A stretch of 64,000 nucleotides of DNA. Source: Bacillota bacterium. GTDB lineage: Bacteria; Bacillota; DSM-12270; Thermacetogeniales; Thermacetogeniaceae. The translations under genes were made by a program, and so were the position numbers. The stretch lies in NCBI GenBank assembly GCA_029907475.1, contig JARYLU010000012.1:1-64000 (forward strand). The letters run 5' to 3'. The stretch's first letter is position 1. Each line of letters opens with the position of its first letter. The notes beneath the pieces were generated by a model. It worked only from the letters and a program-made list of their open reading frames with translations. It was not told the DNA's origin and made no database searches. Shown here in pieces: positions 1-64,000 of the stretch.

Positions 1-59
1 ACCAGGCAATTGACTCCGGCCTGTTTGGGGTTTACAATCAGGGCAAGGAAGGCACTTAG
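1..59 (+). pseudogene. 3' tail of a small gene, duplicated at 6594-6665
   Basis: The reading frame starting at base 3 ends in a short tail (IDSGLFGVYNQGKEGT) and a TAG at 57-59. The same stretch occurs at 6594-6665 (IDSGLLGVYNQGKED...), where it closes the frame of a broken PIN-domain gene. Homology continues a few bases past both stops. I do not recognise the family of this tail; it marks one end of a duplicated segment. Confidence 0.4.
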
Positions 60-145
60 AGGTAATTTAAGGTCAATTTTTTGCTGTGGATAGTTACGAA
101 ATGCGGTACAATTATGTACAAAGAGACATTTGAGGAGGCGCATAA

Positions 146-361
146 ATGGCCCTGGAAAGAATACTGGAGGAAGTCCGGAGGCTTCCGGCCGTAGACCGGA
201 AGAAACTGCTACGGGAACTGGAGCAGCTTGAGGCCGGGGGGGAAACCGGGGAGAATTTTGAAAAGGCTGCCGGCTCGTGGCTCGACTTTGATGCCGGTGG
301 TTTTGTGCACGAGGTGTATGCCAGGCGAGCGGGAAGCCGGAGGGCGGGCACAGAATGGTGA
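146..361 (+). CDS. Small antitoxin-like protein upstream of a PIN fragment
   Basis: The product has 71 residues. A helical, charged N-terminus (LERILEEVRRLPAVDRKKLLREL) is followed by a short Gly/Arg-rich tail, the layout of many VapB-like antitoxins that pair with PIN toxins. A good AGGAGG lies just upstream (131-136). The stop overlaps the start of the truncated PIN ORF at 355, the usual translational coupling of TA operons. No DNA-binding fold can be named with certainty. The role as an antitoxin is inferred from the neighbour, and the toxin it would neutralise is now destroyed, so it may be an orphan. Confidence 0.5.
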   Translation: MALERILEEVRRLPAVDRKKLLRELEQLEAGGETGENFEKAAGSWLDFDAGGFVHEVYARRAGSRRAGTEW

Positions 362-450
362 TGACCAGCTACCTGGTCGATACTGATTGGGCCGTCTACT
401 ACCTGCGCGGCAAGGAGCCATATGTGTCGAACTTGAGACTGTTAGAATAA
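355..450 (+). pseudogene. Truncated VapC-type PIN toxin (N-terminal 31 residues)
   Basis: Starting at ATG 355 (or ATG 361), the frame reads MTSYLVDTDWAVYYLRGKE, the first beta strand and first catalytic Asp of a VapC PIN ribonuclease. It then runs into unrelated sequence and stops at 448-450. A full PIN protein has 120-140 residues and three or four acidic residues, so this fragment cannot be active. The break coincides with the start of a copy of the 6S-like RNA segment seen at 4897-4970, so the toxin was cut by insertion or recombination with that repeat. Confidence 0.65.
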
Positions 451-517
451 GGCTCAAATACAGCAATGTCTCGTGTGTTGCAGGGAGTAACCTGACCCGC
501 GGCGCGCAGGTTGGTGG
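442..517 (+). repeat. Truncated copy of the 6S-like RNA 5' half
   Basis: About 75 bases match 4899-4972 closely: the -10 region (TAGAAT here, TATAAT there), the RNA 5' end and the first third of its structure. Similarity stops abruptly near 517. The 3' strand needed for the closing stem is absent, so this copy cannot fold like the complete one. Confidence 0.6.
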
Positions 518-557
518 TCGTAGGGCCGTTTTATAGAGGTAAACCCCATGAAATACA

Positions 558-638
558 GAAATCTTAGAGGATTATCCTGAGGACCCCCGGGGTCCGAGTT
601 TTCTCGTTTGGTATACTGGTGTTGAAGTGGTAAAATAA
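558..638 (+). pseudogene. DUF4258 fragment
   Basis: The frame EILEDYPEDPRGPSFLV matches the middle of the DUF4258 protein at 4070-4411 and then ends at TAA 636-638. Both ends of the gene are missing. Further fragments of the same segment occur at 4701-4769 and, as non-coding similarity, near 7810-7840. It is a relic of a duplicated TA toxin gene. Confidence 0.6.
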
Positions 639-685
639 ATCGGGGTTCATGTGAGTTTTATCCATTTACATGGGGGGTGGGGACA

Positions 686-988
686 GTGGCCTCCAAGCGT
701 GTTGTTTCCGAACGTATTGTTGTTGATCCCCAAATCCTATGCGGCAAGCCGGTTATTAAAGGCACCAGGATTCCGGTATATCTTATCTTAGATCTTCTGG
801 CTGCCGGTTACTCCATCCAAAGGATTTTGGAAGCATATCCATCTTTAACCGGGGATGATATTGTTGCCGCCCTGGCTTTCGCCGGCAGCCTTGCGAGATT
901 TGAGGAGACGAGCATCCTCCTTGACGAAGCTCCGCGATCAGGCTGCTTGCGGACGAAAACATCTCACCTGAAACTGTTCGTTACATGA
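686..988 (+). CDS. DUF433-family antitoxin (copy 1)
   Basis: This is a small DUF433 protein with the hallmarks RIVVDPQILCGKPVIKGTRI, then PVYLILDLLAAGYS and a helix ending ILEAYP. The family forms a winged-helix-like fold and usually acts as antitoxin to a DUF5615 (Mut7-C/PIN-like) toxin encoded next door. GTG 686 is preferred over GTG 677 because the GGGGGGTGGGG Shine-Dalgarno sits 5-10 bases upstream and the duplicate at 7886 has ATG there. From about residue 76 the C-terminus (EETSILLDEAPRSGC...) runs into the toxin's 5' region in another frame and may be altered by a frameshift. The toxin at 937-1306 is broken. Confidence 0.75.
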   Translation: MASKRVVSERIVVDPQILCGKPVIKGTRIPVYLILDLLAAGYSIQRILEAYPSLTGDDIVAALAFAGSLARFEETSILLDEAPRSGCLRTKTSHLKLFVT

Positions 989-1306
989 GAGATCTGGGAT
1001 ATGACATTGTCAGTGTTCAAGAAGCGGGTCTTAGCGCCAGGAAATGATGAAGAAGTTTTTCGCCAGGCGTCTCAAAATCAAAGAGTCATTCTCACTTTCG
1101 ACTTAGATTTCGGCCGAATGTATTACCTGCGATTCCGGGGTGAAACAGGCGTAATTATTCTGAGAATCAAGCCCCAAACAGTGGAGAACGCAAACGAAAC
1201 CTTGAAGCGGTTGCATGTATCCGGTTTCTTCCAGAGTCCTGATCTTCAAAAAGCCCTGGTAGTGGTGGGAAAAAGAAAAGTAAGAATTTCAATGTTACAG
1301 AAGTGA
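937..1306 (+). pseudogene. Broken DUF5615 (PIN-like) toxin
   Basis: The N-terminal frame RLLADENISPETVRYMRDLG, followed by YDIVSVQEAGL, is a textbook DUF5615 start with the catalytic-type DEN motif. It hits a stop just after LSARK (near 1046), and the protein continues in the +1 frame as NDEEVFRQASQNQRVILTFD, then LDFGRMYY, to 1306. A one-base deletion near 1042-1048 explains this. The expected initiator before RLLADEN reads ATC (937-939) instead of ATG. Two independent lesions make it a pseudogene, leaving its DUF433 partner without a target. Confidence 0.75.
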
Positions 1307-1322
1307 TAAAAAAGGGGATGCC

Positions 1323-1412
1323 ACAGCCCGGACCGTCACCATCAACTTCTGGCGTTCGCACTCCCCAACACAGCACACCAGAGCCTGGATCCTCCCCGAT
1401 CCGGGCTCTTCT
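1323..1412 (+). terminator. Stalk-gene tail and rho-independent terminator (copy 1)
   Basis: Bases 1329-1346 encode RTVTINF, the last strand of a stalk (copper amine oxidase N-terminal) domain. The hairpin AGAGCCTGGA (1380-1389) / TCCGGGCTCT (1400-1409) follows, then CTTTC-like pyrimidines. One G-T mismatch is present. The same tail-plus-hairpin unit recurs at 3815-3980 and 9134-9258. Confidence 0.7.
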
Positions 1413-1458
1413 CTTGCGCGGGTGCATTTCCTGCGCTTTTTGTTTTCCTGGGCCGCCT

Positions 1459-1486
1459 TTGTTCGAAGGCGATTATGTGCTAGAAT
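1459..1486 (+). promoter_or_regulatory. Sigma-A promoter of the DUF4258/DUF2283 pair
   Basis: TTGTTC (1459-1464), a 16-bp spacer and TAGAAT (1481-1486), with TGC just before the -10 giving an extended -10 element. The same promoter in the same arrangement precedes the second DUF4258 gene (4020-4047). Confidence 0.6.
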
Positions 1487-1541
1487 GTACCTAAAAGATG
1501 GTCGAGTAACAGAGTTTACGGGTTAGGGGGATGGCAGCTTT

Positions 1542-1802
1542 TTGGAAGTTCGTTTTACTGCTCATGCGGAAAAGCAGCTTGTTGTAAGAAGGCTTTCGAA
1601 GGACCTGGTGCTGGAGGCCCTGTTTGCTCTTGATCAGGTAATCCAGCAGGAAACGGGTATTTCTATATACCAGCGGCGCTATACCGGGGACGGTAAAGAA
1701 TATTTGGTTCAGGTGGTGGTTAGATTAGAAGGGAGTACGCAGGTAGTGCTTACTGCCTACCGGACCTCTAAGATTCAAAAGTACTGGAGGGATGACCTGT
1801 GA
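1542..1802 (+). CDS. DUF4258-family toxin-like protein
   Basis: An 86-residue protein with RFTAHAEKQLVVRRLSKDLV, the His/Arg-rich start typical of DUF4258, and a C-terminal beta sheet ending LTAYRTSKIQKYW. DUF4258 proteins are small RelE/BrnT-like presumptive toxins. The proposed start is TTG 1542, behind GGGGGATGG. The stop overlaps the GTG of the DUF2283 gene by 4 bases (GTGA), indicating a TA operon with translational coupling. The last 20 residues are duplicated at 7227-7286 in front of a second DUF2283 copy. Confidence 0.7.
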   Translation: MEVRFTAHAEKQLVVRRLSKDLVLEALFALDQVIQQETGISIYQRRYTGDGKEYLVQVVVRLEGSTQVVLTAYRTSKIQKYWRDDL

Positions 1803-2020
1803 AATTCCGTTATGATCCGGATGCTGATGCTTTGTATATCTGTTTTAAAGAAGGAGCGGTTACGGATACGGATGAAGTTTCTGCCGGGGTAATACTAGAT
1901 CTTGATGAAGAGGGAAACCTGCTGGGATTGGAGATTCTGGATGCTTCCAAGAAATTAGGGGAGCGGCCTTTGACTGTAGAGGTGGAAATACCGGGCACTG
2001 TAAAGGAGCAGGTTTTATAG
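1799..2020 (+). CDS. DUF2283-family antitoxin (copy 1)
   Basis: A 73-residue protein beginning MKFRYDPDADALYICFKEG with the core DEVSAGVILDLDEEGNLLGL, the conserved DUF2283 pattern. Members are usually encoded directly after a DUF4258 gene and are taken to be its antitoxin. The GTG start overlaps the toxin stop. The copy at 7283-7504 differs at only a few residues (C15R, T22A, I32M, L34I), so the duplication is recent. Confidence 0.75.
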   Translation: MKFRYDPDADALYICFKEGAVTDTDEVSAGVILDLDEEGNLLGLEILDASKKLGERPLTVEVEIPGTVKEQVL

Positions 2021-2034
2021 AGGGGGTGGCCCCG

Positions 2035-2160
2035 GTGTACGTCCGGGGCCTGATGCGCGGTGCATCTGTAGAGTAATTCACCCCGCAGGCGGCGGTTATG
2101 GCCCGGCTTGCGGAGGCTTCCCTCCGGATCGGCTTCACCCAAGCCCTGGCAGCCTCGGAG
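2035..2160 (+). pseudogene. SLH-domain gene relic (copy 1)
   Basis: The frame V-RGLMRGASVE-stop-FTPQAAV matches the G-L-M-R-G....F.P.A.VTRA core of an SLH repeat and has an in-frame TAA. The sequence aligns with 7519-7610, which also follows a DUF2283 gene. It is the eroded end of an S-layer protein gene. Confidence 0.55.
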
Positions 2161-2208
2161 GTTGCGAATTCAGGGCACTGGTCGGCGGTAAAGATACTTC
2201 CTCTTTGA

Positions 2209-2538
2209 TTAGAGTTCAATGTGCCGGGCGGGGTCGCGAGCCAGGGCGGTAATGACGCTTAGCGGTGGCACCTTTTCGAACTCCTCCGGGGTGTAAGCGA
2301 GAGGTTCGATGGGCTCCATCGTTTCTGCCACCGCCTCACCAAGGATCGCGTACCTTTTTTCGAAGGTGCCCCGCCAACGACACCAATCCGTTTTAGTTTC
2401 CCGGTAGACAGGTTCCAGGATTATCTTGCCTCCAATTAATTCCACTTTCAATTCCAACCCCCTTTTTAGGGCAAGTCGTTCCCTGACATTTTTAGGAAGT
2501 ACCGGTTGTCCTTTAGAAGATAACCGAACTATTTCCAC
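2209..2538 (-). CDS. AbrB/SpoVT-type DNA-binding protein
   Basis: A 109-residue protein. Residues 1-45 (IVRLSSKGQPVLPKNVRERL and KVELIGGKIILEP) form a swapped-hairpin AbrB domain, as in MazE/VapB antitoxins and AbrB regulators. The C-terminal half is longer than in the usual 75-80 residue VapB and could bind a toxin, but no toxin gene follows. The GTG start at 2538 lies 10 bases from GGAGG. The promoter and leader lie within the remains of a nucleotidyltransferase gene (2557-2697), so the gene seems to have captured its promoter from, or been joined to, that relic. Function as an orphan antitoxin or regulator is inferred. Confidence 0.7.
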   Translation of the reverse strand: MEIVRLSSKGQPVLPKNVRERLALKRGLELKVELIGGKIILEPVYRETKTDWCRWRGTFEKRYAILGEAVAETMEPIEPLAYTPEEFEKVPPLSVITALARDPARHIEL

Positions 2539-2556
2539 AACAAAAAGCCTCCTTTT

Positions 2557-2697
2557 TTACCTATATTGTAAGACGCTAGAACTAAAAAAAGCAATCCGCT
2601 TGAGTAACCTCTTCGCTTTCAAGCCCTCGATTGCTATGTCTACGTCCGATACACCCGGGATAAAGCGCCTGGGCTCAAGCAGAGAACCGAAAATATA
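2557..2697 (-). pseudogene. Minimal nucleotidyltransferase (MNT) fragment
   Basis: On the minus strand the frame reads YIFGSLLEPRRFIPGVSDVD then IAIEGLKAKRLLKR, ending at TAA 2559-2557. This is the GS...SDVD(I) nucleotide-binding motif of an MntA-type antitoxin. The third catalytic Asp and the rest of the fold are absent, and no HEPN partner is present, so it is a relic. Confidence 0.65.
2565..2594 (-). promoter_or_regulatory. Promoter of the AbrB-like gene
   Basis: On the minus strand TTGCTT (2594-2589), an 18-bp spacer and TACAAT (2570-2565) lie 27 bases before the GTG start. Confidence 0.5.
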
Positions 2698-2721
2698 AGC
2701 TTAAGAATTTCAATGTGCTGT

Positions 2722-2795
2722 GGTTCAGGTGCTATGGCCTTTTTGAAGTGACGGCTACCGTTGCGGGGGGAAGTTATCTTTTTCGTGGGCTTGTA
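2722..2795 (+). pseudogene. Relic of an SLH-protein C-terminal tail
   Basis: The frame YGLFEVTATVAGGSYLFRGLV resembles RIGLFEVATAVAGKLVW in the SLH relic at 7519-7826. Only about 70 bases remain. Confidence 0.35.
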
Positions 2796-2817
2796 GGGAA
2801 AAATAGAGGGCGTTTTG

Positions 2818-2846
2818 TTGAATTCTTTTTTAAATTGAGCTATCAT
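2818..2846 (+). promoter_or_regulatory. Promoter of the Phd/PIN pair
   Basis: TTGAAT (2818-2823), a 17-bp spacer and TATCAT (2841-2846), 43 bases before the antitoxin ATG. Confidence 0.5.
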
Positions 2847-2888
2847 AAAGGTGAAACGTAATGCCAAAATTAATCTTGAGGTGATTAT

Positions 2889-3170
2889 ATGGAAAGAGTT
2901 ATAGGAGTAGACCAATTAAGACCACGGCTGGGAGAGTATGTAGAGCGGGCTGAAGATGGGGAGGTATGGGTTATTGCTTCTCGTTCAAAGCCTAAAGGTG
3001 TTTTAATTGGGTATTCTCAGTATGAAGAACTGAAACAGTTGGCCGAGAAGGCAAAGCAACTGGAACTCAAAATCATACTGGACGAGATGCGGCAGCGGGG
3101 AGAAGAAGCAGGGCTTACCGAAGGGGATGTGTTGAAGGAAATTGAGGAAGTGCGGAAGTGCGGGCAGTGA
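2889..3170 (+). CDS. Phd/YefM-family antitoxin
   Basis: A 93-residue protein with ERVIGVDQLRPRLGEYVERA and VWVIASRSKPKGVLIGYSQY, the Phd/YefM fold (N-terminal DNA-binding sheet and helices), then a charged helical tail that would wrap the toxin. The gene has its own promoter. The stop lies 13 bases inside the downstream PIN gene, so the two are coupled. It should repress its own operon and neutralise the PIN ribonuclease at 3158-3586. The module looks complete, unlike most of its neighbours. Confidence 0.8.
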   Translation: MERVIGVDQLRPRLGEYVERAEDGEVWVIASRSKPKGVLIGYSQYEELKQLAEKAKQLELKIILDEMRQRGEEAGLTEGDVLKEIEEVRKCGQ

Positions 3171-3586
3171 TTGATACCAGTGTTCTAGTTTCAGGTTTTT
3201 TAAGTAGAAAAAGCTATCCAGCAGAGGTACTCGATGCTTGGATTTTGGGGCGGTTCACACCTGTTGTAAGCCTAGAACTGGTGAAGGAATACGTTGCTGT
3301 CCTGGCCCGGGATAAATTTGCCGTCCTGGGTTCAGTTACGAATAGGATTGGCCTGCTGGAAAAAATCCTTGCGCTTCCGTGGGTAACAATGGTGTATCCT
3401 AAAGAAAAAGTTTCTATAGTATCGAAAGATCCAAAGGACAACAAACTCTTGGAGTGTGCTGTAGAAGGTAAGGCCGAGTGGGTAGTAACTGGCGATAAGC
3501 ACCTCCTGGAATTACGTTGTATGGGAGATATAGCCATCGTCCCGGCGGAGGATTTCGTACAAACTTTGAAGAGGACTGAAAACTAA
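3158..3586 (+). CDS. PIN-domain toxin (ribonuclease)
   Basis: A 142-residue PIN protein of the COG1569 type. It begins MRAVIDTSVLVSGFLS with the first catalytic Asp, has VSLELVKEYVAVL with a Glu, and ends with the SKDPKDNKLLECAVEG and WVVTGDKHLLEL acidic motifs. All expected acidic residues are present, so it should be an active Mg-dependent RNase held by the Phd antitoxin. The GTG start at 3158 overlaps the antitoxin gene by 13 bases. A PIN identity is secure; the RNA target is unknown. Confidence 0.85.
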   Translation: MRAVIDTSVLVSGFLSRKSYPAEVLDAWILGRFTPVVSLELVKEYVAVLARDKFAVLGSVTNRIGLLEKILALPWVTMVYPKEKVSIVSKDPKDNKLLECAVEGKAEWVVTGDKHLLELRCMGDIAIVPAEDFVQTLKRTEN

Positions 3587-3590
3587 AGGA

Positions 3591-3785
3591 GCTTGGCTTG
3601 AAACGGCACTGGAAGAAGGTATTCCCGTTCCGGAACCAGCGTCGGACAAGTACTCGGGGCGCTTAGTGTTGCGCATGCCGAAATCATTACACCGCCGCAT
3701 CGCGGAACTGGCAAAACAAGAGAATGTCAGCCTGAACCAGTACATCGTCTATCAGCTGGAGCGGGCAACAGGCTTGAATTCTTAA
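3591..3785 (+). pseudogene. HicB antitoxin C-terminal fragment
   Basis: The open frame AWLETALEEGIPVPEP, then GRLVLRMPKSLHRRIAELAK and VSLNQYIVYQLERATG, is the hinge plus the C-terminal ribbon-helix-helix DNA-binding domain of HicB. The N-terminal RNase-H-like half and the HicA gene are missing. It begins right after the PIN stop with no start codon, so it is a fragment fused against another module. Confidence 0.75.
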
Positions 3786-3814
3786 ATCCGATGACCGCCC
3801 GGTTCAAAAAATAG

Positions 3815-3919
3815 ATCACCGCCGGCCGGACGGTGCTCCCGGTCGGCTTCCTGGCGCAGGCCCCCGGCGCCGACATCCGGTGGGACCTCGCTGGCCAGAC
3901 CGTCACCGTGAACTTCTAG
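3815..3919 (+). pseudogene. Stalk-domain gene tail (copy 2)
   Basis: The frame ITAGRTVLPVGFLAQAPGAD then IRWDLAGQTVTVNF-stop is the second half of a copper amine oxidase N-terminal (stalk) domain, typically GRT-LPVRFVAEALGA-V-WD...TVT. Everything upstream is lost. It ends 28 bases before a terminator and belongs to the three-copy block described in the findings. Confidence 0.65.
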
Positions 3920-3947
3920 CATACGCACCAACCTCTCGCAGCGCACC

Positions 3948-3982
3948 AGAGCCCGGATCCTCCCCGGTCCGGGCTCTTCGAT
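3948..3982 (+). terminator. Rho-independent terminator (copy 2)
   Basis: Perfect 10-bp stem AGAGCCCGGA (3948-3957) / TCCGGGCTCT (3968-3977), 10-base loop, followed by TCGATTTC. Confidence 0.75.
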
Positions 3983-4019
3983 TTCTTTGTTGACGTGTTT
4001 CTTGCACGTTTAGTTATCT

Positions 4020-4047
4020 TTGTTCGAAAGCAGTTATGTGCTAGAAT
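4020..4047 (+). promoter_or_regulatory. Sigma-A promoter of the DUF4258/YgiT-type pair
   Basis: TTGTTC (4020-4025), a 16-bp spacer and TAGAAT (4042-4047), with TGC before the -10. It is nearly identical to the promoter at 1459-1486. Confidence 0.65.
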
Positions 4048-4069
4048 ATACCCAAAAGCAGGATATTCG

Positions 4070-4411
4070 ATGGACCGGAGGCGGAATGTGAAGATCCATG
4101 ATATCTGGAACGCAGTTGCAGCAGGCCGCTGGGCTCTAACCCAACATGCCAGGAAGCGGGCCGGACAGCGCTGCATTGGCGATGAAGCTTTAATGCGTGT
4201 GCTTGCTAATGGTGAAATCTTAGAGGATTATCCTGAGGACCCCCGGGGTCCGAGTTTTCTCGTATTGGGGTATGCTGGCGATGGGCGGCCCATTCATGCT
4301 GTATGTGCCTTTGATCCCGGCGGTACACTGCTCGTAATCACAGTTTATGAACCAGTCCCCCCGAAGTGGATCAACGAACGCACCCGGGGGCCCAGGAAGG
4401 AGGTTCAGTAA
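4070..4411 (+). CDS. DUF4258-family toxin-like protein
   Basis: A 113-residue protein. The N-terminus IHDIWNAVAAGRWALTQHAR and RAGQRCIGDEALMRVL carry the conserved His-Ala-Arg-Lys-Arg pattern of DUF4258. The beta-sheet core EILEDYPEDPRGPSFLVLGY is the segment whose stray copies sit at 558-638 and 4701-4769. ATG 4070 is chosen because it follows the promoter by 22 bases and starts the conserved domain; an upstream in-frame start at 3995 precedes the promoter. The next gene begins immediately after the stop, the normal layout for a DUF4258 toxin with a YgiT-type antitoxin. Confidence 0.75.
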   Translation: MDRRRNVKIHDIWNAVAAGRWALTQHARKRAGQRCIGDEALMRVLANGEILEDYPEDPRGPSFLVLGYAGDGRPIHAVCAFDPGGTLLVITVYEPVPPKWINERTRGPRKEVQ

Positions 4412-4651
4412 ATGGTAACCCGTTGTTATCTTTGCGGAGGAGAGACCGTTAAAAAGCTCGTTACAGCAGAAAATTGGTGGGGTGAAACACTGGCCCTGGT
4501 AGAAAATGTTCCTGCCTGGGTTTGCGAAGATTGCGGTGAAGCTTATTTTGATGCCGAAACATGCAAGCAGCTTGACCGCCTGCGGAAGACCCCTTCTCCA
4601 CCAGAGAGGACGGTCCAGGTATCGGTTTATAACTTTCCGGAAATCTCTTGA
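4412..4651 (+). CDS. YgiT/MqsA-type zinc-finger antitoxin
   Basis: A 79-residue protein. Two CxxC pairs (CYLCGG near residues 5-8 and CEDCGE near 38-41) form the zinc site of YgiT-type (MqsA N-terminal) proteins. The usual C-terminal HTH of MqsA is absent, as in most short YgiT-type partners of DUF4258. Adjacent start after the toxin stop (TAA-ATG) implies one operon. It probably neutralises the DUF4258 toxin; the role follows from family and context. Confidence 0.75.
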   Translation: MVTRCYLCGGETVKKLVTAENWWGETLALVENVPAWVCEDCGEAYFDAETCKQLDRLRKTPSPPERTVQVSVYNFPEIS

Positions 4652-4700
4652 TTCGGCGGCACTGCCAGCAAGTTCAAAGTATGCTTACCGCAAATCAGGG

Positions 4701-4769
4701 GATCCTGAGGACCCCCGGGGTCCGAGTTTTCTCGTATTGGGGTATGCTGGCGATGAAATGGTAAAATAA
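4701..4769 (+). pseudogene. DUF4258 fragment
   Basis: The frame DPEDPRGPSFLVLGYAGDEM matches residues 50-70 of the intact gene at 4070-4411 and then ends at TAA. About 50 bases further on (4815-4850) there is a short piece resembling the 3' part of the DUF5615 gene (1183-1210). Two relics are therefore joined here. Confidence 0.55.
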
Positions 4770-4876
4770 ATCTTTTTGGCCAACCTTCCCGCCATCGCGG
4801 GGGCGCTGGAGCAAGTCAGAGAACGCAAGCGAAACCTTGAAACAGTTGCGGCTCTGGTGGAGCCTTGTGATTCTTG

Positions 4877-4905
4877 TTGCTTGGGGGGATTGCGCGTGTT
4901 ATAAT
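4877..4905 (+). promoter_or_regulatory. Strong promoter of the 6S-like RNA
   Basis: TTGCTT (4877-4882), a 17-bp spacer and a perfect TATAAT (4900-4905) preceded by TGT (extended -10). It is one of the best sigma-A promoters in the window and is followed by no start codon for 200 bases. Confidence 0.75.
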
Positions 4906-4909
4906 AAGG

Positions 4910-5100
4910 CTCAAATACAGCAATGTCTCGTGTGCTTGCGGGGAGTAACCTGGCCCCGGCGCACAGGTTGGCGGCCGGCGGAGCCTTCTATCATTAAGGC
5001 GGACCTGGGCCTGCCCCCTGTGCCCGCTTGAGAGGCGGTTGCCTTGCCTGGCGATGTTGGATGCATAAAAGCGGCTCTGGATGAAAACAATAGATTTGAG
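4910..5100 (+). ncRNA. ssrS: Candidate 6S RNA
   Basis: A region of about 190 bases begins 5 bases after a consensus promoter and folds on paper like 6S RNA. The closing stem is CUCAAAU (4910-4916) with AUUUGAG (5094-5100), then CAGCAAUGUC (4918-4927) with GGCGAUGUUG (5050-5059). A central bubble follows, whose 3' strand holds the small hairpin AGGC-GGUU-GCCU (5033-5044). A terminal arm starts with GCGGG (4938-4942) / CCCGC (5023-5027) and ends in a GCCUU / AAGGC hairpin. Length, bubble position and the 3'-strand hairpin match 6S RNA, which binds sigma-A RNA polymerase. The alternative is a structured leader of the gene at 5131. Confidence 0.6.
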
Positions 5101-5130
5101 AACAAACCACTTCAAGGAGGTCATATGTAG

Positions 5131-5502
5131 ATGCCGATTCAGTCAATCCAGCAGAGCCTCAGTCAAATCGCGCAAATCTGCAGCCATTTAAGTCAGAGCG
5201 AGCAGGCCAATGTTTCTAAACTCAGCCAGTTGGAGGCGGATGAACGTTCGGCGAGCCAGCAGCTGCAGCAGGTCGTGCAACTGGTCAACCAGGTCTCCCA
5301 GCAGGTGCAGCAGATGGCAGGCGGGATGCAGGCGGGGCAGTATGCCGCCGGTCCTGCCGCGGGCGCCGCTCAATACGGCCCAGCCGGACAGCAGGCCTTT
5401 GGCGGGCAGTTCGGCGGCGCGGCGGGTTCAACGGCTCAGGGGCAGTTCAGGACCGGTCACCCTGTCTTTAACACTTACAACGACGCAGCGAGGAGAAGTT
5501 GA
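5131..5502 (+). CDS. Gln/Ala/Gly-rich coiled-coil hypothetical protein
   Basis: A 123-residue protein. Residues 1-65 are a Gln/Ser-rich amphipathic helix (SQLEADERSASQQLQQVVQL and similar) and residues 66-110 are a low-complexity Gly/Ala/Gln tail (QAGQYAAGPAAGAAQYGPAG). No signal peptide or membrane helix is visible. AAGGAGG (5114-5120) serves ATG 5131; a nearer ATG (5124) is followed at once by TAG. A strong terminator closes the unit at 5536. The family is not recognised. It could be co-transcribed with the 6S-like RNA by read-through. Confidence 0.6.
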   Translation: MPIQSIQQSLSQIAQICSHLSQSEQANVSKLSQLEADERSASQQLQQVVQLVNQVSQQVQQMAGGMQAGQYAAGPAAGAAQYGPAGQQAFGGQFGGAAGSTAQGQFRTGHPVFNTYNDAARRS

Positions 5503-5535
5503 GGGCATCAGAAAAGACCTGGAATCATGCTCAGT

Positions 5536-5566
5536 AGAACCCGGGCTCCCGGGTTCTGTTTTTTTG
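5536..5566 (+). terminator. Rho-independent terminator
   Basis: Perfect 10-bp stem AGAACCCGGG (5536-5545) / CCCGGGTTCT (5548-5557) with a 2-base gap, then GTTTTTTT. Confidence 0.9.
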
Positions 5567-5631
5567 TCGATGAAACTAAAAAACTTTCCTGATTAGGGGC
5601 TGAAAATGAAATCGCAAGAAACAAGAAGGAT

Positions 5632-5862
5632 GTGTTAGAATATACCCACAAGAAGTCTTGGTTGGAAGGGAGCCGGGAGCCTAATGAGCCGCCGCACGTC
5701 CATGTAGAGGCAGGGGAGGGTTACGCCAAGTTCTGGTTAAGTCCTGTTGCACTGGCCCGTTCTGTAGGGTTTAAGGGCCATGAATTGCGCCGGATTGAGG
5801 AAATTCTACAGGAGAACGCCGAAATCTTCAGGAGGGCTTGGGATGAGCATTTCCAGAGATAG
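5632..5862 (+). CDS. DUF4160 protein, N-terminus probably replaced
   Basis: Residues from about 15 on (EPNEPPHVHVEAGEGYAKFW, then the Arg/Glu-rich helix IEEILQENAEIFRRAWDEHF) are a DUF4160 protein. This family of small presumptive toxins or partners is usually found with DUF2442. The first 14 residues (LEYTHKKSWLEGSR) match the end of the relic at 7790-7826 rather than a DUF4160 start, and the only initiator is GTG 5632 with no clear Shine-Dalgarno. The 5' end therefore looks swapped by recombination and activity is doubtful. The stop lies inside the DUF2442 gene (overlap 5843-5862). Confidence 0.6.
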   Translation: MLEYTHKKSWLEGSREPNEPPHVHVEAGEGYAKFWLSPVALARSVGFKGHELRRIEEILQENAEIFRRAWDEHFQR

Positions 5863-6109
5863 AGAAGTAGTTGGAGTGGCTAAAGATATATGGTTCGCCG
5901 ATGACAAAATGTACGTTCGCCTGGCTGATGGTCGCGAAATTGGTGTGCCAGTGGCATGGTTTCCCAAACTTAAGGAGGCTACGCCAGAGCAGCGGAGAAA
6001 CTGGCGGCTGGTTGGTGGGGGCATTGGGATTCACTGGGAGGACATTGACGAAGATATCGCTGTAGAAAACCTGATTTGGCCCCAGGGATTTCCGCTGGAG
6101 TATCATTAG
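5843..6109 (+). CDS. DUF2442 protein
   Basis: An 88-residue protein with VVGVAKDIWFADDKMYVRLA, DGREIGVPVAWFPKL and the C-terminal GGGIGIHWEDIDEDIAVENL, the full DUF2442 signature. It starts at ATG 5843 behind AGGAGGGC and overlaps the DUF4160 stop by 20 bases, the standard order of this gene pair. DUF2442 proteins are thought to be antitoxin-like or DNA-associated. A second DUF2442 gene with a truncated DUF4160 is at 32192. Confidence 0.75.
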   Translation: MSISRDREVVGVAKDIWFADDKMYVRLADGREIGVPVAWFPKLKEATPEQRRNWRLVGGGIGIHWEDIDEDIAVENLIWPQGFPLEYH

Positions 6110-6132
6110 AAAATAAGACGTATTCTGGGAGT

Positions 6133-6450
6133 ATGGTAGAAGTAAAAGTGCCTCACCCCCAAAAAGAGCCTCCCCATTAAGACCGTAAAGAGCATTTTTA
6201 AGCACGCCGTGCTTATGGCCTGGAAGAAGGGGCTACGATCATTGTGGAACCGGTGGAGGAGGGCATCCTTCTGAGGCCCGCGGTGGCCGTGCCTGTGGAA
6301 ATCTACGCCCGGAAGCACAAGGCAGAACTTCTCCTTAACAACGTCATCACACTCGAGGATTACGCCTGAGCCGTACAAGAAGTGAAGGAGCTTGGCCTCG
6401 ACCCTTCAGAAATCCCCCACGAGCCACCATCCGTTTCTCCGGAGAAGTGA
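6133..6450 (+). pseudogene. Broken AbrB-type antitoxin
   Basis: Pieces in three frames reconstruct an AbrB-like antitoxin: MVEVKVPHP, then LPIKTVKSIFKHA, then GLEEGATIIVEPVEEGILLR with EIYARKHKAELLLNNVITLE. Frameshifts lie near 6163 and 6215. In the last frame a TGA (6367-6369) interrupts before VQEVKELGLDP. The final TGA (6448-6450) overlaps the GTG of the PIN relic downstream, so this was a coupled AbrB/PIN operon. Confidence 0.65.
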
Positions 6451-6665
6451 CAGGCAAGGTGGACCGTTTATTTCTTGACGCCAACGTGCTCTTCTCCGCG
6501 GCTTACGGTTCCCGGGCTGGCAAAGCTGTGGAGTTTGGCCGGGGAGGGCCGGGCTGTCCTCCTCACTTCTGCCTACGCCGGAGAACAGTACGGAACCAGG
6601 CCATTGACTCCGGCCTGCTTGGGGTTTACAATCAGGGCAAGGAAGACATTAAGGAGATAATTTAA
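6447..6665 (+). pseudogene. Frameshifted PIN toxin
   Basis: GTG 6447 opens KVDRLFLDANVLFSAAYGSR, a clear PIN start with its first Asp. The expected continuation (AKLWSLAGEGRAVLLTSAYA) lies in the +1 frame from about 6517, and the ending in the original frame is the tail also found at 1-59. Most of the domain, including the later acidic motifs, is missing. The gene is dead twice over: a frameshift and an internal deletion. Confidence 0.65.
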
Positions 6666-6689
6666 GGTTAATCGAAGAAGGGAGAAAAA

Positions 6690-6992
6690 ATGGGTGTTTT
6701 GGTTGAGCTCAAAAAGCTGCAGCAAGTCGTTGAAAGCTTCGGAAGCAACCCCCTCATCGAGAAGACCATCCGCAAGTTAATCAGTTTGAGAAAGCAAGAG
6801 CTAAAGCGGACCCTGCGGCATCTTTCAGAAGAGATCAGGGCTCTGGAGCAGCGCTATCAGTTGAGCTCTTCTGATTTCCAAAAGCGCTACGCCGGGGGGA
6901 CTCTTGGCGACGATGTGGACCTCATCAAATGGGCCAGCCTCTTAGACATGCAACGGCGCGTTCAGGCGCAGCTGGAGTATCTCGAGAAATGA
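6690..6992 (+). CDS. Probable TumA-like antitoxin
   Basis: A 100-residue, almost entirely helical protein (VELKKLQQVVESFGSNPLIE, RKLISLRKQELKRTLRHLSE, QRYQLSSSDFQKRYAGGTLG, DDVDLIKWASLLDMQRRV). The RYxLSSxxFxxRY..G.LGDD..L..WA pattern is what I recall from partners of the DUF6516/TumE toxins. The following gene fits TumE, and the two overlap by 4 bases (ATGA). The RBS AGAAGGGAG is well placed. Confidence in the family name is moderate; the TA context is firm. Confidence 0.5.
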   Translation: MGVLVELKKLQQVVESFGSNPLIEKTIRKLISLRKQELKRTLRHLSEEIRALEQRYQLSSSDFQKRYAGGTLGDDVDLIKWASLLDMQRRVQAQLEYLEK

Positions 6993-7168
6993 CCACCGCA
7001 CGCTATTTCGAAAGACTAAAAATGATGTTGTTGCAGTTGGAATTTGTGGAGGAAGTGATTGTCCGCGAAGAATTAATCTCTGACGACTTTGGATACCTCC
7101 GGCTGCGTTTCACTCTGAGCAACGGAGATATCGTGGTGGGAAAGAAGTTTTACCCTCTCGGCCAATGA
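6989..7168 (+). CDS. Truncated TumE-like (DUF6516) toxin
   Basis: A 59-residue frame: RYFERLKMMLLQLEFVEEVI, then DDFGYLRLRFTLSNGDIVVG. The YLR.R..LS.G..V motif and the position behind the helical partner suggest DUF6516 (TumE). That family is about 100-130 residues long, so roughly half is missing. The frame stops at 7168 and the next 60 bases lead into the tail of a DUF4258 gene. It is probably an inactive remnant. Confidence 0.45.
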   Translation: MTTARYFERLKMMLLQLEFVEEVIVREELISDDFGYLRLRFTLSNGDIVVGKKFYPLGQ

Positions 7169-7226
7169 ACAGCTTTGCTTTCTTGGCTTTTTTGAAGCAG
7201 CACTTTGGAGAAGGGCGCAGCCGCGG

Positions 7227-7286
7227 GTAGTGCTTACTGCCTACCGGACCTCAAAGATTCAAAAGTACTGGAGGGATGACCTGTGA
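7227..7286 (+). pseudogene. DUF4258 3' tail
   Basis: The frame VVLTAYRTSKIQKYWRDDL-stop is identical to the last 19 residues of the DUF4258 protein at 1542-1802. The rest of the gene is missing, so the DUF2283 gene at 7283 has lost its toxin. Confidence 0.75.
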
Positions 7287-7504
7287 AATTCCGTTATGAT
7301 CCGGATGCTGATGCTTTGTATATCCGTTTTAAAGAGGGAGCGGTTGCGGATACAGATGAAGTTTCTGCCGGGGTAATGCTGGATATAGATGAAGAGGGAA
7401 ACCTGCTGGGATTGGAGATCCTAGATGCTTCGAAGAAATTAGGGGAACGGCCTTTGACCGTAGAGGTGGAAATACCGGGCACTGTAAAGGAGCAGGTTTT
7501 ATAG
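7283..7504 (+). CDS. DUF2283-family antitoxin (copy 2)
   Basis: A 73-residue DUF2283 protein, an almost exact duplicate of 1799-2020. It keeps its GTG start and 4-base overlap with the stop of the DUF4258 stub. Since only the tail of the toxin gene was carried along, this is an orphan antitoxin. It may still protect against the intact toxin encoded at 1542-1802. Its own promoter is not evident. Confidence 0.75.
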   Translation: MKFRYDPDADALYIRFKEGAVADTDEVSAGVMLDIDEEGNLLGLEILDASKKLGERPLTVEVEIPGTVKEQVL

Positions 7505-7518
7505 AGGCGGTGGCGTCG

Positions 7519-7826
7519 GTGTGCGCCCGGGGCCTGATGCGCGGCATGTCGCCGGAGCGGTTCGCGCCGCAGGCGGAGGTGACGCGGGGCAGGCGGCCGC
7601 GGTCATGGACCGTCTTGCGGAGAGGATAGGCCTCTTTGAAGTGGCGACCGCGGTTGCGGGGAAGCTGGTCTGGAGCACGGTGGAGAAGCCGCACTGGGAG
7701 CTGGAGGCTGACGGAACGGTATATGTGCTCTTACCCGACACGGCGGACAGGGTCGCGGCAGCGTTCCTGCGGGCGCACGAGGGGCGTTATACCCACAGGA
7801 AGTCTTGGAAAGTATACTGGCGATGA
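7519..7826 (+). pseudogene. SLH-domain gene relic (copy 2)
   Basis: The frame from 7519 gives ARGLMRGMSPERFAPQAEVT, the core of an SLH repeat. A one-base loss in the G run near 7585 shifts it. The adjacent frame continues GQAAAVMDRLAERIGLFEVA, then WELEADGTVYVLLPDTADRV, to a stop at 7826. This is the C-terminal SLH repeat plus a tail of about 60 residues from an S-layer protein, stranded between TA genes. Confidence 0.6.
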
Positions 7827-8199
7827 AGTGGTAAATAAATCGGGGTTCATGTGAATTTTATCCATTTACATGGGGGGTGGGGACAATGGCCTCCAAGCGT
7901 GTTGTTTCCGAACGTATTGTTGTTGATCCCCAAATACTATGCGGTAAGCCGGTTATTAAAGGCACTAGGATTCCGGTATATCTTATCTTAGATCTTCTGG
8001 CTGCTGGTTACTCCATCGAAAGGATTTTAGAAGCATATCCATCTTTAAACAGGGATGATATTGTTGCCGCCCTGGCTTTCGCCGGCAGCCTTGCGAGAAA
8101 CGGTTGCATGTATCCGGTTTCTTCTAGAGTCCTGATCTTCAAAAAGCCCTGGTAGTGGTGGGAAAAAGAAAGGTAAGAATTTCAATGTTACGGTAGTGA
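7810..8199 (+). repeat. Duplicated DUF433 segment with internal deletion
   Basis: Bases 7810-8096 match 610-897 (offset about 7200), and 8097-8199 match 1203-1306. About 305 bases covering most of the DUF5615 toxin gene are therefore missing from this copy. The join lies between GCGAGA and AACGGTTGC. Confidence 0.8.
7886..8155 (+). CDS. DUF433-family antitoxin (copy 2)
   Basis: Nearly identical to 686-988 through AALAFAGSLAR. After that the deletion fuses the frame to the 3' end of the lost toxin gene read out of phase (NGCMYPVSSRVLIFKKPW). The DUF433 core with CGKPVIKGTRIPVYLILDLL is complete. ATG 7886 is favoured by the GGGGGGTGGGG site; an in-frame GTG is at 7877. It is an orphan antitoxin whose cognate toxin gene was removed by the 305-base deletion. 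Confidence 0.7.
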   Translation: MASKRVVSERIVVDPQILCGKPVIKGTRIPVYLILDLLAAGYSIERILEAYPSLNRDDIVAALAFAGSLARNGCMYPVSSRVLIFKKPW

Positions 8200-8232
8200 T
8201 AAATAATCATTTGTCTGGGGGATGGGGAGTAC

Positions 8233-8469
8233 ATGGCAGAGTGCGGGCCTGTCCGGGCAGTGGCCACGGGAGACACGCTCGAGGAGGCCGTGTCCAACCT
8301 GAGAGAGGCTATCGAGGAACTGGTAAGGCAGTTCGGAGAAGAAAAGGTTTTTGAAGATGTTGAACCGGAAACAGAACTAGAGGTGCGGGTTCTCGTTTTC
8401 TTAGGATCAGGTGCGAGATTTCTGTTTGCTGAAAGCAACTGGTTGTGTTATGATGTATATACTGAATAA
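8233..8469 (+). CDS. HicB-like antitoxin domain, 5' end missing
   Basis: AECGPVRAVATGDTLEEAVS and NLREAIEELVRQFG are the core of the HicB/UPF0150 RNase-H-like fold. In frame upstream the codons IICLGDGEY (from 8206) supply part of the first strand, but the frame starts at the junction with the preceding repeat and there is no HicB-type start. From residue 55 on (VRVLVFLGSGARFLFAESNW) the tail does not look like HicB, and it contains the promoter of the next TA pair. No HicA is present. It is probably a degenerate antitoxin. Confidence 0.5.
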   Translation: MAECGPVRAVATGDTLEEAVSNLREAIEELVRQFGEEKVFEDVEPETELEVRVLVFLGSGARFLFAESNWLCYDVYTE

Positions 8470-8474
8470 CACAA
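8426..8474 (+). promoter_or_regulatory. Promoter and operator of the RHH/PIN pair
   Basis: TTGCTG (8426-8431), a 17-bp spacer and TATGAT (8449-8454), with TGT before the -10. Perfect 8-bp inverted arms TTGTGTTA (8443-8450) and TAACACAA (8467-8474) with a 16-bp spacer overlap the -10 and the start site. They form a good candidate operator for the RHH antitoxin encoded at 8485. Confidence 0.6.
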
Positions 8475-8484
8475 AGGTGATAGG

Positions 8485-8706
8485 ATGATTCGAACACAGG
8501 TGCTTTTGACAGAAGAGCAGTACAAGTTTTTGACAGAGGAGGCCCGGACGCGGGGGGTGAGTTTGAGCGAGCTTATCCGGCAGCTTGTGGAGGAAAAACG
8601 GTCTTCACTGACGGAGGCGCAGCGCCGCGGCGCGGAGGAGATGGCCGGAGGAGCCGTGGAAGGGCCTGGCGAAGTGCTCCATCACGACGAGGTGCTTTAC
8701 CGGTGA
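8485..8706 (+). CDS. Ribbon-helix-helix (VapB-like) antitoxin
   Basis: A 73-residue protein. The N-terminal strand and two helices (MIRTQVLLTEEQYKFLTEEA, RGVSLSELIRQLVEEK) form a CopG/RHH fold that binds DNA as a dimer. The C-terminal part would mask the PIN toxin. AAAGGTGATAGG lies upstream of ATG 8485. The stop overlaps the toxin GTG by 4 bases. Autorepression through the inverted repeat at 8443-8474 is inferred from position. Confidence 0.8.
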   Translation: MIRTQVLLTEEQYKFLTEEARTRGVSLSELIRQLVEEKRSSLTEAQRRGAEEMAGGAVEGPGEVLHHDEVLYR

Positions 8707-9122
8707 GGGGCGTGTTTGTAGATACGGGCGCCTGGTTTGCTTTAAAGTGTAGAACGGACCCGTACCACCAAAAGGTGCGGGAGTTTTTTCGAACAATGGA
8801 AAAGGGTACGGTATGTTTCACCTCCGATTACGTCGCGGATGAGGCGGTAACGCTGGTGCGGTTGCGCTTGAAGAACCACCGCGTGGCTGTGCAGTTGGCC
8901 GGGGAACTCTTCGGCGAGAAGGCGGCACGGCTGGTCTTTGTTTCCCCGGAGCATCACCGCCGGGCGCTGGAGATATTCAAAAAGTATGCCGACCAGGATT
9001 TTTCCTATACCGATTGCACCAGTTTTGCGGTAATGGAGGCCCTGGGCATCAAGGAAGCGCTTGCTTTCGATACACACTTTACCTTTGAAAAGTTCGGCTT
9101 CGTTCAGGTGGGAATGGAGTAA
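8703..9122 (+). CDS. VapC-type PIN toxin
   Basis: A 139-residue complete PIN ribonuclease of the COG2402 type: VFVDTGAWFALKCRTDPYHQ with the first Asp, TSDYVADEAVTLVRLRL with the Glu, and DQDFSYTDCTSFAVMEALGI with the SxTDCTSFA acidic motif, then AFDTHF. GTG 8703 overlaps the antitoxin stop (GTGA). Together with the RHH gene it is one of the few undamaged modules in the region. Confidence 0.85.
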   Translation: MRGVFVDTGAWFALKCRTDPYHQKVREFFRTMEKGTVCFTSDYVADEAVTLVRLRLKNHRVAVQLAGELFGEKAARLVFVSPEHHRRALEIFKKYADQDFSYTDCTSFAVMEALGIKEALAFDTHFTFEKFGFVQVGME

Positions 9123-9133
9123 AATCCTGGGCG

Positions 9134-9190
9134 CTCGGCGCAATATTCGACTGGAACGCTGAAGCCCAGACCGTCACCGTGAACTACTAA
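9134..9190 (+). pseudogene. Stalk-domain gene tail (copy 3)
   Basis: The frame LGAIFDWNAEAQTVTVNY-stop is the end of a stalk (copper amine oxidase N-terminal) domain. Only 19 codons remain. It follows the PIN stop by 11 bases and precedes a terminator of the same family as 1380 and 3948. Confidence 0.65.
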
Positions 9191-9225
9191 GCGCCGCACC
9201 ATCCACACAACAGTCCAGGCACACC

Positions 9226-9258
9226 AGAGCCCGGATCATCCTCGGTCCGGGCTCTTTT
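9226..9258 (+). terminator. Rho-independent terminator (copy 3)
   Basis: Stem AGAGCCCGGA (9226-9235) / TCCGGGCTCT (9246-9255), 10-base loop, then TTTCTT. It would end the RHH/PIN transcript. Confidence 0.8.
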
Positions 9259-9306
9259 CTTACGATTGTTCCCGTATTAGAAACAGTATCCCTGCTGCAA
9301 ATCAGG

Positions 9307-9315
9307 TGCTATAAT
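9307..9315 (+). promoter_or_regulatory. Extended -10 promoter
   Basis: TGCTATAAT (9307-9315) with a perfect -10 and the TGn extension; no clear -35. It lies 13-22 bases before the two possible starts of the DUF433 gene. Confidence 0.5.
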
Positions 9316-9327
9316 CTTTTCCAGGGG

Positions 9328-9561
9328 GTGACATTTGTGAAATTCAAGCGAATTACCGTTGACCCGGCGGTTTGCACCGGGAAGCCCTGCATCAGGGGAC
9401 TCCGCTTTCCGGTCTCCCGTCTTTTGGGGCTCCTAGCTGCGGGTGAAACAAAAGAGAGTATCCTGCAAGCCTATCCTTACCTGGAGGCTGAGGACATCGA
9501 CGAGGCTCTCCTTTTTGCGGCTCTTTTGGCCGACGATGAAACGGTGGAATTTGTGCGGTGA
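9328..9561 (+). CDS. DUF433-family antitoxin, third type
   Basis: The signature RITVDPAVCTGKPCIRGLRF, then PVSRLLGLLAAGETKESILQ and AYPYLEAEDIDEAL, is intact. GTG 9337 (VKFKRITVD) has a better distance to CCAGGGGG than GTG 9328, so the shorter start is quite possible. This copy is clearly divergent from those at 686 and 7886 and carries its own promoter. The normal DUF5615 partner is missing: the next 100 bases contain no toxin, only a start-proximal DUF433 relic at 9660. Confidence 0.75.
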   Translation: MTFVKFKRITVDPAVCTGKPCIRGLRFPVSRLLGLLAAGETKESILQAYPYLEAEDIDEALLFAALLADDETVEFVR

Positions 9562-9659
9562 AATTTCTGAGTATGTTAGCTATAGGCGGAGTGGCAGTGA
9601 AAGGCTGGTTTCTGAATGGTTATCGGTAAATACTTTGGGTGTATTGGAGGGGTGCGTTT

Positions 9660-9785
9660 ATGGGCTTCACGAGGATAACGGTAGATCCCGGCAAAATGGG
9701 GGGCGTGATGAAGAGATCTTCGAGCTTTGCAGCGCGGGGAGAGCGGATCATTTTATCGGCGTTGAGCAATTTACGTTCGACTTGA
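9660..9785 (+). pseudogene. DUF433 N-terminal relic (41-residue ORF)
   Basis: GGAGGGG and ATG 9660 open MGFTRITVDPGKMGGVM, matching the first 15 residues of a DUF433 protein. The frame then leaves the family (KRSSSFAARGERIILSALSN) and stops at 9785. A good ribosome site remains, so a 41-residue peptide could still be made. Confidence 0.45.
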
Positions 9786-10057
9786 ATGACTAGGCGCCGC
9801 CGTCCTCCGGCAATTTTTGTGGTATTGCAGCCTGGGTAACTTAAACACGGGTGGGTTTGCATTTTAGAATTCTATTTTATCACCTCTTCGGTCGATTTGA
9901 TGTAGCCCTTCGCCATCTTCCGGTCGTGTTGTTTTAGCGCCTGAGCCGTGTGACGTTTCCGGAGTTGTTTCCGTCGGCGGCAAGTGGTACTGTGACGGTG
10001 TACAAGCCTAGATTATCGGTCAAACATTTGACCGGATTCAAAGAAAGGGGTGATTAC

Positions 10058-10699
10058 ATGGAAAGTCAAATTCTTCAGCAAATATTAGATGAATTGAAGG
10101 AGCTAAAAGCAAACCAATCCCAGACCAACACATGCCTTGAAAAAATCGAAACTCAGCAAGCGGTAATGAGTTCACGTCTTGACGGAATCGATTCCAGACT
10201 CGACGGAGTTGATGCGCGTCTCAATGGGATTGATTCCCGCTTTGATGAAGTTGATGCACGTTTTAACGGGATTGATTCTCGCCTCGATGGAGTTGATGCG
10301 CGTCTCAATGGAATCGATTCCCGCTTTGATGAAGTTGATGCACGTTTTAACGGGATTGATTCCCGCCTCGACGGAGTTGATGCGCGTCTCGGCGGAATCG
10401 ATTCCAGACTCGACGGAGTTGATGCGCGTCTCGATGGGATTGATTCCCGCCTCGACGGAGTTGATGCGCGTCTCGATGGGATTGATTCCCGCCTCGATGA
10501 ACATTATCAATTACTACGGGCATTAGAACACGCCAGCGAAGTCCACAAGGCCGACATGGACAATCTCACCCACCAGGTAGCCCGCCTGTCCCAGGAAATG
10601 AACGCCGGGTTTAAAGAATTAACTGAAATCAGCAAGTCTCTCGTGGAGATGTACGGCGAACACGAAGCCGAAATCAGGACGATTAAGCGCAGGTTTTAA
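10058..10699 (+). CDS. Heptad-repeat coiled-coil protein
   Basis: A 213-residue protein. Residues 1-35 are a charged helix (ESQILQQILDELKELKANQS). Residues 36-148 consist of about 16 seven-residue units of the form R-[LF]-[DN]-[GE]-[IV]-D-[AS]. The C-terminal 65 residues are another coiled coil (LTHQVARLSQEMNAGFKELT). There is no signal peptide. ATG 10058 has AAGGGGTGAT upstream. The 21-bp DNA repeats keep frames open on both strands, which yields spurious ORFs. A similarly built protein with different repeats is at 58185. The function is unknown; such proteins may act as spacers or as partners in phage-like or TA-like loci. Confidence 0.7.
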   Translation: MESQILQQILDELKELKANQSQTNTCLEKIETQQAVMSSRLDGIDSRLDGVDARLNGIDSRFDEVDARFNGIDSRLDGVDARLNGIDSRFDEVDARFNGIDSRLDGVDARLGGIDSRLDGVDARLDGIDSRLDGVDARLDGIDSRLDEHYQLLRALEHASEVHKADMDNLTHQVARLSQEMNAGFKELTEISKSLVEMYGEHEAEIRTIKRRF

Positions 10700-10853
10700 A
10701 GGGCAGCCTGCTGGGGATCGGCCTGAGAAAAATCAAGGGCTGCTGACGCTGTCATTCCAGGCTGTCATTCCAGGTTGGAAAGGACGGGTGGCAGGATAAT
10801 CGCCCCGCGGGGGAGAACTCATTAAGCATTAAACGCGACTGGGGGAACTGGAT

Positions 10854-12359
10854 GTGCGCCGGTTTAAAACACTGCTGATCGCTCTATACAACTCGCGCGG
10901 GTTGGGGGTGCGCTACCTTGCGTCTGCCTTGAAGCAGCGGGGCTATCCCTGCGAAATTATTTTTTTAAAGTCTTTTGCGGGGCACAGCATGAAGAAGCCC
11001 ACCGCCCGGGAATACCGCCTGCTGGAGCAGCTTGTGGCCGAGATCGACCCCGATTTGATCGGGATCAGCTACATGTGCACTTTTCACCGGGAGGTGATCG
11101 AGGAGGTCACCCGCCGCCTCAAGAAGACGGAGAAGAAAGTTGTCTGGGGGGGCGTCTGCGCCACCCTTTTCCCCGAAGAGTGCCTGCGGCACGTGGACCT
11201 CATCGTGCGGGGTGAGGCCGAAGCGGCGATCGTCGAGCTGGTGGAGGCCCTCGCCGGGGGGCGCGATCCCGCCGGAATTCCAAACCTTGCCTTCAGGCGG
11301 AACGGCCGGGTTGTCCTGAACGAATTGCGCCCGCTGGTCCAGGACCTCGACAGCCTTCCCTTTCCTGATTTGGGCGGGGAGGATAAATACTATATTGAAA
11401 AAGATGCGTTGACAAGGAAGGACCCCGGGCTGGACTCCCTGAGCTACGAGGTTATGGCCTCGCGCGGCTGCCCCTACCGCTGCTCGTACTGCTCCAACCA
11501 GAGCATCAAGGGGATCTATGCGGGCAAGGGGCGGTACGTCCGGCTGCGTAGCGTGGACAGTGTGATTGAGGAACTCAAGGCCGCCCGCCGGAAAGTCCCC
11601 GGCCTGAAGCTGGTTAAATTCTGGGACGAGATCTTTCCTGCAAGCCAGGAGTGGGTCGAGGAGTTCGCCGCCAGGTACAGGGCGGAGGTCGGCCTGCCCT
11701 TCGAAGTGTGGCACCACCCCCTGAAGGTCCGGCCTGAGGTAATCGCCCCCCTCGTGTCTTGCGGCCTCTCGAAGGTGGTTGTAGGGATCCAGAGCGGCTC
11801 TCCTTACGTCAGGAACAAGGTTTTCCTGCGGCCCGAGTCCCAGGAAAAGATTCTCGAGTGCAGCCGGGTGCTGGCCGAAGCCGGCGTGCCGACGGTGATC
11901 TACGACCTGATCCTGGATCATCCCTTCGAGACCGAGGGGCACCTGGAGGAGACCCTCGACCTGTGCCTCCGGCTCGCGCGGCCCTTTTACCTCCAGCTCC
12001 ACGGCCTGAGCTTTTTGCCCGGCACGGAGATCGAGAAGATGGCCCTCGAGAGCGGGCTGGTTAAGCCGGAGGAAATGCAAAAGCTGCACAGCCGGCCGCT
12101 CGAGGAGCAGTACCGGGCGATGTACTGGTGGGTGCAGGGCGCCGGGACGAACCAGAGCCGTCTCATGGCTTACTGGAACACCATCATCTATTTGACCCAG
12201 GTCGACGGGATGGTGCCCTTTGTCCGGTGGGCGCGCCGGAAGCCCATTTTCAAGAACCACCCCGGCCTCCTGCGGCAGGTCCAGAAAGCGGTGAACTTTG
12301 CCCTCATCGGGAAAAAGGGTGTGCGGAAGCTGAAGCTGGCCTTAGGCATGCGCGCCTGA
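10854..12359 (+). CDS. B12-binding radical SAM protein
   Basis: A 501-residue protein. Residues 1-180 form a cobalamin-binding-like Rossmann domain (GVRYLASALKQRGYPCEIIF, DPDLIGISYMCTF, VVWGGVCATLFPEECL, VDLIVRGEAE). The [4Fe-4S] motif CPYRCSYC, at Cys 206, 210 and 213, opens the radical SAM barrel, followed by VKFWDEIFP and GIQSGSPYVRNKVFLRP. The layout is that of the BchE/RlmN-unrelated B12-radical SAM group (COG1032). No substrate can be assigned. GTG 10854 follows GGGGGAACTG. It stands alone; the next gene has its own promoter. Confidence 0.8.
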   Translation: MRRFKTLLIALYNSRGLGVRYLASALKQRGYPCEIIFLKSFAGHSMKKPTAREYRLLEQLVAEIDPDLIGISYMCTFHREVIEEVTRRLKKTEKKVVWGGVCATLFPEECLRHVDLIVRGEAEAAIVELVEALAGGRDPAGIPNLAFRRNGRVVLNELRPLVQDLDSLPFPDLGGEDKYYIEKDALTRKDPGLDSLSYEVMASRGCPYRCSYCSNQSIKGIYAGKGRYVRLRSVDSVIEELKAARRKVPGLKLVKFWDEIFPASQEWVEEFAARYRAEVGLPFEVWHHPLKVRPEVIAPLVSCGLSKVVVGIQSGSPYVRNKVFLRPESQEKILECSRVLAEAGVPTVIYDLILDHPFETEGHLEETLDLCLRLARPFYLQLHGLSFLPGTEIEKMALESGLVKPEEMQKLHSRPLEEQYRAMYWWVQGAGTNQSRLMAYWNTIIYLTQVDGMVPFVRWARRKPIFKNHPGLLRQVQKAVNFALIGKKGVRKLKLALGMRA

Positions 12360-12382
12360 CATATTTACAAAAAAACTGCCCC

Positions 12383-12411
12383 TTGACCGGTTTGCACGAA
12401 GGGGTTATATT
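12383..12411 (+). promoter_or_regulatory. Promoter of the TolC-like gene
   Basis: TTGACC (12383-12388), a 17-bp spacer and TATATT (12406-12411), close to consensus, 45 bases before the chosen start. Confidence 0.7.
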
Positions 12412-12455
12412 GGGATCGGAATAACCTGTGATTGACAGGAGAGGAGCTGAGTGCC

Positions 12456-13613
12456 TTGCTCGGTAAAAAGCGGCGCGGGCGTTTCATTTCTTTAATCCTG
12501 GCGGTTTTCATTGCTGCCGGTACATTGGTTCCTGCAGCGGTGGCGAAGGAACCGGCGCGGCCGCAAGTTTCGCTCAACGAGGCCGTTGCCCTGGCGCTGG
12601 CGCAGAGTGAAGCGGTCAAAAAAGCGGCCAAAGAGATCGACCGGACGGAAACCCTGAGGGAAGAAGCGGCGAGCCGGCTCGACTATACGCCCGTCGGATC
12701 TCCCGGGGACCCCCGCATCGAGATTGCCTGGTCGAATCTTTTAGCTTCCGACCTCACCTGGCGGATGAGCAAAAAAACGCTGACCGCGCAGGAGGACGCG
12801 GTAGCGCTCGACGCCTGCAAGAAGTACTGGGACGTCTTGAAGGCGCAGGAAAAGGTGGAGGCGGCGGAAGCCGCCCTGAAAAGCGCGGAGCGCCAGCTCC
12901 AGAACGTACAGGCGGGGTACCGGGTTGGGATGGTGACCCAGCAGGCCCTGGTGGCGGCTGAAGTCCAGCGCGGTGGGGCGCAGGCGAGCCTCGCCGGGGC
13001 GCGAAACGAGCTAGAGAGCGCCTGCGTGGCTTTCAACCAGCTCATCGGCCTCTGGCCCGAAGACCGGCCGGTGCTGACAGATACCGTCGAGTTCAACCCC
13101 CTGGAGATCGCGAACCTGGATTACGAAGTGACGAAAGCCCTGGAGAGCGCGCCCACCGTCTGGCTGGCGCAGGAAAGAGTGACGATGCAGAAGTACCTGG
13201 AGGACATGATGTTTTACACAGGCGAGTACCGGCCGTACCAGGCGCGTAAAATTGAAGTGGAGCAGGCCGAGCTTGATGCAGCCAGCACGAAGAAGCTGTT
13301 CGAGCAGGTCGCCCGCTCGCTGTATTACTCGGTGAAGGGGCTGGAAGAGGCGTATGCCGGGGCGCAGGAAGGTGTGCGGCTTGCGGAGGAGAACCTCCGG
13401 GTGGCAAAGGTGAAGCTTCAAGCCGGCATGGCCACTGCCGCTGACGTGGCTGCAGCCGAAAAGGCGCTGGCAGAGGCCCGGTCGGGTGCCTTCGAGCTTG
13501 CCTGCCAGCACGCTTACATGAAGCTCGCCTTCGGCAAGCCCTGGGCTTATTTAAGCGGAGCGACCACAGGCGGATCTACCGGCACTGCTTCGGGCAGCGC
13601 AGGTGCCTCTTAA
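12456..13613 (+). CDS. TolC-family outer-membrane-efflux-like protein
   Basis: A 385-residue protein with a signal peptide (GKKRRGRFISLILAVFIAAG ... PAAVA) and the long alternating helices of a TolC protomer (VSLNEAVALALAQSEAVKKA; AEAALKSAERQLQNVQAGYR; GMVTQQALVAAEVQRGGAQA; LRVAKVKLQAGMATAADVAA). Two similar halves are visible, as in TolC. TTG 12456 is chosen because AGGAGAGGAG ends 9 bases upstream and the signal peptide then starts at once; TTG 12432 is the alternative. In a Gram-positive-type genome TolC-like proteins are unusual. The RND operon 4 kb away is a plausible partner. Confidence 0.75.
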   Translation: MLGKKRRGRFISLILAVFIAAGTLVPAAVAKEPARPQVSLNEAVALALAQSEAVKKAAKEIDRTETLREEAASRLDYTPVGSPGDPRIEIAWSNLLASDLTWRMSKKTLTAQEDAVALDACKKYWDVLKAQEKVEAAEAALKSAERQLQNVQAGYRVGMVTQQALVAAEVQRGGAQASLAGARNELESACVAFNQLIGLWPEDRPVLTDTVEFNPLEIANLDYEVTKALESAPTVWLAQERVTMQKYLEDMMFYTGEYRPYQARKIEVEQAELDAASTKKLFEQVARSLYYSVKGLEEAYAGAQEGVRLAEENLRVAKVKLQAGMATAADVAAAEKALAEARSGAFELACQHAYMKLAFGKPWAYLSGATTGGSTGTASGSAGAS

Positions 13614-13665
13614 GGCATGCCACATATCCTCGTAGGTCCAGAGGAGAAAGCCCCGGTTGTGTTTT

Positions 13666-14043
13666 TCAGGAATTCTTCGGGATAAAGATAACTCCCGGCA
13701 GCCCCTGGAAGTGGCCGTCGCTCGTGACGACTTCGCATCCGAATTCTTTCCCGGTGGCGTAGACGATGGCGTCGGCCAGCGGCAGGCCCCGGTGCAGGGA
13801 TACGTCGGCGGCGGCCAAAGCCAGATGCGCGTCGAAGGGGATAATTCTCGTCTGCTGCATATGAGCCACAATAAGGAATGTTCTTTCCTTGCCTTCTTCC
13901 CTCCAGACTTTCTTTGCCACCTCGTAAACCACGATTGCGGGCGTGATTATTTCTCCCGGCTTTTCGAAGTACGGTGCGTACTCCCCGGCCAGGGGGCCGT
14001 TGGCGAGGAACTCCACCCAGCCGCACGAGTCTACGACAATCAC
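13666..14043 (-). CDS. PIN-domain toxin
   Basis: A 125-residue PIN protein: MIVVDSCGWVEFLANGPLAG with the first Asp, PAIVVYEVAKKVWREEG with the Glu, LPLADAIVYATGKEFGCEVV with the LADAIVYATA-type motif, and TSDGHFQGLPGV. All acidic residues are kept. Its ATG overlaps the stop of the AbrB-type antitoxin gene by 4 bases. The pair runs opposite to the TolC-like gene, with only 52 bases between their 3' ends. Confidence 0.85.
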   Translation of the reverse strand: MIVVDSCGWVEFLANGPLAGEYAPYFEKPGEIITPAIVVYEVAKKVWREEGKERTFLIVAHMQQTRIIPFDAHLALAAADVSLHRGLPLADAIVYATGKEFGCEVVTSDGHFQGLPGVIFIPKNS

Positions 14044-14249
14044 AGGCGCTCCTCCTCTTCCCGCTCTATTTCGGTGTTCATCCCCCTGAGCAGACCCCTC
14101 AGCTCGGAGAGCGGCCTGCTGGGAATGAGCCTGATGCTCCCATCCTCCAGGAGGACGTGGAGTCGTTGCCCTTTTTTGATTCCCAGTGACTTGCGGACTT
14201 CCGCAGGAATGACGATTTGGTACTTACTGGAGACAACTACTTCTGCCAT
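14040..14249 (-). CDS. AbrB/VapB-type antitoxin
   Basis: A 69-residue protein: EVVVSSKYQIVIPAEVRKSL and GQRLHVLLEDGSIRLIP form the swapped-hairpin AbrB fold, and the acidic tail (MNTEIEREEEERL) should bind the toxin. AGGAGGC is 8 bases before ATG 14249. It precedes the PIN gene and overlaps it, the normal order of VapBC operons. Autoregulation is expected for the family; no clear operator was found. Confidence 0.8.
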   Translation of the reverse strand: MAEVVVSSKYQIVIPAEVRKSLGIKKGQRLHVLLEDGSIRLIPSRPLSELRGLLRGMNTEIEREEEERL

Positions 14250-14349
14250 ATAAAATAGCCTCCTTTACAAATTTTATTTCGTTACTATAAATGTAAAACG
14301 AAGAAGAGAAAAAGTCAACCTCAGCTTCGTCGTCCATTGGTTCGGCGGG

Positions 14350-15960
14350 CTAAAAGTCGTCGAGCACCACGTGGGCGATGTTGTTGGCGTGGTCTCCCAC
14401 CCGCTCCAGGTTGCTGATGATGTCCAGGAAGACCACCCCGGACTCGGGATAGCAGATTCCCCTGTTGAGCCGGATCAGGTGGCTCTTCCGCAGCTCCTTC
14501 TCCAGCTCGTCCACCAGCGGCTCGTCGTCCAGCACCTGCCGGGCCTTGGCCACGTCCCCGTGCTGCAGCGCCTCGATGGCGCGCTTGAAGGTGGTTGACA
14601 CCAGGTTGTACATCTCCTCCAGCTCGGCGATGGCGTAGTCGCTGAAGGGGAGGTTCTCCTCGATCCGCACCTGCGCCAGTTCGGCCACGTTCTCGGCGTG
14701 GTCGCCCACCCGCTCGATGTCGTTTACGGCGTGCAGCAGGCCGGTGTGTTTTTCCGACTGCGCGGGGGTCAGGTCCTGCTGCGAGAGCTTCGCCAGGTAA
14801 ATGGTGATCGCCTTCTCGAGCTGGTCGACCACCTCCTCCTGCTCGAAGGCGGTTTCCAGGCGCTTCGGGTCCTTCTGGAAGAAGCCCTGCATGGCGTTCT
14901 CGAGGGTCTCCGCGGCGAGGGCGGCCATCCGGATGATCTCCCTGGTGGCAAGAGATAAGGCCACTGCCGGGGACTCCAGCATCCGCTCGTCCAGGTAGAT
15001 CGGTCCCCTCCTCAGCTCCCTGTCCTCCCCGGGGAGCAGCCGGGCGATGAAGTGGGCGAAGTGGTTGATGAGGGGGAGCATGATCATGGTGTTCAGGGTG
15101 TTGAAGGAGGTATGGGCGTTGGCGATGAGGCGCGCCGGCGCGTCCGGGGAGATGAAGGCGACGAATGCCTTGAACCAGGGGAGGAAGGCCAGGAAGATGA
15201 TCGCCCCGATGACGTTGAAGAGGACGTGGGCGAGGGCGGCCCGCCTGGCATTGAGGTTGGTGCCGATGCTCGCCAGCACTGCCGTGACGCAGGTGCCGAT
15301 GTTGTCCCCGAAGAGCACCGGGATGGCCACGTCGAAGGGGACCAGCCCCTGGTTTGCCATGGCGATCAGCATCCCGATCGTGGCGCTGCTGCTCTGGATG
15401 ATCACGGTCATCGCCATTCCGGCGAGCACGCCTAAAAGCGGATAGCGACCGAAGTCCGTGATGAGGCTTGCGAAGGCCTGGCTTTCTTTCAGGGGGGCGA
15501 CCGCCGTTTGCATGACGTTCAGGCCCAAAAAGAGAATTCCGAACCCGAGCACCACCTGGCCGACGTAGCGCCAGAGGCGCTTTTTTGAGAAGAAGTAGAG
15601 GGCGAAGCCGAGGGCGATGATCAGGAAGAGGTAGTCGCTCAGCTTGAAGGCGATCAGCTGGGCGGTGATGGTGGTCCCGATGTTCGCCCCCATGATGATG
15701 CCGATCGCCTGCTTGAGGCTCATCAGCCCGGCGTTCACGAAGCCGACGACCATGACGGTGGTGGCGCTGCTGCTCTGGATGACGCTGGTCACCAGCGCTC
15801 CCGTGAGCACCCCCATTACCGGAAGCTTTGTGAGGGTCTCGAGGATCTTCCGCAGCCGGTCCCCCGCGGCCCTCTGGAGTCCCTCCCCCATGAGGCCCAT
15901 CCCGAAGATAAAAAGGCCGAGTCCGCCCAGGATCCCGGTGATCAGCTTAAACGTATCCAC
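14350..15960 (-). CDS. Na+/phosphate cotransporter family protein with PhoU domain
   Basis: A 536-residue protein. The N-terminal 300 residues hold two inverted Na_Pi_cotrans repeats, each with the VIQSSSAT motif (LVTSVIQSSSATTVMVVGFV and MTVIIQSSSATIGMLIAM), about eight to ten membrane helices and GANIGTT / GDNIGTC loops. The C-terminal 200 residues are a PhoU-like helical bundle with two metal-binding motifs (NDIERVGDHAEN and SNLERVGDHANN). It probably takes up phosphate with sodium at the cell membrane, with the PhoU part limiting uptake. GTG 15960 has AGGAGG upstream. It is transcribed alone. Confidence 0.85.
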   Translation of the reverse strand: MDTFKLITGILGGLGLFIFGMGLMGEGLQRAAGDRLRKILETLTKLPVMGVLTGALVTSVIQSSSATTVMVVGFVNAGLMSLKQAIGIIMGANIGTTITAQLIAFKLSDYLFLIIALGFALYFFSKKRLWRYVGQVVLGFGILFLGLNVMQTAVAPLKESQAFASLITDFGRYPLLGVLAGMAMTVIIQSSSATIGMLIAMANQGLVPFDVAIPVLFGDNIGTCVTAVLASIGTNLNARRAALAHVLFNVIGAIIFLAFLPWFKAFVAFISPDAPARLIANAHTSFNTLNTMIMLPLINHFAHFIARLLPGEDRELRRGPIYLDERMLESPAVALSLATREIIRMAALAAETLENAMQGFFQKDPKRLETAFEQEEVVDQLEKAITIYLAKLSQQDLTPAQSEKHTGLLHAVNDIERVGDHAENVAELAQVRIEENLPFSDYAIAELEEMYNLVSTTFKRAIEALQHGDVAKARQVLDDEPLVDELEKELRKSHLIRLNRGICYPESGVVFLDIISNLERVGDHANNIAHVVLDDF

Positions 15961-16180
15961 GAAGTCGAAAGTCCTCCTTTGCTGTCAGGGGTAACAGTCA
16001 GTAAAACCTCAAACTAGCAGGGCCGCCCCTGCCCCTCTCACTGGATAATACTACTTCGAGACGGAAGGTCGTTTTTCCTGTCTCTCCGTCACCCCTCTTG
16101 GGGCCGACAGCCCGAATTTTTTTGGTTCGCGGGCGAGTTCTTTTCGCCTTGCCGGATTTTTTGGACAGGAGGCGTGGAGG

Positions 16181-16209
16181 TTGCCCGGCCGATCAGGGGG
16201 TGTTAAAAT
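16181..16209 (+). promoter_or_regulatory. Promoter of the MNT/HEPN pair
   Basis: TTGCCC (16181-16186), a 17-bp spacer and TAAAAT (16204-16209) with TGT before the -10. The ATG is only 15 bases downstream, so the leader is very short. Confidence 0.6.
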
Positions 16210-16224
16210 AAAACAAGGAAAAAA

Positions 16225-16635
16225 ATGATAAAGTGGAGTTTTATAAGTGTGATAGCAGATATGGAAAAAGAAATCATTTTTACTGAGCAAGAAAAAAAAC
16301 GGCTGGCGCGCTTGCTTGCCAGAGAAGACGAAATACTGAAGCGCCGCAGATTAAAGCTTGCGCAGCAGCGGGCGCAGGCTGTGGCGCGGCTCTTAAAAGA
16401 GAAGTGGGGGGCGCAAGCGGTCTACCTTTTTGGTTCCTTAGCCGGGGGAAGGCTTTGGGAGCATTCAGACCTCGACTTTTTCGTCGTTGGTCTCCCCGGC
16501 AGTGAACATTACTACGAAATACTTGCGGATGCCGAAAGGATTGCGGCCCCGTTTGAAGTTGATCTTATTTTAGAGGAAGCAGCACCCGCTTACATTAAAA
16601 AAGCTGTTGCTGAAAAAGGAGTGCGGTTGGCTTGA
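16225..16635 (+). CDS. MntA-type nucleotidyltransferase antitoxin
   Basis: A 136-residue protein. After a charged helix (KRLARLLAREDEILKRRRLK) comes the minimal nucleotidyltransferase core AVYLFGSLAGGRLWEHSDLD then FFVVG, the GSx10DxD motif, and a third acidic residue in FEVDLILEE. MntA antitoxins inactivate HepT-type HEPN toxins by adding AMP to the toxin. The start at ATG 16225 has AAGGAA; ATG 16261 is an alternative. The stop overlaps the HEPN gene by 4 bases. Confidence 0.75.
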   Translation: MIKWSFISVIADMEKEIIFTEQEKKRLARLLAREDEILKRRRLKLAQQRAQAVARLLKEKWGAQAVYLFGSLAGGRLWEHSDLDFFVVGLPGSEHYYEILADAERIAAPFEVDLILEEAAPAYIKKAVAEKGVRLA

Positions 16636-17144
16636 GGCTTAAAGAGGTACTTCACTTATTTTCGGCAGTTCAAGAAGAATTAGAACAATTGGGCCGCTTA
16701 AAATTACTTTTAGAGGAAAAGGGCTTTTTTACGGCAGATAGAGCAAAAAAAGTTCTTTCCAACGAGATAATTCTCCGGGGAGTTGCCGGAATCTTGCAGG
16801 ATTACTATTCGGGAGTTGAACGGCTCTTTAAACGCATTGCCCTTGAAGTAGACGAAAAATTGCCGAAAGGCGAAAGCTGGCACAAGGAACTGCTTTCTCA
16901 AATGAAAAGAGAAATTCCCGGGCTGCGGCCACCTGTTATTTCCCATGAGACCTTTCAACTTCTTGACGGTTTGCGCGGGTTCAGGCATCGTGTTGGCAAT
17001 ATTTATGCATTTGACCTGGTTCCCCAAAAGGTAGCCCCACACCTGTTTACCCTTCCTGAAATTGATGCCAGGTTGCGTCAGGATGTGACCTCTTTTTTAT
17101 TTCTCCTGAAAAAATCTGCAGAGGAAGAGATCGAAAGAGAATAA
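16632..17144 (+). CDS. HepT-like HEPN toxin
   Basis: A 170-residue, all-helical protein that begins in the last codons of the nucleotidyltransferase gene (start codon TTG, 4-base overlap). The helix near residues 110-125 contains LRGFRHRVGNIYAF, the R-x4-6-H catalytic motif of HEPN ribonucleases. GILQDYYSGVERLFKRIALE is the other core helix. In this family the toxin is AMPylated by its MNT partner on a tyrosine near the motif; here Tyr follows in GNIYAF. The module looks complete. Confidence 0.75.
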   Translation: MRLKEVLHLFSAVQEELEQLGRLKLLLEEKGFFTADRAKKVLSNEIILRGVAGILQDYYSGVERLFKRIALEVDEKLPKGESWHKELLSQMKREIPGLRPPVISHETFQLLDGLRGFRHRVGNIYAFDLVPQKVAPHLFTLPEIDARLRQDVTSFLFLLKKSAEEEIERE

Positions 17145-17160
17145 TGTCGAAGGAAAATGT

Positions 17161-17216
17161 TTGACAGGCAGGAAGGCGGGGAGTAAAATTGGAAAAAGGA
17201 GACCGACCGGTCGGTC
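17161..17216 (+). promoter_or_regulatory. Promoter and TetR operator of the RND operon
   Basis: Near-perfect promoter TTGACA (17161-17166), a 17-bp spacer and TAAAAT (17184-17189). Eleven bases later lies the perfect 16-bp palindrome GACCGACCGGTCGGTC (17201-17216), at the expected start of transcription. Its form is that of a TetR/AcrR operator, and a TetR gene closes the operon at 21890. Confidence 0.8.
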
Positions 17217-17345
17217 GGCCCGGAGCGCGCGCTTAAAGCTGGTGGGCCGGTACGGTCCCAGGGGTGGGTCGAAAGCGGCTGACCCCGGCCCTGCGCTGGG
17301 CAGGGAGCGCGTCTTGAATTGAAAACCGGAACTGGGGGAATCGGG

Positions 17346-18590
17346 ATGGAGGAAGCGAAGAAGGAAAATCCAGGGATGAGCGAAGGGCGGCAGGAAAGCC
17401 CGGAGGAGCTGCTCGAGAGGAGAGATCAGGACGGCGGGGCGCGCCGGATTAAAGGCCGGAGCAGGGGCTGGCTCGCAGCCGCCGTTATTTTTGTCATTTT
17501 AATCGGCGCCGCGCTTGCCGCCCGCTTTTTGCGGGGGGAGACCCCGGCCGCCGAGGGGGGGCCGGAGGCGGTTCCTGTCGAGGTTGCTGCGGCAGCGGTA
17601 GGGGATGTTGAAGAAGTTTCTAAATTTACGGGGCGGGTTGCGCCCCGGGTCGAAGTCAACGTCCTCCCGAAGGTTTCTGGGCGCATTAGGGCCGTTTCGG
17701 TAGACGTGGGGGACCGCGTCCGGACGGGCCAGGTCCTGGTGCAGTTGGATGATACGGAAATTGCGGCTCAGGTACGCCAGGCCGAGGCCGCGCTTGCGGT
17801 GGCCGAGGCGGGGGCTCGCGCAGCCGCCGCCAACCTCGAAGATGCCCGGCGCAATCTGGAGCGCGTGAAAGAGCTGTACGATGCCGGGGCCGCAACCCTC
17901 CAGCAGTTGGAGCAGGCCCAGCTCCGCTACGACCAGGCGGCTGCCGGGGTCAACGAGGCGCAGGTTGAGCAGGCCCGCGCCGCCCTGGGAGCGGCCCGCA
18001 TCCAGCTCGACAACACGGTGATTACCGCCCCTCTTACCGGAATCGTTGCGGCGCGCTTTGCCGAGGCGGGAGAGATGGCAAGTCCCGGACAGCCTCTCTT
18101 GACCCTGGTCGACATCGACCAGGTCCAGGTCGAAATCAGCGTGACCGAAGCGGAGGTCAACAAGCTCCGGCGCGGCCAGGAGGTGCCTGTGACTGTAGCA
18201 GCGGCAGGGGAAAAGCCTTTAACCGGGAGAATCACCTCCCTCGCTCCCGCTGCCGACACCCGCAGTAAAATGTTTCCCGTCAAGATCACTCTCCCCAACC
18301 GTGACCACAGGCTCAAACCCGGGATGTTTGCCGGGGTCGGCATTTCCACCGAGGTGCGGCGGCAGGTCCTGAGGGTGCCGGTGGCTGCGGTCCTGGAAAA
18401 AGAAGAGGGGACCTTTGTTTACGTTGTGGAAGACGGTTGCGCCCGCGCGCGCCAGGTTGAAACCGGGCTTTCCGACGGGAAGTTCACCGAAATTAAATCA
18501 GGGCTGCGGGAAGGGGAGCAGGTGGTCGTATCCGGACAGGAGTTTCTGGTCGATGGAGTAAAAGCAGTCGTGAAGGGGGTTCTTCCGTGA
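17346..18590 (+). CDS. RND periplasmic adaptor / membrane fusion protein
   Basis: A 414-residue protein. A cytoplasmic acidic N-terminus (about 35 residues) is followed by one membrane anchor (GWLAAAVIFVILIGAALAAR), a lipoyl domain split by a helical hairpin (ISGRIRAV-type SGRIRAVSVDVGDRVRTGQV; VRQAEAALAVAEAGARAAAA), and the beta-barrel and membrane-proximal domains (VITAPLTGIVAARFAEAGEM; VPVAAVLEKEEGTFVYVVED). It links the RND pump to an outer component. ATG 17346 is preferred over TTG 17319 because GGGGGAATCGGG precedes it. The 130-base leader holds the TetR operator. The stop overlaps the pump GTG. Confidence 0.85.
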   Translation: MEEAKKENPGMSEGRQESPEELLERRDQDGGARRIKGRSRGWLAAAVIFVILIGAALAARFLRGETPAAEGGPEAVPVEVAAAAVGDVEEVSKFTGRVAPRVEVNVLPKVSGRIRAVSVDVGDRVRTGQVLVQLDDTEIAAQVRQAEAALAVAEAGARAAAANLEDARRNLERVKELYDAGAATLQQLEQAQLRYDQAAAGVNEAQVEQARAALGAARIQLDNTVITAPLTGIVAARFAEAGEMASPGQPLLTLVDIDQVQVEISVTEAEVNKLRRGQEVPVTVAAAGEKPLTGRITSLAPAADTRSKMFPVKITLPNRDHRLKPGMFAGVGISTEVRRQVLRVPVAAVLEKEEGTFVYVVEDGCARARQVETGLSDGKFTEIKSGLREGEQVVVSGQEFLVDGVKAVVKGVLP

Positions 18591-21500
18591 ACCTCCCGGA
18601 GCTTGCGGTCCGCCGTTCCGTAACCGTTTTCATGTTGATTCTGGGCCTGCTGGTGCTGGGGTTCGTGGCCTTGAGCCGCCTCGCCATCGACCTTTTCCCC
18701 AACCTGAAGCTCCCCGTCGCGGCGGTCATGGTCGAATATCCGGGGGCGGGGCCCCAGGAAGTAGAAAAGGCCGTCACCGAGCCCCTCGAGGAGACCCTGG
18801 CGACTGTAAACAACGTGGATACCGTCAAGTCCGAGAGCCGTGCCGGTTCCTCCACGATCATCCTCTGGTTTGCGTGGGGGACGGACATGGACTTCGCTAC
18901 GCTCCAGATGCGGGAGAAGATCGACATGATCAAGGGGATGCTTCCCGCGGACGCGGAGAACCCGATGGTCTTCAAAATGGACCCGGCGATGATGCCCGTG
19001 ATCCAGGTGGGGATGAGCGGCGGGAAGGACCTCGCGGAGCTGACCCGCCTGGCCGAGGATGTTGTGAAGCCCGGGCTGGAGCGCCTGCCCGGCGCGGCCT
19101 GGGTCATTGTCACCGGGGGGCTTACCCGCGAGGTCCACGTGCTGGTGGATCCGGTGAAGCTTGATTCCTACGGTCTCTCGCTGGAGCAGGTGGCGCAGGC
19201 CCTGCGCGCCGAAAATATGGAGCTCTCGGCGGGAAGCCTCGCTGAAGGGAAAAAGGAGTTCACCGTCCGCACCACCGGCGAATTTGAGGACCTCGCCCAG
19301 CTTGCCGGTATCCCCCTGGTCACCACCGGGGGGAGCGTCGTTTACCTGAAAGACATCGCCCGCATTTCGCAGGGATACACCGATTTGACCCAGGCGACGT
19401 ACATGAACGGGCGCTCCAGCGTTGGAATCCACGTCCTGAAGCAGTCCGGGTCGAATACTGTCGAGGTGGCGGAGCGGGTCCGGAAGGAACTGGAGGCCTT
19501 GAAAAAGGAGCTTCCGGGCAACGTAGAGGTGAATACCGTTTTCGACCAGTCGGAATTCATCCGGGACGCGATCAACAGCGTCGTCCGCAACGCCCTGATC
19601 GGGGCGGCGCTGGCGGTTTTGATCCTCTTTCTCTTTCTCCGCCACATCCGGACGACCCTCGTGATCGCTCTCGCCATCCCGATCTCGATCATCGCAACTT
19701 TTATCCTCGTTTACTTCGCGGGCATCACCCTGAACATGCTCTCCCTGGGAGGGCTGGCGCTGGGTGTCGGGATGATGGTCGACAACTCCATCGTCGTGCT
19801 GGAAAACATTTACCGCTACCGCCAGGAGGGCCGCTCCCTGTGGGAAGCCGCCACCGCCGGAGCGCAGGAGGTGGCGATGGCCATCACCGCTTCAACCCTG
19901 ACGACGGTGATCGTGTTTCTCCCGGTTGTTTTCGTGCAGGGGCTTGCCTCCCAAATTTTCAGGGATCTCGCCCTTACCGTTACCTTTTCCCTTCTCTGTT
20001 CCCTCCTGGTGGCGCTGACCTTTGTCCCGGTGCTTGCCAACCGGCTGCTGGTAGTCCTCCCTGCGGCAGGGGAGCCCCGCGCCTGGGCCGGAAGGGCGAG
20101 CGCCGCAGTCGGGCGGTACCTTGAGGCGCTCCGGGATTTCTACGGGGAAGTGCTGGCCTGGGCGCTGGGCCACAGGAAAGCGGTGGTTCTTGGGAGCCTT
20201 GCGGTCTTTCTCGGCTCTCTTGCGCTGGTGCCCGTGATCGGGACCGAATTTTTTCCGAGGATGGACACAGGCGAAATTTCCATTGAGGTTGAAATGTCCC
20301 GCGGGTCTTCCCTTGCAGAAACGGGGCGGGTGGCGGCCCGTGTCGAGGAGATCTGCGCTGCCCTGCCTGAAGTGGAAACCACTTTTGTCAGTGTGGGTTC
20401 AGCAGAGGAGATGGGGGGCTTCGGCGCCAGCGAATCTGACCGGGCAAGGCTCCGGGTGCAACTCGTCCCGCGGCGGGAACGGGGGAGGACCACGGAGGCT
20501 GTTGTGGAAGAGATCAGGAAGCAGGTGGCGGAAATCCCCGGCGCCGAAATCAAGGCTGCAGAGGCTGACCTCATTTCCGCGACCATGCCTACCGAAGCCC
20601 CGATTGCCCTTACGGTTCAGGGCAATGACCTCGCTGCGCTCAAAAGGGTCGCCGGCCTCGTAGCTCAGGAGGTCCGCCAGGTGCCCGGCACCAGGGATGT
20701 AAAGACCTCCCTGGAAGAGGGGAAACCGGAAATCGAAGTGAGGCTGGACCGGGAGCGTGCCGCCTCCTACGGCCTGGGTACCGCGCAGGTCGCCCAGACG
20801 CTGAGGACTGCCGTTTTCGGCCAGGTGGTGACCCGGTACCGGAGCGGGGGGGAAGAGCTGGACCTCCGCCTCCGCCTGGTGCCGGAGGCGCGAACATCAC
20901 TGCGGGAGCTGGAGAACCTGCGCATTACAGCCCCGAACGGGGTCGCCGTCCCTCTCAGAGAAATAGCCGCGCTCCGGGAAGTCGAGGGGCCCTCCGTGAT
21001 CGCGCGTGAGGACCAGACCCGCGTCTGCTATGTTACCGGGGACCTGGCCGGGCGCCCGCTGGGGGATGTCATGAAAGACATTCAGGCCCGGCTTGCCGGG
21101 CTCCGGCTCCCGCGCGGCTGCGAAATTGTCTACGGCGGAGAGCACAAAGAAATGCAGGAGTCCTTCGGCAGCCTCTCTTTTGCGCTATTGCTGGGTGTGC
21201 TCCTGGTTTACATGGTGATGGCCTCTCAGTTCGAGTCTCTGTTCCACCCCTTCGTGATCATGTTTACGATGCCGCTGGCCTTCATCGGAGTGGTTTTAGG
21301 GCTTGCTCTGACGGGGCATACCTTTAATATTGTAACCTTCATCGGGGCGATCATGCTGGCGGGGATCGTGGTCAACAACGCCATCGTCCTCGTCGACTAC
21401 ATTAATACCCTGAGGCGGCGGGGGATGGCGCGCCGGGAGGCGATCCTGCAGGCAGGACGCGTGCGGCTCCGCCCCGTGCTCATGACCGCCCTGACGACCA

Positions 21501-21757
21501 TTCTCGGGATGGCTCCCCTTACCCTCGGCATCGGGGAGGGGGCCGAGGCGGACGCGCCTCTCGCGGTCGCCGTGATCGGCGGCCTCACTGTGGCGACCTT
21601 TATGACGCTGGTGGTCGTGCCCGTTGTTTACACGCTCCTCGAAGACCTGGGGGACAGAATCCAAACGTCACCTCAGCCGCGGGAGCCGGGGGGTTGGGCT
21701 GCCGGAGCGGGGCAACCGGCTGAAAAGCAGATTGAGCGCAGGCGCCCCGACTTTTGA
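18587..21757 (+). CDS. RND efflux transporter (HAE1/AcrB family)
   Basis: A 1056-residue pump of standard RND length. Twelve membrane helices flank two large extracytoplasmic loops, with TM1 at [20 protein letters not shown]. The relay motif in TM4 reads [20 protein letters not shown]: the first Asp of AcrB's D407-D408 is kept, the second is Asn. The TM10 motif reads [20 protein letters not shown], with Asn at the position of AcrB Lys940. This variant is common in Firmicute/Bacteroidete pumps, so it is likely functional. GTG 18587 overlaps the adaptor stop (GTGA). The substrate is unknown: hydrophobic toxins, lipids or metabolites. Confidence 0.9.
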
Positions 21758-21889
21758 AGAGCGAGCCGGCAGCGCGGGGAATGGGCTGGCGAATTCAGGG
21801 GGCGCAGCCGGAATGTACCGCGCCGGCAAGCGGCCTCGCGGAGAGCTGTCAACCGGGTTGTTTGGGGAAGTTCATTTGGGGGGGTTCAG

Positions 21890-22528
21890 ATGAAAGAGAA
21901 AGGCAAGCGCGCTTTGATTTTGAAGGCAGCGGCGGCGGTTTTCGCCGCAAAGGGCTTTCATCCCGCAACAGTCGAAGAGATTGCGGCGCAAGCCGCTGTC
22001 GGTAAGGGAACGGTTTACGAGTATTTTTCCAGCAAAGAGGAGCTTTTCCGGGAGCTGCTCCGGGCCGGGATGGAGTCCTACGTGGCTGAAGTAAGGGAGC
22101 ATCCTGGTGCCGCCGGCCCTGCAAGGGAAACCCTTGCCGAGATCGCGCGCGCCCACTTCCGCTTTGTGTCGGAGCACGGAGCCCTCGCTCGCCTTCTCTT
22201 TGAGGGGCATGGAGGCCCCGCCCCCTGGATCTGGGAGTGGTTGGGCCGGATGCGGGAGAGAAAGCTGGCGTCGCTGACCGGCATCATCGCGCGGGGGGTC
22301 GCCCGGGGAGAATTCCGCCCGGTTGATCCTTACGTTGCCGCGCAGGTCTTCCTGGGGGTCCTGGGCGCCCTCTGCGTACCGCTCATCTTCGACCGTTCCC
22401 ACCCCCCTGCAGGCGGTGCGCCGCGGGACGGAGTGACGCCCGCCGGCGACGGCGATTTCCACGCCCAGTTCGAGCAGGGGCTCGACCTCTTTTTCTCCGG
22501 CCTCGTTCCCCCGGCCGGGCGGCGGTAA
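21890..22528 (+). CDS. TetR-family repressor of the RND operon
   Basis: A 212-residue protein. The N-terminal HTH (RALILKAAAAVFAAKGFHPA, TVEEIAAQAAVGKGTVYEYF, SSKEELFRELL) is a classic TetR/AcrR domain, and residues 70-205 form the helical ligand-binding part (HFRFVSEHGALARLLFEGHG). A strong GGGGGGG site precedes ATG 21890. It is last in the adaptor-pump-regulator operon, 132 bases after the pump. The perfect palindrome 17201-17216 at the promoter is the obvious target, giving feedback control with the pump substrate as inducer. Confidence 0.85.
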   Translation: MKEKGKRALILKAAAAVFAAKGFHPATVEEIAAQAAVGKGTVYEYFSSKEELFRELLRAGMESYVAEVREHPGAAGPARETLAEIARAHFRFVSEHGALARLLFEGHGGPAPWIWEWLGRMRERKLASLTGIIARGVARGEFRPVDPYVAAQVFLGVLGALCVPLIFDRSHPPAGGAPRDGVTPAGDGDFHAQFEQGLDLFFSGLVPPAGRR

Positions 22529-22880
22529 GCGCCGCCGCTTCCCGTCCCGGGCACCGTTCCTCCGCTCGGCTCCCGGTTCCCGGCTCCCGGCAAGCTCACC
22601 CCTGACCTCCGCGCCGGGGCACCGCCGATCGCCCACAGGGCGCCCGGCCCTCCGGAGCTCCTGCGCGCCCGCCTCCAGCACGACTCCTCCGGATTTTTCA
22701 ATTGCCCCCGCCCTGGCCCCCGGCCTTTCAGGATGCCTCCGTGCCCCGTGCTACACTGCCTCCGCCAACATACTCCAGGGCGCCTTTCTCAAATCCCCTG
22801 TAGCGCCTGGGGCGGTGCCGCTAAAAGAGGATGCGGCGCGCATAACCAGGCTGGTAACCACGCTGGTGGATACTGGATCA
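22529..22880. other. Intergenic region without a recognisable gene
   Basis: About 350 GC-rich bases between the TetR gene and the repeat-rich leader of the glutamate-synthase-like gene. I see no conserved protein, RNA motif or terminator with a U-tract here; the open frames have no ribosome sites or family signatures. Confidence 0.5.
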
Positions 22881-22886
22881 TCCATC

Positions 22887-22962
22887 ATGTATACAGGTAT
22901 ACATCGCACAGAATACCAGGATTTTCGCGTTGATTGGCGAAAATTTAGATTACACTTAATCT
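22887..22962 (+). promoter_or_regulatory. Three consecutive inverted repeats in the leader of 23043
   Basis: ATGTATAC-AG-GTATACAT (22887-22904), ATTTTCGC-N8-GCGAAAAT (22921-22944) and AGATTA-CACT-TAATCT (22947-22962), all perfect. The first resembles GntR-family operators. They lie 80-155 bases before the start codon and could be operators or RNA hairpins. Confidence 0.6.
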
Positions 22963-23042
22963 TTAGCCTGCGCGAGAAAATAGAAAAAAAGAGACGTGCG
23001 CAGGGGGAAATACCGTATTTTTTAAGGAGGATGAGTTCGAAG

Positions 23043-24635
23043 ATGTCTTTCAGCAAACCAAACACCAGTGCTGCTACCCTGACAAGGAGCCGGACAAAGG
23101 AGAGCGTCTGCCCCTTCAGCGGTCTCTGTGCGACCTGCCTGGACGGGTGTGCGGGCTTCTGCGAGGTCGGAAAATCCGCCTACCGGGGGAAGGAGGTGCT
23201 TTATCCGCAGCCCTTCGGAAAGACTACTTCTGCTTCGGAAAAGGATTACCCCGTGGATCTTTCCCATTTCAACATCATGGGGACTGCTGCCGGTGCCGTC
23301 GGAATCGAGGCCGACAGCGACCGCGCCATTTTCCCGGCAGTAGATGTTACTTCGGAAATCGGCGGTGCTGATAAAATAAAGCTCCGGGTGCCGCTGGTTA
23401 TAGCCGGTATGGGTTCCACCGATATCGCCCGTGTTCACTGGGATGGCCTGGCTGCCGGTGCCGCCATTTCCGGTGCCGTAATTGTCATCGGGGAAAACGT
23501 CTGCGGGATGGACCCCGGCCTGGAGGCGAAAGACGGCCGGGTGAGGCGCTCTCCCCACCTGGAGGCGCGCCTCAAGGCTTTTCGCGATTGGTACGACGGA
23601 TACGGAGCCATCGCAGTGCAGGCCAATGTCGAGGATACGCGTCTCGGGGTCCTGGAATACGCCATCGAGAAGCTCGGCGTCGAGGCGGTCGAGCTCAAGT
23701 GGGGCCAGGGCGCGAAGGATATCGGAGGGGAGGTCAAGCTGGCCTCCCTGGAGCGCGCCCTGCAGTTGAAACAGCGGGGCTACATCGTGCTTCCCGATCC
23801 GGAAGACCCTGCGGTTCAAAAGGATTTTGAACGGGGAGTTTTCAGGGAATTCGAGCGCCACTCCCGCATCGGGATGGTGGAGGAAGAATCCTTCCTGAAG
23901 CAGGTAGAATACCTGCGCGGGCTCGGCGCGAAGTTTATCTTCCTGAAGACCGGGGCCTACCGGCCGGTTGACCTCGCCCGCGCCGTTAAGCTCGCTTCCG
24001 CGGCGCGTCTCGATCTCCTCACCGTCGACGGGGCGGGGGGAGGCACCGGGATGAGCCCCTGGCGGATGATGAACGAGTGGGGAATTCCCACGGTTTACAT
24101 CGAGGCCCTCCTGACGCGCTACCTCGACCGCCTTGCAGCGCAGGGGGCTTTTATTCCGAGTGTCGCCATCGCCGGCGGCTTTACCCTGGAGGATCACCTT
24201 TTTAAGGGATTTGCCCTCGGCGCTCCTTATGTCAAGGCGATTGGGATGGCCCGTGCGCCTTTGACCGCCGCGATGGTGGGGCGCAAGATCGGCCACGACC
24301 TGGCGGAAGAAAACCTCAGCAGGGAACACGCCAGATACGGCGATACGCTGGATCAGATCTTCGTAACGAGCGGCGAGCTCAAAGCGCGCTTCGGCAAAGA
24401 CTTCTCCAAACTGCCTCCCGGAGCCATCGGCGTCTACACCTACTTCGAGCGCCTCAGCCAGGGGCTGCGCCAGTTGATGTGCGGGGCGCGAAAGTTTGCC
24501 TTAAAGTATATCGACAGGAACGACATCGCCGCCCTCACGCGGGAGGCCGGCGAAATCACCGGGATTTCGTACATTATGGATTTAGATCGAGAAATCGCAG
24601 ACGAGATTCTTTCATCCCGAGCCCTGTCGTACTAA
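23043..24635 (+). CDS. FMN-binding glutamate-synthase-domain protein
   Basis: About 530 residues. Residues 15-50 hold a Cys cluster (VCPFSGLCATCLDGCAGFCE) that may bind iron-sulfur. The rest is the FMN-binding (alpha/beta)8 barrel of glutamate synthase (VIAGMGSTDIARVHWDGLAA; VELKWGQGAKDIGGEVKLAS; LLTVDGAGGGTGMSPWRMMN; GGFTLEDHLFKGFALGAPYV). Such stand-alone proteins occur in anaerobes and archaea, and the amidotransferase domain is absent. ATG 23043 has AAGGAGG 12 bases upstream; ATG 23031 touches the Shine-Dalgarno and is unlikely. The exact reaction (glutamate synthase or a related amino-donor oxidoreductase) is not settled. Confidence 0.75.
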   Translation: MSFSKPNTSAATLTRSRTKESVCPFSGLCATCLDGCAGFCEVGKSAYRGKEVLYPQPFGKTTSASEKDYPVDLSHFNIMGTAAGAVGIEADSDRAIFPAVDVTSEIGGADKIKLRVPLVIAGMGSTDIARVHWDGLAAGAAISGAVIVIGENVCGMDPGLEAKDGRVRRSPHLEARLKAFRDWYDGYGAIAVQANVEDTRLGVLEYAIEKLGVEAVELKWGQGAKDIGGEVKLASLERALQLKQRGYIVLPDPEDPAVQKDFERGVFREFERHSRIGMVEEESFLKQVEYLRGLGAKFIFLKTGAYRPVDLARAVKLASAARLDLLTVDGAGGGTGMSPWRMMNEWGIPTVYIEALLTRYLDRLAAQGAFIPSVAIAGGFTLEDHLFKGFALGAPYVKAIGMARAPLTAAMVGRKIGHDLAEENLSREHARYGDTLDQIFVTSGELKARFGKDFSKLPPGAIGVYTYFERLSQGLRQLMCGARKFALKYIDRNDIAALTREAGEITGISYIMDLDREIADEILSSRALSY

Positions 24636-24735
24636 GCAAATTTTTCCAGGCAAGAGGGGAGGAATCCGCCCTCCTGCGTCGAAACCAATTTAATAAGGAA
24701 GTCGCTGAGATCAATCCGGGGGTGGGGTCAGGGAA

Positions 24736-25980
24736 ATGCTGCGGGTTGCGGTTTCTGGGTATTACGGTTTTAACAATACCGGGGATGAGGCGATCCTGCT
24801 GGCCCTGGTCTCCACCCTGCGCACCCTTGCGCCCGGCGTAGAAATTACCGTCTTTTCCCACCGGCCGCGCGAGACCCGCCAGATATATGGGGTAAAAGCG
24901 GTGAACCGGTGGAACCCCTTCGGTATCTGCTGGGCGCTTTTGCGTTCCGACCTCCTGCTCAGCGGCGGCGGCGGGCTGCTCCAGGATGTGACGGGGGTGC
25001 GCAGCATCTGCTACTATTTAGGGGTCGTTCTGCTTGCCAGGCTCCTGGGCAGACCGGTGATCTATTACGCCCAGGGGCTTGGTCCTGTCAGGACGCGTTT
25101 CGGGCGCTGGCTGACGCGGGTGGTCTCCAACCGGGTTGAGCTGATCACCGTCCGCGATCAGGCCTCCCGCGACGATTTTTTAGAAATGGGGGTCACCCGC
25201 CCCCCGGTGATCGTGACCGCAGATCCCGCCCTTGCTTTGAGTCCCACCCAGGTTGACCTGGAATTGGGAGAGAGGCTGCTCGTGCAGCTGCGCGCCGCAA
25301 GCGAGCAGGAACCGGAGCGCGGTTCCCCTGCTGCGCCTCCCGGGACCGGGCAGCCGGAAGCAGGAGAGCCGAGGCGCCTCGGGATCGTTCTCCGGGACTG
25401 GCAGGACTGCTACCAGTACAAGCGGGCGGTGGCCGCGGCTGCGGACCGTCTCATCCGGGAGGGGTGGGAGGTCGTTCTCATTCCTTTTCATTTCCCCGGA
25501 GACCTCCAGGCGTCGCGGGAAGTGTCCTGGCTGATGCAGGAGCCGGCCCTGCTGGTGCGGTCAAAACTTTCTGTTGATACCCTGTTCAGCCTGCTCGGCC
25601 GGTTGGATCTGGTCCTTTCCATGCGCCTGCACGCCCTGATTATGGCTTCGGTAATGCGAACCCCCTGTGTCGGGATTTCCTACGATCCCAAGGTGGAAAG
25701 GTTTCTTGAGCTGACGGGCCAGCCGGTTGCAGGGACGGTGGCGGATCTGGACGCCGAAAGGCTCTACGAGGTGCTGAACGGCGCCTGGGAAAGGCGCGCC
25801 TCGATCACCGCGCACCTCGACCAGGTGCTTGTTAATCTCAGGCAGCAGGCTTGGGAAACCGCAAGCATGGCACTGAGCGTTTTTTACTCCCGGTTTCCCC
25901 ACAGGCGGTGGGAAGCCGGCCGGGCCGCACGCCGGGGGAGCGGCGAGGCCTCCAAAAAGCATTCTCTGCCTGGCGCCTGA
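24736..25980 (+). CDS. csaB: CsaB polysaccharide pyruvyltransferase
   Basis: A 414-residue protein with VAVSGYYGFNNTGDEAILLA at the start, SDLLLSGGGGLLQDVTG, VIYYAQGLGPVRTRFGRWLT, and the C-terminal LDLVLSMRLHALIMASVMRT, all typical of CsaB. The enzyme adds pyruvate to the secondary cell-wall polysaccharide, which creates the ligand for SLH domains. Its presence beside three SLH proteins fits. The tail after about residue 380 is longer than usual and Arg/Ser-rich. Its last 97 bases overlap the 3' end of the opposite Wzy-like gene. Confidence 0.85.
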   Translation: MLRVAVSGYYGFNNTGDEAILLALVSTLRTLAPGVEITVFSHRPRETRQIYGVKAVNRWNPFGICWALLRSDLLLSGGGGLLQDVTGVRSICYYLGVVLLARLLGRPVIYYAQGLGPVRTRFGRWLTRVVSNRVELITVRDQASRDDFLEMGVTRPPVIVTADPALALSPTQVDLELGERLLVQLRAASEQEPERGSPAAPPGTGQPEAGEPRRLGIVLRDWQDCYQYKRAVAAAADRLIREGWEVVLIPFHFPGDLQASREVSWLMQEPALLVRSKLSVDTLFSLLGRLDLVLSMRLHALIMASVMRTPCVGISYDPKVERFLELTGQPVAGTVADLDAERLYEVLNGAWERRASITAHLDQVLVNLRQQAWETASMALSVFYSRFPHRRWEAGRAARRGSGEASKKHSLPGA

Positions 25981-27470
25981 CGCCGTCCGCCCGGCACCAT
26001 CCAGGCGACGGTTCCGAGCAGGATCCAGAAAAGGGTCTGCATCATGGGAACTTCGAAGATGTTCTCAACTCCGTTGTGGGCGAGAACTCCCAGCAGCCCG
26101 GCGGTAATCCCGCACGCGTAAGCGCGCCGGTCCGGGTCGGCGGCAAGCTCCCTGAGCGCCCCGCTCAAGTACCGGACGGCATTTAAAAGGAGCCAGAGAA
26201 AGGCCGTGAGGCCGAGCAGGCCGGTTTCGACGGCCAGCTTCAGGTAGTAGTTGTCCACGTAAAAGGTGCCGGGAATGTTGTAGCGCGCTGCGGTGGCGCC
26301 TCCGAAGCGGCCCAGGCCCACGCCAGTTACCGGGTGGGCGAGGAAGCGGTCGAGGGCCTGCTCCCAGCGGCCTATCCGCCCGCCCTGCTGTGAGCTTTCC
26401 ACGTACTGGCCGCTGAAGGTATACTGGATGCGGTTTGCCACACCCGGGGAGACGACCGGCAGCAGGACTGCGCCTGCCAGGATCAGGGCGAGGAGGCGCC
26501 GGTCCTGGAGGAGGCCGTAAAGGAGAGTCACCACCAGGAAGGCGAGCCACGCCCCCCGGGAAAAGGTGAAAACGAGGCAGGCGAGCATGGCGAGGGAGAT
26601 ACACCCAAGGGCGAGCTTCGGCCGGAGCGTTCGCGCCGTGATCAGGAGGGCTGCCGTGACCGGGAACATCAGCACCAGGTAGCTCCCCAGGACGTTGGGG
26701 CTCCCGATCCAGGAGAAGACGCGGGTTCGCACCCCCGCCTCGGCCTGGTCGACCCAGTTGGCAGGGATCGGCACCCCCACGATGTACTGGTAGACCCCGT
26801 AAAAAGCGACTGCTGTGGCAACCAGCACAAGGCCCCACAGGAGGGTGCGCGCCTGTTTAAGGTCGGCGGGAAGCCGGGTTGCCAGGAAGTACCAGAGGGA
26901 GTACTGGAAGGTGGCCCGCAGCCCGTCTAAGGCAACTTCAGGCTCCGGCGCCCGGAGCAGGTAAAGGAGCGCTCCCGTGCCGAGGAAAAAGAGCAGCGGG
27001 AGATCCAGTGGAGTAAAGAAGGAGCGGGTCTCCCCCAAAAATGCGAGGCGCGTCAGGATCAGGGCCGCGCCCAGCAAGAAGAGGAGTTCGTCCCAGATCC
27101 CCGCCAGTCCCGTAAGGCCGGGGGTCTGCCTGAAGATGTAATCGACCAGGGGGTATGCCCCGGCGATGAGCAGCACCATGTACGACCGCTCTGAAAAGGC
27201 GCCCAGGGCGCGGGCGGTTATGCTCCCTCCCGCGAGCCGGGCCGGCAGTTTTCCTGCCTGCCTGATGAGCGAGGCGAGGACCTGCCCGATCCCCGCCAGG
27301 ATCCGGTACGTGACGGTCCCCTGAAAGAAGCCGGTATGGGCGGCCAGGCCGGGACCCAGCAGGAAAAGGGCGAGGCGGCTGCCGCTCCAGGCCGTGCCGC
27401 AGGTGCGGGCGCAGGCAAAAAGGCCGCTTTGTTTCCAGATCCGGTTGATATTTTGAAGGGATGAGTTCAC
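25884..27470 (-). CDS. O-antigen ligase / Wzy-family membrane protein
   Basis: A 528-residue protein with about 10-12 membrane helices. The Wzy_C/RfaL motif is in the long loop: VFTFSRGAWLAFLVVTLLYG, then HPVTGVGLGRFGGATAARYN and TFYVDNYYLKLAVETGLLGL. It should polymerise or ligate lipid-linked glycan outside the membrane. The start is ATG 27470, divergent from the GT4 gene at 27569. The C-terminus lies antisense to csaB over 97 bases. No TPR tail, unlike the two paralogues at 46195 and 54901. Confidence 0.75.
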   Translation of the reverse strand: MNSSLQNINRIWKQSGLFACARTCGTAWSGSRLALFLLGPGLAAHTGFFQGTVTYRILAGIGQVLASLIRQAGKLPARLAGGSITARALGAFSERSYMVLLIAGAYPLVDYIFRQTPGLTGLAGIWDELLFLLGAALILTRLAFLGETRSFFTPLDLPLLFFLGTGALLYLLRAPEPEVALDGLRATFQYSLWYFLATRLPADLKQARTLLWGLVLVATAVAFYGVYQYIVGVPIPANWVDQAEAGVRTRVFSWIGSPNVLGSYLVLMFPVTAALLITARTLRPKLALGCISLAMLACLVFTFSRGAWLAFLVVTLLYGLLQDRRLLALILAGAVLLPVVSPGVANRIQYTFSGQYVESSQQGGRIGRWEQALDRFLAHPVTGVGLGRFGGATAARYNIPGTFYVDNYYLKLAVETGLLGLTAFLWLLLNAVRYLSGALRELAADPDRRAYACGITAGLLGVLAHNGVENIFEVPMMQTLFWILLGTVAWMVPGGRRQAPGRECFLEASPLPRRAARPASHRLWGNRE

Positions 27471-27568
27471 GGTTCCCTTGAGCCCCCTTAACTATTTTGG
27501 TCTTTAGATCTAGTGAACAGCTTCAATGAAAACAAAGTATGAGCACGCCGGGTGGAGGTGGCAGTAAG

Positions 27569-28708
27569 GTGGAAAGAGAAGCAAGGTTGCGCGTGGTTCA
27601 TATCATCGGAGGGGGGGAAATCGGTGGTGCAGAGCAGCATGTCCTGAACCTCGCCGCAAACCTCCCCCGGTCCGATTTTGAGATCCACGTCATCTGCCTC
27701 TTTCCGGCCCCTTTTTACCAGGCGCTGCAGGAGGCGGGAATCTCCGCCTTTGCGATCCCGATGCGCCACCGCCTCGATTTCGGCGCTTTCCTCCGCCTGG
27801 CCGGAGCGCTCGGGCAACTGCAGCCCGACATCGTCCACACCCACGGCGTGCGCGCAAATCTCGTGGGGCGCCTTGCGGCGCGCCGGGCCGGTGTCCCGGC
27901 GGTGGTAACGACGGTGCACAGCGTCCTCGCCCAGGACTACCCGGCACCTTTGAGCCGCCTTGCCAACAGCCTGACGGAAAGGGCCACGTCGTTCCTCACA
28001 GACCGTTTCATCGCGGTTTCCCAATTTATTAAAGATTACTTGCAGGCAACAGGAATTCCCCCCGCGAAGGTCGCCGTGATCTACAACGGGATTGAACCCG
28101 GGGCCTGGGAGCGCTGGGAGGGGGACTCGTCTTTCCGCCTCCGCTTCGGGATCGACCCCGCATCCCCTCTCTTCGGGATCGTCGCCCGCCTTCACCCTGT
28201 GAAAGGCCACCGGTACTTCCTGGCGGCGGCGCGGGAAGTGAGCGGCGCATTTCCCGAAGCCCGTTTCGTCATCGTCGGGAGCGGCTTCTACTGGCGGGAG
28301 GTCGACGGCCTGATCAAAGCCTACGGCCTGGAAGGCCGCTGCCTCCGCACCGGCTTTCAGCAGGAGATCGGTGCGGTTTACGCCGCCCTCGACTGCTTGG
28401 TTGTCAGCTCTCTGTCGGAGGGGTTCGGCCTCACCGCTTTAGAGGCGTTGGCTTTGAAGAAGCCCGTCATCGCGACGAAGGTGGGGGCGCTGCCGGAAAT
28501 TATCAGCGACGGAGAGACCGGTTTGCTGGTTCCCCCGGCCGACCCCGGGGCGCTTGCCCGCGCCATGTGCCGGATCCTGCGCGACCCTGCCGCCGCAAGG
28601 CGAATGGGTGAAGCAGGCCGCATGCTGGTAGAGAGAAGGTTCAGCCTCGCCCAAAGCGTTGGGGAGACCGCGCGCCTTTACCGCGCCCTCCTTGCGTCTC
28701 ATCCCTAG
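27569..28708 (+). CDS. GT4-family glycosyltransferase
   Basis: About 379 residues with two Rossmann halves. The N-terminal half contains HIIGGGEIGGAEQHVLNLAA and HTHGVRANLVGRLAARRAG. The C-terminal half contains GIVARLHPVKGHRYFLAAAR, VIVGSGFYWREVDGL and the nucleotide-sugar-binding SSLSEGFGLTALEALALKKP of GT4 enzymes. It likely adds a sugar to the surface polysaccharide at the cytoplasmic face. GTG 27569 has GGAGG 10 bases upstream; the longer ATG 27539 lacks a site. It is divergent from the Wzy-like gene, with a shared 98-base promoter region. Confidence 0.8.
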   Translation: MEREARLRVVHIIGGGEIGGAEQHVLNLAANLPRSDFEIHVICLFPAPFYQALQEAGISAFAIPMRHRLDFGAFLRLAGALGQLQPDIVHTHGVRANLVGRLAARRAGVPAVVTTVHSVLAQDYPAPLSRLANSLTERATSFLTDRFIAVSQFIKDYLQATGIPPAKVAVIYNGIEPGAWERWEGDSSFRLRFGIDPASPLFGIVARLHPVKGHRYFLAAAREVSGAFPEARFVIVGSGFYWREVDGLIKAYGLEGRCLRTGFQQEIGAVYAALDCLVVSSLSEGFGLTALEALALKKPVIATKVGALPEIISDGETGLLVPPADPGALARAMCRILRDPAAARRMGEAGRMLVERRFSLAQSVGETARLYRALLASHP

Positions 28709-28789
28709 CGGAACACGCGAGGGTCAGCCCTGAATACTTCCACCAGGTTATCCTTCTTGCTCCCGCACTCCGGCCGGTTGCCGGGCAGT

Positions 28790-29272
28790 CTACTTGAGGA
28801 TCTTTATTCCTGTCACCTCTCCCTTGAGTTCGACCGTCTGGGTTTTCAGGTAGAACTCCTTTCCGATCCGCACTTCCTGCCCCCCGAGGCGGAGGTCGGG
28901 TTCCCCGATCGCCGCCTTGCCCCGGACCGTGGCGTAAACATCCTTATTGTAGGGGTCTGTTGTGAGCAGGCGGGTGCCGTCGGCGCGGGTGGTTGCGATG
29001 AGCCCCGGTTCTACCCGGACGTCCACGATCCGGGCGTCTGTAAAGCTGCCGCGCCCCACCAGCTGGTCTCCCGCCTTTAATGCCTCCGCTGCGGTAGGTC
29101 GGACGAAGGGCGCCACGACGGTTACCTCAATCTCGGCCACCTCGCTGGATTCCCCTCCCGGGCGCAGCTTCAAGTAAACCCCCGCCGCCACCGCGAGCAC
29201 CAGCAGCAGCACCACCAGGTCGAAGGGGTTCACGAGACCGAACAACTTTCCTTTCTCGTCAAGAATGTGCAA
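28790..29272 (-). CDS. DUF4330 membrane-anchored protein
   Basis: A 160-residue protein. A short N-terminus (HILDEKGKLFGLVNPFDLVV) leads into one membrane helix (LLLVLAVAAGVYLKL), then an extracytoplasmic beta-rich domain (EIEVTVVAPFVRPTAAEALK, GDQLVGRGSFTDARIVDVRV), the DUF4330 layout. Members are found near polysaccharide and export genes in Clostridia; function unknown. TTG 29272 follows GGGGG. It converges on the GT4 gene. Confidence 0.65.
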   Translation of the reverse strand: MHILDEKGKLFGLVNPFDLVVLLLVLAVAAGVYLKLRPGGESSEVAEIEVTVVAPFVRPTAAEALKAGDQLVGRGSFTDARIVDVRVEPGLIATTRADGTRLLTTDPYNKDVYATVRGKAAIGEPDLRLGGQEVRIGKEFYLKTQTVELKGEVTGIKILK

Positions 29273-29466
29273 TTTAAGTTCAAACCCCCTTTTTCACCTT
29301 CCTGATCTGCAGTCCTGGAACCTACCCTAGCCAACTTCGACGGTTGCGCCCCAATTCCTGCTGCTTAAAATTTACTTACAGTGCTAAAAATTTGTTTAAA
29401 GTGAGGAGGAAATCCGGCATATTCTGGCGAATTTGATCTGGAAATGCACAGGAGGTCCTTTACAAC

Positions 29467-29910
29467 ATGGATGAGCAGCAGGTGATCCTGGGAGCTCGCG
29501 AGATTCAGGAGATTCTCCCCCACCGCTATCCCTTCTTGCTCGTGGACCAGATTATCGAACTGGACGAGGGAAAGCGGGTTGTGGGAATTAAAAATGTGAC
29601 CATTAACGAGCCCTTTTTTCAGGGCCACTTTCCCGGCTACCCCGTGATGCCGGGTGTCCTCATTGTGGAGGCGATGGCGCAGGTGGGAGCGGTAGCCCTC
29701 TTGAGGCTTCCTGCTTACGCGGGGAAGCTGGCCCTTTTTGCCGGGATCGACCAGGTCCGCTTCCGGCACCAGGTGTTCCCCGGCGACCGGCTCCGGATCG
29801 AGGTGGAAATTTTAAAAATCAAAGGGAAGCTGGGAAAGAGCTGCGCCCGCGCCTACGTCGGGACGCGGCTCGTGGCGGAAGGAGAATTCCTCTTTGCCCT
29901 CGCCGGTTGA
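29467..29910 (+). CDS. fabZ: 3-hydroxyacyl-ACP dehydratase FabZ
   Basis: A 147-residue hot-dog enzyme: [20 protein letters not shown], then [20 protein letters not shown] with the catalytic His and, further on, Glu of the GHFPxxPVMPGVLxxEAMAQ motif, and the buried strand [19 protein letters not shown]. It removes water from 3-hydroxyacyl-ACP in fatty-acid synthesis. AGGAGG precedes ATG 29467. It stands outside a fab operon, between DUF4330 and a WecA-like gene. In diderm Firmicutes fabZ sits with lipid A genes, but no lpx genes are visible here. Confidence 0.9.
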
Positions 29911-30134
29911 AAAAGGTGACAGGCAGGCCGGTATCCCGGTTTCCGGCCGGGCATATTCTTTATGAGAGGCTCAGTCCCCCGCTCCCTTTACTGTGTGGGA
30001 TAAAAAGAGTGCCGGGGAAATTCCCGGAGCAGTAAGGCGGAAGGGGCGCCGCCCCGGCGGGTACCTGAAAAAGCGACGTTTTTTTAAGAGTTTTTAAGTG
30101 GAAAAAGACGGTTTTGTTAAGGAGATGGAGGAAG

Positions 30135-31313
30135 ATGGAGCTCGATTTCAAGGCCCTCGGGCTGCTGGCTCTGGCGTTCGGCATCCCCCTGGGTTTGACT
30201 CCTTTCATCAGGAAGCTTGCGCTGCTGGCAGGGGCCGTCGACAGGCCCGGGGTACGGAAAATTCACAGCGTTCCGGTCCCCTGCTGGGGAGGCCTCGGGA
30301 TCTGCCTGGGGTTCACGGCAGCGGTACTGCTCGGCGTGCCGCTCACCCGCCAGATCCAGGGTTTACTCATCGGGGGGATGGCGATCTTGCTGCTCGGGCT
30401 TGTTGACGACTGGCGGGGGCTTTCCGCCTGGGCGAAGCTGGCCGGGCAGGTCGCCGCCGCCTGCATCCTGGTCGCCTTTGGGATTACCGTGGACTTCGTC
30501 ACCAACCCCCTGGGGGGGATGATTTACCTGGGCGCCTTCAGCATCCCTGTGACCATCGCCTGGGTGGTCGGAATTACGAACGCCCTCAACCTCGTCGATG
30601 GCCTGGACGGCCTGGCGGCGGGGGTTGCGGCGGTTTCCGCCGGGACCGTTGCAGTCGTCGCCTTCGGGGAGGGGGAGGCGGTGGTTGCCTGCTGCGCCCT
30701 TCTTCTGGCGGCTGCGGCGTTGGGATTTCTCCCCCACAATTTTCACCCCGCGAAGATTTTTATGGGGGACGGGGGCTCCATGTTTCTCGGGTTCATGCTG
30801 GCCTCTCTCGCAGTGCTCGGTCTTACGAAATCGGCGACGGCCTTTTCCCTGATCCTGCCGATCCTGATCCTGGGGATCCCGATCTTCGACATGATCTTCG
30901 CGATCATCCGCCGGATCTTAAGAGGGCAGCACATCTTCGCCGCCGACCGGGACCACCTCCACCACCGCCTCCTGGATCTGGGCCTGAGCCACCGGCAGAC
31001 CGTCCTCGTAATCTACGGCGTCAACTTCCTGCTGGGAGGGAGTGCCGTCCTTCTCACCTGCCTGACGACAGATCAGGGGGTTGTGGTGCTCTTCATTCTG
31101 ATTGCTTCTGTTCTGCTGGCGGCGAACCGGCTCGGTCTTTTCTCTCTTTCCCAACCGGAACCTGAACTTGAAGCATCAGCCGAAACATCACCCGGGCCGC
31201 CTGTTTCCCCCGGCCTGTCCGTACCACCCGGGGTGCCTGTTCCACCGGCGCCGGCCGTTCCGTGCGGGCCGGGCGAAAACCGGGAAAGAAACCGGAAGGA
31301 GCTGGGGGTATGA
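30135..31313 (+). CDS. WecA/TagO-like undecaprenyl-phosphate GlcNAc-1-P transferase
   Basis: A 392-residue protein with about 11 membrane helices. Motifs: DRPGVRKIHSVPVPCWGGLG, the DDW of LLLGLVDDWRGLSAWAKLAG, NALNLVDGLDGLAAGVAAVS with the NLVDGLDGLA active-site loop, HNFHPAKIFMGDGGSMFLGF with the FMGDGGS loop, and RILRGQHIFAADRDHLHHRL with the HLHH loop. It links the first phospho-sugar to the lipid carrier for wall or surface glycan. ATG 30135 has GGAGGAAG; an in-frame TTG is at 30114. The C-terminal 50 residues are Pro-rich. The stop overlaps the SH3 gene by 4 bases. Confidence 0.85.
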   Translation: MELDFKALGLLALAFGIPLGLTPFIRKLALLAGAVDRPGVRKIHSVPVPCWGGLGICLGFTAAVLLGVPLTRQIQGLLIGGMAILLLGLVDDWRGLSAWAKLAGQVAAACILVAFGITVDFVTNPLGGMIYLGAFSIPVTIAWVVGITNALNLVDGLDGLAAGVAAVSAGTVAVVAFGEGEAVVACCALLLAAAALGFLPHNFHPAKIFMGDGGSMFLGFMLASLAVLGLTKSATAFSLILPILILGIPIFDMIFAIIRRILRGQHIFAADRDHLHHRLLDLGLSHRQTVLVIYGVNFLLGGSAVLLTCLTTDQGVVVLFILIASVLLAANRLGLFSLSQPEPELEASAETSPGPPVSPGLSVPPGVPVPPAPAVPCGPGENRERNRKELGV

Positions 31314-31939
31314 CCATAAAACGAGACGCTGCAATTGCAGGCCTTGTTTTTTTGGGGATCGCGGCCGGGTTTCTTTTGGGGTCTCTTTTCGGAGCAAACG
31401 TCTTTGCCAGCGGCAGTGAACCCGGATCCCCCGCAGATCCGCTGGTGGCCCGCAGCTACGTGGACGAGCAGGTGGAGGCCTATATTTCCAGACTGGAAAA
31501 GGAGGTTGCCGCCCTGTCGGAGCGTGCCCTTAAACTGGAGCAGGCCCTCGCCCAACTCCAGCGCCAGGCGGAGGTCGAACTTCCGTCCCCGAGCGGCGGG
31601 CAGGCCGGAACGCCTTCCGGTGGTTCGAGTGCCGGGCAGAGTCCGGGCGGCCAGGCTCCTGGAAGTTCCACTCCTGCCGGCACCTCCCCCGGCGGACAAA
31701 CCCCGGGCAGCCAGTCATCCGGGGGCGCGAAGCTCCTTTACATTAAACCGGATAACAGCTACGTGAACCTGAGGAAGGGCCCCGGCACCAACCACGAGTA
31801 TTTAGGGAGAGTTGAGCGCGGCAACCCTGCCTGCGAACCGATGACGGTGCTCGGCCAGGCAGGGGACTGGTACCAGGTCCGCCTCCCCGACGGGCGCACC
31901 GGCTGGGTGGCGGGCTGGCTCGTCTATACCCCCGGGTAG
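31310..31939 (+). CDS. Membrane-anchored SH3 (SH3b) domain protein
   Basis: A 209-residue protein. The N-terminal membrane segment (AAIAGLVFLGIAAGFLLGSL) is followed by a coiled coil (YVDEQVEAYISRLEKEVAAL), a Ser/Gly/Pro-rich linker (residues 88-142) and a C-terminal bacterial SH3 domain (YVNLRKGPGTNHEYLGRVER, GDWYQVRLPDGRTGWVAGWL). SH3b domains bind cell-wall peptides, so the protein probably sits at the wall. It is translationally coupled to the WecA-like gene and ends 42 bases before a strong hairpin. Confidence 0.75.
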   Translation: MTIKRDAAIAGLVFLGIAAGFLLGSLFGANVFASGSEPGSPADPLVARSYVDEQVEAYISRLEKEVAALSERALKLEQALAQLQRQAEVELPSPSGGQAGTPSGGSSAGQSPGGQAPGSSTPAGTSPGGQTPGSQSSGGAKLLYIKPDNSYVNLRKGPGTNHEYLGRVERGNPACEPMTVLGQAGDWYQVRLPDGRTGWVAGWLVYTPG

Positions 31940-31980
31940 AATCCTGCCGGGAGCCCCGAAAGGCAGGTACAGATCGAGTG

Positions 31981-32003
31981 CCCGGCACTAAATTAGTGCC
32001 GGG
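31981..32003. terminator. Palindromic terminator-like hairpin
   Basis: CCCGGCACTAA / TTAGTGCCGGG forms a perfect 11-bp stem with a single-base loop. A short T-rich stretch follows on the plus strand. It separates the SH3 gene from the DUF4160 fragment. Confidence 0.7.
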
Positions 32004-32013
32004 TACCTTTCTG

Positions 32014-32184
32014 CTGTTTCGCCTCGCCTGGTCGCTTGACCGGCTCACAGGAAAAATTAGCCCCAAGATGAGAAGAATAGTTGTTGAATGGGTCAAAGAG
32101 AACGCTGAAATTTTAATGGAAAATTGGCAACGGGCGCGCAGGAAAGAAAAGCTGTTACAGATTCCAGTGCCTAAAGTGAGGTGA
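32014..32184 (+). pseudogene. DUF4160 C-terminal half
   Basis: The frame SLDRLTGKISPKMRRIVVEW then VKENAEILMENWQRARR is the second half of a DUF4160 protein (pattern L-G-LSP..LR-V..W...N...L..NW..A). The first half is replaced by the hairpin at 31981-32003. An in-frame ATG 32068 could express the last 38 residues. The pair with DUF2442 parallels 5632/5843, and again the DUF4160 partner is the damaged one. Confidence 0.6.
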
Positions 32185-32191
32185 ATAACCA

Positions 32192-32485
32192 GTGGATTTT
32201 GGTGATGGAGTAGAAACAGTGCTGCATGAACTTCGAAGTGCCTACCCGGTAAGAGATTATTACCTGATCCTGGAGTTCGATGAAAGTGAATACCGGGTAA
32301 TTAACTTGCGGCCCTTCCTGGACGGACCTGTTTTTGAACCTCTAAAAAATCCGGCGTTTTTCCGTCAGGTAAGGGTTGATCCAGATGCTGGCACCGTTGT
32401 TTGGCCCAATGGCGCCGACATCGATCCAGATGTGCTTTATGCGAAGAGTGTTCCACTGGTATTGCCAGAGGAAGCAGGAGCTTAG
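32192..32485 (+). CDS. DUF2442 protein
   Basis: A 97-residue protein: RDYYLILEFDESEYRVINLR then FLDGPVFEPLKNPAFFRQVR and VDPDAGTVVWPNGADIDPDV, a clear DUF2442 (PL.N...F..V..D...GTV.WPNGADI.P). GTG 32192 follows GAGGTG and lies 7 bases after the DUF4160 fragment. As a partner of a destroyed DUF4160 gene it is probably an orphan antitoxin-like protein. Confidence 0.8.
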   Translation: MDFGDGVETVLHELRSAYPVRDYYLILEFDESEYRVINLRPFLDGPVFEPLKNPAFFRQVRVDPDAGTVVWPNGADIDPDVLYAKSVPLVLPEEAGA

Positions 32486-32519
32486 GCATTGAGGCGGCTG
32501 TGCCATGAAGGGCGGGCCG

Positions 32520-32725
32520 CTTCTGCTTCCAGGGCCTGATCGTGTTCAGCAACGGGGAAGGGAATTTCTGGCGGGAATACCACCTCGCCGTTCCGGTCCT
32601 GGACAGCTTTCGTCGACTTTCTCGTCCAGCGCGCCGTGAATCAGGGTGCACTCATCGAGGTGATCCGCCACAACCAGCCCCGCCTCCAGGAAATGGGCGG
32701 CATCGCAGCCCTCCTCCGCTTCTGA
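32520..32725 (+). pseudogene. Fragmented reading frame of unknown family
   Basis: Pieces in different frames (NGEGNFWREYHLAVPVLD, then VNQGALIEVIRHNQPRLQEM and GGIAALLRF-stop) read as one eroded protein end. A terminator follows directly. I do not recognise the family. Confidence 0.35.
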
Positions 32726-32754
32726 CAGAAACTGACTCTTTTGCCCTTTGCTGC

Positions 32755-32789
32755 GGCTCCGGAAGGATAACCTCCCGGAGCCTTTTTTA
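32755..32789 (+). terminator. Rho-independent terminator
   Basis: Stem GGCTCCGG (32755-32762) / CCGGAGCC (32775-32782), 12-base loop, then six or more T. Confidence 0.9.
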
Positions 32790-33021
32790 ATCCCCCACAG
32801 CTTTTTTTCAGGCCCCGAAAAGCCCCGAAAGTTCCGAAAAAGTATGGCGAAAAAAAGCGGAATTTGACAAAAGGATTTTAAAAGGATTTAAGAGGATAAA
32901 ACATGGCCCGCGTCGAATAGGATATACCTGCTACCAGATAGTAACAAAAATGTTATGAAAATTTAGGCTACAAGTCCTAATGCATTTCCTGATCTGCTGA
33001 ATACTGCGGGGTGAGGAGATT

Positions 33022-33243
33022 ATGAGAAAGGAGAAACTGGAAGAGATCAGCAAGTGGCGGGACCTCCTGCGGGGGGTCGGCTACAGCCGGACCCAGATCC
33101 GGCAGCTCATCAAGGAGCATGCCGGGACGGACGACCTGCGGAAGCTCCCGGAGGAGGACCTGGCGAAGGTCGTGAGTCTGCTGCGGGAAAGGCACGCCTT
33201 TGCCCTCCGCTGCCGCCGCAATTTAAATACAACCTCCAAATAA
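33022..33243 (+). CDS. Small hypothetical protein
   Basis: A 73-residue, helical, strongly basic/acidic protein (KEKLEEISKWRDLLRGVGYS, RTQIRQLIKEHAGTDDLRKL, PEEDLAKVVSLLRERHAFAL). GAGGAGATT precedes ATG 33022. The pattern of short helices with an SxxQIRQLI..H.G..dl..L motif looks like a phage- or mobile-element-type DNA-binding or accessory protein, but no family can be named. The 230 bases upstream are A-rich with repeated CCGAAA and hold no other gene. Confidence 0.5.
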   Translation: MRKEKLEEISKWRDLLRGVGYSRTQIRQLIKEHAGTDDLRKLPEEDLAKVVSLLRERHAFALRCRRNLNTTSK

Positions 33244-33381
33244 CCACTCCGGCTGGTCTCCAGTTGAGGAATAAATTAGCAGCATTTTTTCAAGTCGATG
33301 TTGAATATACATGGTGAAAATGTGACCGGAGTCAGATTCTAAAATAAAATTTAAGAATCAATGTTTATCCGGTCTCGTTTG

Positions 33382-33390
33382 TGGTATAAT
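33382..33390 (+). promoter_or_regulatory. Extended -10 promoter of the SLH gene
   Basis: TGGTATAAT with a perfect -10 (33385-33390) and TGn extension; a weak TGTTTA lies 17 bases upstream. It is about 110 bases before ATG 33501. Confidence 0.6.
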
Positions 33391-33500
33391 TGTGCCATCA
33401 GAAAGCAGTGCTGGAAGCTGCGCCAGATTCAGGCAGCCGTCCCGGCAGCTTTCAGTCTCCGATTCTTCGGGAAATCTCGCAGAAAGGGGGTGAAAAAGAT

Positions 33501-35246
33501 ATGGGTATACTTCGCACCAACCGCGCCCTCCTCGGCAACATCGCCCTCGTGGTTTTCCTCGCCTTCCTGGTAACGCTGACCTTCGGGGTTGGTTCTGCGG
33601 CAGCAGATACTGATAAAACTGTTCAAGTCAAGGATAAGTCGGATGTCTGGCAATCAGATACAGCAACTTTAAGAACCAACAGCGCAAAAACGCAGGTGGA
33701 GCTGACGATCAAAATATGTCCTCTTACAGCCACGGAGTTCCAAAGTATTTGGTTTCAAATTAAAGATGGAGTAAATGTCCTCAAAACGGTCTATGCGAGA
33801 GACACGGTATACAGCAGCGCCTATGATAACGTATATGGTACCGGATATCAACTGGTTTACAATTGGGTTTATGCATTCGCCAATATTTTGCCCCATGCTT
33901 TTAGTTTGTTGGTATACCAAGATAGCCAACAACTTGAAACGATCACTTTGAACGTGGAGGCACCACCACCTGAAGGCGGCGGGGGAGGCGGAGCAGCGCC
34001 AGCACCCACTCCACCCGCGCAGGAAACTCCCACCGGAACTGCCGTTGTAGACACGCAGGCGGGAACCGCGACCCTGGCCGTTGACGAGACCAAGGTGACG
34101 GCCGTTCTCCAGGACCCCGCGCAGAACCAGCTCGTTCTTGAGATCCCGACCGCAGCAGGAATCAAGGAACACGCCGTCCAGATCCCGGCGGCAGTGCTCG
34201 CCCTCGCGGCCGAAGCCGGGAAGCCCATCGTGGTCCAGGCGCCCACGGGACAGATCACCATTCTACCCCAGGCCCTTGACGTGCCTGCCCTCAGGGAACT
34301 CCTCAAGACCGGCGAAAAGGTCCAGGTGACCGTTGCCATCAAGGAGGCACCGGAGGCAACGCAGGGGAACGTTGCCCTGGCTTTGGCGCGCCCCGAGAAC
34401 ACGGGCCTGAACCTGGTGGGGCCGGTGCTGGACCTGAGCGTTGCGGCGAAGGTTGAGGGGAAGGAACCGGTCCAGGTCACGAGCTTCAACAAGGCCCTCA
34501 AGCTGCGCCTGCCGTACAGTGAGGCCGACCTCAAGGGCGTGCCCGAGGCTTACCTCGGCGTCTACCGGATCACCGGAACCACCCTCGCCTACGTGGGCGG
34601 TAAGGTCCTGGCAGCCGAGGACGCCGTTGAAGTCGAACTCTCCTCCTTCAGCTCTTACGCCCTGATGACGTACCAGGTCGCCTTTGCCGACACCACCAAC
34701 CACTGGGCGCGCCAGGTGATCGAGCTGATGGCGGCGAAGCACATCGTCAAGGGAGTCGGCGCCAACCGCTTTACCCCGGATGCCACGGTGACGCGGGCGG
34801 AGTTCGCGACACTGCTCGTCAGGGCCCTGGGCATTGCCGAGGCGAAGCCTGCGGCCGGCAGGTTCAGGGACGTGGCGCCAGGTGCCTGGTACTTCGGCAC
34901 CGTTGAGGCTGCGGCAGAGGCCGGCCTGCTCAAAGGCTATCCCGACGGCACCTTCCGTCCGGCAGGGAAGATCACGCGCCAGGAGATGGCGGCGATGATC
35001 GTCAATGCCCTCAGGTACGGCGGGAAGGATGTCGCCATCGGCAGACAGGAGATCCAGCAGCTCCTCGGCCCCTACACCGACGCTCCGAGCATCGGCGGCT
35101 GGGCGGTGGAGGCTGTGGCCGTTGCCGTCAGGGAAGGGATCATCAAGGGCCGCACGGCGACGACTATCGTGCCGCTGGCAGGCGCCACCCGGGCCGAGGC
35201 GACGGTGCTGATGAAGCAGGTGCTCTCCAACCTCAACCGTATCTAG
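33501..35246 (+). CDS. S-layer protein with three SLH domains
   Basis: A 581-residue secreted protein. The signal peptide (residues 1-37, NIALVVFLAFLVTLTFGVGS) is followed by a beta-rich N-domain, a Gly/Pro linker near 155-175 (EGGGGGGAAPAPTPPAQETP) and a domain of about 200 residues (TAVVDTQAGTATLAVDETKV...). Three SLH repeats end the protein at about 395-445 (TNHWARQVIELMAAKHIVKG), 460-510 (GLLKGYPDGTFRPAGKITRQ) and 520-575 (GGWAVEAVAVAVREGIIKGR). It should attach to pyruvylated wall polysaccharide made by CsaB. ATG 33501 has AAAGGGGGTG. A terminator follows at 35293. Confidence 0.9.
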   Translation: MGILRTNRALLGNIALVVFLAFLVTLTFGVGSAAADTDKTVQVKDKSDVWQSDTATLRTNSAKTQVELTIKICPLTATEFQSIWFQIKDGVNVLKTVYARDTVYSSAYDNVYGTGYQLVYNWVYAFANILPHAFSLLVYQDSQQLETITLNVEAPPPEGGGGGGAAPAPTPPAQETPTGTAVVDTQAGTATLAVDETKVTAVLQDPAQNQLVLEIPTAAGIKEHAVQIPAAVLALAAEAGKPIVVQAPTGQITILPQALDVPALRELLKTGEKVQVTVAIKEAPEATQGNVALALARPENTGLNLVGPVLDLSVAAKVEGKEPVQVTSFNKALKLRLPYSEADLKGVPEAYLGVYRITGTTLAYVGGKVLAAEDAVEVELSSFSSYALMTYQVAFADTTNHWARQVIELMAAKHIVKGVGANRFTPDATVTRAEFATLLVRALGIAEAKPAAGRFRDVAPGAWYFGTVEAAAEAGLLKGYPDGTFRPAGKITRQEMAAMIVNALRYGGKDVAIGRQEIQQLLGPYTDAPSIGGWAVEAVAVAVREGIIKGRTATTIVPLAGATRAEATVLMKQVLSNLNRI

Positions 35247-35292
35247 CATTTTCTGAACCAACCTCACTGCCGTCCTGAGCCAGTCAAAAACG

Positions 35293-35330
35293 AACCCCCG
35301 GGGGTCGTCCCCGGGGGTTATCTTTTCTTC
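35293..35330 (+). terminator. Rho-independent terminator
   Basis: AACCCCCGGGG (35293-35303) / CCCCGGGGGTT (35309-35319), then ATCTTTTCTTC. It ends the SLH transcript. Confidence 0.85.
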
Positions 35331-35890
35331 GTTCCGCAACCTCGCCTCACGGTTATCCTTGCGCTCGCTCCCGCTACTCCGGTCGGTTGCCAGGCAAGTA
35401 CTTCCACTCGCTCCTGATTCCGCTCCGGACAGCACCACGGCTTGCTTCGGGAGTTCTAGGCTGCTGCGGAAAACCTCCGCAACTTTATATCCATTTATTC
35501 CACGCTTTGAACCGGCGATTCGCCGTTACTTTATTTCGTTTCCGCCGTGTTGAAAGTCCTCGCAGCCTGAACTGTGAACCTCGCGGCGCCGGGTGCTGTT
35601 ACCCGTCGCTCCATATGTCGCTCGCTGGAAGGCTTGCCTGGCTTAGTCGCAACGGTAGCAACATCCATCTAGCTCTCCGGCCAGCCTGATCAGGAACTTT
35701 CCAAAGCGCTCAATCGCCCGGCATGTTCTGGCAGCAGTATGGGCGAGGTTTTTTATCAGGGGCCCTATTCTTTCCCATTCCAGGTGGTGGCTCGCTCATC
35801 AGTTTCAAACCCACTTTTGCTCCCTTTTTCTGGCTCTCCTTTCGGTCCCAGTATATCTTTTCTTTCTTCCTCCCGTCAAGTCGAAGTCAG
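35331..35890. other. 560-base region without a recognisable gene
   Basis: Open frames exist on the plus strand, but their translations (Ser/Arg/Pro/Phe-rich, for example FFPIPGGGSLISFKPTFAPF) show no family pattern and lack ribosome sites. Part of the region (35345-35400) resembles 28737-28790. I see no RNA gene or transposase. Confidence 0.5.
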
Positions 35891-35896
35891 CGCTCC

Positions 35897-35979
35897 CTAC
35901 CCCTGGGACTACCCGCCTGCCTCAAAAACTACCCCTCTTTTCCCTAAAACTACCCTTGTTTATCAGGGGCTTAGGTAGT
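35897..35979. promoter_or_regulatory. CTACCC-repeat cluster upstream of the stalk-domain gene
   Basis: CTACCC occurs at 35897, 35909, 35929 and 35950 (spacings 12, 20, 21), with an inverted GGTAGT at 35974. The part from 35924 to 35975 aligns closely with 38725-38778: AAAAACTACCCCT.TT, then (T)AAAACTA.CCTTG.T.ATCA. This is a candidate binding array for a regulator of the surface locus. Confidence 0.55.
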
Positions 35980-36039
35980 AATTTATAGTTGAATTTAATG
36001 ATTTAGGAGCGAAAAGAACTTTATTGGGAGGTCGTTTTC

Positions 36040-36870
36040 ATGGCGGGCAAAAGAATTTCTTTGGGGATGTGGAGCTGCTGCCTGATTTTTCTGTTTTTCC
36101 TGGCTTTCTGGTTGCGTGGGGCTTGGGGAGTTGCTGTTTCGCCTCCGGTAGGCGTTTACCTTAATGAACAGCAGCTTTGGTTTGACCAGCCCCCGGTGCT
36201 GGAGGGCGGAAGAGTGCTGGTTCCCTTGCGGGTTATCTTTGAGGCCCTCGGCGCCTCCGTTACCTATGACCCCGCGGCGAAAAAGATCACTGCCGTGCGC
36301 GGACAGGACCAGATAATCCTCACTGTTGGCAGCCTGAGCGCTTTCAAGAACGACGCTCTCGTGAAGCTTGATGTACCGCCCAGGATCGTCGGCGGGCGAA
36401 CCCTCGTGCCCTTGCGTTTTGTTTCAGAGGCGCTGGGCTGCGAGGTGGATTGGAATGGTGCGGCGAGAAAGGTGAGCATCAAGGCTCCCGGATTGGGAGG
36501 ACCAGAGCCTCCTGTTTTTAAGGATCCCCTGGCTGACCAGTACTTTGAGCGGGTAGTTTTATCAAAGCTCATCATGGGAGCGCAGGGACCGGCAGGTGTT
36601 GTGCCTGGTTCGGTCTTTACACCTGCTGACAATCTGAATATCGACTTCACCGTGCGTGCTGCCGCGCCTCTCTCGCTTGAGTTGACGCGGCGGGTTGTGG
36701 GAGACGAAACCAACCGGATTATTTTTGAGGATTCGGTAACCGTCAACCGCCCTGGGGGCAACGGCTTTAGCTTCCCCAATCCCGGGACGCCGGGGCGTTA
36801 CCGGTTTGAGGTTTGTTGCGGCGGAAAACTTGTCCTCAGCCTGCCCTTCGTGATCGAAAACAGAGGGTGA
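36040..36870 (+). CDS. Stalk-domain (copper amine oxidase N-terminal) surface protein
   Basis: A 276-residue protein. The signal peptide is MAGKRISLGMWSCCLIFLFF and on. Residues 40-155 hold two halves of the stalk domain (GGRVLVPLRVIFEALGASVT; GGRTLVPLRFVSEALGCEVD with WNGAARKVSIK). The C-terminal 110 residues form a beta domain (NLNIDFTVRAAAPLSLELTR) of unknown type. Despite the domain name such proteins are not oxidases but surface or wall modules in Firmicutes. It resembles the broken tails at 1323, 3815 and 9134. GGGAGG is 10 bases before ATG 36040. Confidence 0.8.
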   Translation: MAGKRISLGMWSCCLIFLFFLAFWLRGAWGVAVSPPVGVYLNEQQLWFDQPPVLEGGRVLVPLRVIFEALGASVTYDPAAKKITAVRGQDQIILTVGSLSAFKNDALVKLDVPPRIVGGRTLVPLRFVSEALGCEVDWNGAARKVSIKAPGLGGPEPPVFKDPLADQYFERVVLSKLIMGAQGPAGVVPGSVFTPADNLNIDFTVRAAAPLSLELTRRVVGDETNRIIFEDSVTVNRPGGNGFSFPNPGTPGRYRFEVCCGGKLVLSLPFVIENRG

Positions 36871-37037
36871 GAGCAAGACCCTTGTGGCCGGACGGGCGGG
36901 GACCGGGGTGCGCCGCGGGATCACTTTGCCCGGTTGCCGTCACTCATTAGCTGTCTGGCTTTAACGCGACGGCAATCAGGGTGCAGAGCGACGGCAAGAA
37001 CCCGCAGGAGCGGCCCGCGCATGTTGAAGCCAATTTC

Positions 37038-38564
37038 TCATTCTTGCTCTCCGGAGGGATCCTGGAGGGTGGGAGCTTTTTGGGATGGCGGTTCGGGCGG
37101 CGGCGTGCCGTCCCGGGTGGGAGGGGGAAGGGCCGGCGCCGCTTGGGGCACCGCTCCGGTGATCTCGGAAGTGATTCCGAAAGCGGATGCAAAGCGGCTG
37201 CAGAACTCCTTCCGGGTCTGGCAGTCGCTTTTTCTCAAGATGTTGCGGACGTGAAACTTTACCGTGTTGGGCGAGATGAACAGGGTGCTGGCAATCACCC
37301 GGTCCGGACACCCCGCAAGGAGGAGCTCGATCACCTTTTGCTCTGCCGGGGTGAATTGCGGCCCGGGCTGCGTCCCGGCCGGGAGTCCGGATTCTTCTCC
37401 TCTTTTTTCTTGCGCTCTAACGGTTTTTGGGGAAACCAAGGGGTTAGCTTGGAGGCTGGAGGTTTGGCGGGAAGGAAAGAGCTCGTCCCGGGATAAGCCC
37501 CCGGTCAGCAGGGGAATGAGACAGAAAAGGATTGCCGCGCCGATGATTCCGGCTAGGCCAGAATTCCCTGCGCTGATCAGCCCACAGTCCCAGAGCAGCC
37601 CTGTGAAACCGATCACAAAAACGTTCCAGGCCAGACCCCAGGCGAAGGGGGTCATGCTCCCCGTTTGCCGGGTGAGCTGGCAGAGGCTCAGCCAGTAGTA
37701 CAGGTCGGCTCCGGCGAGCCCGATCATTACTCCTGCATAGGCCGGAAGGACAAGAAAAAGGCTTTTTGAACCCGTTGCCCACAGGCTGAAGCCCAAGCCG
37801 AGGAGACCTAAGGACCAGGGGATCAGCGTCAGACGCCCGACGCACCTCGCAAAAAAGGCTAAAGGGGCCACCGCGATGATGTAGGGCCAGGCCCCCAGGG
37901 AGGCGCCTGCCGGGGAGGCGTTGACGGTCGGAGTCAGGGCGCGGTAAACCAGCCCCCCGCCTGCATAGGCGGCCAGGGCGAAGAGAAGTAGGGAAAACCA
38001 GTCATCCTCGCTTCTGTCGGACCGAAAAGAACCGAACCGGGGTTTAACGGAAAGGCGGCTGAGCAGAAAGAAGCTCAGGCCGCAGAGAACACTGAGAAGA
38101 AAGGCATAAATTTTCAAGAATGGCAGCGGTATGCCGGGCAGGTTCGCGCCCTGGAGCAGGATATTGCTTCCAGCCATCGTCAGCCCCAGGGGAAGGAGGG
38201 GTTCGGACAGGTCTGCGAGCCGTTGCACCCAGGTGAGCACCAGAAACGCTGCTCCGATTCCGAGCACGATAAAGTATCCCGTGCCCAGAAAGGAAGGGAG
38301 CGGGGAGCAAGCTCCTGTCGCTCCGGCGGCCAGGATAAAAATAACCATCAGGGGCGGGAGCCATTTTGCTCCAAACCATTTCTGGTACCAGGGCCCGAGG
38401 ACGAGACCTGCCGCGTGGCTGAAGGCGAAGGTGTGACCGTACCAGACACCCGCTTCAGGGTAGAAGCGAAAAAGAAGCGGCCCGTAAAAAGGCATCGTCA
38501 AGAGCCAGGCAAAGATCCCGGCTCCTGCAAGACCGATCCGCCAGGGTGAAGATCCTCTCTCCAA
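37038..38564 (-). CDS. LuxR-type regulator with a 12-helix membrane domain
   Basis: A 508-residue protein. Residues 1-370 are hydrophobic with about 12 helices (IGLAGAGIFAWLLTMPFYGP; AAGLVLGPWYQKWFGAKWLP; GLLGLGFSLWATGSKSLFLV), like an MFS transporter. Residues 395-455 are a LuxR HTH (FTPAEQKVIELLLAGCPDRV, IASTLFISPNTVKFHVRNIL, RKSDCQTRKEFCSRFA). The tail is Pro-rich. Transporter-like LuxR regulators occur in some Actinobacteria and Clostridia and are thought to sense something at the membrane. It lies between the stalk and giant SLH genes, and CTACCC arrays flank that pair, so control of both is a reasonable inference. Confidence 0.8.
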   Translation of the reverse strand: MERGSSPWRIGLAGAGIFAWLLTMPFYGPLLFRFYPEAGVWYGHTFAFSHAAGLVLGPWYQKWFGAKWLPPLMVIFILAAGATGACSPLPSFLGTGYFIVLGIGAAFLVLTWVQRLADLSEPLLPLGLTMAGSNILLQGANLPGIPLPFLKIYAFLLSVLCGLSFFLLSRLSVKPRFGSFRSDRSEDDWFSLLLFALAAYAGGGLVYRALTPTVNASPAGASLGAWPYIIAVAPLAFFARCVGRLTLIPWSLGLLGLGFSLWATGSKSLFLVLPAYAGVMIGLAGADLYYWLSLCQLTRQTGSMTPFAWGLAWNVFVIGFTGLLWDCGLISAGNSGLAGIIGAAILFCLIPLLTGGLSRDELFPSRQTSSLQANPLVSPKTVRAQEKRGEESGLPAGTQPGPQFTPAEQKVIELLLAGCPDRVIASTLFISPNTVKFHVRNILRKSDCQTRKEFCSRFASAFGITSEITGAVPQAAPALPPPTRDGTPPPEPPSQKAPTLQDPSGEQE

Positions 38565-38664
38565 GCAATCACTTCCTGAGCAAGTTGCTGTTCATGTTTC
38601 CTGTACGCAATAATTTCGCTAATCCCGCCAAAAATCCTGCAAATTTTTAGTCGATTCTCCTTTT

Positions 38665-38778
38665 CCACCCTCCTTGTACCTACTCCTTATACCTACCCTG
38701 GGACCACCCTTTAATTTTAAAATTAAAAACTACCCCTGTTGATTTAAAAACTATCCTTGCTCAATCAAGGACTTTTCA
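38665..38778. promoter_or_regulatory. CTACCC-repeat cluster between LuxR-type gene and giant SLH gene
   Basis: CCACCC/CTACYC elements at 38665, 38680, 38693, 38704, 38730 and 38751. The last two are within the 50-base stretch shared with 35924-35975. The cluster lies 100-215 bases upstream of the LuxR-type start codon on one side and about 310 bases from the giant SLH gene on the other. Confidence 0.55.
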
Positions 38779-38882
38779 TTTTTAATTAAAATTAAAAAAT
38801 TTTAGGAAAAAAGTACCTTCAGGTGACTACCATTGCCCAGTTTTTCATGACCCTAATTTTCAATTTATTCTCACAATTCTTA

Positions 38883-38911
38883 TTGCATCATTATTCGTTA
38901 TCGCCTAGTAT
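38883..38911 (+). promoter_or_regulatory. Possible promoter of the giant SLH gene
   Basis: TTGCAT (38883-38888), a 17-bp spacer and TAGTAT (38906-38911). The leader of about 170 bases that follows contains no recognised riboswitch. Confidence 0.4.
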
Positions 38912-39088
38912 ACATCTTTAAATTATTAACGCGAGTTTGATTCCTGAGGAGGTGGTTTGCAGGCAGGCAAGATCAACAAAAAGTGCAGTGTCACGGCCGG
39001 AAAGTCGAGGATTGTAGATTTGTTGGAGATTTAAGGACAGCGTTTTAAGAAAGAAAGTAGGAACAGTCTGTTGTGAAAGGGGGTAAAA

Positions 39089-42000
39089 GTGTTGTTGTTT
39101 TTTGCTGCATCCAGAAAGAGGCATCTAAATGTCTTTCTGGTGATGTTTCTGTCCCTGGCACTGGTCTTTGGATGCGCGCCTCTGGGGTTCGCCCAGGAAG
39201 GCGAGGGTTCTCCTCCTCCACCGCCCGGAGGGGAAGGCGGGCCGCCGCCGCTCTATGTGCTCAAGTGCATGCCCGGGGGCGGTGCTGTCGGCATCTCTCC
39301 AGAACTTGACTTCATCCACCTGGAGTTTTCCGGGCCCTTAGATCCAGGCACCGTCAACACAAACAACATCACCCTCACGGGCCTCGTCTACGGAGGTGAG
39401 GTGTCCGTTCCTGGCAACGTCTACTACTCGGTCGTCGATAACGTCTACGAAGGCTCTGTCATCGGCCAGATCTACGAGGTTGAGTTCTTCCCGCTGGAAG
39501 ACCTGCTGCCCAACACAACCTACACCATCACCGTCAGCACCAGCGTCTACAGCGCCTCCGGAGTCCCGCTGGACGCGAGCCCGGATCCCGGCCTTCAGCC
39601 CTTTGTTGACACCTTCACCACCGGCGGAGGCGAGGGCGAACCGCCACCGCCTCACGTTGTCGAGTTTAACGGGACCCAAAGCATTCTCCGGGTTGTCTTT
39701 TCCGAGCCTATGCAGGCCGAAACCATTAATGACCAGAACGTCACCCTGATGGTGCATGAATCCAACGGAAACAAGGTGCCGGTTCCCGGAAGCGTCTCTT
39801 ATTCCGATTCCGAGGCTGATCAGTTCTACATGGCTGTATTCACTCCTAACGAGCCGCTTGCACCAAATACAACCTATACCTTTACTGTCAGCACTGCGGT
39901 GTACGGCACCTCCGGTTTGCCGCTTGACCAAGACCCGGATGAGCCCGGCTGCCAGCCATTTGTTTACACCTTCACCACCGGCGGAGGCGAAGGCGGGTCG
40001 CCGCCAGGAGGCGGCGGCGAACCGGGAGGGCCCGGAACACCAGAATTCCACGTTCTTGTCGACCTGTGCGACCCGCAGCTGCCTGCAATCGATCCCAACA
40101 ACCCGCCGGATCCCGACAATCCTCCCAAGCCGAACGGATGGGATCCCCAAAAGTTTGGCAGTGAGGGGATCAGGGTGGTTTTCAACAGGGGAATCACGAC
40201 TGTGGATCCCAATGCGATCGTCCTCAGAAACATCTTGACGCAGGAGCAGATCAGCATAACTGTATCCACCGCAACATATGCCGTTGAAAGTGATACGCTC
40301 GTGGTCACCGGAAACCCGCAGGACCTGGCCGATGGCCTGTACGGCCTCGAGATCAAGCCGGGTGCTCTCGCGGCCGGTGATTACAAGTGGAATTCCTGGT
40401 TCGTCGTTCCCTTCATCATCGGAGATTTCGACCCAGAAAAGGTTTTTGATGTGGTCTTCCACGACCCCGGAAACGGGGCGCACGTTGGCAAGAACCTGCC
40501 CGCCGTCGTAATCGGCTTCAGCAAACCCGTGAATACCGCACCCGAAAACCTGAGCAAAATTACGGTTACAACGGTTGCGAAAGAGAGCATCCAGACCCCC
40601 GTGCCTGGGGCGGTGGGAACCGATCCGAGCGCTGCCGAAGCCTTTGACGTCAAGTTCAAGCCCTACAACGGTTTCGCGCCCGGCAGCTACACCGTCACCG
40701 TTCCCGGAGGTTTCGCCAGCAAGGACGGCAAAACGTTGGGGAAGGACGTTACCTTTACGTTCACCGTTGAAGACTTTATCGGTGCCGTGCCTGGCCCGGG
40801 CCAGGAACTGCCGTTCCAGGTGATGGGTACGGGGCCGCGCAACGGTGAAACCGGCGTGCCCACCATGCTCGGGAGCATCTTCATCGGCTTCAGCAGGCCC
40901 TTGCAGGCAGAGGGAGAAGGCTACACCTATGCTTCCCGCGTCAGGCTGGAGCAGGTGGACAGTGTGGGCGCGGCCCTGCGCTCTCTCCCATTCACCGTGA
41001 GCCCCCAGGGAAACAGCTTGCAGTTGCTCCCGGGCGAGAAGCTGCTGCCCAATTCCAGGTACAGGATCACGGTAATAGGCGGCAGCAATGGAGTCAAGTC
41101 CGAGTCAGGCGAAACACTGGCGGTGGACTTCACCAGCACCTTCACGACGGGCGCCGAAGACGCGGCTCTTCGAAACGCGCTCTTCGGCATCTGCTGGTTC
41201 GAGCTGGAGCCGTACCAACCGGATCCCCAGAATCCTCAGCGGTATTACGTGCTGAGGGTCATGTTCACGAAGCCGGTTAATAAGGTCGAAGTGGAGAACC
41301 CCTCCAGCTATAAAATCTACACCGATGGAGCAGAGCGCAGCATTACCGAGATGTACGGTTACGACCCGATGTCGCAGACCGTCAAGATGCTGACGGACAT
41401 CCCCGTGCCGGAGTCCGGCCCCCATGCGCCGGGGTTCAGCGACTTCAAGGTCTCGGTTCCTGATCCGAACAGCATTCACGACGCCTTCGCGAACCAGCCT
41501 TTAAACAGCGATCCGTGGCTGAACGACCCGCAGAACAAGCAGCAGATCTCGCCCTACAACGAATACGACACGAAGTTCGACACGGATAACAGCCTGGGCG
41601 ATTTCGACAAGCTGGAAAACCACATCGTCGTGCCGTTCGGCGCCCCGGGGCAGCAAGCTGACTACTTCAACCAGATGAAGGAGATGGATCCTGCCAAGTT
41701 CGACCAGCTCCTCATGCTCCCGGCGAAGGTAGTTCCCATGGTCCCGTTTGCCGGCAAGACCGGCAGCTACTTGGTCGAAATCCCGACCACGCAGCAGCTT
41801 ACGACCGGCGACAAGATCGTGCTCGAGTTCCCCGGCGACTACGCGGGGGTGAGCGGGCTGCTGAGCGGCGCGGAGTTGGCAGACACCACCCTCCCGCCCA
41901 ACGATGACATCAACGGCCCCCAGGTCGGTGGAACCGTGACCATCAGCCGGTTGGACAAGACCCTCCTCAAGGACGGGAAGCTGGTCCTTGTTGTGAACGG

Positions 42001-45000
42001 CACCACCGAGCAGAATGACTACCTCCACATCCTGCTGGACGGCATCGCCAACCCCGTGCCGTCGGAGGGAACGGAATACATCGTAACCATCAAGACCCTT
42101 CAAACCGCCAGCGGCAAAACCCTGGAGACGATCTACGCGGCGCCGTTCTTCATCGCAAAAGCCTCGCAGCAGCTGGGCAGGATCACGGTTGAGCTCAAGG
42201 ACGCCGCTGCTCCCGGCACCACCTTGACCGGCACCGCTACCGTGAAGATTTCGAGCCCTGGCACCGGGGAGATGTCCTACGTCGCCGGCAACGGCACCGC
42301 AGAATTCAGCGGCCTCCCGCCGGGCGAGTACCTGGTCTGGGTAAGCGCGCCGCCCGAGGGATACACCGGCGGCGAGATGCCGGTCAGGGTTTGGGTTGCG
42401 CCCGGCGGAAGCGTTCCGGTCGTGCACTTCCTCAAAAAGAAGGATAACCTGGTCAAAGTAACGGTCAAGGCGACGGGGATACCCGGCGGGAAGCCGGCGG
42501 ACGTGTTTGCTTCGGGTGCGGGCGGATTCACGAAAGCAGTGGTGACCGGTAAAGGCTCCGACGAGGTTGCCGCCGATCTCTACCTCATGCCGGGCGAGTA
42601 CATGATCGGGGTGGGGCCTGCCGTCTCCAGCACCGGGGCCTTTCTGGATGGGTCGTGGATGGCGCCGCCTCCCGGCAGGTACAGTGTCAGCACGGACACT
42701 ACCATCACCATCAATGTTCCGATAAGCGGTTACTACATCAGGGTCAAGGTGCAGGATGGCTCAGGAAACGTCATTCCAGGCGCCAAGGTCTGGGCCTACA
42801 ACCCGGCCCGCGCCGACGTCATGGGAGCCTTCGGGCAGACGGGGACCGACGGCATGGCCCTCTTGAGGGTTGCGCCCGGCGAGTACAAGGTCGGCGCGGC
42901 CAAAGAAGGGATGCCTCCCGCCCCTGAAAAAGTCGTCACTGCCTCTGCTGACCCGGGTGCCAGCCCGGTTGTCTTTAACCTTAACAAGCCTGACATCAGG
43001 ATCGTGGGCAAGGTCTTGAAGTCCGATGGAGCGCCGGTGCCCAGCGCGCCGGTGTGGGCGCACGAAGCAGAGGGGCCCGGCTTCATCAAGACCATGACCG
43101 ACGCCCAGGGACAGTACACCCTGTTCGTGCGGGGTGAGACCACATGGGTTGTCGGCGCCTTCGTACCCGGCTTCGGAGACCTGCCTCCCCACACGATAGC
43201 AGTCGGAAGCACCGACATCATCAATACTTCCGGCAGCGGCGGAAGCATCCTGCAGGTGCCCGAAGAGACAGGGTTCGCAGCCGTCAGCGGCACCGTGTAC
43301 AGGGGCTCGATTCCGGCCGCCTTCGCCCATGTCTGGGCCGAGGGGCAAAACCCTCAGGGCGAGAAGTTTTTCAACGGCACCGCTGCGGACAGCCAGGGGC
43401 GCTACGTGCTGAAGGTCAAAAAGGGCTTGAGCTACACCTTGAGGTGCTTCGTGCCTGATTTCGGCGAGCTGCCTCCAGTCGACCTGGGCACTGTCACCGG
43501 TGACGTTCCCGATCGAAACTTTACCGCGGTCGAGAGGACCCTGACCATCCAGTTTGGCAGGGAAGCGACCGGAGTTGTGAGCGTGTCGCTCGCTCAGGGT
43601 GCAGCCGGGGGCGGCAGGAGCCAGGGCTTCGAGAACAAATCCGCCGTTCAGGTGAAGCTCCCCGCGGGGAGGTACAACGTTGATGTGTTCGTCAAAGGCA
43701 AGGGCGCGCTGCGCTACCCGCAGGCCGTTGACCTTACCCAAGGCGACCAGACGATATCCTTTGCGGAACAGCTGGGGCCGCAGCTCCTCACCTTGAAAGT
43801 GCAGCTCAAAGATGCGGCAGGCAGCAACTTCACCAGCCCGGCCTGGGTGCGGTTGGCGGAGGCCGCCCAGCAGGGCGCTGCAGTCAAGGTAATCGACGCC
43901 AGGATGACGGACGGCACAGGTCTCGCCACCTTCCAGGTGCCTTCCGGCGCCGGGGTCAGGGTCGCGGCGCGCCATCCGGAGTGCCAGCCTGCGGAGTCCG
44001 GGGTGATCACGGTCAGCTCGGATAACCAGACCGTGGAGCTCACCATGAACCTGATTGCCGCTCAGGCAACCTCCGTAAGCGGCATCGTAAGCACCAGCGA
44101 CGGAAAGCCCGTTGACAGCTTTTACGTCTGGGCGGCCGGTCCAGGCGGCGGCTGGGTGGGCGGCCAGTTCCAGCCGGCTGGCGGCAGGGCGGCAAGCGTC
44201 GAATACACTCTAACTCTCCCCGCTTCTTCTGAAGCGCGGTGGACCATTTACGCCAAGGCCAATGGCTACGAGACAACTCCCGCCAACGCGGTCACGGTGA
44301 CGCCGTCAACGAACCTGACGGACAAGGATCTCACCATCACCCCGATCGCCGGTTTCAACCGGGCTGCAGCGAGCGCCGCGGTTACTGCCAGTTCCGGCGG
44401 AGTCGTCAAGAACGCGGATGCAGGAGTGACGCTGGTGATCCCGGCGGGCGCCCTCGGAAGCGACAACACCACGGCCAGCGTCACCACCAAGAACGTCACC
44501 GACGTGCCTGCTACCGCTACTGCCGAACCTGTAGGCGCCGCCAAGGAGATCACTATCACAAAGGGAACAGGGCAGGTCGTGACCAATTTCAACGACCAGG
44601 TGGAGATTGCGGTGGAGTACTCGCCCGGAGGGCTCACCGACGATGTAATTGACGCCCTGCAGCTTTCCTACTGGGATGATACGGTCGGGGACTGGGTGGT
44701 CATCCCGTCCACCAACGACAAGACGAACCACGTGTTGCGGGGCTACACCAGCCACCTGACCAAATTTGCCGTAATCCAGCCTAAGACCGCCGCGCAGCAA
44801 GCGCCGAGCAGTGGGCAGGGCCAGCAGCAGCAACAGCAGCCTACTGGCGGCGGTGGCGGCGGGGGAGGCGGAGCAGCTACAGCTCCGCAGCCGGTGACCA
44901 GCACCGCTGGCGAGGCCAGGGTCCACCCGGCGGCCGGCGGAACCGTCGGACTGGGCAGCGAGGCCGCGCTGGTGATTCCGGCCGGTGTCCTGAAGGAAAG

Positions 45001-45889
45001 CGCCGAGGTCGAGGTCAAAGTGCAGAAGGTGAGCGCGCCCCCGGCGGCTCCGGCGGGGGCGAGGCTGGTGAGCGATGTCTTCGAGTTCAGCGTGGGCGGC
45101 AGGAGCAGCTACAGCTTCGCCAAACCGGTCACCATCAGCCTCGGCTTTAACCCGGCGGACCTTGCTCCGGATGAGCGGCCCGCAATCCACTATTTCGACG
45201 AGGCCTCCGGACAGTGGGTGAACATCGGCGGAACCGTCTCCGGCAGCACGATCACGGTCGAAGTGGATCACTTCACCAAATTCGCAGTGCTGGCGGTCAG
45301 GGAGGAAGCCAAGGAGGAAACCGGGCCCGCACCGGAGCCCGGAGTCAGGGTGCCGGCCGATGCCGCCGGGCACTGGGCCGCCGGCGCGATCACCGACCTG
45401 CTGGCGCGGGGCGTTGTCAAGGGCTATCCCGACGGGACCTTCAAGCCCGACAGGACCGTGACCCGGGCGGAGTTCGCCGTCCTCCTCGCAAGGGCCTTGG
45501 GCCTGACGATGGACGACGCCTCTTCCCTGAACTTTAAAGACGCAGCGGCCATCCCAGCCTGGGCGCGGGGCTACATTGCAGCTACGGTCAAGGATGGGAT
45601 CATCACCGGCTACACAGACGGTACCTTCAGAGCTGGCAGCAACATCACCAGGGCGGAGCTGGCTACGATGGTGGCCCGGGCCCTGAAAGCGCAGGTGCCG
45701 GTGAAGCCTGTGCTGAAGTTCTCCGATGCGGCAAAGATCCCGGGCTGGGCGGCAGGCTGCGTTGCCATTGCTGTCGAGCAGGGGATCATCTCGGGTTGCC
45801 CGGACAACACCTTCAGACCGGCGAACCGGGCAACAAGGGCCGAGTCCTGCACGATCATCGTGAGAATGCTTCAGGCCCGGGGCGAGTAG
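39089..45889 (+). CDS. Giant S-layer / surface protein (2266 residues) with three SLH domains
   Basis: A secreted protein of 2266 residues. A signal peptide (residues 1-35) is followed by at least five bacterial Ig-like (Big_5-type) domains between about 50 and 690 (LEFSGPLDPGTVNTNNITLT; VVFSEPMQAETINDQNVTLM; IGFSKPVNTAPENLSKITVT). A region with DNS-like Asp/Asn repeats comes next, then Cna-B/carboxypeptidase-regulatory-like repeats (about 1040-1700: GSGNVIPGAKVWAYNPARAD; KSDGAPVPSAPVWAHEAEGP). Two ZU5-like domains lie near 1770-1900 and 1945-2070, joined by a poly-Q/poly-G linker, and three SLH repeats from 2089 to the end. GTG 39089 has AAAGGGGGT. It is probably a main S-layer or adhesin-like protein held to the CsaB-modified wall polymer. 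Confidence 0.85.
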   Translation: MLLFFAASRKRHLNVFLVMFLSLALVFGCAPLGFAQEGEGSPPPPPGGEGGPPPLYVLKCMPGGGAVGISPELDFIHLEFSGPLDPGTVNTNNITLTGLVYGGEVSVPGNVYYSVVDNVYEGSVIGQIYEVEFFPLEDLLPNTTYTITVSTSVYSASGVPLDASPDPGLQPFVDTFTTGGGEGEPPPPHVVEFNGTQSILRVVFSEPMQAETINDQNVTLMVHESNGNKVPVPGSVSYSDSEADQFYMAVFTPNEPLAPNTTYTFTVSTAVYGTSGLPLDQDPDEPGCQPFVYTFTTGGGEGGSPPGGGGEPGGPGTPEFHVLVDLCDPQLPAIDPNNPPDPDNPPKPNGWDPQKFGSEGIRVVFNRGITTVDPNAIVLRNILTQEQISITVSTATYAVESDTLVVTGNPQDLADGLYGLEIKPGALAAGDYKWNSWFVVPFIIGDFDPEKVFDVVFHDPGNGAHVGKNLPAVVIGFSKPVNTAPENLSKITVTTVAKESIQTPVPGAVGTDPSAAEAFDVKFKPYNGFAPGSYTVTVPGGFASKDGKTLGKDVTFTFTVEDFIGAVPGPGQELPFQVMGTGPRNGETGVPTMLGSIFIGFSRPLQAEGEGYTYASRVRLEQVDSVGAALRSLPFTVSPQGNSLQLLPGEKLLPNSRYRITVIGGSNGVKSESGETLAVDFTSTFTTGAEDAALRNALFGICWFELEPYQPDPQNPQRYYVLRVMFTKPVNKVEVENPSSYKIYTDGAERSITEMYGYDPMSQTVKMLTDIPVPESGPHAPGFSDFKVSVPDPNSIHDAFANQPLNSDPWLNDPQNKQQISPYNEYDTKFDTDNSLGDFDKLENHIVVPFGAPGQQADYFNQMKEMDPAKFDQLLMLPAKVVPMVPFAGKTGSYLVEIPTTQQLTTGDKIVLEFPGDYAGVSGLLSGAELADTTLPPNDDINGPQVGGTVTISRLDKTLLKDGKLVLVVNGTTEQNDYLHILLDGIANPVPSEGTEYIVTIKTLQTASGKTLETIYAAPFFIAKASQQLGRITVELKDAAAPGTTLTGTATVKISSPGTGEMSYVAGNGTAEFSGLPPGEYLVWVSAPPEGYTGGEMPVRVWVAPGGSVPVVHFLKKKDNLVKVTVKATGIPGGKPADVFASGAGGFTKAVVTGKGSDEVAADLYLMPGEYMIGVGPAVSSTGAFLDGSWMAPPPGRYSVSTDTTITINVPISGYYIRVKVQDGSGNVIPGAKVWAYNPARADVMGAFGQTGTDGMALLRVAPGEYKVGAAKEGMPPAPEKVVTASADPGASPVVFNLNKPDIRIVGKVLKSDGAPVPSAPVWAHEAEGPGFIKTMTDAQGQYTLFVRGETTWVVGAFVPGFGDLPPHTIAVGSTDIINTSGSGGSILQVPEETGFAAVSGTVYRGSIPAAFAHVWAEGQNPQGEKFFNGTAADSQGRYVLKVKKGLSYTLRCFVPDFGELPPVDLGTVTGDVPDRNFTAVERTLTIQFGREATGVVSVSLAQGAAGGGRSQGFENKSAVQVKLPAGRYNVDVFVKGKGALRYPQAVDLTQGDQTISFAEQLGPQLLTLKVQLKDAAGSNFTSPAWVRLAEAAQQGAAVKVIDARMTDGTGLATFQVPSGAGVRVAARHPECQPAESGVITVSSDNQTVELTMNLIAAQATSVSGIVSTSDGKPVDSFYVWAAGPGGGWVGGQFQPAGGRAASVEYTLTLPASSEARWTIYAKANGYETTPANAVTVTPSTNLTDKDLTITPIAGFNRAAASAAVTASSGGVVKNADAGVTLVIPAGALGSDNTTASVTTKNVTDVPATATAEPVGAAKEITITKGTGQVVTNFNDQVEIAVEYSPGGLTDDVIDALQLSYWDDTVGDWVVIPSTNDKTNHVLRGYTSHLTKFAVIQPKTAAQQAPSSGQGQQQQQQPTGGGGGGGGGAATAPQPVTSTAGEARVHPAAGGTVGLGSEAALVIPAGVLKESAEVEVKVQKVSAPPAAPAGARLVSDVFEFSVGGRSSYSFAKPVTISLGFNPADLAPDERPAIHYFDEASGQWVNIGGTVSGSTITVEVDHFTKFAVLAVREEAKEETGPAPEPGVRVPADAAGHWAAGAITDLLARGVVKGYPDGTFKPDRTVTRAEFAVLLARALGLTMDDASSLNFKDAAAIPAWARGYIAATVKDGIITGYTDGTFRAGSNITRAELATMVARALKAQVPVKPVLKFSDAAKIPGWAAGCVAIAVEQGIISGCPDNTFRPANRATRAESCTIIVRMLQARGE

Positions 45890-45941
45890 CTGAGTAAGCG
45901 GCTGGATTTTTATCTACAGGAACTGCATCAGGAAGCTTATA

Positions 45942-45981
45942 AGGGATGGGCCAGAGCCCATCCCTCTGATTCTCCTTTTCA
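45942..45981 (+). terminator. Terminator-like hairpin after the giant SLH gene
   Basis: Perfect 10-bp stem AGGGATGGGC / GCCCATCCCT with a CAGA loop, followed by a T-rich stretch (TCTCCTTTTC). The U-tract is imperfect. Confidence 0.65.
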
Positions 45982-46194
45982 TCAAGAGTTAAAATTTTTT
46001 GCAGGTGACCGGAGTCCTGATTACGACAGAAAGAAACTTCTCATTTGATACAAAAAATCTGGCAGGAAAAATCGAATCAAGTGAGAATAAGGAAAATATG
46101 GGTTTAATATCTAGCTGAGAACTTTTGCCGCTTGTCCTGTATGCAGTTGAGAGGGATCTATCAGCAGCGATAGAAAGAAAGCAGGCAACTTAAA

Positions 46195-48726
46195 ATGGGT
46201 AGGAGTAAATCTTCAGGGAGGAAGCGTAAGTCAGGATCGGGAGTGCTGGGTGCGTTCCACGGAAGGAGCAAAGAGTGCAGGGAAGGGCAGCCCCTGCTTA
46301 ATTTGGATCTGCGGTTTTTTGCCTTTCCCGCCCTGCTCTTTCTCCTTTTTTACCCGCCCTTCTTGCGCGGCCTCTTCTTTGCGCCGGAGCTTTTGCCGAC
46401 CCACATGATCACGGCCGGAGTCTTTCTCCTCTGCTGGTACGACCGGGTGCTGCGGCGCAAGGTGAAGTTTTTCGAGCACCCTCTGGACTACCTGCTCCTG
46501 GGACTGGCGGGAGCCTACCTCCTCTCCACCCTCGCGGCGGTGAATCTGCGGGGAGCGGTGGGAGAGGTGCTCAAGGCCTTCAACTACTTCCTCGTCTTCT
46601 GGATGGTTTCCCGGATGGCGGATACCGAACTGCACGCCCGCCGTATCCTCCAGGTACTCTTTTGGGCCGGCCTGGGCGTCGCCCTGGTCGGTTTGGGGGC
46701 CGCCGGGGGGTGGGTGCCGTACCCCGGCGCCTTTGCCCAGGGGGAGATCATGTCCACTTTTCAGTACCCCAACACCCTTGCGGTTTACCTCACGGTGACG
46801 GCGATCTTCGGCCTCGCTTTGCTTGTCCGGACGGGCAGTCTCTGGATGCAGTCGCTTTACGCCGCCGCCCTGCTCCCGATGCTGGTGGTGATCCTGTGTA
46901 CCATGTCGCGGGGAGGCTGGATGCTCTTTCCGGTCGCCCTGACCGCCTTCTGTATCGGGCTGCCCCGTTCTCACCGGGCGCGCGCCGTTTACACCCTGCT
47001 GGTCAACCTGGGGGCGGCCCTGCTGCTGGCGCGTTCCTTCGTCCCGCAGGTAATCCAGAACCTTCACCTCGGCAGGGGGGATCTCTTTCTCTTCCTGCCC
47101 GGGCTGGCGGGTGTTGTATTTGCCCAGGTTGCTTACCGGGCGGCTGTTTTCCTCCTCGACAGGTACGAGGTCGCCCCGCGAGTCAGAAGGTGGCTGGTGA
47201 CGAGCCTTGTCGTTTACCTGGGGTTTACCGGGATTTTCTACTATGCTTACGCAGCCCGCGCTCTTCCCTCGGTGGCTGCCCAGTTCGTCCCCGTTGCAGT
47301 CATCCGCCAGCTTGAGCGGGTAGACCGCTACGACCCGAGTTTCACCGAACGCATCCGCTTCGACCTGGATGCCCTGAAAATTGTGCGGGATCACCCGCTG
47401 CTGGGGACTGGAGGCGGGGGGTGGAACGCTTTGTACCACCGCTACCAGCCCTACCTCTACTGGACCACCGAGGTGCACAACCATTTTCTCCAGGTCTGGG
47501 TGGAGGCGGGAACCGTTGGGTTCTTGCTCTTTACTGCGGCCTGGATTTACTTCGGGCGGGGTCTTTACAGGGTCTGGCGGAAACTCCGGGAAGAAGGGAG
47601 CTTTGAAGATGAAGGGGAGGCGGCAGTCTGGGTCCTGCCGTGGGCGAACGGCGTTGCCGCCCTGGCGCTGGGGCTGCACAGCGCCTTCGACTTCAACCTT
47701 TCGCTCCCGGCCCTCGCCATCGTCCTCTGGGCGCTTTTCGGCCTCGGCCATGCCTTTGAACGGGAAATTGGCTTGTCTGACGAACCTCATGAAGAGTGGC
47801 GGGACTTCCCCGGCAAGAAAGGGAGAATCAAGAAGGGGCCCGGGGACCCGGAAAACCCCTCGGGCTGGCAGTTGGGACGGGCTGCGCTGGCCGGAACCCT
47901 CGCTGCGGTCCTGCTTTTTCTGCCTGCGGCCAATCTCTACGCAGCCGGAAAAACAGGCGCGGCCGGGGCGCGCGCCCTGCTTCGCCACGATTTTGAACAA
48001 GCCCGTGCGCTTTTCCGCCGCGCCCACTACCTTGACCCCTTTACCGCAAGCTACCTGGGCGACCTCGCCCAGGTCTACACGGTGCTCGGCCTGAAAGAGC
48101 GGGATCCCTCCCTGCTCCTGCAGGCGCGGGACTGCGCCGTTGCAGCGACGAAAAGGGAGCCTTACAACTGGCAGCTCCGCGCCGCTTTGATCACGACCTA
48201 CTTCCTGCAGGGGTTTGTCGATGAGCCGGTTCAGGAGGCGGAAGCCCTCCTGCGAGCGAACCCGTGGCTCACCGTTTCCTACGAAACCCTCGCCGGAGCT
48301 TACGTGACCGCGGCCCGGCAGCACCTGGCGCGGGGCGATCTGCAGCAGGCAGGGGAGCATCTGGTCAAAGCGCGGGAGCTTCCCGCTCTCCTAGACGCAA
48401 AGCGCGCCGCTGTCAAAGAGGAAATGCTCCCCCGCTGGAAGGGGGAACCCCTGGCCCCGAGTGCAGGTCTTTATCTCGCCTGCGGGCAGGCGGCTTACCT
48501 GTTGGGGGAATACGATGCGGCCAGGCGGGACCTCGCCCTGTCGGCTGCTGACCCCCGCCTCAAACCCGAGGCCGACCTGTGGCGGGCTGCGGCAGAGGCC
48601 CGCGGGGGGAACGAGGCCGAGGCGCGCCGCATTTTGCGCGACCTTGAAAAACAAGACCTTGAGAAACAAGCTGCCGCATTCAGGGATCGCTACGAGGAGG
48701 TTCTTTCCCTCGGCCCCGTGCGGTAG
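46195..48726 (+). CDS. O-antigen ligase/Wzy-like protein with TPR tail (paralogue 1)
   Basis: An 843-residue protein. After a basic N-terminus (about 30 residues) come about 12 membrane helices, with the Wzy_C loop KIVRDHPLLGTGGGGWNALY then TEVHNHFLQVWVEAGTVGFL, and a soluble C-terminal half of TPR-like helices (ALLRHDFEQARALFRRAHYL; AYVTAARQHLARGDLQQAGE; AAYLLGEYDAARRDLALSAA). It most likely polymerises surface polysaccharide outside the membrane. It heads the Wzz / kinase / phosphatase set and matches 54901-58071 closely in the loop motif. No strong Shine-Dalgarno precedes ATG 46195, so the start is uncertain. Confidence 0.8.
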   Translation: MGRSKSSGRKRKSGSGVLGAFHGRSKECREGQPLLNLDLRFFAFPALLFLLFYPPFLRGLFFAPELLPTHMITAGVFLLCWYDRVLRRKVKFFEHPLDYLLLGLAGAYLLSTLAAVNLRGAVGEVLKAFNYFLVFWMVSRMADTELHARRILQVLFWAGLGVALVGLGAAGGWVPYPGAFAQGEIMSTFQYPNTLAVYLTVTAIFGLALLVRTGSLWMQSLYAAALLPMLVVILCTMSRGGWMLFPVALTAFCIGLPRSHRARAVYTLLVNLGAALLLARSFVPQVIQNLHLGRGDLFLFLPGLAGVVFAQVAYRAAVFLLDRYEVAPRVRRWLVTSLVVYLGFTGIFYYAYAARALPSVAAQFVPVAVIRQLERVDRYDPSFTERIRFDLDALKIVRDHPLLGTGGGGWNALYHRYQPYLYWTTEVHNHFLQVWVEAGTVGFLLFTAAWIYFGRGLYRVWRKLREEGSFEDEGEAAVWVLPWANGVAALALGLHSAFDFNLSLPALAIVLWALFGLGHAFEREIGLSDEPHEEWRDFPGKKGRIKKGPGDPENPSGWQLGRAALAGTLAAVLLFLPAANLYAAGKTGAAGARALLRHDFEQARALFRRAHYLDPFTASYLGDLAQVYTVLGLKERDPSLLLQARDCAVAATKREPYNWQLRAALITTYFLQGFVDEPVQEAEALLRANPWLTVSYETLAGAYVTAARQHLARGDLQQAGEHLVKARELPALLDAKRAAVKEEMLPRWKGEPLAPSAGLYLACGQAAYLLGEYDAARRDLALSAADPRLKPEADLWRAAAEARGGNEAEARRILRDLEKQDLEKQAAAFRDRYEEVLSLGPVR

Positions 48727-48879
48727 TTCCTCTAATTTACCGCCCGGGACGGGTTCTTGGGACGGCGGGGCCGGAGTTGCCCCGATTGGGCCGCGCCGGC
48801 TGGGCGGTCGGAAAATATTTTTACTGGGAACTGTCAGGATCTTGTATTTTATGAAAGACCGCTTCGGGAGGGAAAGCGA

Positions 48880-50229
48880 GTGAACGAAGGACGTGAAGTT
48901 GGGTTTGTCGAAGCCGTCGAGGAGATAGATCTCCGCGCCTACCTGAAGGTGCTGCAAAAATGGAAGTGGCTGCTCGCGCTGATCACCGCGCTGGCCGTGG
49001 TCACGAGCGGAGCGCTGAGTTTTTTTGTGCTTCCCCCCGTTTACGAAGCGCAGGCGGTGCTGATGGCTACCCAGCCGGCGGAGCAGCAGCGCGTGGTGCG
49101 GGAAGAGGATGGGCTGGAATCTGTCGTGAATACCGTTTCCCGCCTCCCCCAGATGACCATCAACAGCTACGTCGGCCAGTTGAAGAACGAAGCACTCCTG
49201 CAGCAGGTGATCAAAACCCTGAAGCTCGACCCCATGCTCTATACACCCCGCACCCTGGCGGGGATGATCGAGGCACGGGCGGTGAAAGATACCAACCTGA
49301 TCGAGGTCAAGGTTTCCAGCAGCGACCCGAAGCTGGCGGCGAACGTTGCAAACACCCTGGCGAAAGAATTCCTGGAATTTATTTCTAAGAAAAACCAGGA
49401 GCAGATGGCACGCTCCGTGGAGTTTCTCCAGGAGCAGCTGGCAGAAGAGGAGAAGTCCCTCGCGAAGGCTGTTGAGGCCCTCAAGAAATACGAAGCCGAG
49501 CCGCGGGGCGTCCCCCTCCTCGAAAAAGAGATGACATCGAAAGTGGAAAACCTTACGGCTTACCGCACCCAACTGGTGCAGGCTGAAATCGAGTACAGGC
49601 AGGCGCTTGCCGCAAAGGAGCGGGTCGAGGAGGCCCTGAAAAAGACCGAGCCGAAGATCCAGGTGCGCAAGTTCAGAGAGGACGGCCAGGGAACCTACGA
49701 GGCCGAGGAGATCAACCCCACCTACGTTTCCCTGACCCAAATGCTGGAGGAGAAGAACGTCGCCCTGGCCGAAAAGGATGCCCAATTGACAGTTACGAGT
49801 GAATCCATCAGCCGGCTGGAGGAGGAAATTAAGAATCTCCAGGCGGAGTTGACGGATAAACGGGCGCAGCTGGAACGCCTCCAGGGTGATGTCGAGCGGA
49901 TCAAAAAGACCCGCGATGTTCTGGCCGAGAAAATTACCCAGACAAAGATCGCGAAGTCTATTAATCTCGGCGAGACAAACCTGATTGTCGTCTCCGAGGC
50001 GCAGGCGCCCGATGTCCCTGTCAAGCCCAGAAAAATGCTCAACATGGCCGTCGCCGGGCTGCTCGGCATCATGGCAGCCGTTGCCGCCGCATTCCTGTTC
50101 GAGTACCTGGACAATACGATTAAGACACCCGAAGACGTGAGGCAGCACCTCGATCTCCCGCTGCTGGGGAGCATCCCTGTCATGAGCCCGGGGCGCTTGA
50201 AGGAGCGGCCAGGCGAGAGCAGGGTGTGA
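48880..50229 (+). CDS. Wzz/CpsC-type chain-length regulator
   Basis: A 449-residue protein. Membrane helices at both ends (WKWLLALITALAVVTSGALS near 30, and KMLNMAVAGLLGIMAAVAAA near 390) enclose a long extracytoplasmic coiled coil (EFLEFISKKNQEQMARSVEF; EKSLAKAVEALKKYEAEPRG). This is the polysaccharide copolymerase layout, with the Pro-rich VPVKPRKMLN near the second helix. It sets chain length and activates the BY-kinase that follows. GTG 48880 has GGGAGG; the longer open frame upstream from 48757 lacks a site. Confidence 0.85.
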   Translation: MNEGREVGFVEAVEEIDLRAYLKVLQKWKWLLALITALAVVTSGALSFFVLPPVYEAQAVLMATQPAEQQRVVREEDGLESVVNTVSRLPQMTINSYVGQLKNEALLQQVIKTLKLDPMLYTPRTLAGMIEARAVKDTNLIEVKVSSSDPKLAANVANTLAKEFLEFISKKNQEQMARSVEFLQEQLAEEEKSLAKAVEALKKYEAEPRGVPLLEKEMTSKVENLTAYRTQLVQAEIEYRQALAAKERVEEALKKTEPKIQVRKFREDGQGTYEAEEINPTYVSLTQMLEEKNVALAEKDAQLTVTSESISRLEEEIKNLQAELTDKRAQLERLQGDVERIKKTRDVLAEKITQTKIAKSINLGETNLIVVSEAQAPDVPVKPRKMLNMAVAGLLGIMAAVAAAFLFEYLDNTIKTPEDVRQHLDLPLLGSIPVMSPGRLKERPGESRV

Positions 50230-50299
50230 AGTTGAGCGGTAAGAAGCGCCTGGCGAAGCCGGATAAAGTCGAAAAGTTTAGAAAAAGTGAGGAGCGCTT

Positions 50300-51022
50300 A
50301 TGACGATTAAGAGAGAAGACAGCATTAACAACAACCACAAAGGGCTGGGGACGATCACCCACTGGCACCCGAAGTCACCATTTGCCGAGGCTTACCGCAC
50401 ACTAAGGACTAGCATTCATTTCAGCTCTTCCGGGCAGCCCCTGCAGACTCTCCTCATCACCAGCGCCGGCCCCTCGGAGGGAAAATCCACCACCCTCGCC
50501 AATCTGGCGATTTCGATGGCCCAGGCCGGCGGGAGGGTGCTCGTGGTGGATGCGGACCTCAGGAAGCCTTCCCAGCACAAAATTTTCGGCGCTCTAAACG
50601 GGGCCGGGCTGACGAACTGGCTCGTCGAGGGGACCCCGCTCGACGAAGTTATTCAGGAAACCGAAGTGCCGGGCCTTTGGATTTTGCCGTGCGGGCCGAT
50701 CCCGCCGAACCCCTCCGAACTGCTGGGGTCGCGCCGGATGGAGGACCTTCTGAAAGAAACGCGGGCGCGTTTCGACACGGTGCTCTTCGACTCACCTCCT
50801 GTCGTGGCGGTTACCGACGCCACGGTGCTCGCTCCCGGCATGGACGGGGTAGTGCTCGTGATACGTGCAAAGGTGGCGCGGATCGACATGACAAGAGAGG
50901 CCAAGGAACTGCTGGAAAAGACGGGGGCGCGCCTGATTGGCGTTGTTCTGAACGCGACCCACCTGCCCGCCGACGATTATTACTACTATTATTACGGCGA
51001 GAAGCGCCGGCGGACGGTGTGA
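50300..51022 (+). CDS. BY-type tyrosine kinase (CpsD/CapB)
   Basis: A 240-residue protein with Walker A (SAGPSEGKSTTLANLAISMA), Walker A' (VLVVDADLRKPSQHK) and Walker B (FDTVLFDSPPVVAVTDATVL), and a C-terminal tyrosine cluster (DDYYYYYYGEKRRRTV), the usual autophosphorylation site. It acts with the Wzz protein at the membrane to control polysaccharide polymerisation. TGAGGAGCGC precedes ATG 50300. The phosphatase that reverses it starts 3 bases after its stop. Confidence 0.9.
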   Translation: MTIKREDSINNNHKGLGTITHWHPKSPFAEAYRTLRTSIHFSSSGQPLQTLLITSAGPSEGKSTTLANLAISMAQAGGRVLVVDADLRKPSQHKIFGALNGAGLTNWLVEGTPLDEVIQETEVPGLWILPCGPIPPNPSELLGSRRMEDLLKETRARFDTVLFDSPPVVAVTDATVLAPGMDGVVLVIRAKVARIDMTREAKELLEKTGARLIGVVLNATHLPADDYYYYYYGEKRRRTV

Positions 51023-51024
51023 GC

Positions 51025-51714
51025 ATGGTGGATTACCACATCCACATCCTGCCCGGGTTGGATGACGGCGCATCCTCGAGGGAAGAATTTCTGGAGATGG
51101 CGCGGGAAGCGCAAAAAGCGGGGACTACCTGCCTCGTGGCCACCCCTCACTTCCTGCCGGGTGTTTACGCCACGAGGCGCGAGCTGGTGCTTGCGGCGGT
51201 TGCGGAGGGGTGCAGGCTCTTGCAGGAAAACGGGGTTGATCTCCGGCTGAAGCCGGGGATGGAGGTTTACCTGACTCCCGAGCTGCCCTCGCTTGCCCGT
51301 GAGGGCCATCTCCTGACGCTGGGCGGCGGCCGCCATCTCCTGATCGAATTCCCCTTTCAAGAAGTCCCCATCTATGCCGAACAGGCGCTCTTTCAATTGA
51401 TGCTCCAGGGGCTGACCCCCGTTCTTGCCCACCCCGAACGCAACCGGTGGGTCCAGGAGGACCAGGACCGGCTCGCCCGCCTCGTAGGGCGCGGCTGCCT
51501 GGTCCAGATCAACGCGGGAAGCCTTTTCGGAGAATACGGGCGCCGGGCGAAAGCCGCCGCCGAGTCCCTCGTGCGGCGCGGGTTCGTCCACCTGCTCGGT
51601 TCCGACGCCCACTCTCCCCGGACCCCTGCCCTGAACATGACCGCCGCCCGAAAGCGGATTGCCCAACTGCAGGGTCCGGCGGGCGCAACCCTCATAGACG
51701 ATCCCCTTTTTTAA
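51025..51714 (+). CDS. PHP-type protein-tyrosine phosphatase (CpsB/YwqE)
   Basis: A 229-residue PHP-domain protein. Metal-binding motifs: MVDYHIHILPGLDDGASSRE at the start, ATPHFLPGVYATRRE, GHLLTLGGGRHLLIEFPFQE, LTPVLAHPERNRWVQED and HLLGSDAHSPRTPALNM. It removes phosphate from the BY-kinase, closing the CpsB-C-D regulatory cycle. The start lies 3 bases after the kinase stop, and the two are co-translated. Confidence 0.9.
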   Translation: MVDYHIHILPGLDDGASSREEFLEMAREAQKAGTTCLVATPHFLPGVYATRRELVLAAVAEGCRLLQENGVDLRLKPGMEVYLTPELPSLAREGHLLTLGGGRHLLIEFPFQEVPIYAEQALFQLMLQGLTPVLAHPERNRWVQEDQDRLARLVGRGCLVQINAGSLFGEYGRRAKAAAESLVRRGFVHLLGSDAHSPRTPALNMTAARKRIAQLQGPAGATLIDDPLF

Positions 51715-51815
51715 ATTTTTTAAAGGGAGTCCCGCCGCGCCCCCCCAAAAAAATCCCCCACCTGCGTATAACAAAACAAAGAGAATTTTCCAAAACCAGA
51801 GAAGGGAGAGTGGTG

Positions 51816-53120
51816 GTGTTGCGGTTGTGGAGAAAGCCTTTCCTTTGCGTAGTTGCGTTGGTGGTGGCGGTCTGCGTCGGGGGAACGGCGGCCTTTGCCC
51901 TTCCCGCCTGGAAGCTGCCGCTGGGTTTAACGGGTGGTGAAGCGGTAAAGGGTCAGGCCGGCACCGGGGTGGGGCTGCAGGCGAAGGGCCATGTCAAAGG
52001 GTCCTTGAAGCTCAAGGACATCCAGGGCCACTGGAGCGAAGAAGCGGTCCTGGAGGCCAGGGCGCAGGGTTTGATTTCCGGTTATCCTGATCTCACCTTC
52101 CAGCCCAACAAGCCTGTGACGCACCTGGAAGCGCTGGTGATACTGTCGAACGTTCTGGCGCAAGATCCGCAGGTGAGGGAGGAGAGCAGGGCGCGCGCCG
52201 AGCTCCGGAACCGGCTCCAGTTCCGGCACCAGATCCCGGCTTGGGCGCTGGATGCCCTCGCGGTAGCGGTAGAGCAGGGTTTAGTTACCGAGGAGGAACT
52301 GGCCGATCTGCGTCCGAACCAGCCCGCCAAGCGCTGGGAAATCGCGCGTTACCTGGTGCGGGCGCTCAGCCTCGAAAACCAGGTGCAGGCCTCCAACCAG
52401 CTGGAAGTCCAGTTCCGGGATGCTGCAGCAATCCCGCCGGGGATTGAGGGCTATATCGACCTCGTCTTTAAGAAGCAGTTGATGGTAGGGATGCCCGGCG
52501 GCCTCTTCCAGCCTCAAAAGCCCGTGACGCGGGCGGAAATCGCGGCACTGATCGTGAAGCTCCAGGATCTGCTGAAGGATCTCCGGGAAGATTTGCGGGA
52601 TGTGCTGGAGCGGTATTACGTTGAAGGAACCGTTACCGCCGTATCCGACAACGCAATTACTGTAGAGAAGGAAGACGGCACGAGCGTTGCGCTCGAGGTT
52701 TCCGACGACACGAGCATCTTTTTCCGCGGCCGGAGCCTCACCCTGGACGGCATCGAGGTGGGGGATGAGGTCCGGGTCTTTGTGAAAGACGGAGCCGCCG
52801 TCTTTATCAGGGTGCTGTCGCAGCCTGAGCGGGACCGGGAAAGAGATCGGGATCGCGAGCAGGATCGCGATCAGGAGAGAGATCGGGAAGGGAAGATTGA
52901 AGGCACCCTCAGGGCGGTGATTGTTGTAGAAGGGAAGACTTATCTCACGGTGGAGCAGCCCGACGGAAAGGTCGTCACGTACCAGCTTGCGGCCGGTGCC
53001 CGCATCGAGGTTGACGGTGAAGCCGGTTCGGTGACCGATCTCGAGCCCGGCCAGAGCATTGAACTGGAAATCGAAGACAACGTAATTACGGAAGTCGAGG
53101 CGGAAGGAAGCAGCGATTAG
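51816..53120 (+). CDS. SLH protein with DUF5666-like domains
   Basis: A 434-residue protein. The signal peptide is in residues 1-33 (LCVVALVVAVCVGGTAAFA). SLH repeats lie at about 70-120 (IQGHWSEEAVLEARAQGLIS), 145-185 (PAWALDALAVAVEQGLVTEE) and 205-255 (GIEGYIDLVFKKQLMVGMPG). The C-terminal half has two DUF5666-like beta domains (VEGTVTAVSDNAITVEKEDG; GTLRAVIVVEGKTYLTVEQP), separated by an Arg/Asp/Glu repeat (ERDRERDRDREQDRDQERDR). Three or four GTG/TTG codons in a row make the exact start uncertain; GTG 51816 has the best spacing to AGGGAG. Its SLH repeats sit near the N-terminus, unlike the other two SLH proteins. Confidence 0.8.
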   Translation: MLRLWRKPFLCVVALVVAVCVGGTAAFALPAWKLPLGLTGGEAVKGQAGTGVGLQAKGHVKGSLKLKDIQGHWSEEAVLEARAQGLISGYPDLTFQPNKPVTHLEALVILSNVLAQDPQVREESRARAELRNRLQFRHQIPAWALDALAVAVEQGLVTEEELADLRPNQPAKRWEIARYLVRALSLENQVQASNQLEVQFRDAAAIPPGIEGYIDLVFKKQLMVGMPGGLFQPQKPVTRAEIAALIVKLQDLLKDLREDLRDVLERYYVEGTVTAVSDNAITVEKEDGTSVALEVSDDTSIFFRGRSLTLDGIEVGDEVRVFVKDGAAVFIRVLSQPERDRERDRDREQDRDQERDREGKIEGTLRAVIVVEGKTYLTVEQPDGKVVTYQLAAGARIEVDGEAGSVTDLEPGQSIELEIEDNVITEVEAEGSSD

Positions 53121-53288
53121 CTGCAGTTAAAATTCTCTGGAGTGCCGGTCAAAACACCTGCCCCACCCGAAGGGCGGCCCCTGCGGCCGCCTTTTGATCT
53201 TCCGGAGGAGCCGGTGAATTGCCGGCTGCCGTCATTCTTGCCAGGAGCTGCTTTAATGTATATAATGATGTATATAGAGTTTTTAAGG

Positions 53289-53567
53289 ATGGTGAAAAAA
53301 GCGATCCGGAAGCAGGTCTACATCGAATCTCACCAGGACAGGATATTAAAAAAGAAGGCGCGAGAATTGGGAATTACCGAGGCCGAACTGGTGCGCCGCG
53401 CCCTTGAAGCTCACCTGGAGATAGGGATTGCATCAGGACGTGACATGGCGGCCTGGGAAAAAGAAAAAAGTTTTATTGTAAGCCGCATCGAGTTAGGGCA
53501 CGAAAAAGGCCGCGCCCTGCAGGGCGGGAGACGCACCTGGAGGCGGGACGAGTTTTATGAATGTTAA
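53289..53567 (+). CDS. Ribbon-helix-helix (VapB-like) antitoxin
   Basis: About 92 residues. The RHH core is KAIRKQVYIESHQDRILKKK, then ARELGITEAELVRRALEAHL. The C-terminal part is charged and would bind the toxin. A TATAAT at 53260 lies shortly before the start. ATG 53289 is chosen; the upstream in-frame codons give no convincing ribosome site. It overlaps the PIN gene by 11 bases. Confidence 0.7.
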   Translation: MVKKAIRKQVYIESHQDRILKKKARELGITEAELVRRALEAHLEIGIASGRDMAAWEKEKSFIVSRIELGHEKGRALQGGRRTWRRDEFYEC

Positions 53568-54006
53568 GGTTCTTGTTGATACAAATGTCCTTGTTTACGC
53601 CTACGATTTAACGGAACCGGCCAAACAGGAACAAGCCCTGAAAGTTCTCGACGAACTGGCCACCACGGGCCGGGGCGCTCTCACTGCCCAGGTTTTAGCC
53701 GAGTTCGTTGTTGCCGCAACTCGTAAGATTGCAGAACCTTTAAGCTCTGAAAGGGTCATGGGATGTGTTGAGAATTACCTCCGTTCCTGGACTGTTTTAG
53801 ATCTTACCGGCTTAATCGTCCTTGAAGCTGTACGGGGAGTACGGGAACACTCGCTCTCATACTGGAATGCTCAAATTTGGGCAACCGCCCGCCTCAACCA
53901 AATATCTGTGATTTTTAGTGAAGATTTCGCGTCAGGGAGCGTGCTTGAAGGAGTCGCTTTTGTGAATCCGTTTAGCACCGGCTTTGAGATATCGGCCTGG
54001 TTGTAA
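53557..54006 (+). CDS. PIN-domain toxin
   Basis: A 149-residue PIN protein: MNVKVLVDTNVLVYAYDLTE with the first Asp, LTAQVLAEFVVAATRKIAEP with the Glu, and a C-terminal NAQIWATARLNQISVIFSED, which is the xDAxIxATA...IFSED motif with Asn in place of Asp (YWNAQIWATA). The missing Asp could reduce activity; the next acidic residues (SED) are present. Antitoxin gene overlaps upstream. It is an otherwise complete RHH/PIN pair between a surface gene and an HD hydrolase gene. Confidence 0.8.
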   Translation: MNVKVLVDTNVLVYAYDLTEPAKQEQALKVLDELATTGRGALTAQVLAEFVVAATRKIAEPLSSERVMGCVENYLRSWTVLDLTGLIVLEAVRGVREHSLSYWNAQIWATARLNQISVIFSEDFASGSVLEGVAFVNPFSTGFEISAWL

Positions 54007-54056
54007 GTAGTTACGGGCTGGTTTATGTGCGTGAAAATTTTTAAGGAGGAATCTCC

Positions 54057-54608
54057 GTGACAAGAGAGGAAGCTTTTGATCTGGTTCGGGAAAAGGTGCA
54101 GGACCCCGATCTCGTCCGCCACATGCTGGCGACCGCCGCGATCATGCAGGGGCTCGCCCGGCGGTTCGGAGAAGATGAGGAAAAGTGGTACCTCACCGGC
54201 CTGCTGCACGACATCGACTACGAGGTGACCAAGGACGACCCCGACCGCCACGCCATTGTCGGAGGAGAGTGGCTGGCGGAGATGGGGCTGGACGAAGAAA
54301 TCGTGCATGCCGTAAAGGCCCACGGGCAAAACGACATTCCCCGCACTTCTTTGCTGGACAAGGCCCTGTATGCCACCGACCCCCTCTCCGGCTTGATTAC
54401 TGCGGTTGCTTACGTGATGCCCGGGCGGACCCTCGGGGAGGTCCAGGTGCGGTCTATCAAGAAGAAATTCAAAGACAAGGCGTTTGCGCGGGGTGCCGAC
54501 CGGAATCAGATCAGGAAGTGTGAAGAGCTCGGCCTTCCGCTGGAGGAGTTTTTCGAAATTGCCCTGCGGGCGATGCAGGAAATTGCACCTTCCCTCAACC
54601 TGGCCTAG
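54057..54608 (+). CDS. HD-domain phosphohydrolase
   Basis: A 183-residue protein. HDIG-type motif: RHMLATAAIMQGLARRFGED, then WYLTGLLHDIDYEVTKDDPD, RHAIVGGEWLAEMGLDEEIV and HAVKAHGQNDIPRTSLLDKA. The metal ligands H...HD...H...D are kept. The family hydrolyses phosphomonoesters or nucleotides; the substrate is not known. GTG 54057 has AAGGAGG. It seems to be a single-gene unit or the last gene after the PIN toxin. Confidence 0.8.
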   Translation: MTREEAFDLVREKVQDPDLVRHMLATAAIMQGLARRFGEDEEKWYLTGLLHDIDYEVTKDDPDRHAIVGGEWLAEMGLDEEIVHAVKAHGQNDIPRTSLLDKALYATDPLSGLITAVAYVMPGRTLGEVQVRSIKKKFKDKAFARGADRNQIRKCEELGLPLEEFFEIALRAMQEIAPSLNLA

Positions 54609-54900
54609 TTTTTGCTACCTCCCTGACCTGTTTCGTGCTTCAAAAATTTTTGTGTCCCTGCCCTCGAGACCCGGTTTTTCGCAGGTATTTTTTTTGCCCG
54701 GCGCGGGGCGCCCGCCGTCTGGGAAATAGTGGTGCTTGTGGCGGTTGGCAGGATTTAGGCACCGGCATGTCGAAGTGATCCTGTAAAAAGCGATAATGAA
54801 ATAATTGTTCGTCAAAAAAATCCCGGTGAAAAGAAGTGCAGAATAAAAGAAAAAGCGCCGCCTGTTTTAAGGGCGCTACTTCGAAAAGGCGGGGGGTTCT
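54609..54900. other. Intergenic region
   Basis: A stretch of about 290 bases with no gene. It holds T-rich runs and short GC hairpins, including AGCGCC (54854-54859) / GGCGCT (54872-54877) and CCCGGCGCGGGGCGCCCG near 54694. The leader of the next gene ends in GGGGGG before ATG 54901. Confidence 0.5.
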
Positions 54901-57900
54901 ATGGCCAAAAAAAAGCACAAGCGCGCGAAACAGAGCAGGAAGGCAGCATCGGGCGGCGCGTCTTCCGGGGGCAGGCTGAAGCCCCAGAAGCCGGCCGGGG
55001 CGCAAAAAGCTGTGCAGCAGCGTCGGGCGCAGTCCGCTCAAAAGGGGAAGGTTGTTCCCATTGGCGAAAAGGGCAGGCGGGGGAAGGTGATTCCCCTTGA
55101 GACGGCGAGGGCTGCGGCCCAGGGTGCCTCGAAAAAGCGGTTTCGCTTCCTCTTCCCTGCCGGGGCGGTGCAGGGAATCAAAAAGATCCAGGAGGGCATC
55201 AGGCGGACGTGGCGGGAGCTGGGCATTCGCCTGCGCTTGAGCCATTCCCGCCGGAGCGCGGCTGCTCCCGGCAGGCAGGCTCCGTCCCTCCGAACCCGGC
55301 CCGCCCCGGGAGGCCGGCGCCTGCAGAGCGCGAAGGGTAAACGAAGCCTGCTTGCCGCCGCCGGAGCACGGTGGGACGCCCTCGGGAAGCGCTGGCCGGG
55401 GCTCCGGGCCGCCTCGGGGGTTGGGGCACTCCTGAAGCAGGCCGCCACCCCGGAAGGGATCGTGGCGGTATTGCTGGCCGTACTCCTCTTTTACCCCCCC
55501 TATTTCCGCGGCCTTTTCTTTGCGCGGGAGCTCCTTCCCACACACATGTTTACGGCCGTGATTTTTTCCCTCTTTGCTTTTTATAAAATCTCGAAGCGGG
55601 AGCTTGTCTTCTTCCGGCACCCGCTGGATTACGCCGTTTTCATCCTGCTGGGGTTCTACGTCGCCTCAAGTATCAACGCGTGGAACGCCCGTGGCGCCAT
55701 CGGGGCGGTTTTGAAGATGGCGAACTACGCCGCCGTCTACTGGCTGCTGGCTTTCAGCGTGCGCTCCTTGAACGCTGTGCAAAACTACCTGAAGGTCTAT
55801 TTTGCGAGCGGCACCGGGGTTGCCCTGCTTGGGCTCGGCGCCGCCTTCGGAACTTTCCACTACAGGGATGCCTTCGTCGGGGGGCGGATCTATTCCAGCC
55901 TCCAGTACCCAAACACGCTGGCCGCGTTTTTGACCGCCATCAACCTCTTCGGTCTCTACCTCGCGGCCGCCGCCCGGGGGCTGGGAGCGAGGGTCCTGCT
56001 GGCGGTGGGAAACTACCTCCTCTTTCTCACCTTCCTGGGGACGCAGTCCCGGGGCGCTTACCTCATCTACCCGGTCGGGCTCCTCATCCTCCTGGCCGGT
56101 TTGCCCGGCAGGGAGCGCTGGCGCGCCCTGGGAAATTTCGCGCTCCAGGTGCTGGCCGTCTTCGCTGTTGCCGGCAGGGTCATGGCGTGCACGGGAGGCG
56201 GGTCGGAGCTGGCGGGCTGGCTCTGGGCGCTGGCCGGGGCGGTGCTTGCGGCCCTTTTCCAGCTGGCGTGGGCCTCTCGCGAGCTCAAGGCCGCGCCCGG
56301 GCAGGCACCGAAGCAGGCAGCAGAAGCTCCCGCTGCAGGTGGCGTTCCCGCGGGGCGCAGGCGGCTCCGGCCCTGGGTACTTCCCGCTGCAGCCGTGCTG
56401 GCGCTTTTAATCCTCGCCGGCGGCGCTTTCGCCCTCCGGCAGGATCGGGGTTCAGAAACGGCCTTTGCCTCTAAGATCGTTCCCGCACAGTGGGTGGAGC
56501 GGGTTAAGAGCATCTCCCTCCATGAGAAGAACGCCCAGGAGCGCCTCCTCTGGAGCCTCGATGCATTCAAGATCATGACCTCCAGCCCTCTGAACGCCCT
56601 GGTCGGGACCGGGGGCGGGGGGTGGAACGCCCTTTACCACAGCTACCAGGACTACCTTTACTTCTCTACCGAAGTGCACAACCACTTCCTCCAGGTGGGA
56701 GTGGAAACCGGCTTCCCGGGCCTCCTCGCTTTTCTGGCCAGCTGGATTTTTTTCTGCGGCATCACCTGGCGCACCTTAAGATGCACCGGAGGCAGCATAC
56801 AGGCGGCTGCGGCTGCTCCTGAGCGGGCTGCGCGTGAGCGTGTCGCAGCGCAAAGGCAGGCTGTGCCCGGACCGGCGGCAGTGCCCTTTCAATCCCTGCC
56901 GCCTGATGCCGTGCGTGGTACGGCCTGGGCGATCTTCAGCGGCGCCCTCGCTTTGGGTCTCCATTCCATGATCGACTTCAACCTCTCCCTGGGGGCGGTT
57001 GCCCTTCTCCTCTGGGGACTCTTCGGACTCGGGCGGGGCCTGGCGCGCCTCGTTGACCCGGCGGGAGACGGTACCCCCGGCGTGCCTGCAGCGGCTCAGG
57101 CCTCCAGGCCGGCCTCGAGGCGGAACCGGAAACCCAAACGCTTCCGGCTTTCCCCGGCGCTCCAGGGGGTTCTTGTCGGTACCGTTGCCGCTGTGCTCTT
57201 CCTCACCTCTTTAAGCCTCCTTCTGGGCGAGAAGTATGCCCTTGCCGCGTCGCGTGCTCTTAAAAACCAGGACGTGCAGGGAGCTGTCAGCAATCTTGAG
57301 CAGGCCCTGGAGCACGACCCCTGGACCACCTCCTACCGCGCCGACCTGGCGCAAATCTATCTCTTCCAGGGTGAGCAAAACCGGGAGGGGAACCTTTTGC
57401 AGAAAGGGCGCGAGCTGCTGGACGAGGCGGTGAAGGCGAACCGGGGCGACCCTCAACTGCGGGTGATGCGCGCCCGCGCCCTCTTCAGCACCGGCCGGCT
57501 GGAAGAGGGGATCAGAGAGCTGGAGGAGGCTGTCGCCCTGATGCCGTTCGGCCAGTCTTATTACGAGAGCCTGGCCACCGGCTATCTGAGCGCGGGGCGC
57601 TTCCTGCTGGAACAGGCGGGGCAGTTGGAGCAGGCCGGGCAAGAGGCGCCTTTTAAAGAGCAGCGGGACCCGGCAGAGCTGAAGGAGCAGGGGCGCGCCT
57701 TTTTGAAAAAAGCCCTCGATGTACCGGAGCGGATCGAAAAGAAAATGGCCGCCGTCCCGGAAAAACATAAGCAGTACTGGGGGCGGGGACCTCTCCTTGC
57801 GGCATCTCCCCTGATCTACCTCCAGGCGGGGGAAGCCGCTGCCCTGCTGGGGCGCTGGACGCAGGCCGATACTTACCTTGCGGCCGCCGCCGGGGACCCC

Positions 57901-58071
57901 AATCTGAAGCCGGAGGCCATCCTCTGGCGCGGCCTCGCTCTGAAAGAACGGGACCGCGCGGAGGAGGGGGAGGAACTGGTCGCCGGAGCCCTGAAGCTGA
58001 AGCCCGACCTCGCAGAGGAGCAGGAGAGGATCGAGGCGCTCCTCGGGGCAACTTCAAGGCGGCCCTCCTGA
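54901..58071 (+). CDS. O-antigen ligase/Wzy-like protein with TPR tail (paralogue 2)
   Basis: A 1056-residue protein. Residues 1-190 are a very basic, disordered N-terminal extension (KKKHKRAKQSRKAASGGASS; LRLSHSRRSAAAPGRQAPSL) that is absent from paralogue 1. About 12 membrane helices follow, with LVGTGGGGWNALYHSYQDYL and TEVHNHFLQVGVETGFPGLL in the Wzy_C loop. From about residue 770 comes a TPR domain (ASRALKNQDVQGAVSNLEQA; RALFSTGRLEEGIRELEEAV; AAALLGRWTQADTYLAAAAG). GGGGGG precedes ATG 54901. It is probably a second polymerase or ligase for surface glycan. The basic N-terminus may contact the inner leaflet, RNA or the BY-kinase complex. Confidence 0.8.
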   Translation: MAKKKHKRAKQSRKAASGGASSGGRLKPQKPAGAQKAVQQRRAQSAQKGKVVPIGEKGRRGKVIPLETARAAAQGASKKRFRFLFPAGAVQGIKKIQEGIRRTWRELGIRLRLSHSRRSAAAPGRQAPSLRTRPAPGGRRLQSAKGKRSLLAAAGARWDALGKRWPGLRAASGVGALLKQAATPEGIVAVLLAVLLFYPPYFRGLFFARELLPTHMFTAVIFSLFAFYKISKRELVFFRHPLDYAVFILLGFYVASSINAWNARGAIGAVLKMANYAAVYWLLAFSVRSLNAVQNYLKVYFASGTGVALLGLGAAFGTFHYRDAFVGGRIYSSLQYPNTLAAFLTAINLFGLYLAAAARGLGARVLLAVGNYLLFLTFLGTQSRGAYLIYPVGLLILLAGLPGRERWRALGNFALQVLAVFAVAGRVMACTGGGSELAGWLWALAGAVLAALFQLAWASRELKAAPGQAPKQAAEAPAAGGVPAGRRRLRPWVLPAAAVLALLILAGGAFALRQDRGSETAFASKIVPAQWVERVKSISLHEKNAQERLLWSLDAFKIMTSSPLNALVGTGGGGWNALYHSYQDYLYFSTEVHNHFLQVGVETGFPGLLAFLASWIFFCGITWRTLRCTGGSIQAAAAAPERAARERVAAQRQAVPGPAAVPFQSLPPDAVRGTAWAIFSGALALGLHSMIDFNLSLGAVALLLWGLFGLGRGLARLVDPAGDGTPGVPAAAQASRPASRRNRKPKRFRLSPALQGVLVGTVAAVLFLTSLSLLLGEKYALAASRALKNQDVQGAVSNLEQALEHDPWTTSYRADLAQIYLFQGEQNREGNLLQKGRELLDEAVKANRGDPQLRVMRARALFSTGRLEEGIRELEEAVALMPFGQSYYESLATGYLSAGRFLLEQAGQLEQAGQEAPFKEQRDPAELKEQGRAFLKKALDVPERIEKKMAAVPEKHKQYWGRGPLLAASPLIYLQAGEAAALLGRWTQADTYLAAAAGDPNLKPEAILWRGLALKERDRAEEGEELVAGALKLKPDLAEEQERIEALLGATSRRPS

Positions 58072-58184
58072 AACGCTGCTTAAAAGGCATCCTCCAGATG
58101 ATAGATTGAATTATGAAACAACCCAAAACCGGGGAGCCCGGATAGGATTCTGGAACAATTGGGAGGAAAAAGGGGAGTTATTTT

Positions 58185-58661
58185 ATGGAAGAGCTTTTAA
58201 AGCAAATCTTAGAAGCCCAGAAACAAATTCAAGCAACACTTCAGCAGCATGGCGAGGTTTTACAACAGCACACCGAGATTTTGCACCGGCACAGCGAGAC
58301 TTTGCAGCAGCACGGCGAGATGTTGCAGCAGCAAAGCGAGATTTTGCAGCAGCATACCGAGATTTTGCACCGGCACAGCGAGACTTTGCAGCAGCACGGC
58401 GAGATGTTGCAGCAGCAAAGCGAGACTTTGCAGCAGCACGGTATCCAATTAGACGCTTTACAGAGAGGCCAGCTCCGCCTGGAAACCCGCCTCGAAAGCG
58501 AAGTCATCGAAAAGGTGCGCGCCCTGTTTGATGGCTTTAGTTTGAGGGGCGACCAGATCGAAACATTGCAGAAGCGCCTTGACGAACGTATGGACAGCAT
58601 CGAAACCGATACTCGTTACCTCGTTGCCAGGGTTGTCATGCTGGAGAAGCTGGCAAAGTGA
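58185..58661 (+). CDS. Heptad-repeat coiled-coil protein
   Basis: A 158-residue protein. Residues 1-20 form a charged helix. Residues 21-85 consist of seven-residue units LQQHGE[MV] / LQQHTEI / LHRHSET / LQQQSE[IT], unusually rich in His and Gln. A conserved-looking C-terminal domain follows (RLETRLESEVIEKVRALFDG; FSLRGDQIETLQKRLDERMD; YLVARVVMLEKLAK). AGGGGAG lies before ATG 58185. The overall build (short helix, variable heptads, helical end) equals that of 10058-10699, with a different repeat sequence. The function is unknown. Confidence 0.65.
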   Translation: MEELLKQILEAQKQIQATLQQHGEVLQQHTEILHRHSETLQQHGEMLQQQSEILQQHTEILHRHSETLQQHGEMLQQQSETLQQHGIQLDALQRGQLRLETRLESEVIEKVRALFDGFSLRGDQIETLQKRLDERMDSIETDTRYLVARVVMLEKLAK

Positions 58662-58707
58662 ATAGGTGATTAAAAGGTTCTCGAGAACAAATTAAAGAAA
58701 AGGCTAA

Positions 58708-59121
58708 TTATTTTACTTTGGAGACTGGCTGATCAGGATGAGCAGGGTTAGGTATAAGTTGCTGGTTAACACAATCCACGAAGAGATCTAGCTTTTCTAA
58801 TACCGTCTGGCCAATTATTACTTCATCTCCCAGGACCAATGCCTCTTCTAAGGTATCTCTGCCTTTTATTTCAATGATTAACGGCTCAGTTACGCCCACT
58901 GCTTCTTTGCGGCCGTCCGCGTATTCGGCAACTCGCCGGCCACGCAGGGCAAGACCAAGTTGCTCGACCACATAAGGAGGAAGCACTGAACGCACGGCGC
59001 CGGTGTCAACGAGTGCATCTGCTATATATGTGCGCACTTCCTCGGGTTTCAACATTTTACGTCGGACCAGTGCCTCGTCTACTGCATTTAACAGGCGAAC
59101 TTTGGCTCGAACTTCACCCAT
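58708..59121 (-). CDS. Retropepsin-like aspartic protease
   Basis: A 137-residue protein with the catalytic triad ALVDTGAVRSVLPPYVVEQL (DTG at about 41-43) and the C-terminal hydrophobic-hydrophobic-Gly of a clan AA protease (VIIGQTVLEKLDLFVDCVNQ). Single-domain retropepsin-like proteins act as dimers. In bacteria they are often found near TA genes or clusters of small genes, and their substrate is unknown. It is single, on the minus strand, with no obvious ribosome partner gene. The ATG start at 59121 has TGGGGGTTAG before it. Confidence 0.75.
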   Translation of the reverse strand: MGEVRAKVRLLNAVDEALVRRKMLKPEEVRTYIADALVDTGAVRSVLPPYVVEQLGLALRGRRVAEYADGRKEAVGVTEPLIIEIKGRDTLEEALVLGDEVIIGQTVLEKLDLFVDCVNQQLIPNPAHPDQPVSKVK

Positions 59122-59494
59122 TCATTCTAACCCCCATTTTATTATTTTATGCCGTTATTCTCTTTTCTAAAAAGATCTATTCGTCTTTTTATTCTAAAGT
59201 ATGATTTTTTATAAATCAATCACCTTTAACTTGCCAAAAACATTGATTGTGGTCCGGATAATTTATCGCGACAATTCGAGTACTTCCGCAGCAACCCCCT
59301 GCGAACGAACTGACGGCTCTGTTTTTTCGCTTCCTCCAACGCAATAGTCCCAGCCTGACTGGCTGCAGGTTTTTTGCAGGAAATTTTCACTGGTGCAGGG
59401 AATTTTTTGCAGGAATTCCCTTCCTTTTGTCGAAGATACATCGATAATTACACCTAGCAGTTCACTACACGCGAAACCTGGGAAATAACAGGAG
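59122..59494. repeat. Intergenic region with TTTTTTGCAGGAA repeats
   Basis: No gene seen. TTTTTTGCAGGAA occurs twice (59370-59383 and 59403-59415), each next to AATT. Around the second, GGGAATT (59398-59404) and AATTCCC (59414-59420) form a perfect inverted repeat with a 9-base loop. A related GGTGCAGGG lies between. The element resembles a dispersed intergenic repeat. Confidence 0.45.
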
Positions 59495-59503
59495 ATGCTG
59501 GCT

Positions 59504-61570
59504 ATGGGGCGGAGAGGAACAAACTTGATATTTTGCATCCTGGATATCTTTTTTGTTAACGGCGCCTATCTGGGAGCGCTTATCCTCCGTTTCGACGCCG
59601 CAGTCCCCGCCGAGTATCTGGCGGCCTACCTTACCCTCGCCCCCGATGCCACCTTTCTCACCATCGTTACCTTTTATTTTTCCGGGCTTTACCGGAAGAT
59701 GTGGCGTTACGCCAGTGTCCGCGAAATATATGCAATTTTACAGGCCGTGACCATTGCGAACCTCCTTGTGGTTGCGGTCGCCTATATCCTCGTGTATCCC
59801 TCGGGAGCGGCATCTCCTCTCCCGCGGAGCATTTACCCCCTTGCCTGGCTCCTCAATATGGCCTTTGTCGGCGCCTCCCGGTTAAGCTCCCGTTCGCTGC
59901 GGGAAATGGAACTGAATGGGACTCTGGCGCTTTCGCCAGGTAATGGTAGGGGTTGGGGGAGGCGGTTGAAGGAGTTTTTCAGAGTTTCCCCCAGGGGGCT
60001 GTCTCGGGAAAACAACCACACAGGTGGCCCCGCTCCCCGGCGCCGGCGGGTGCTGATTGTTGGAGCCGGGGACGCCGGCGCAATGGTCGTGCGGGAACTG
60101 CACAATCACCCGTCCCTCGGCTTCGAGCCTGTCGGATTCGTGGACGATGACCCGCGCAAAAAGGGGCTTTATCTGCTGGATGTCCCAATTTTGGGCGACC
60201 GCCATGACATTCCCCGGCTGGTTAAGGAACTCCGGGTGGACGAGATCATCATCGCCATGCCCTCGGTCCCCGGCCGGGTCGTGCGGGAACTGGTTGAGAT
60301 CGCCAAAACCACAGGAGCCCGGCTGAAAACCGTTCCCGGGATCTACGAGCTGATCAACGGCAGGGTATCGGTGAACCAGATCCGGGAGGTCCAGGTCGAA
60401 GACCTGCTGGGGCGGGAGCCGGTGCAGCTGGATCTGGAGGAAATTGCGTCCTATCTCACAGGGAGGGTGGTGCTTGTTACCGGGGCAGGGGGTTCGATCG
60501 GGTCCGAGCTGTGCCGCCAGATCGCCCGCTTCCGTCCGGCCTGTCTCGTAATGCTGGACCACAGCGAAAACAACCTTTTTGAAATCGAGAGCGAACTCCT
60601 GGAGCGCTGCCGCGGTGTTGACGCCCCGGCCGAACTGGCGGACGTCCGGGACCAGGCAAAGGTCGAGCAAATTTTCGAGAAGTACAGGCCGCAGGTTGTT
60701 TTCCACGCGGCCGCCCACAAGCACGTCCCGATGATGGAGCGCTGCCCGGAACAGGCGGTGGCCAATAACGTGCTGGGCACTTACATCACAGCCGGGACGG
60801 CCCTCCGCTTTCAAAGCGAGATTTTTGTGCTTGTTTCCACAGACAAAGCGGTCCGTCCCCGCAGTGTGATGGGCGCGACGAAGCGCGCCGCAGAACTGGT
60901 GATCCAGTACCTCAATGAAAAAAGCAGGCAAGGGAACCTCCGGACCCGTTTCGCTGCCGTCCGGTTCGGCAACGTCCTGGGGAGCCGGGGGAGCGTGATC
61001 CCTATTTTTAAACGCCAGATCGCGCGGGGCGGCCCCGTGACGGTGACTCACCCGGAGATGGTACGCTACTTCATGACGATTCCGGAGGCGGTTCAGCTGA
61101 TTATCCAGGCGGGAGCGCTGGCGCGGGGCGGTGAGATCTTTGTGCTTGACATGGGTGAACCTGTGAAGATTCTGGACCTCGCCCGCGACCTGATCCGGCT
61201 TTCCGGTTTGGTTCCGGACCGGGATATCGAGATCAAAATCACGGGGATTCGTCCCGGCGAAAAGCTGAAGGAAGAACTGTTTACTCCCCAGGAGGAGAGG
61301 ACGGCCACCAAAAACAGCCGGATCTTCATCGCCCGGAACGGGGACTGCGATCCCGGGCTTGCCGCGACCCTCCTCGAACATTTGGATCTCGGCTTCGGCC
61401 TGAAAACGCCTGAAGAAGCACTGACTCTTTTGGGCTGGCTTTTTCCCGGCTGGCACGCGGCCCAGGGCAGCGTTTGCCCGGCCGCTCCTGCGCTTTCCGC
61501 TTCTCAGCCTGCCCGGAAGCTCTCCCGGGAGCAGGTCCCCGTACCGTCCTGCCCCCTGGATGCCGTTTAG
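59504..61570 (+). CDS. CapD/WbpM-type nucleotide-sugar 4,6-dehydratase
   Basis: About 688 residues. Four N-terminal membrane helices lead to a CoA-binding-like domain (LIVGAGDAGAMVVRELHNHP, RRVLIVGAGD) and then the SDR domain (VVLVTGAGGSIGSELCRQIA with GxxGxxG near residue 326, FHAAAHKHVPMMERCPEQAV, VSTDKAVRPRSVMGATKRAA with Met-x3-Lys at the usual Tyr position). This is typical of UDP-GlcNAc 4,6-dehydratases such as WbpM, CapD and PglF. It supplies a 4-keto-6-deoxy sugar for the surface glycan. ATG 59504 has GGAG 9 bases upstream; ATG 59495 is the longer alternative. Confidence 0.85.
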   Translation: MGRRGTNLIFCILDIFFVNGAYLGALILRFDAAVPAEYLAAYLTLAPDATFLTIVTFYFSGLYRKMWRYASVREIYAILQAVTIANLLVVAVAYILVYPSGAASPLPRSIYPLAWLLNMAFVGASRLSSRSLREMELNGTLALSPGNGRGWGRRLKEFFRVSPRGLSRENNHTGGPAPRRRRVLIVGAGDAGAMVVRELHNHPSLGFEPVGFVDDDPRKKGLYLLDVPILGDRHDIPRLVKELRVDEIIIAMPSVPGRVVRELVEIAKTTGARLKTVPGIYELINGRVSVNQIREVQVEDLLGREPVQLDLEEIASYLTGRVVLVTGAGGSIGSELCRQIARFRPACLVMLDHSENNLFEIESELLERCRGVDAPAELADVRDQAKVEQIFEKYRPQVVFHAAAHKHVPMMERCPEQAVANNVLGTYITAGTALRFQSEIFVLVSTDKAVRPRSVMGATKRAAELVIQYLNEKSRQGNLRTRFAAVRFGNVLGSRGSVIPIFKRQIARGGPVTVTHPEMVRYFMTIPEAVQLIIQAGALARGGEIFVLDMGEPVKILDLARDLIRLSGLVPDRDIEIKITGIRPGEKLKEELFTPQEERTATKNSRIFIARNGDCDPGLAATLLEHLDLGFGLKTPEEALTLLGWLFPGWHAAQGSVCPAAPALSASQPARKLSREQVPVPSCPLDAV

Positions 61571-61622
61571 GAAGCGGGAAAGAAGGATCGCGCGGGACAT
61601 CGAGTGAGGAGGGAATTTCCCT

Positions 61623-61732
61623 GTGACCGAAGATAACAAGAACTGGAGGACGATTTCTTGACCCTCAGGGAGGAGGCCGAGGCAGCGGCGCGCCGGATTG
61701 AGGAGCACCTGGCGCGGCGCGGCTACCTCTGA
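61623..61732 (+). other. Two tiny ORFs of unknown meaning
   Basis: GTG 61623 opens a 12-residue peptide (TEDNKNWRTIS). TTG 61658, 9 bases behind GGAGG, opens 24 residues (TLREEAEAAARRIEEHLARR-GYL) ending at TGA 61732. They look like the broken N-terminus of one small helical protein, or a very small gene. Confidence 0.35.
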
Positions 61733-61735
61733 GGC

Positions 61736-62398
61736 CTACCCTTGAGGCTGCTCCGGTCTCCGGCCGGAACGGCCGCTGCCGCCCCCAACCGGCCACTCCG
61801 GGGCACTCCGCTCTGCGACCCTTACATGATTCCTCCCGGGAAACGAGTTCCCCCAGAGTCTGCTTTCTGGTCTGCCGGTGCCAGGCCTGCCGGCAAATGG
61901 CCTGCGGAGATAGGACCGGCTGCCGAAGAGGGAGGCCGCCTCTCTTTCGATGAGCCTCGCTTTGACCAGCAAATCCTCCAGGCTGTCGTACCGCTGCGGC
62001 ACGTCCAGGTGCGTTCTGTCCACGAAGAGGAACCGCGTCCAGCCGGGCTCGGCGCCTGCGGCGATCCCGGCGATTTTTCCTTTCACCACATACGCCCGCG
62101 TTCCGTCATCCTTCACCCGGGCGCGGCGGGCGCACACCGGGATCAGGACGAGGTCCGGGTGCAGGGGGAGGGGGAGAGCGTAGCGCCGGGCGCTCACCTC
62201 CGCGTATTTTCTGTAGGCCGCCCGCAGGTCGAAGGTGAAATGGCGGGCGAGCCGGCGGACCAGGGTTTTCGTCTTGAAAGGACTAAAGACCGGCGCCTGG
62301 TTTTCCAGGCGGATCTCCGTGCCGTTCGTCCCGTCCCGGGCGTAAACCGGGACGAGGCATAAAAGGTCGGGCCAGATTTTTCGAAGATCGATGTTCAC
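61736..62398 (-). CDS. ComK-like protein under LexA control
   Basis: A 220-residue protein. Residues 40-150 follow ComK in order: PLPLHPDLVLIPVCARRARV resembles the strand pair before the central domain, RAYVVKGKIAGI matches its I-S-H-V region, and TRFLFVDRTHLDVPQRYDSL, EDLLVKARLIE matches the ComK ending with L-P-.SY.S...Q. The Arg/Pro/Gly-rich tail (residues 155-220) is extra and may not be functional. ComK activates competence genes in Bacillus; whether this relative does so is unknown. GTG 62398 has AGGAGGTGAAAAC. The promoter contains a LexA site. ComK identity is an alignment by eye and needs a profile search. Confidence 0.5.
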   Translation of the reverse strand: MNIDLRKIWPDLLCLVPVYARDGTNGTEIRLENQAPVFSPFKTKTLVRRLARHFTFDLRAAYRKYAEVSARRYALPLPLHPDLVLIPVCARRARVKDDGTRAYVVKGKIAGIAAGAEPGWTRFLFVDRTHLDVPQRYDSLEDLLVKARLIEREAASLFGSRSYLRRPFAGRPGTGRPESRLWGNSFPGRNHVRVAERSAPEWPVGGGSGRSGRRPEQPQG

Positions 62399-62418
62399 CA
62401 GTTTTCACCTCCTGCCTT

Positions 62419-62447
62419 ATTCTAATAGAACGTATGTTCGATGTCAA
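62419..62447 (-). promoter_or_regulatory. LexA-controlled promoter of the ComK-like gene
   Basis: On the minus strand TTGACA (62447-62442), a 17-bp spacer and TAGAAT (62424-62419). The spacer carries CGAACATACGTTC (62440-62428), a match to the Gram-positive LexA/DinR box CGAACRNRYGTTYC except for the last base. LexA would sit on the spacer and block polymerase. Confidence 0.8.
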
Positions 62448-62475
62448 GCCTTGCGATAAAAAATGATCCCTTAGC

Positions 62476-63087
62476 TTAACGCCTTTGCTCCCCGGGCGGC
62501 ACGATGACGGCCGGGAAACCGGCTGTTTCGAGCTTTTGCGCGAGCTGTTCCGCGTTTTTCCGTTCCCGGAACGCCCCCGCCTGCACCCGGTACAGGAGAG
62601 GCTCCTCTTTCGGGGCAGCCGGCAAGCCGGAGGCATCTTGGGCGGGTGGAGTTCCGCTTTCTGCTGAGGGATGCCGCAGCAGAGCGCGGATCTGGTCTTT
62701 CGTGAAAAAACGCCCCGGGCACAGAGTCGCGGCACCCGGCACCTCCCTGTGGCCCAGAACTTTTTCGGGCGCGATTCCGTAATCCTGCCGGAGTGACCGG
62801 ATTAATGCCGTCAGGGCTTCCAGCTGCAGGGGAAGCGGGGGGTGGTTCTCGAAATTTCCGATGCAGGCGATCCCGATCCCCTTGAAGTTCATCCCCTCCG
62901 CTCGGCAGTGGGCGCCGGGAAGTTCGAGGCTCCGCCCGGGGACCACCCTCCCGTCCCGCTCGATGACGTAGTGGTAGCCGACGTCCCGCCAGCCCAGGCT
63001 CAAGTGGTAGCGGCGCACCTGCGCCGCGTCCTTCTCCTCCGCACCGGTGTGGTGGATGATAATGTGCGTCCAGCATCTGCTTTGCAA
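62476..63087 (-). CDS. N-acetylmuramoyl-L-alanine amidase with SPOR-like tail
   Basis: About 203 residues. Residues 1-140 are an Amidase_2/PGRP domain: HIIIHHTGAEEKDAAQVRRY, YHLSLGWRDVGYHYVIERDG, then GHREVPGAATLCPGRFF with the last zinc-binding and catalytic positions. Residues 160-203 form a SPOR-like repeat (LLYRVQAGAFRERKNAEQLA). TTG 63087 is chosen because GGAGG lies 8 bases before it; GTG 63096 is part of the Shine-Dalgarno itself. There is no signal peptide, so it may act on peptidoglycan after lysis or by another export route. It follows the YvrJ gene on the same strand. Confidence 0.85.
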   Translation of the reverse strand: MQSRCWTHIIIHHTGAEEKDAAQVRRYHLSLGWRDVGYHYVIERDGRVVPGRSLELPGAHCRAEGMNFKGIGIACIGNFENHPPLPLQLEALTALIRSLRQDYGIAPEKVLGHREVPGAATLCPGRFFTKDQIRALLRHPSAESGTPPAQDASGLPAAPKEEPLLYRVQAGAFRERKNAEQLAQKLETAGFPAVIVPPGEQRR

Positions 63088-63114
63088 GCCGTTCACCTCC
63101 TGATTCTCCCGAAC

Positions 63115-63336
63115 TTAGAGAACGCTTCCGGCAGGCAAGATCTCTTCTCCTGGGGCGTCCCGTTTCCGGTCGGGATCCTGCGCGCCCCGCGCCCGCAGGA
63201 AAACTGCGAGCACCTGCTCGAGGCGGTTGATGGCACCGGTCAGGGCCTCCAGTTTTTTCTCGACACGCACCAGCAGGTAGACCGCCACAACCATCGGAAA
63301 GCCGTAATTTCCAAATTGCACCAGGATCTCCTCCAT
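63115..63336 (-). CDS. yvrJ: YvrJ-family protein
   Basis: A 73-residue protein. The core MEEILVQFGNYGFPMVVAVY and LLVRVEKKLEALTGAINRLE contains the GFPMVVAxYLLVRVExKL signature and one membrane helix. YvrJ genes cluster with DUF1659 and DUF2922 in Firmicutes and may be involved in a secretion or phage-like structure; function unknown. The ATG at 63336 follows GGAGGGA; an upstream in-frame extension to 63387 lacks support. Confidence 0.8.
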   Translation of the reverse strand: MEEILVQFGNYGFPMVVAVYLLVRVEKKLEALTGAINRLEQVLAVFLRARGAQDPDRKRDAPGEEILPAGSVL

Positions 63337-63508
63337 TTTTCGTTCCCTCCCTTCCTGGCTTGCGCCTTTACTTCTAACACACAGCAATCCTTCCGGCCCC
63401 TTTGCCGGGGTTCAAGGAGCGGCTCCGTCTCCCGCACCTTAATCTCTACAGCTTATACGCTCAAGCCTTCTCCGGCCAGCCTGATTTCCTCACCCCCCTT
63501 AAAGGGAT

Positions 63509-63556
63509 GCCCGCCTGCCGTTTTCGAGAACTCGAGCCTTGCTCCGGCAGGCGGGC
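63509..63556. terminator. 12-bp hairpin between YvrJ and DUF2922 genes
   Basis: GCCCGCCTGCCG (63509-63520) and CGGCAGGCGGGC (63545-63556) pair perfectly with a 24-base loop. It lies 20 bases after the DUF2922 stop in the direction of transcription. It has no U-tract, so it may act as an attenuator or an mRNA-stability element rather than a full terminator. Confidence 0.55.
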
Positions 63557-63575
63557 TGTCCCGGCTTTCGGCCGG

Positions 63576-63797
63576 TTAGGCAGTTATCAGGTCTACCGTG
63601 TCTCTGCTGACGATGCGGGCGCCGTAAATCGCCGTTGCGCTCCCGGTCCTTGAGGTGAAGATGTCCTTGGCGATGATGGTGTTCATTGCCGCCTCCACCT
63701 CCGCGGGAGTGAGGTCCTCCCGGGGATCCGCAACGGAGATCCGGAGCCTCCCTCCCCCTGCGGTCTGGAAAATAAGTTCCAGCCTCTTGGTAAGCAT
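63576..63797 (-). CDS. DUF2922 protein
   Basis: A 73-residue protein: MLTKRLELIFQTAGGGRLRI and SVADPREDLTPAEVEAAMNT, then RTGSATAIYGARIVSRDTVD. The pattern LEL.F...GG...I.V..PR.DLT..EV...M....IF is that of DUF2922. GGAGGTGAAACAAG precedes ATG 63797. It lies between DUF1659 and YvrJ genes, the usual order in Clostridia and Bacilli. Function unknown. Confidence 0.85.
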   Translation of the reverse strand: MLTKRLELIFQTAGGGRLRISVADPREDLTPAEVEAAMNTIIAKDIFTSRTGSATAIYGARIVSRDTVDLITA

Positions 63798-63847
63798 CTT
63801 GTTTCACCTCCTTTGTGAACATATCGTTTCGCGTTAGCACACCACGC

Positions 63848-64000
63848 TTAGACTGCGACCAGATCGACTTCGTTCTGCCTGTGGACGGCGTTGAGCGGGT
63901 GGATCTGGAGTCCGGCCAGGGCCTGGGCTACCTCGTAAACATCCGCGTCCTGGGCTCCGGTTTTCACGTTCCGGTAGGAGTTGGTGCGGAGGGCCGGGTC
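63848..64000 (-). CDS. DUF1659 protein (5' end outside the window)
   Basis: On the minus strand the frame reads DPALRTNSYRNVKTGAQDAD, VYEVAQALAGLQIHPLNAVH, RQNEVDLVAV-stop (TAA 63850-63848), the ending of a DUF1659 protein. The start lies beyond the right edge. It is the first gene of the DUF1659-DUF2922-YvrJ-amidase run. Confidence 0.75.
   Translation of the reverse strand, partial: DPALRTNSYRNVKTGAQDADVYEVAQALAGLQIHPLNAVHRQNEVDLVAV

Follow-up and report, generated by a model that had tools for sequence, protein, structure and literature searches.

A gene for a membrane-bound LuxR-type protein lies between two similar repeat arrays in the 64,000-nucleotide stretch of Bacillota DNA analysed here (the window), raising the question of whether these arrays are sites for the protein encoded between them. 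A sequence-only reading had proposed that the shared motif is the signature of a LuxR-type regulator of surface-layer genes. From the window, its source genome and about 120 relatives, we judge it likely that both arrays, here called A and B, are operators of this protein, a prediction drawn from sequence comparison.

A paired array occurs twice in the genome

The two arrays are made up of CTACCC and closely related elements.

35897..35978, + strand: array A, proposed regulator sites 5' of the stalk-domain gene (CTACCC at 35897, 35909, 35929 and 35950)
38665..38756, + strand: array B (CCACCC 38665, CTACTC 38680, CTACCC 38693, CCACCC 38704, CTACCC 38730, CTATCC 38751)
38754..38771, no strand assigned: perfect 6-bp dyad TCCTTG-N6-CAAGGA at the end of array B

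The array A core (35924-35975) reads AAAAACTACCCCT...TAAAACTACCCTTG-TTT-ATCAGGGGCTT and that of array B (38725-38778) reads AAAAACTACCCCT...AAAAACTATCCTTG-CTCA-ATCAAGGACTT, bearing out the earlier claim of a stretch of about 50 bases present in two copies. The additional CYACCC elements said to surround both copies were also found, as listed above. The core spacing, first put at 18-21 bases, needs correcting: the distance between the two CTAYCC cores is exactly 21 bp in array A (35929/35950) and in array B (38730/38751). CTACCC elements in array A are spaced by 12, 20 and 21 bp, with an inverted GGTAG at 35974-35978, and elements in array B, which occupies the divergent LuxR/SLH intergenic region, by 15, 13, 11, 26 and 21 bp. 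The array A counterpart of the array B dyad is imperfect (CCCTTG-N5-CAGGGG). Identity between the two 50-bp stretches, aligned over their length, is about 70%. When 1,956 windows were scored against copy A, copy B gave the highest local match (22.5, with 15.0 for the next and 11.1 +/- 2.0 for shuffled B); the similarity ends at the array and its AT-rich flank.

We scanned the source genome (3.01 Mb, 99.65% complete) for the paired pattern AAAACTAYCCYT-N10-AAACTAYCC and found two occurrences, both at arrays A and B. With up to three mismatches allowed, this 31-bp pattern gave two matches in the window against 0.00 expected from 100 dinucleotide shuffles, and only two in the whole genome against one for a reversed-pattern control. 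The single element AAACTACCC is near chance genome-wide (25 versus 16 in the control) and uninformative, so the tandem form alone is special. The genome-wide scan proposed as a check therefore finds the paired array not scattered but confined to its two gene-start copies, and by this pattern the regulon in the source genome appears to consist of these two sites only.

The arrays lie at promoter-like sites of surface-protein genes

The gene context is as the sequence-only reading described it, with one copy 5' of a stalk-domain gene and the other between the LuxR-type gene and a gene for a 2266-residue SLH protein.

35960..35989, + strand: promoter-like TTATCA-18-TATAGT directly 3' of array A (consensus match only)
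36040..36870, + strand: stalk-domain gene, 276 aa, Cu_amine_oxidN1, secreted, proposed target of array A (Pfam PF07833, E 5.3e-36)
38714..38742, - strand: promoter-like TCAACA-17-TAAAAT of the LuxR-type gene, overlapping array B (consensus match only)
38787..38792, + strand: -10-like TAAAAT assigned to the SLH gene, 36 bp beyond the first base of the last CTAYCC (consensus match only)
39089..45889, + strand: giant SLH surface protein, 2266 aa, proposed target of array B (Pfam SLH x3, Big_5, CarboxypepD_reg)

Array A ends 62 bp from the start of the stalk-domain gene, and the -10-like hexamer that follows it begins 34 bp beyond the first base of its last CTACCC. The stalk (Cu_amine_oxidN1) domain has 28 protein matches in the source genome, among which only the gene at 36040 can have the array upstream, because the paired array is absent elsewhere outside array B. 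The promoter-like site overlapping array B makes autoregulation of the LuxR-type gene possible.

Two other features of the neighbourhood were recorded. A strong bidirectional terminator-like hairpin, AACCCCCGGGG-GTCGT-CCCCGGGGGTT, stands at 35293-35319 behind a gene for a 618-residue SLH protein. Two related O-antigen-ligase-like (Wzy_C) genes, at 46195-48726 and 54901-58071, form part of one exopolysaccharide-type cluster adjoining the SLH gene.

The regulator joins an MFS-fold membrane domain to a NarL-type helix-turn-helix

37038..38564, - strand: MFS-fold 12-helix membrane domain plus LuxR/GerE HTH, 508 aa, proposed binder of both arrays (Pfam, AlphaFold2, fold search)
37230..37271, - strand: recognition helix, residues 432-445 (NarL model alignment, residues 403-453 on 155-205)

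Pfam gave GerE only (PF00196, E 3.9e-10, residues 403-451), with no receiver domain, that is, no N-terminal phosphoacceptor. An AlphaFold2 model (mean pLDDT 81.6) places a helical bundle at residues 7-362, whose fold matches in the PDB are MFS transporters (TM-score to target 0.53-0.70); a weak sequence match to FLVCR transporters agrees with this fold. The HTH piece alone found no match in a PDB sequence search at 1e-5, and a profile search returned NarL, VpsT, VraR and others. In NarL, Lys188, Val189 and Lys192 contact bases; in the model alignment Phe437 of the window protein (codon 37254-37256) falls on Val189.

The half-site tracks one recognition-helix residue across relatives

An ortholog or orthologous cassette was absent from the same genus or family, a scan of genome contigs with the window protein alone gave no relative, and the full-family alignment held no stretch conserved enough for scanning. 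A membrane-domain profile placed the family in 49 of 398 genomes of the phylum, a contig scan yielded 80 named loci, and a profile of the window-like subfamily detected the family in 16 of 113 genomes of another class. The resulting comparative set of about 120 relatives comprised 47 loci on which a rule was framed, 65 new non-duplicate loci and a third, window-like set. Open reading frames were called by a simple script, and SLH proteins with a home-made profile, eight of them, beside or near relatives' regulators, being confirmed by Pfam. The paired pattern with mismatches stayed at chance level in the 120 relatives, forward and reverse matches together being about as frequent as in the reversed control.

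Among the 47 loci, the top 6-mer of regulator-adjacent against other intergenic DNA was TCACCC/GGGTGA (47 versus 24, p 3e-6); YYACCC elements taken together were twice as frequent beside the regulator. Inspection of these loci suggested that Phe or Tyr in the helix motif 'NTVKxH' goes with CTACCC and Thr or Ser with TCACCC, a rule set down before the 65 new loci were examined. In that new set, CTACCC stood beside 22 of 25 aromatic versus 2 of 40 Thr/Ser regulators (p=4.5e-12), with site counts of 48:17 and 2:49, respectively. The third set gave CTACCC in four of six aromatic loci with usable flanks, and the four Thr/Ser members that were counted, L300, L301, L307 and L308, had none; pooled, the figures are 34 of 43 aromatic versus 7 of 73 Thr/Ser regulators. 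CTACCC density in aromatic loci was 3.43 per kb beside the regulator versus 0.21 in other intergenic DNA, a 16-fold difference, whereas in Thr/Ser loci it was not raised (0.18 versus 0.35 per kb). The window fits the rule, with Phe437 and CTACCC in both arrays. Exceptions among aromatic relatives include L299 and L302, which lack CTACCC (L302 has CCACCC instead), and the aromatic class also carries some TCACCC (1.29 versus 0.46 per kb).

The association is partly due to shared ancestry: residue class changed about eight times on the tree, with three well-supported independent pairs, and the informative supported pairs nearly always ran in the predicted direction while being too few for significance. 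Two classes drawn post hoc extend the pattern, with TCATAC/TCATCC half-sites in the same dyad frame for KTHA helices and CTGTAC-N4-GTACAG for ERTVKYH helices (two loci). The latter dyad, at L228 and L230, sits 3' of the regulator gene where others have CTACCC or TCACCC. STVKTH-type loci (L155, L161, L258, L259, L261, L263, L266, L272, L307 and L308) carry TCATAC-N4-GTATGA dyads after the gene and TCATCC-like sites about 34 bp beyond them.

Most relatives share a two-dyad frame that the window lacks

Most relatives have two dyads 3' of the regulator gene, 31-36 bp apart (about 34) and of the form CTACCC-N-GGGTAG or TCACCC-N-GGGTGA, as in GCCCCTACCCGAAAAAGGTAGGGGC then AAACTACCCGGTCGGGTGA for a Tyr-type locus and GCCCCTCACCCGAAAAGGTGAGGGGC then AAATCACCCGTTTTGGGTGA for a Thr-type one. 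The half-site change affects the leading arm of the second dyad and, because the first dyad is also a hairpin, both of its stem arms. In 20 of 24 loci a -10-like hexamer starts exactly 39 bp beyond the point at which the second site begins, a distance noticed post hoc, which puts the second dyad at about -43; this would be a typical activator position. First dyads that double as terminator hairpins may inflate the count of GC-rich repeats. Such doubling, as a terminator-like hairpin with a T-run 15-60 bp past the regulator stop, was seen in L120, L160, L195-L218 and many other loci.

The usual first gene 3' of the operator encodes a membrane protein of about 177 residues (L120:5324-5881, L155:8889-9422, L308:9557-10090 and others), with 40 members among the collected neighbours; the one scanned, from L120, had no Pfam match.

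The window differs from this frame: in place of two dyads and the 39-bp layout, its elements are repeated in direct orientation at intervals of 11-13, 20-21 and 26 bp, and the -10-like hexamers stand at +34 and +36. In a tree built without the HTH, the window protein pairs with that of L188, a locus with CTACCC/CCACCC direct repeats spaced by 11-12 bp; on its divergent side, past a small ORF, lies a giant SLH gene. L296 has direct repeats at 13 bp, and in L298 and L303 (CTACCC) and in L302 (CCACCC) sites occupy the DNA that separates the regulator from a divergent SLH gene. The comparison with related species thus upholds CTACCC beside relatives' regulators, the nearest of them often divergent to an SLH gene, but the 21-bp spacing is not family-wide. 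Subfamily sites stand mostly 40-190 bp from the regulator start, facing the regulator gene in L298, L303 and L296 and the surface gene in the window and L188, so that autoregulation and control of the SLH gene are equally plausible.

Weighing the explanations

The arrays might be sites of another regulator, such as a two-component response regulator encoded elsewhere, with the LuxR-type neighbour incidental. NarL-type heptamers (TACYYMT) do resemble TACCCCT, and the source genome encodes other LuxR-type HTH genes. That genome, however, holds no further tandem array, and over 120 loci the class of motif varies with the recognition helix of the MFS-LuxR protein next to it, which a third protein would not explain; we consider this improbable.

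Still less credible is a promoter segment duplicated and moved along with a surface-protein gene, with no dedicated regulator: the identity between the copies does run along their length, but it is limited to the array and AT-rich flank, and regulators of this type in other families also have CTACCC arrays next to them. We give equally little credence to repeats that work at the RNA level, as part of a leader or terminator, and not as sites on DNA, for although one pair of the TCCTTG/CAAGGA dyad is changed on both sides between copies, the window holds terminator-like matches and relatives have hairpins with T-runs (their first dyad among them), an Rfam scan of the window gave no match, the arrays lie 5' of promoter-like sites, the relatives' second dyad keeps a fixed distance from its -10-like hexamer, and base pairing in RNA would not vary in step with an HTH residue.

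Our preferred explanation remains that the arrays are operators of the LuxR-type protein. The paired array occurs only twice in the genome, both times at the start of genes flanking the regulator. The proposal that the motif marks a LuxR-type surface-layer regulator is in turn supported by the comparative evidence: the 16-fold CTACCC density, the rule that held on 65 new loci and the nearest relatives divergent to SLH genes. The protein would be a one-component transcription factor with its MFS-type membrane bundle as sensor. Its NarL-type HTH would read the half-site CTACCC, an aromatic residue at the Val189-equivalent position favouring CTACCC where Thr would read TCACCC. Direct repeats one or two helical turns apart would align several HTH copies just 5' of the polymerase site, and from such phased repeats these membrane-tethered domains could bring polymerase to the promoters of the stalk and SLH genes. 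The stalk-domain gene would answer to array A; array B would serve the giant SLH gene and, probably, the gene of the regulator as well. Physical binding of the protein to the arrays is deduced from the sequence pattern; a ligand of the MFS sensor is presumed, as is the assignment of array B between its divergent genes.

We lean, by a small measure, towards a wider reading in which MFS-fold LuxR proteins of anaerobic Firmicutes share a common operator frame, one helix position (the NarL Val189 equivalent) setting the half-site: CTACCC for Phe/Tyr, TCACCC for Thr/Ser, and TCATAC or CTGTAC for other helix variants. The window's subfamily would have turned the dyad into direct-repeat arrays, through which a ligand perceived by the MFS sensor would govern giant S-layer proteins.

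Comparison with known systems

The half-sites of NarL/FixJ regulators are short and asymmetric and can occur as either direct or inverted repeats. The window protein shares their GerE-type HTH domain and the helix position of NarL Val189 but has a membrane MFS sensor in place of the receiver domain. CadC and ToxR act on local promoters through a membrane-tethered DNA-binding domain, theirs being a winged helix on a single TM helix. They are membrane-bound one-component regulators, as the window protein would be, the latter with 12 MFS-fold helices and a GerE HTH.

In these bacteria the regulation of S-layer proteins is poorly known, and the proposed system would tie a transporter-like membrane sensor directly to their control. 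TM-LuxR regulators are numerous, and the literature searched gave no DNA site for them; with a predicted operator and a specificity rule that turns on one residue, their targets could be read from sequence. The protein architecture itself is already known (PMC9734109) from the 10-12-TM LuxR regulators of Coriobacteriia, DadR (from Eggerthella), HcdR and CadR (Dong et al. 2022, PMC9734109), a family defined by architecture, with less than 20% identity between N-terminal domains (PMC9734109). A term search of that paper's text found no operator reported, and the literature searched held no published operator for the family and no instance of this architecture in Firmicutes. DadR, HcdR and CadR were shown to activate genes next to their own when a specific substrate is present (PMC9734109), and by this analogy activation rather than repression would be the mode at arrays A and B. 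Compared by architecture, the window protein resembles the DadR-like regulators in its N-terminal 12-helix membrane domain, its C-terminal LuxR HTH and a gene that adjoins its targets (here, proposed ones), but their neighbours are catechol dehydroxylases and other enzymes, whereas those in the window are SLH and stalk surface proteins.
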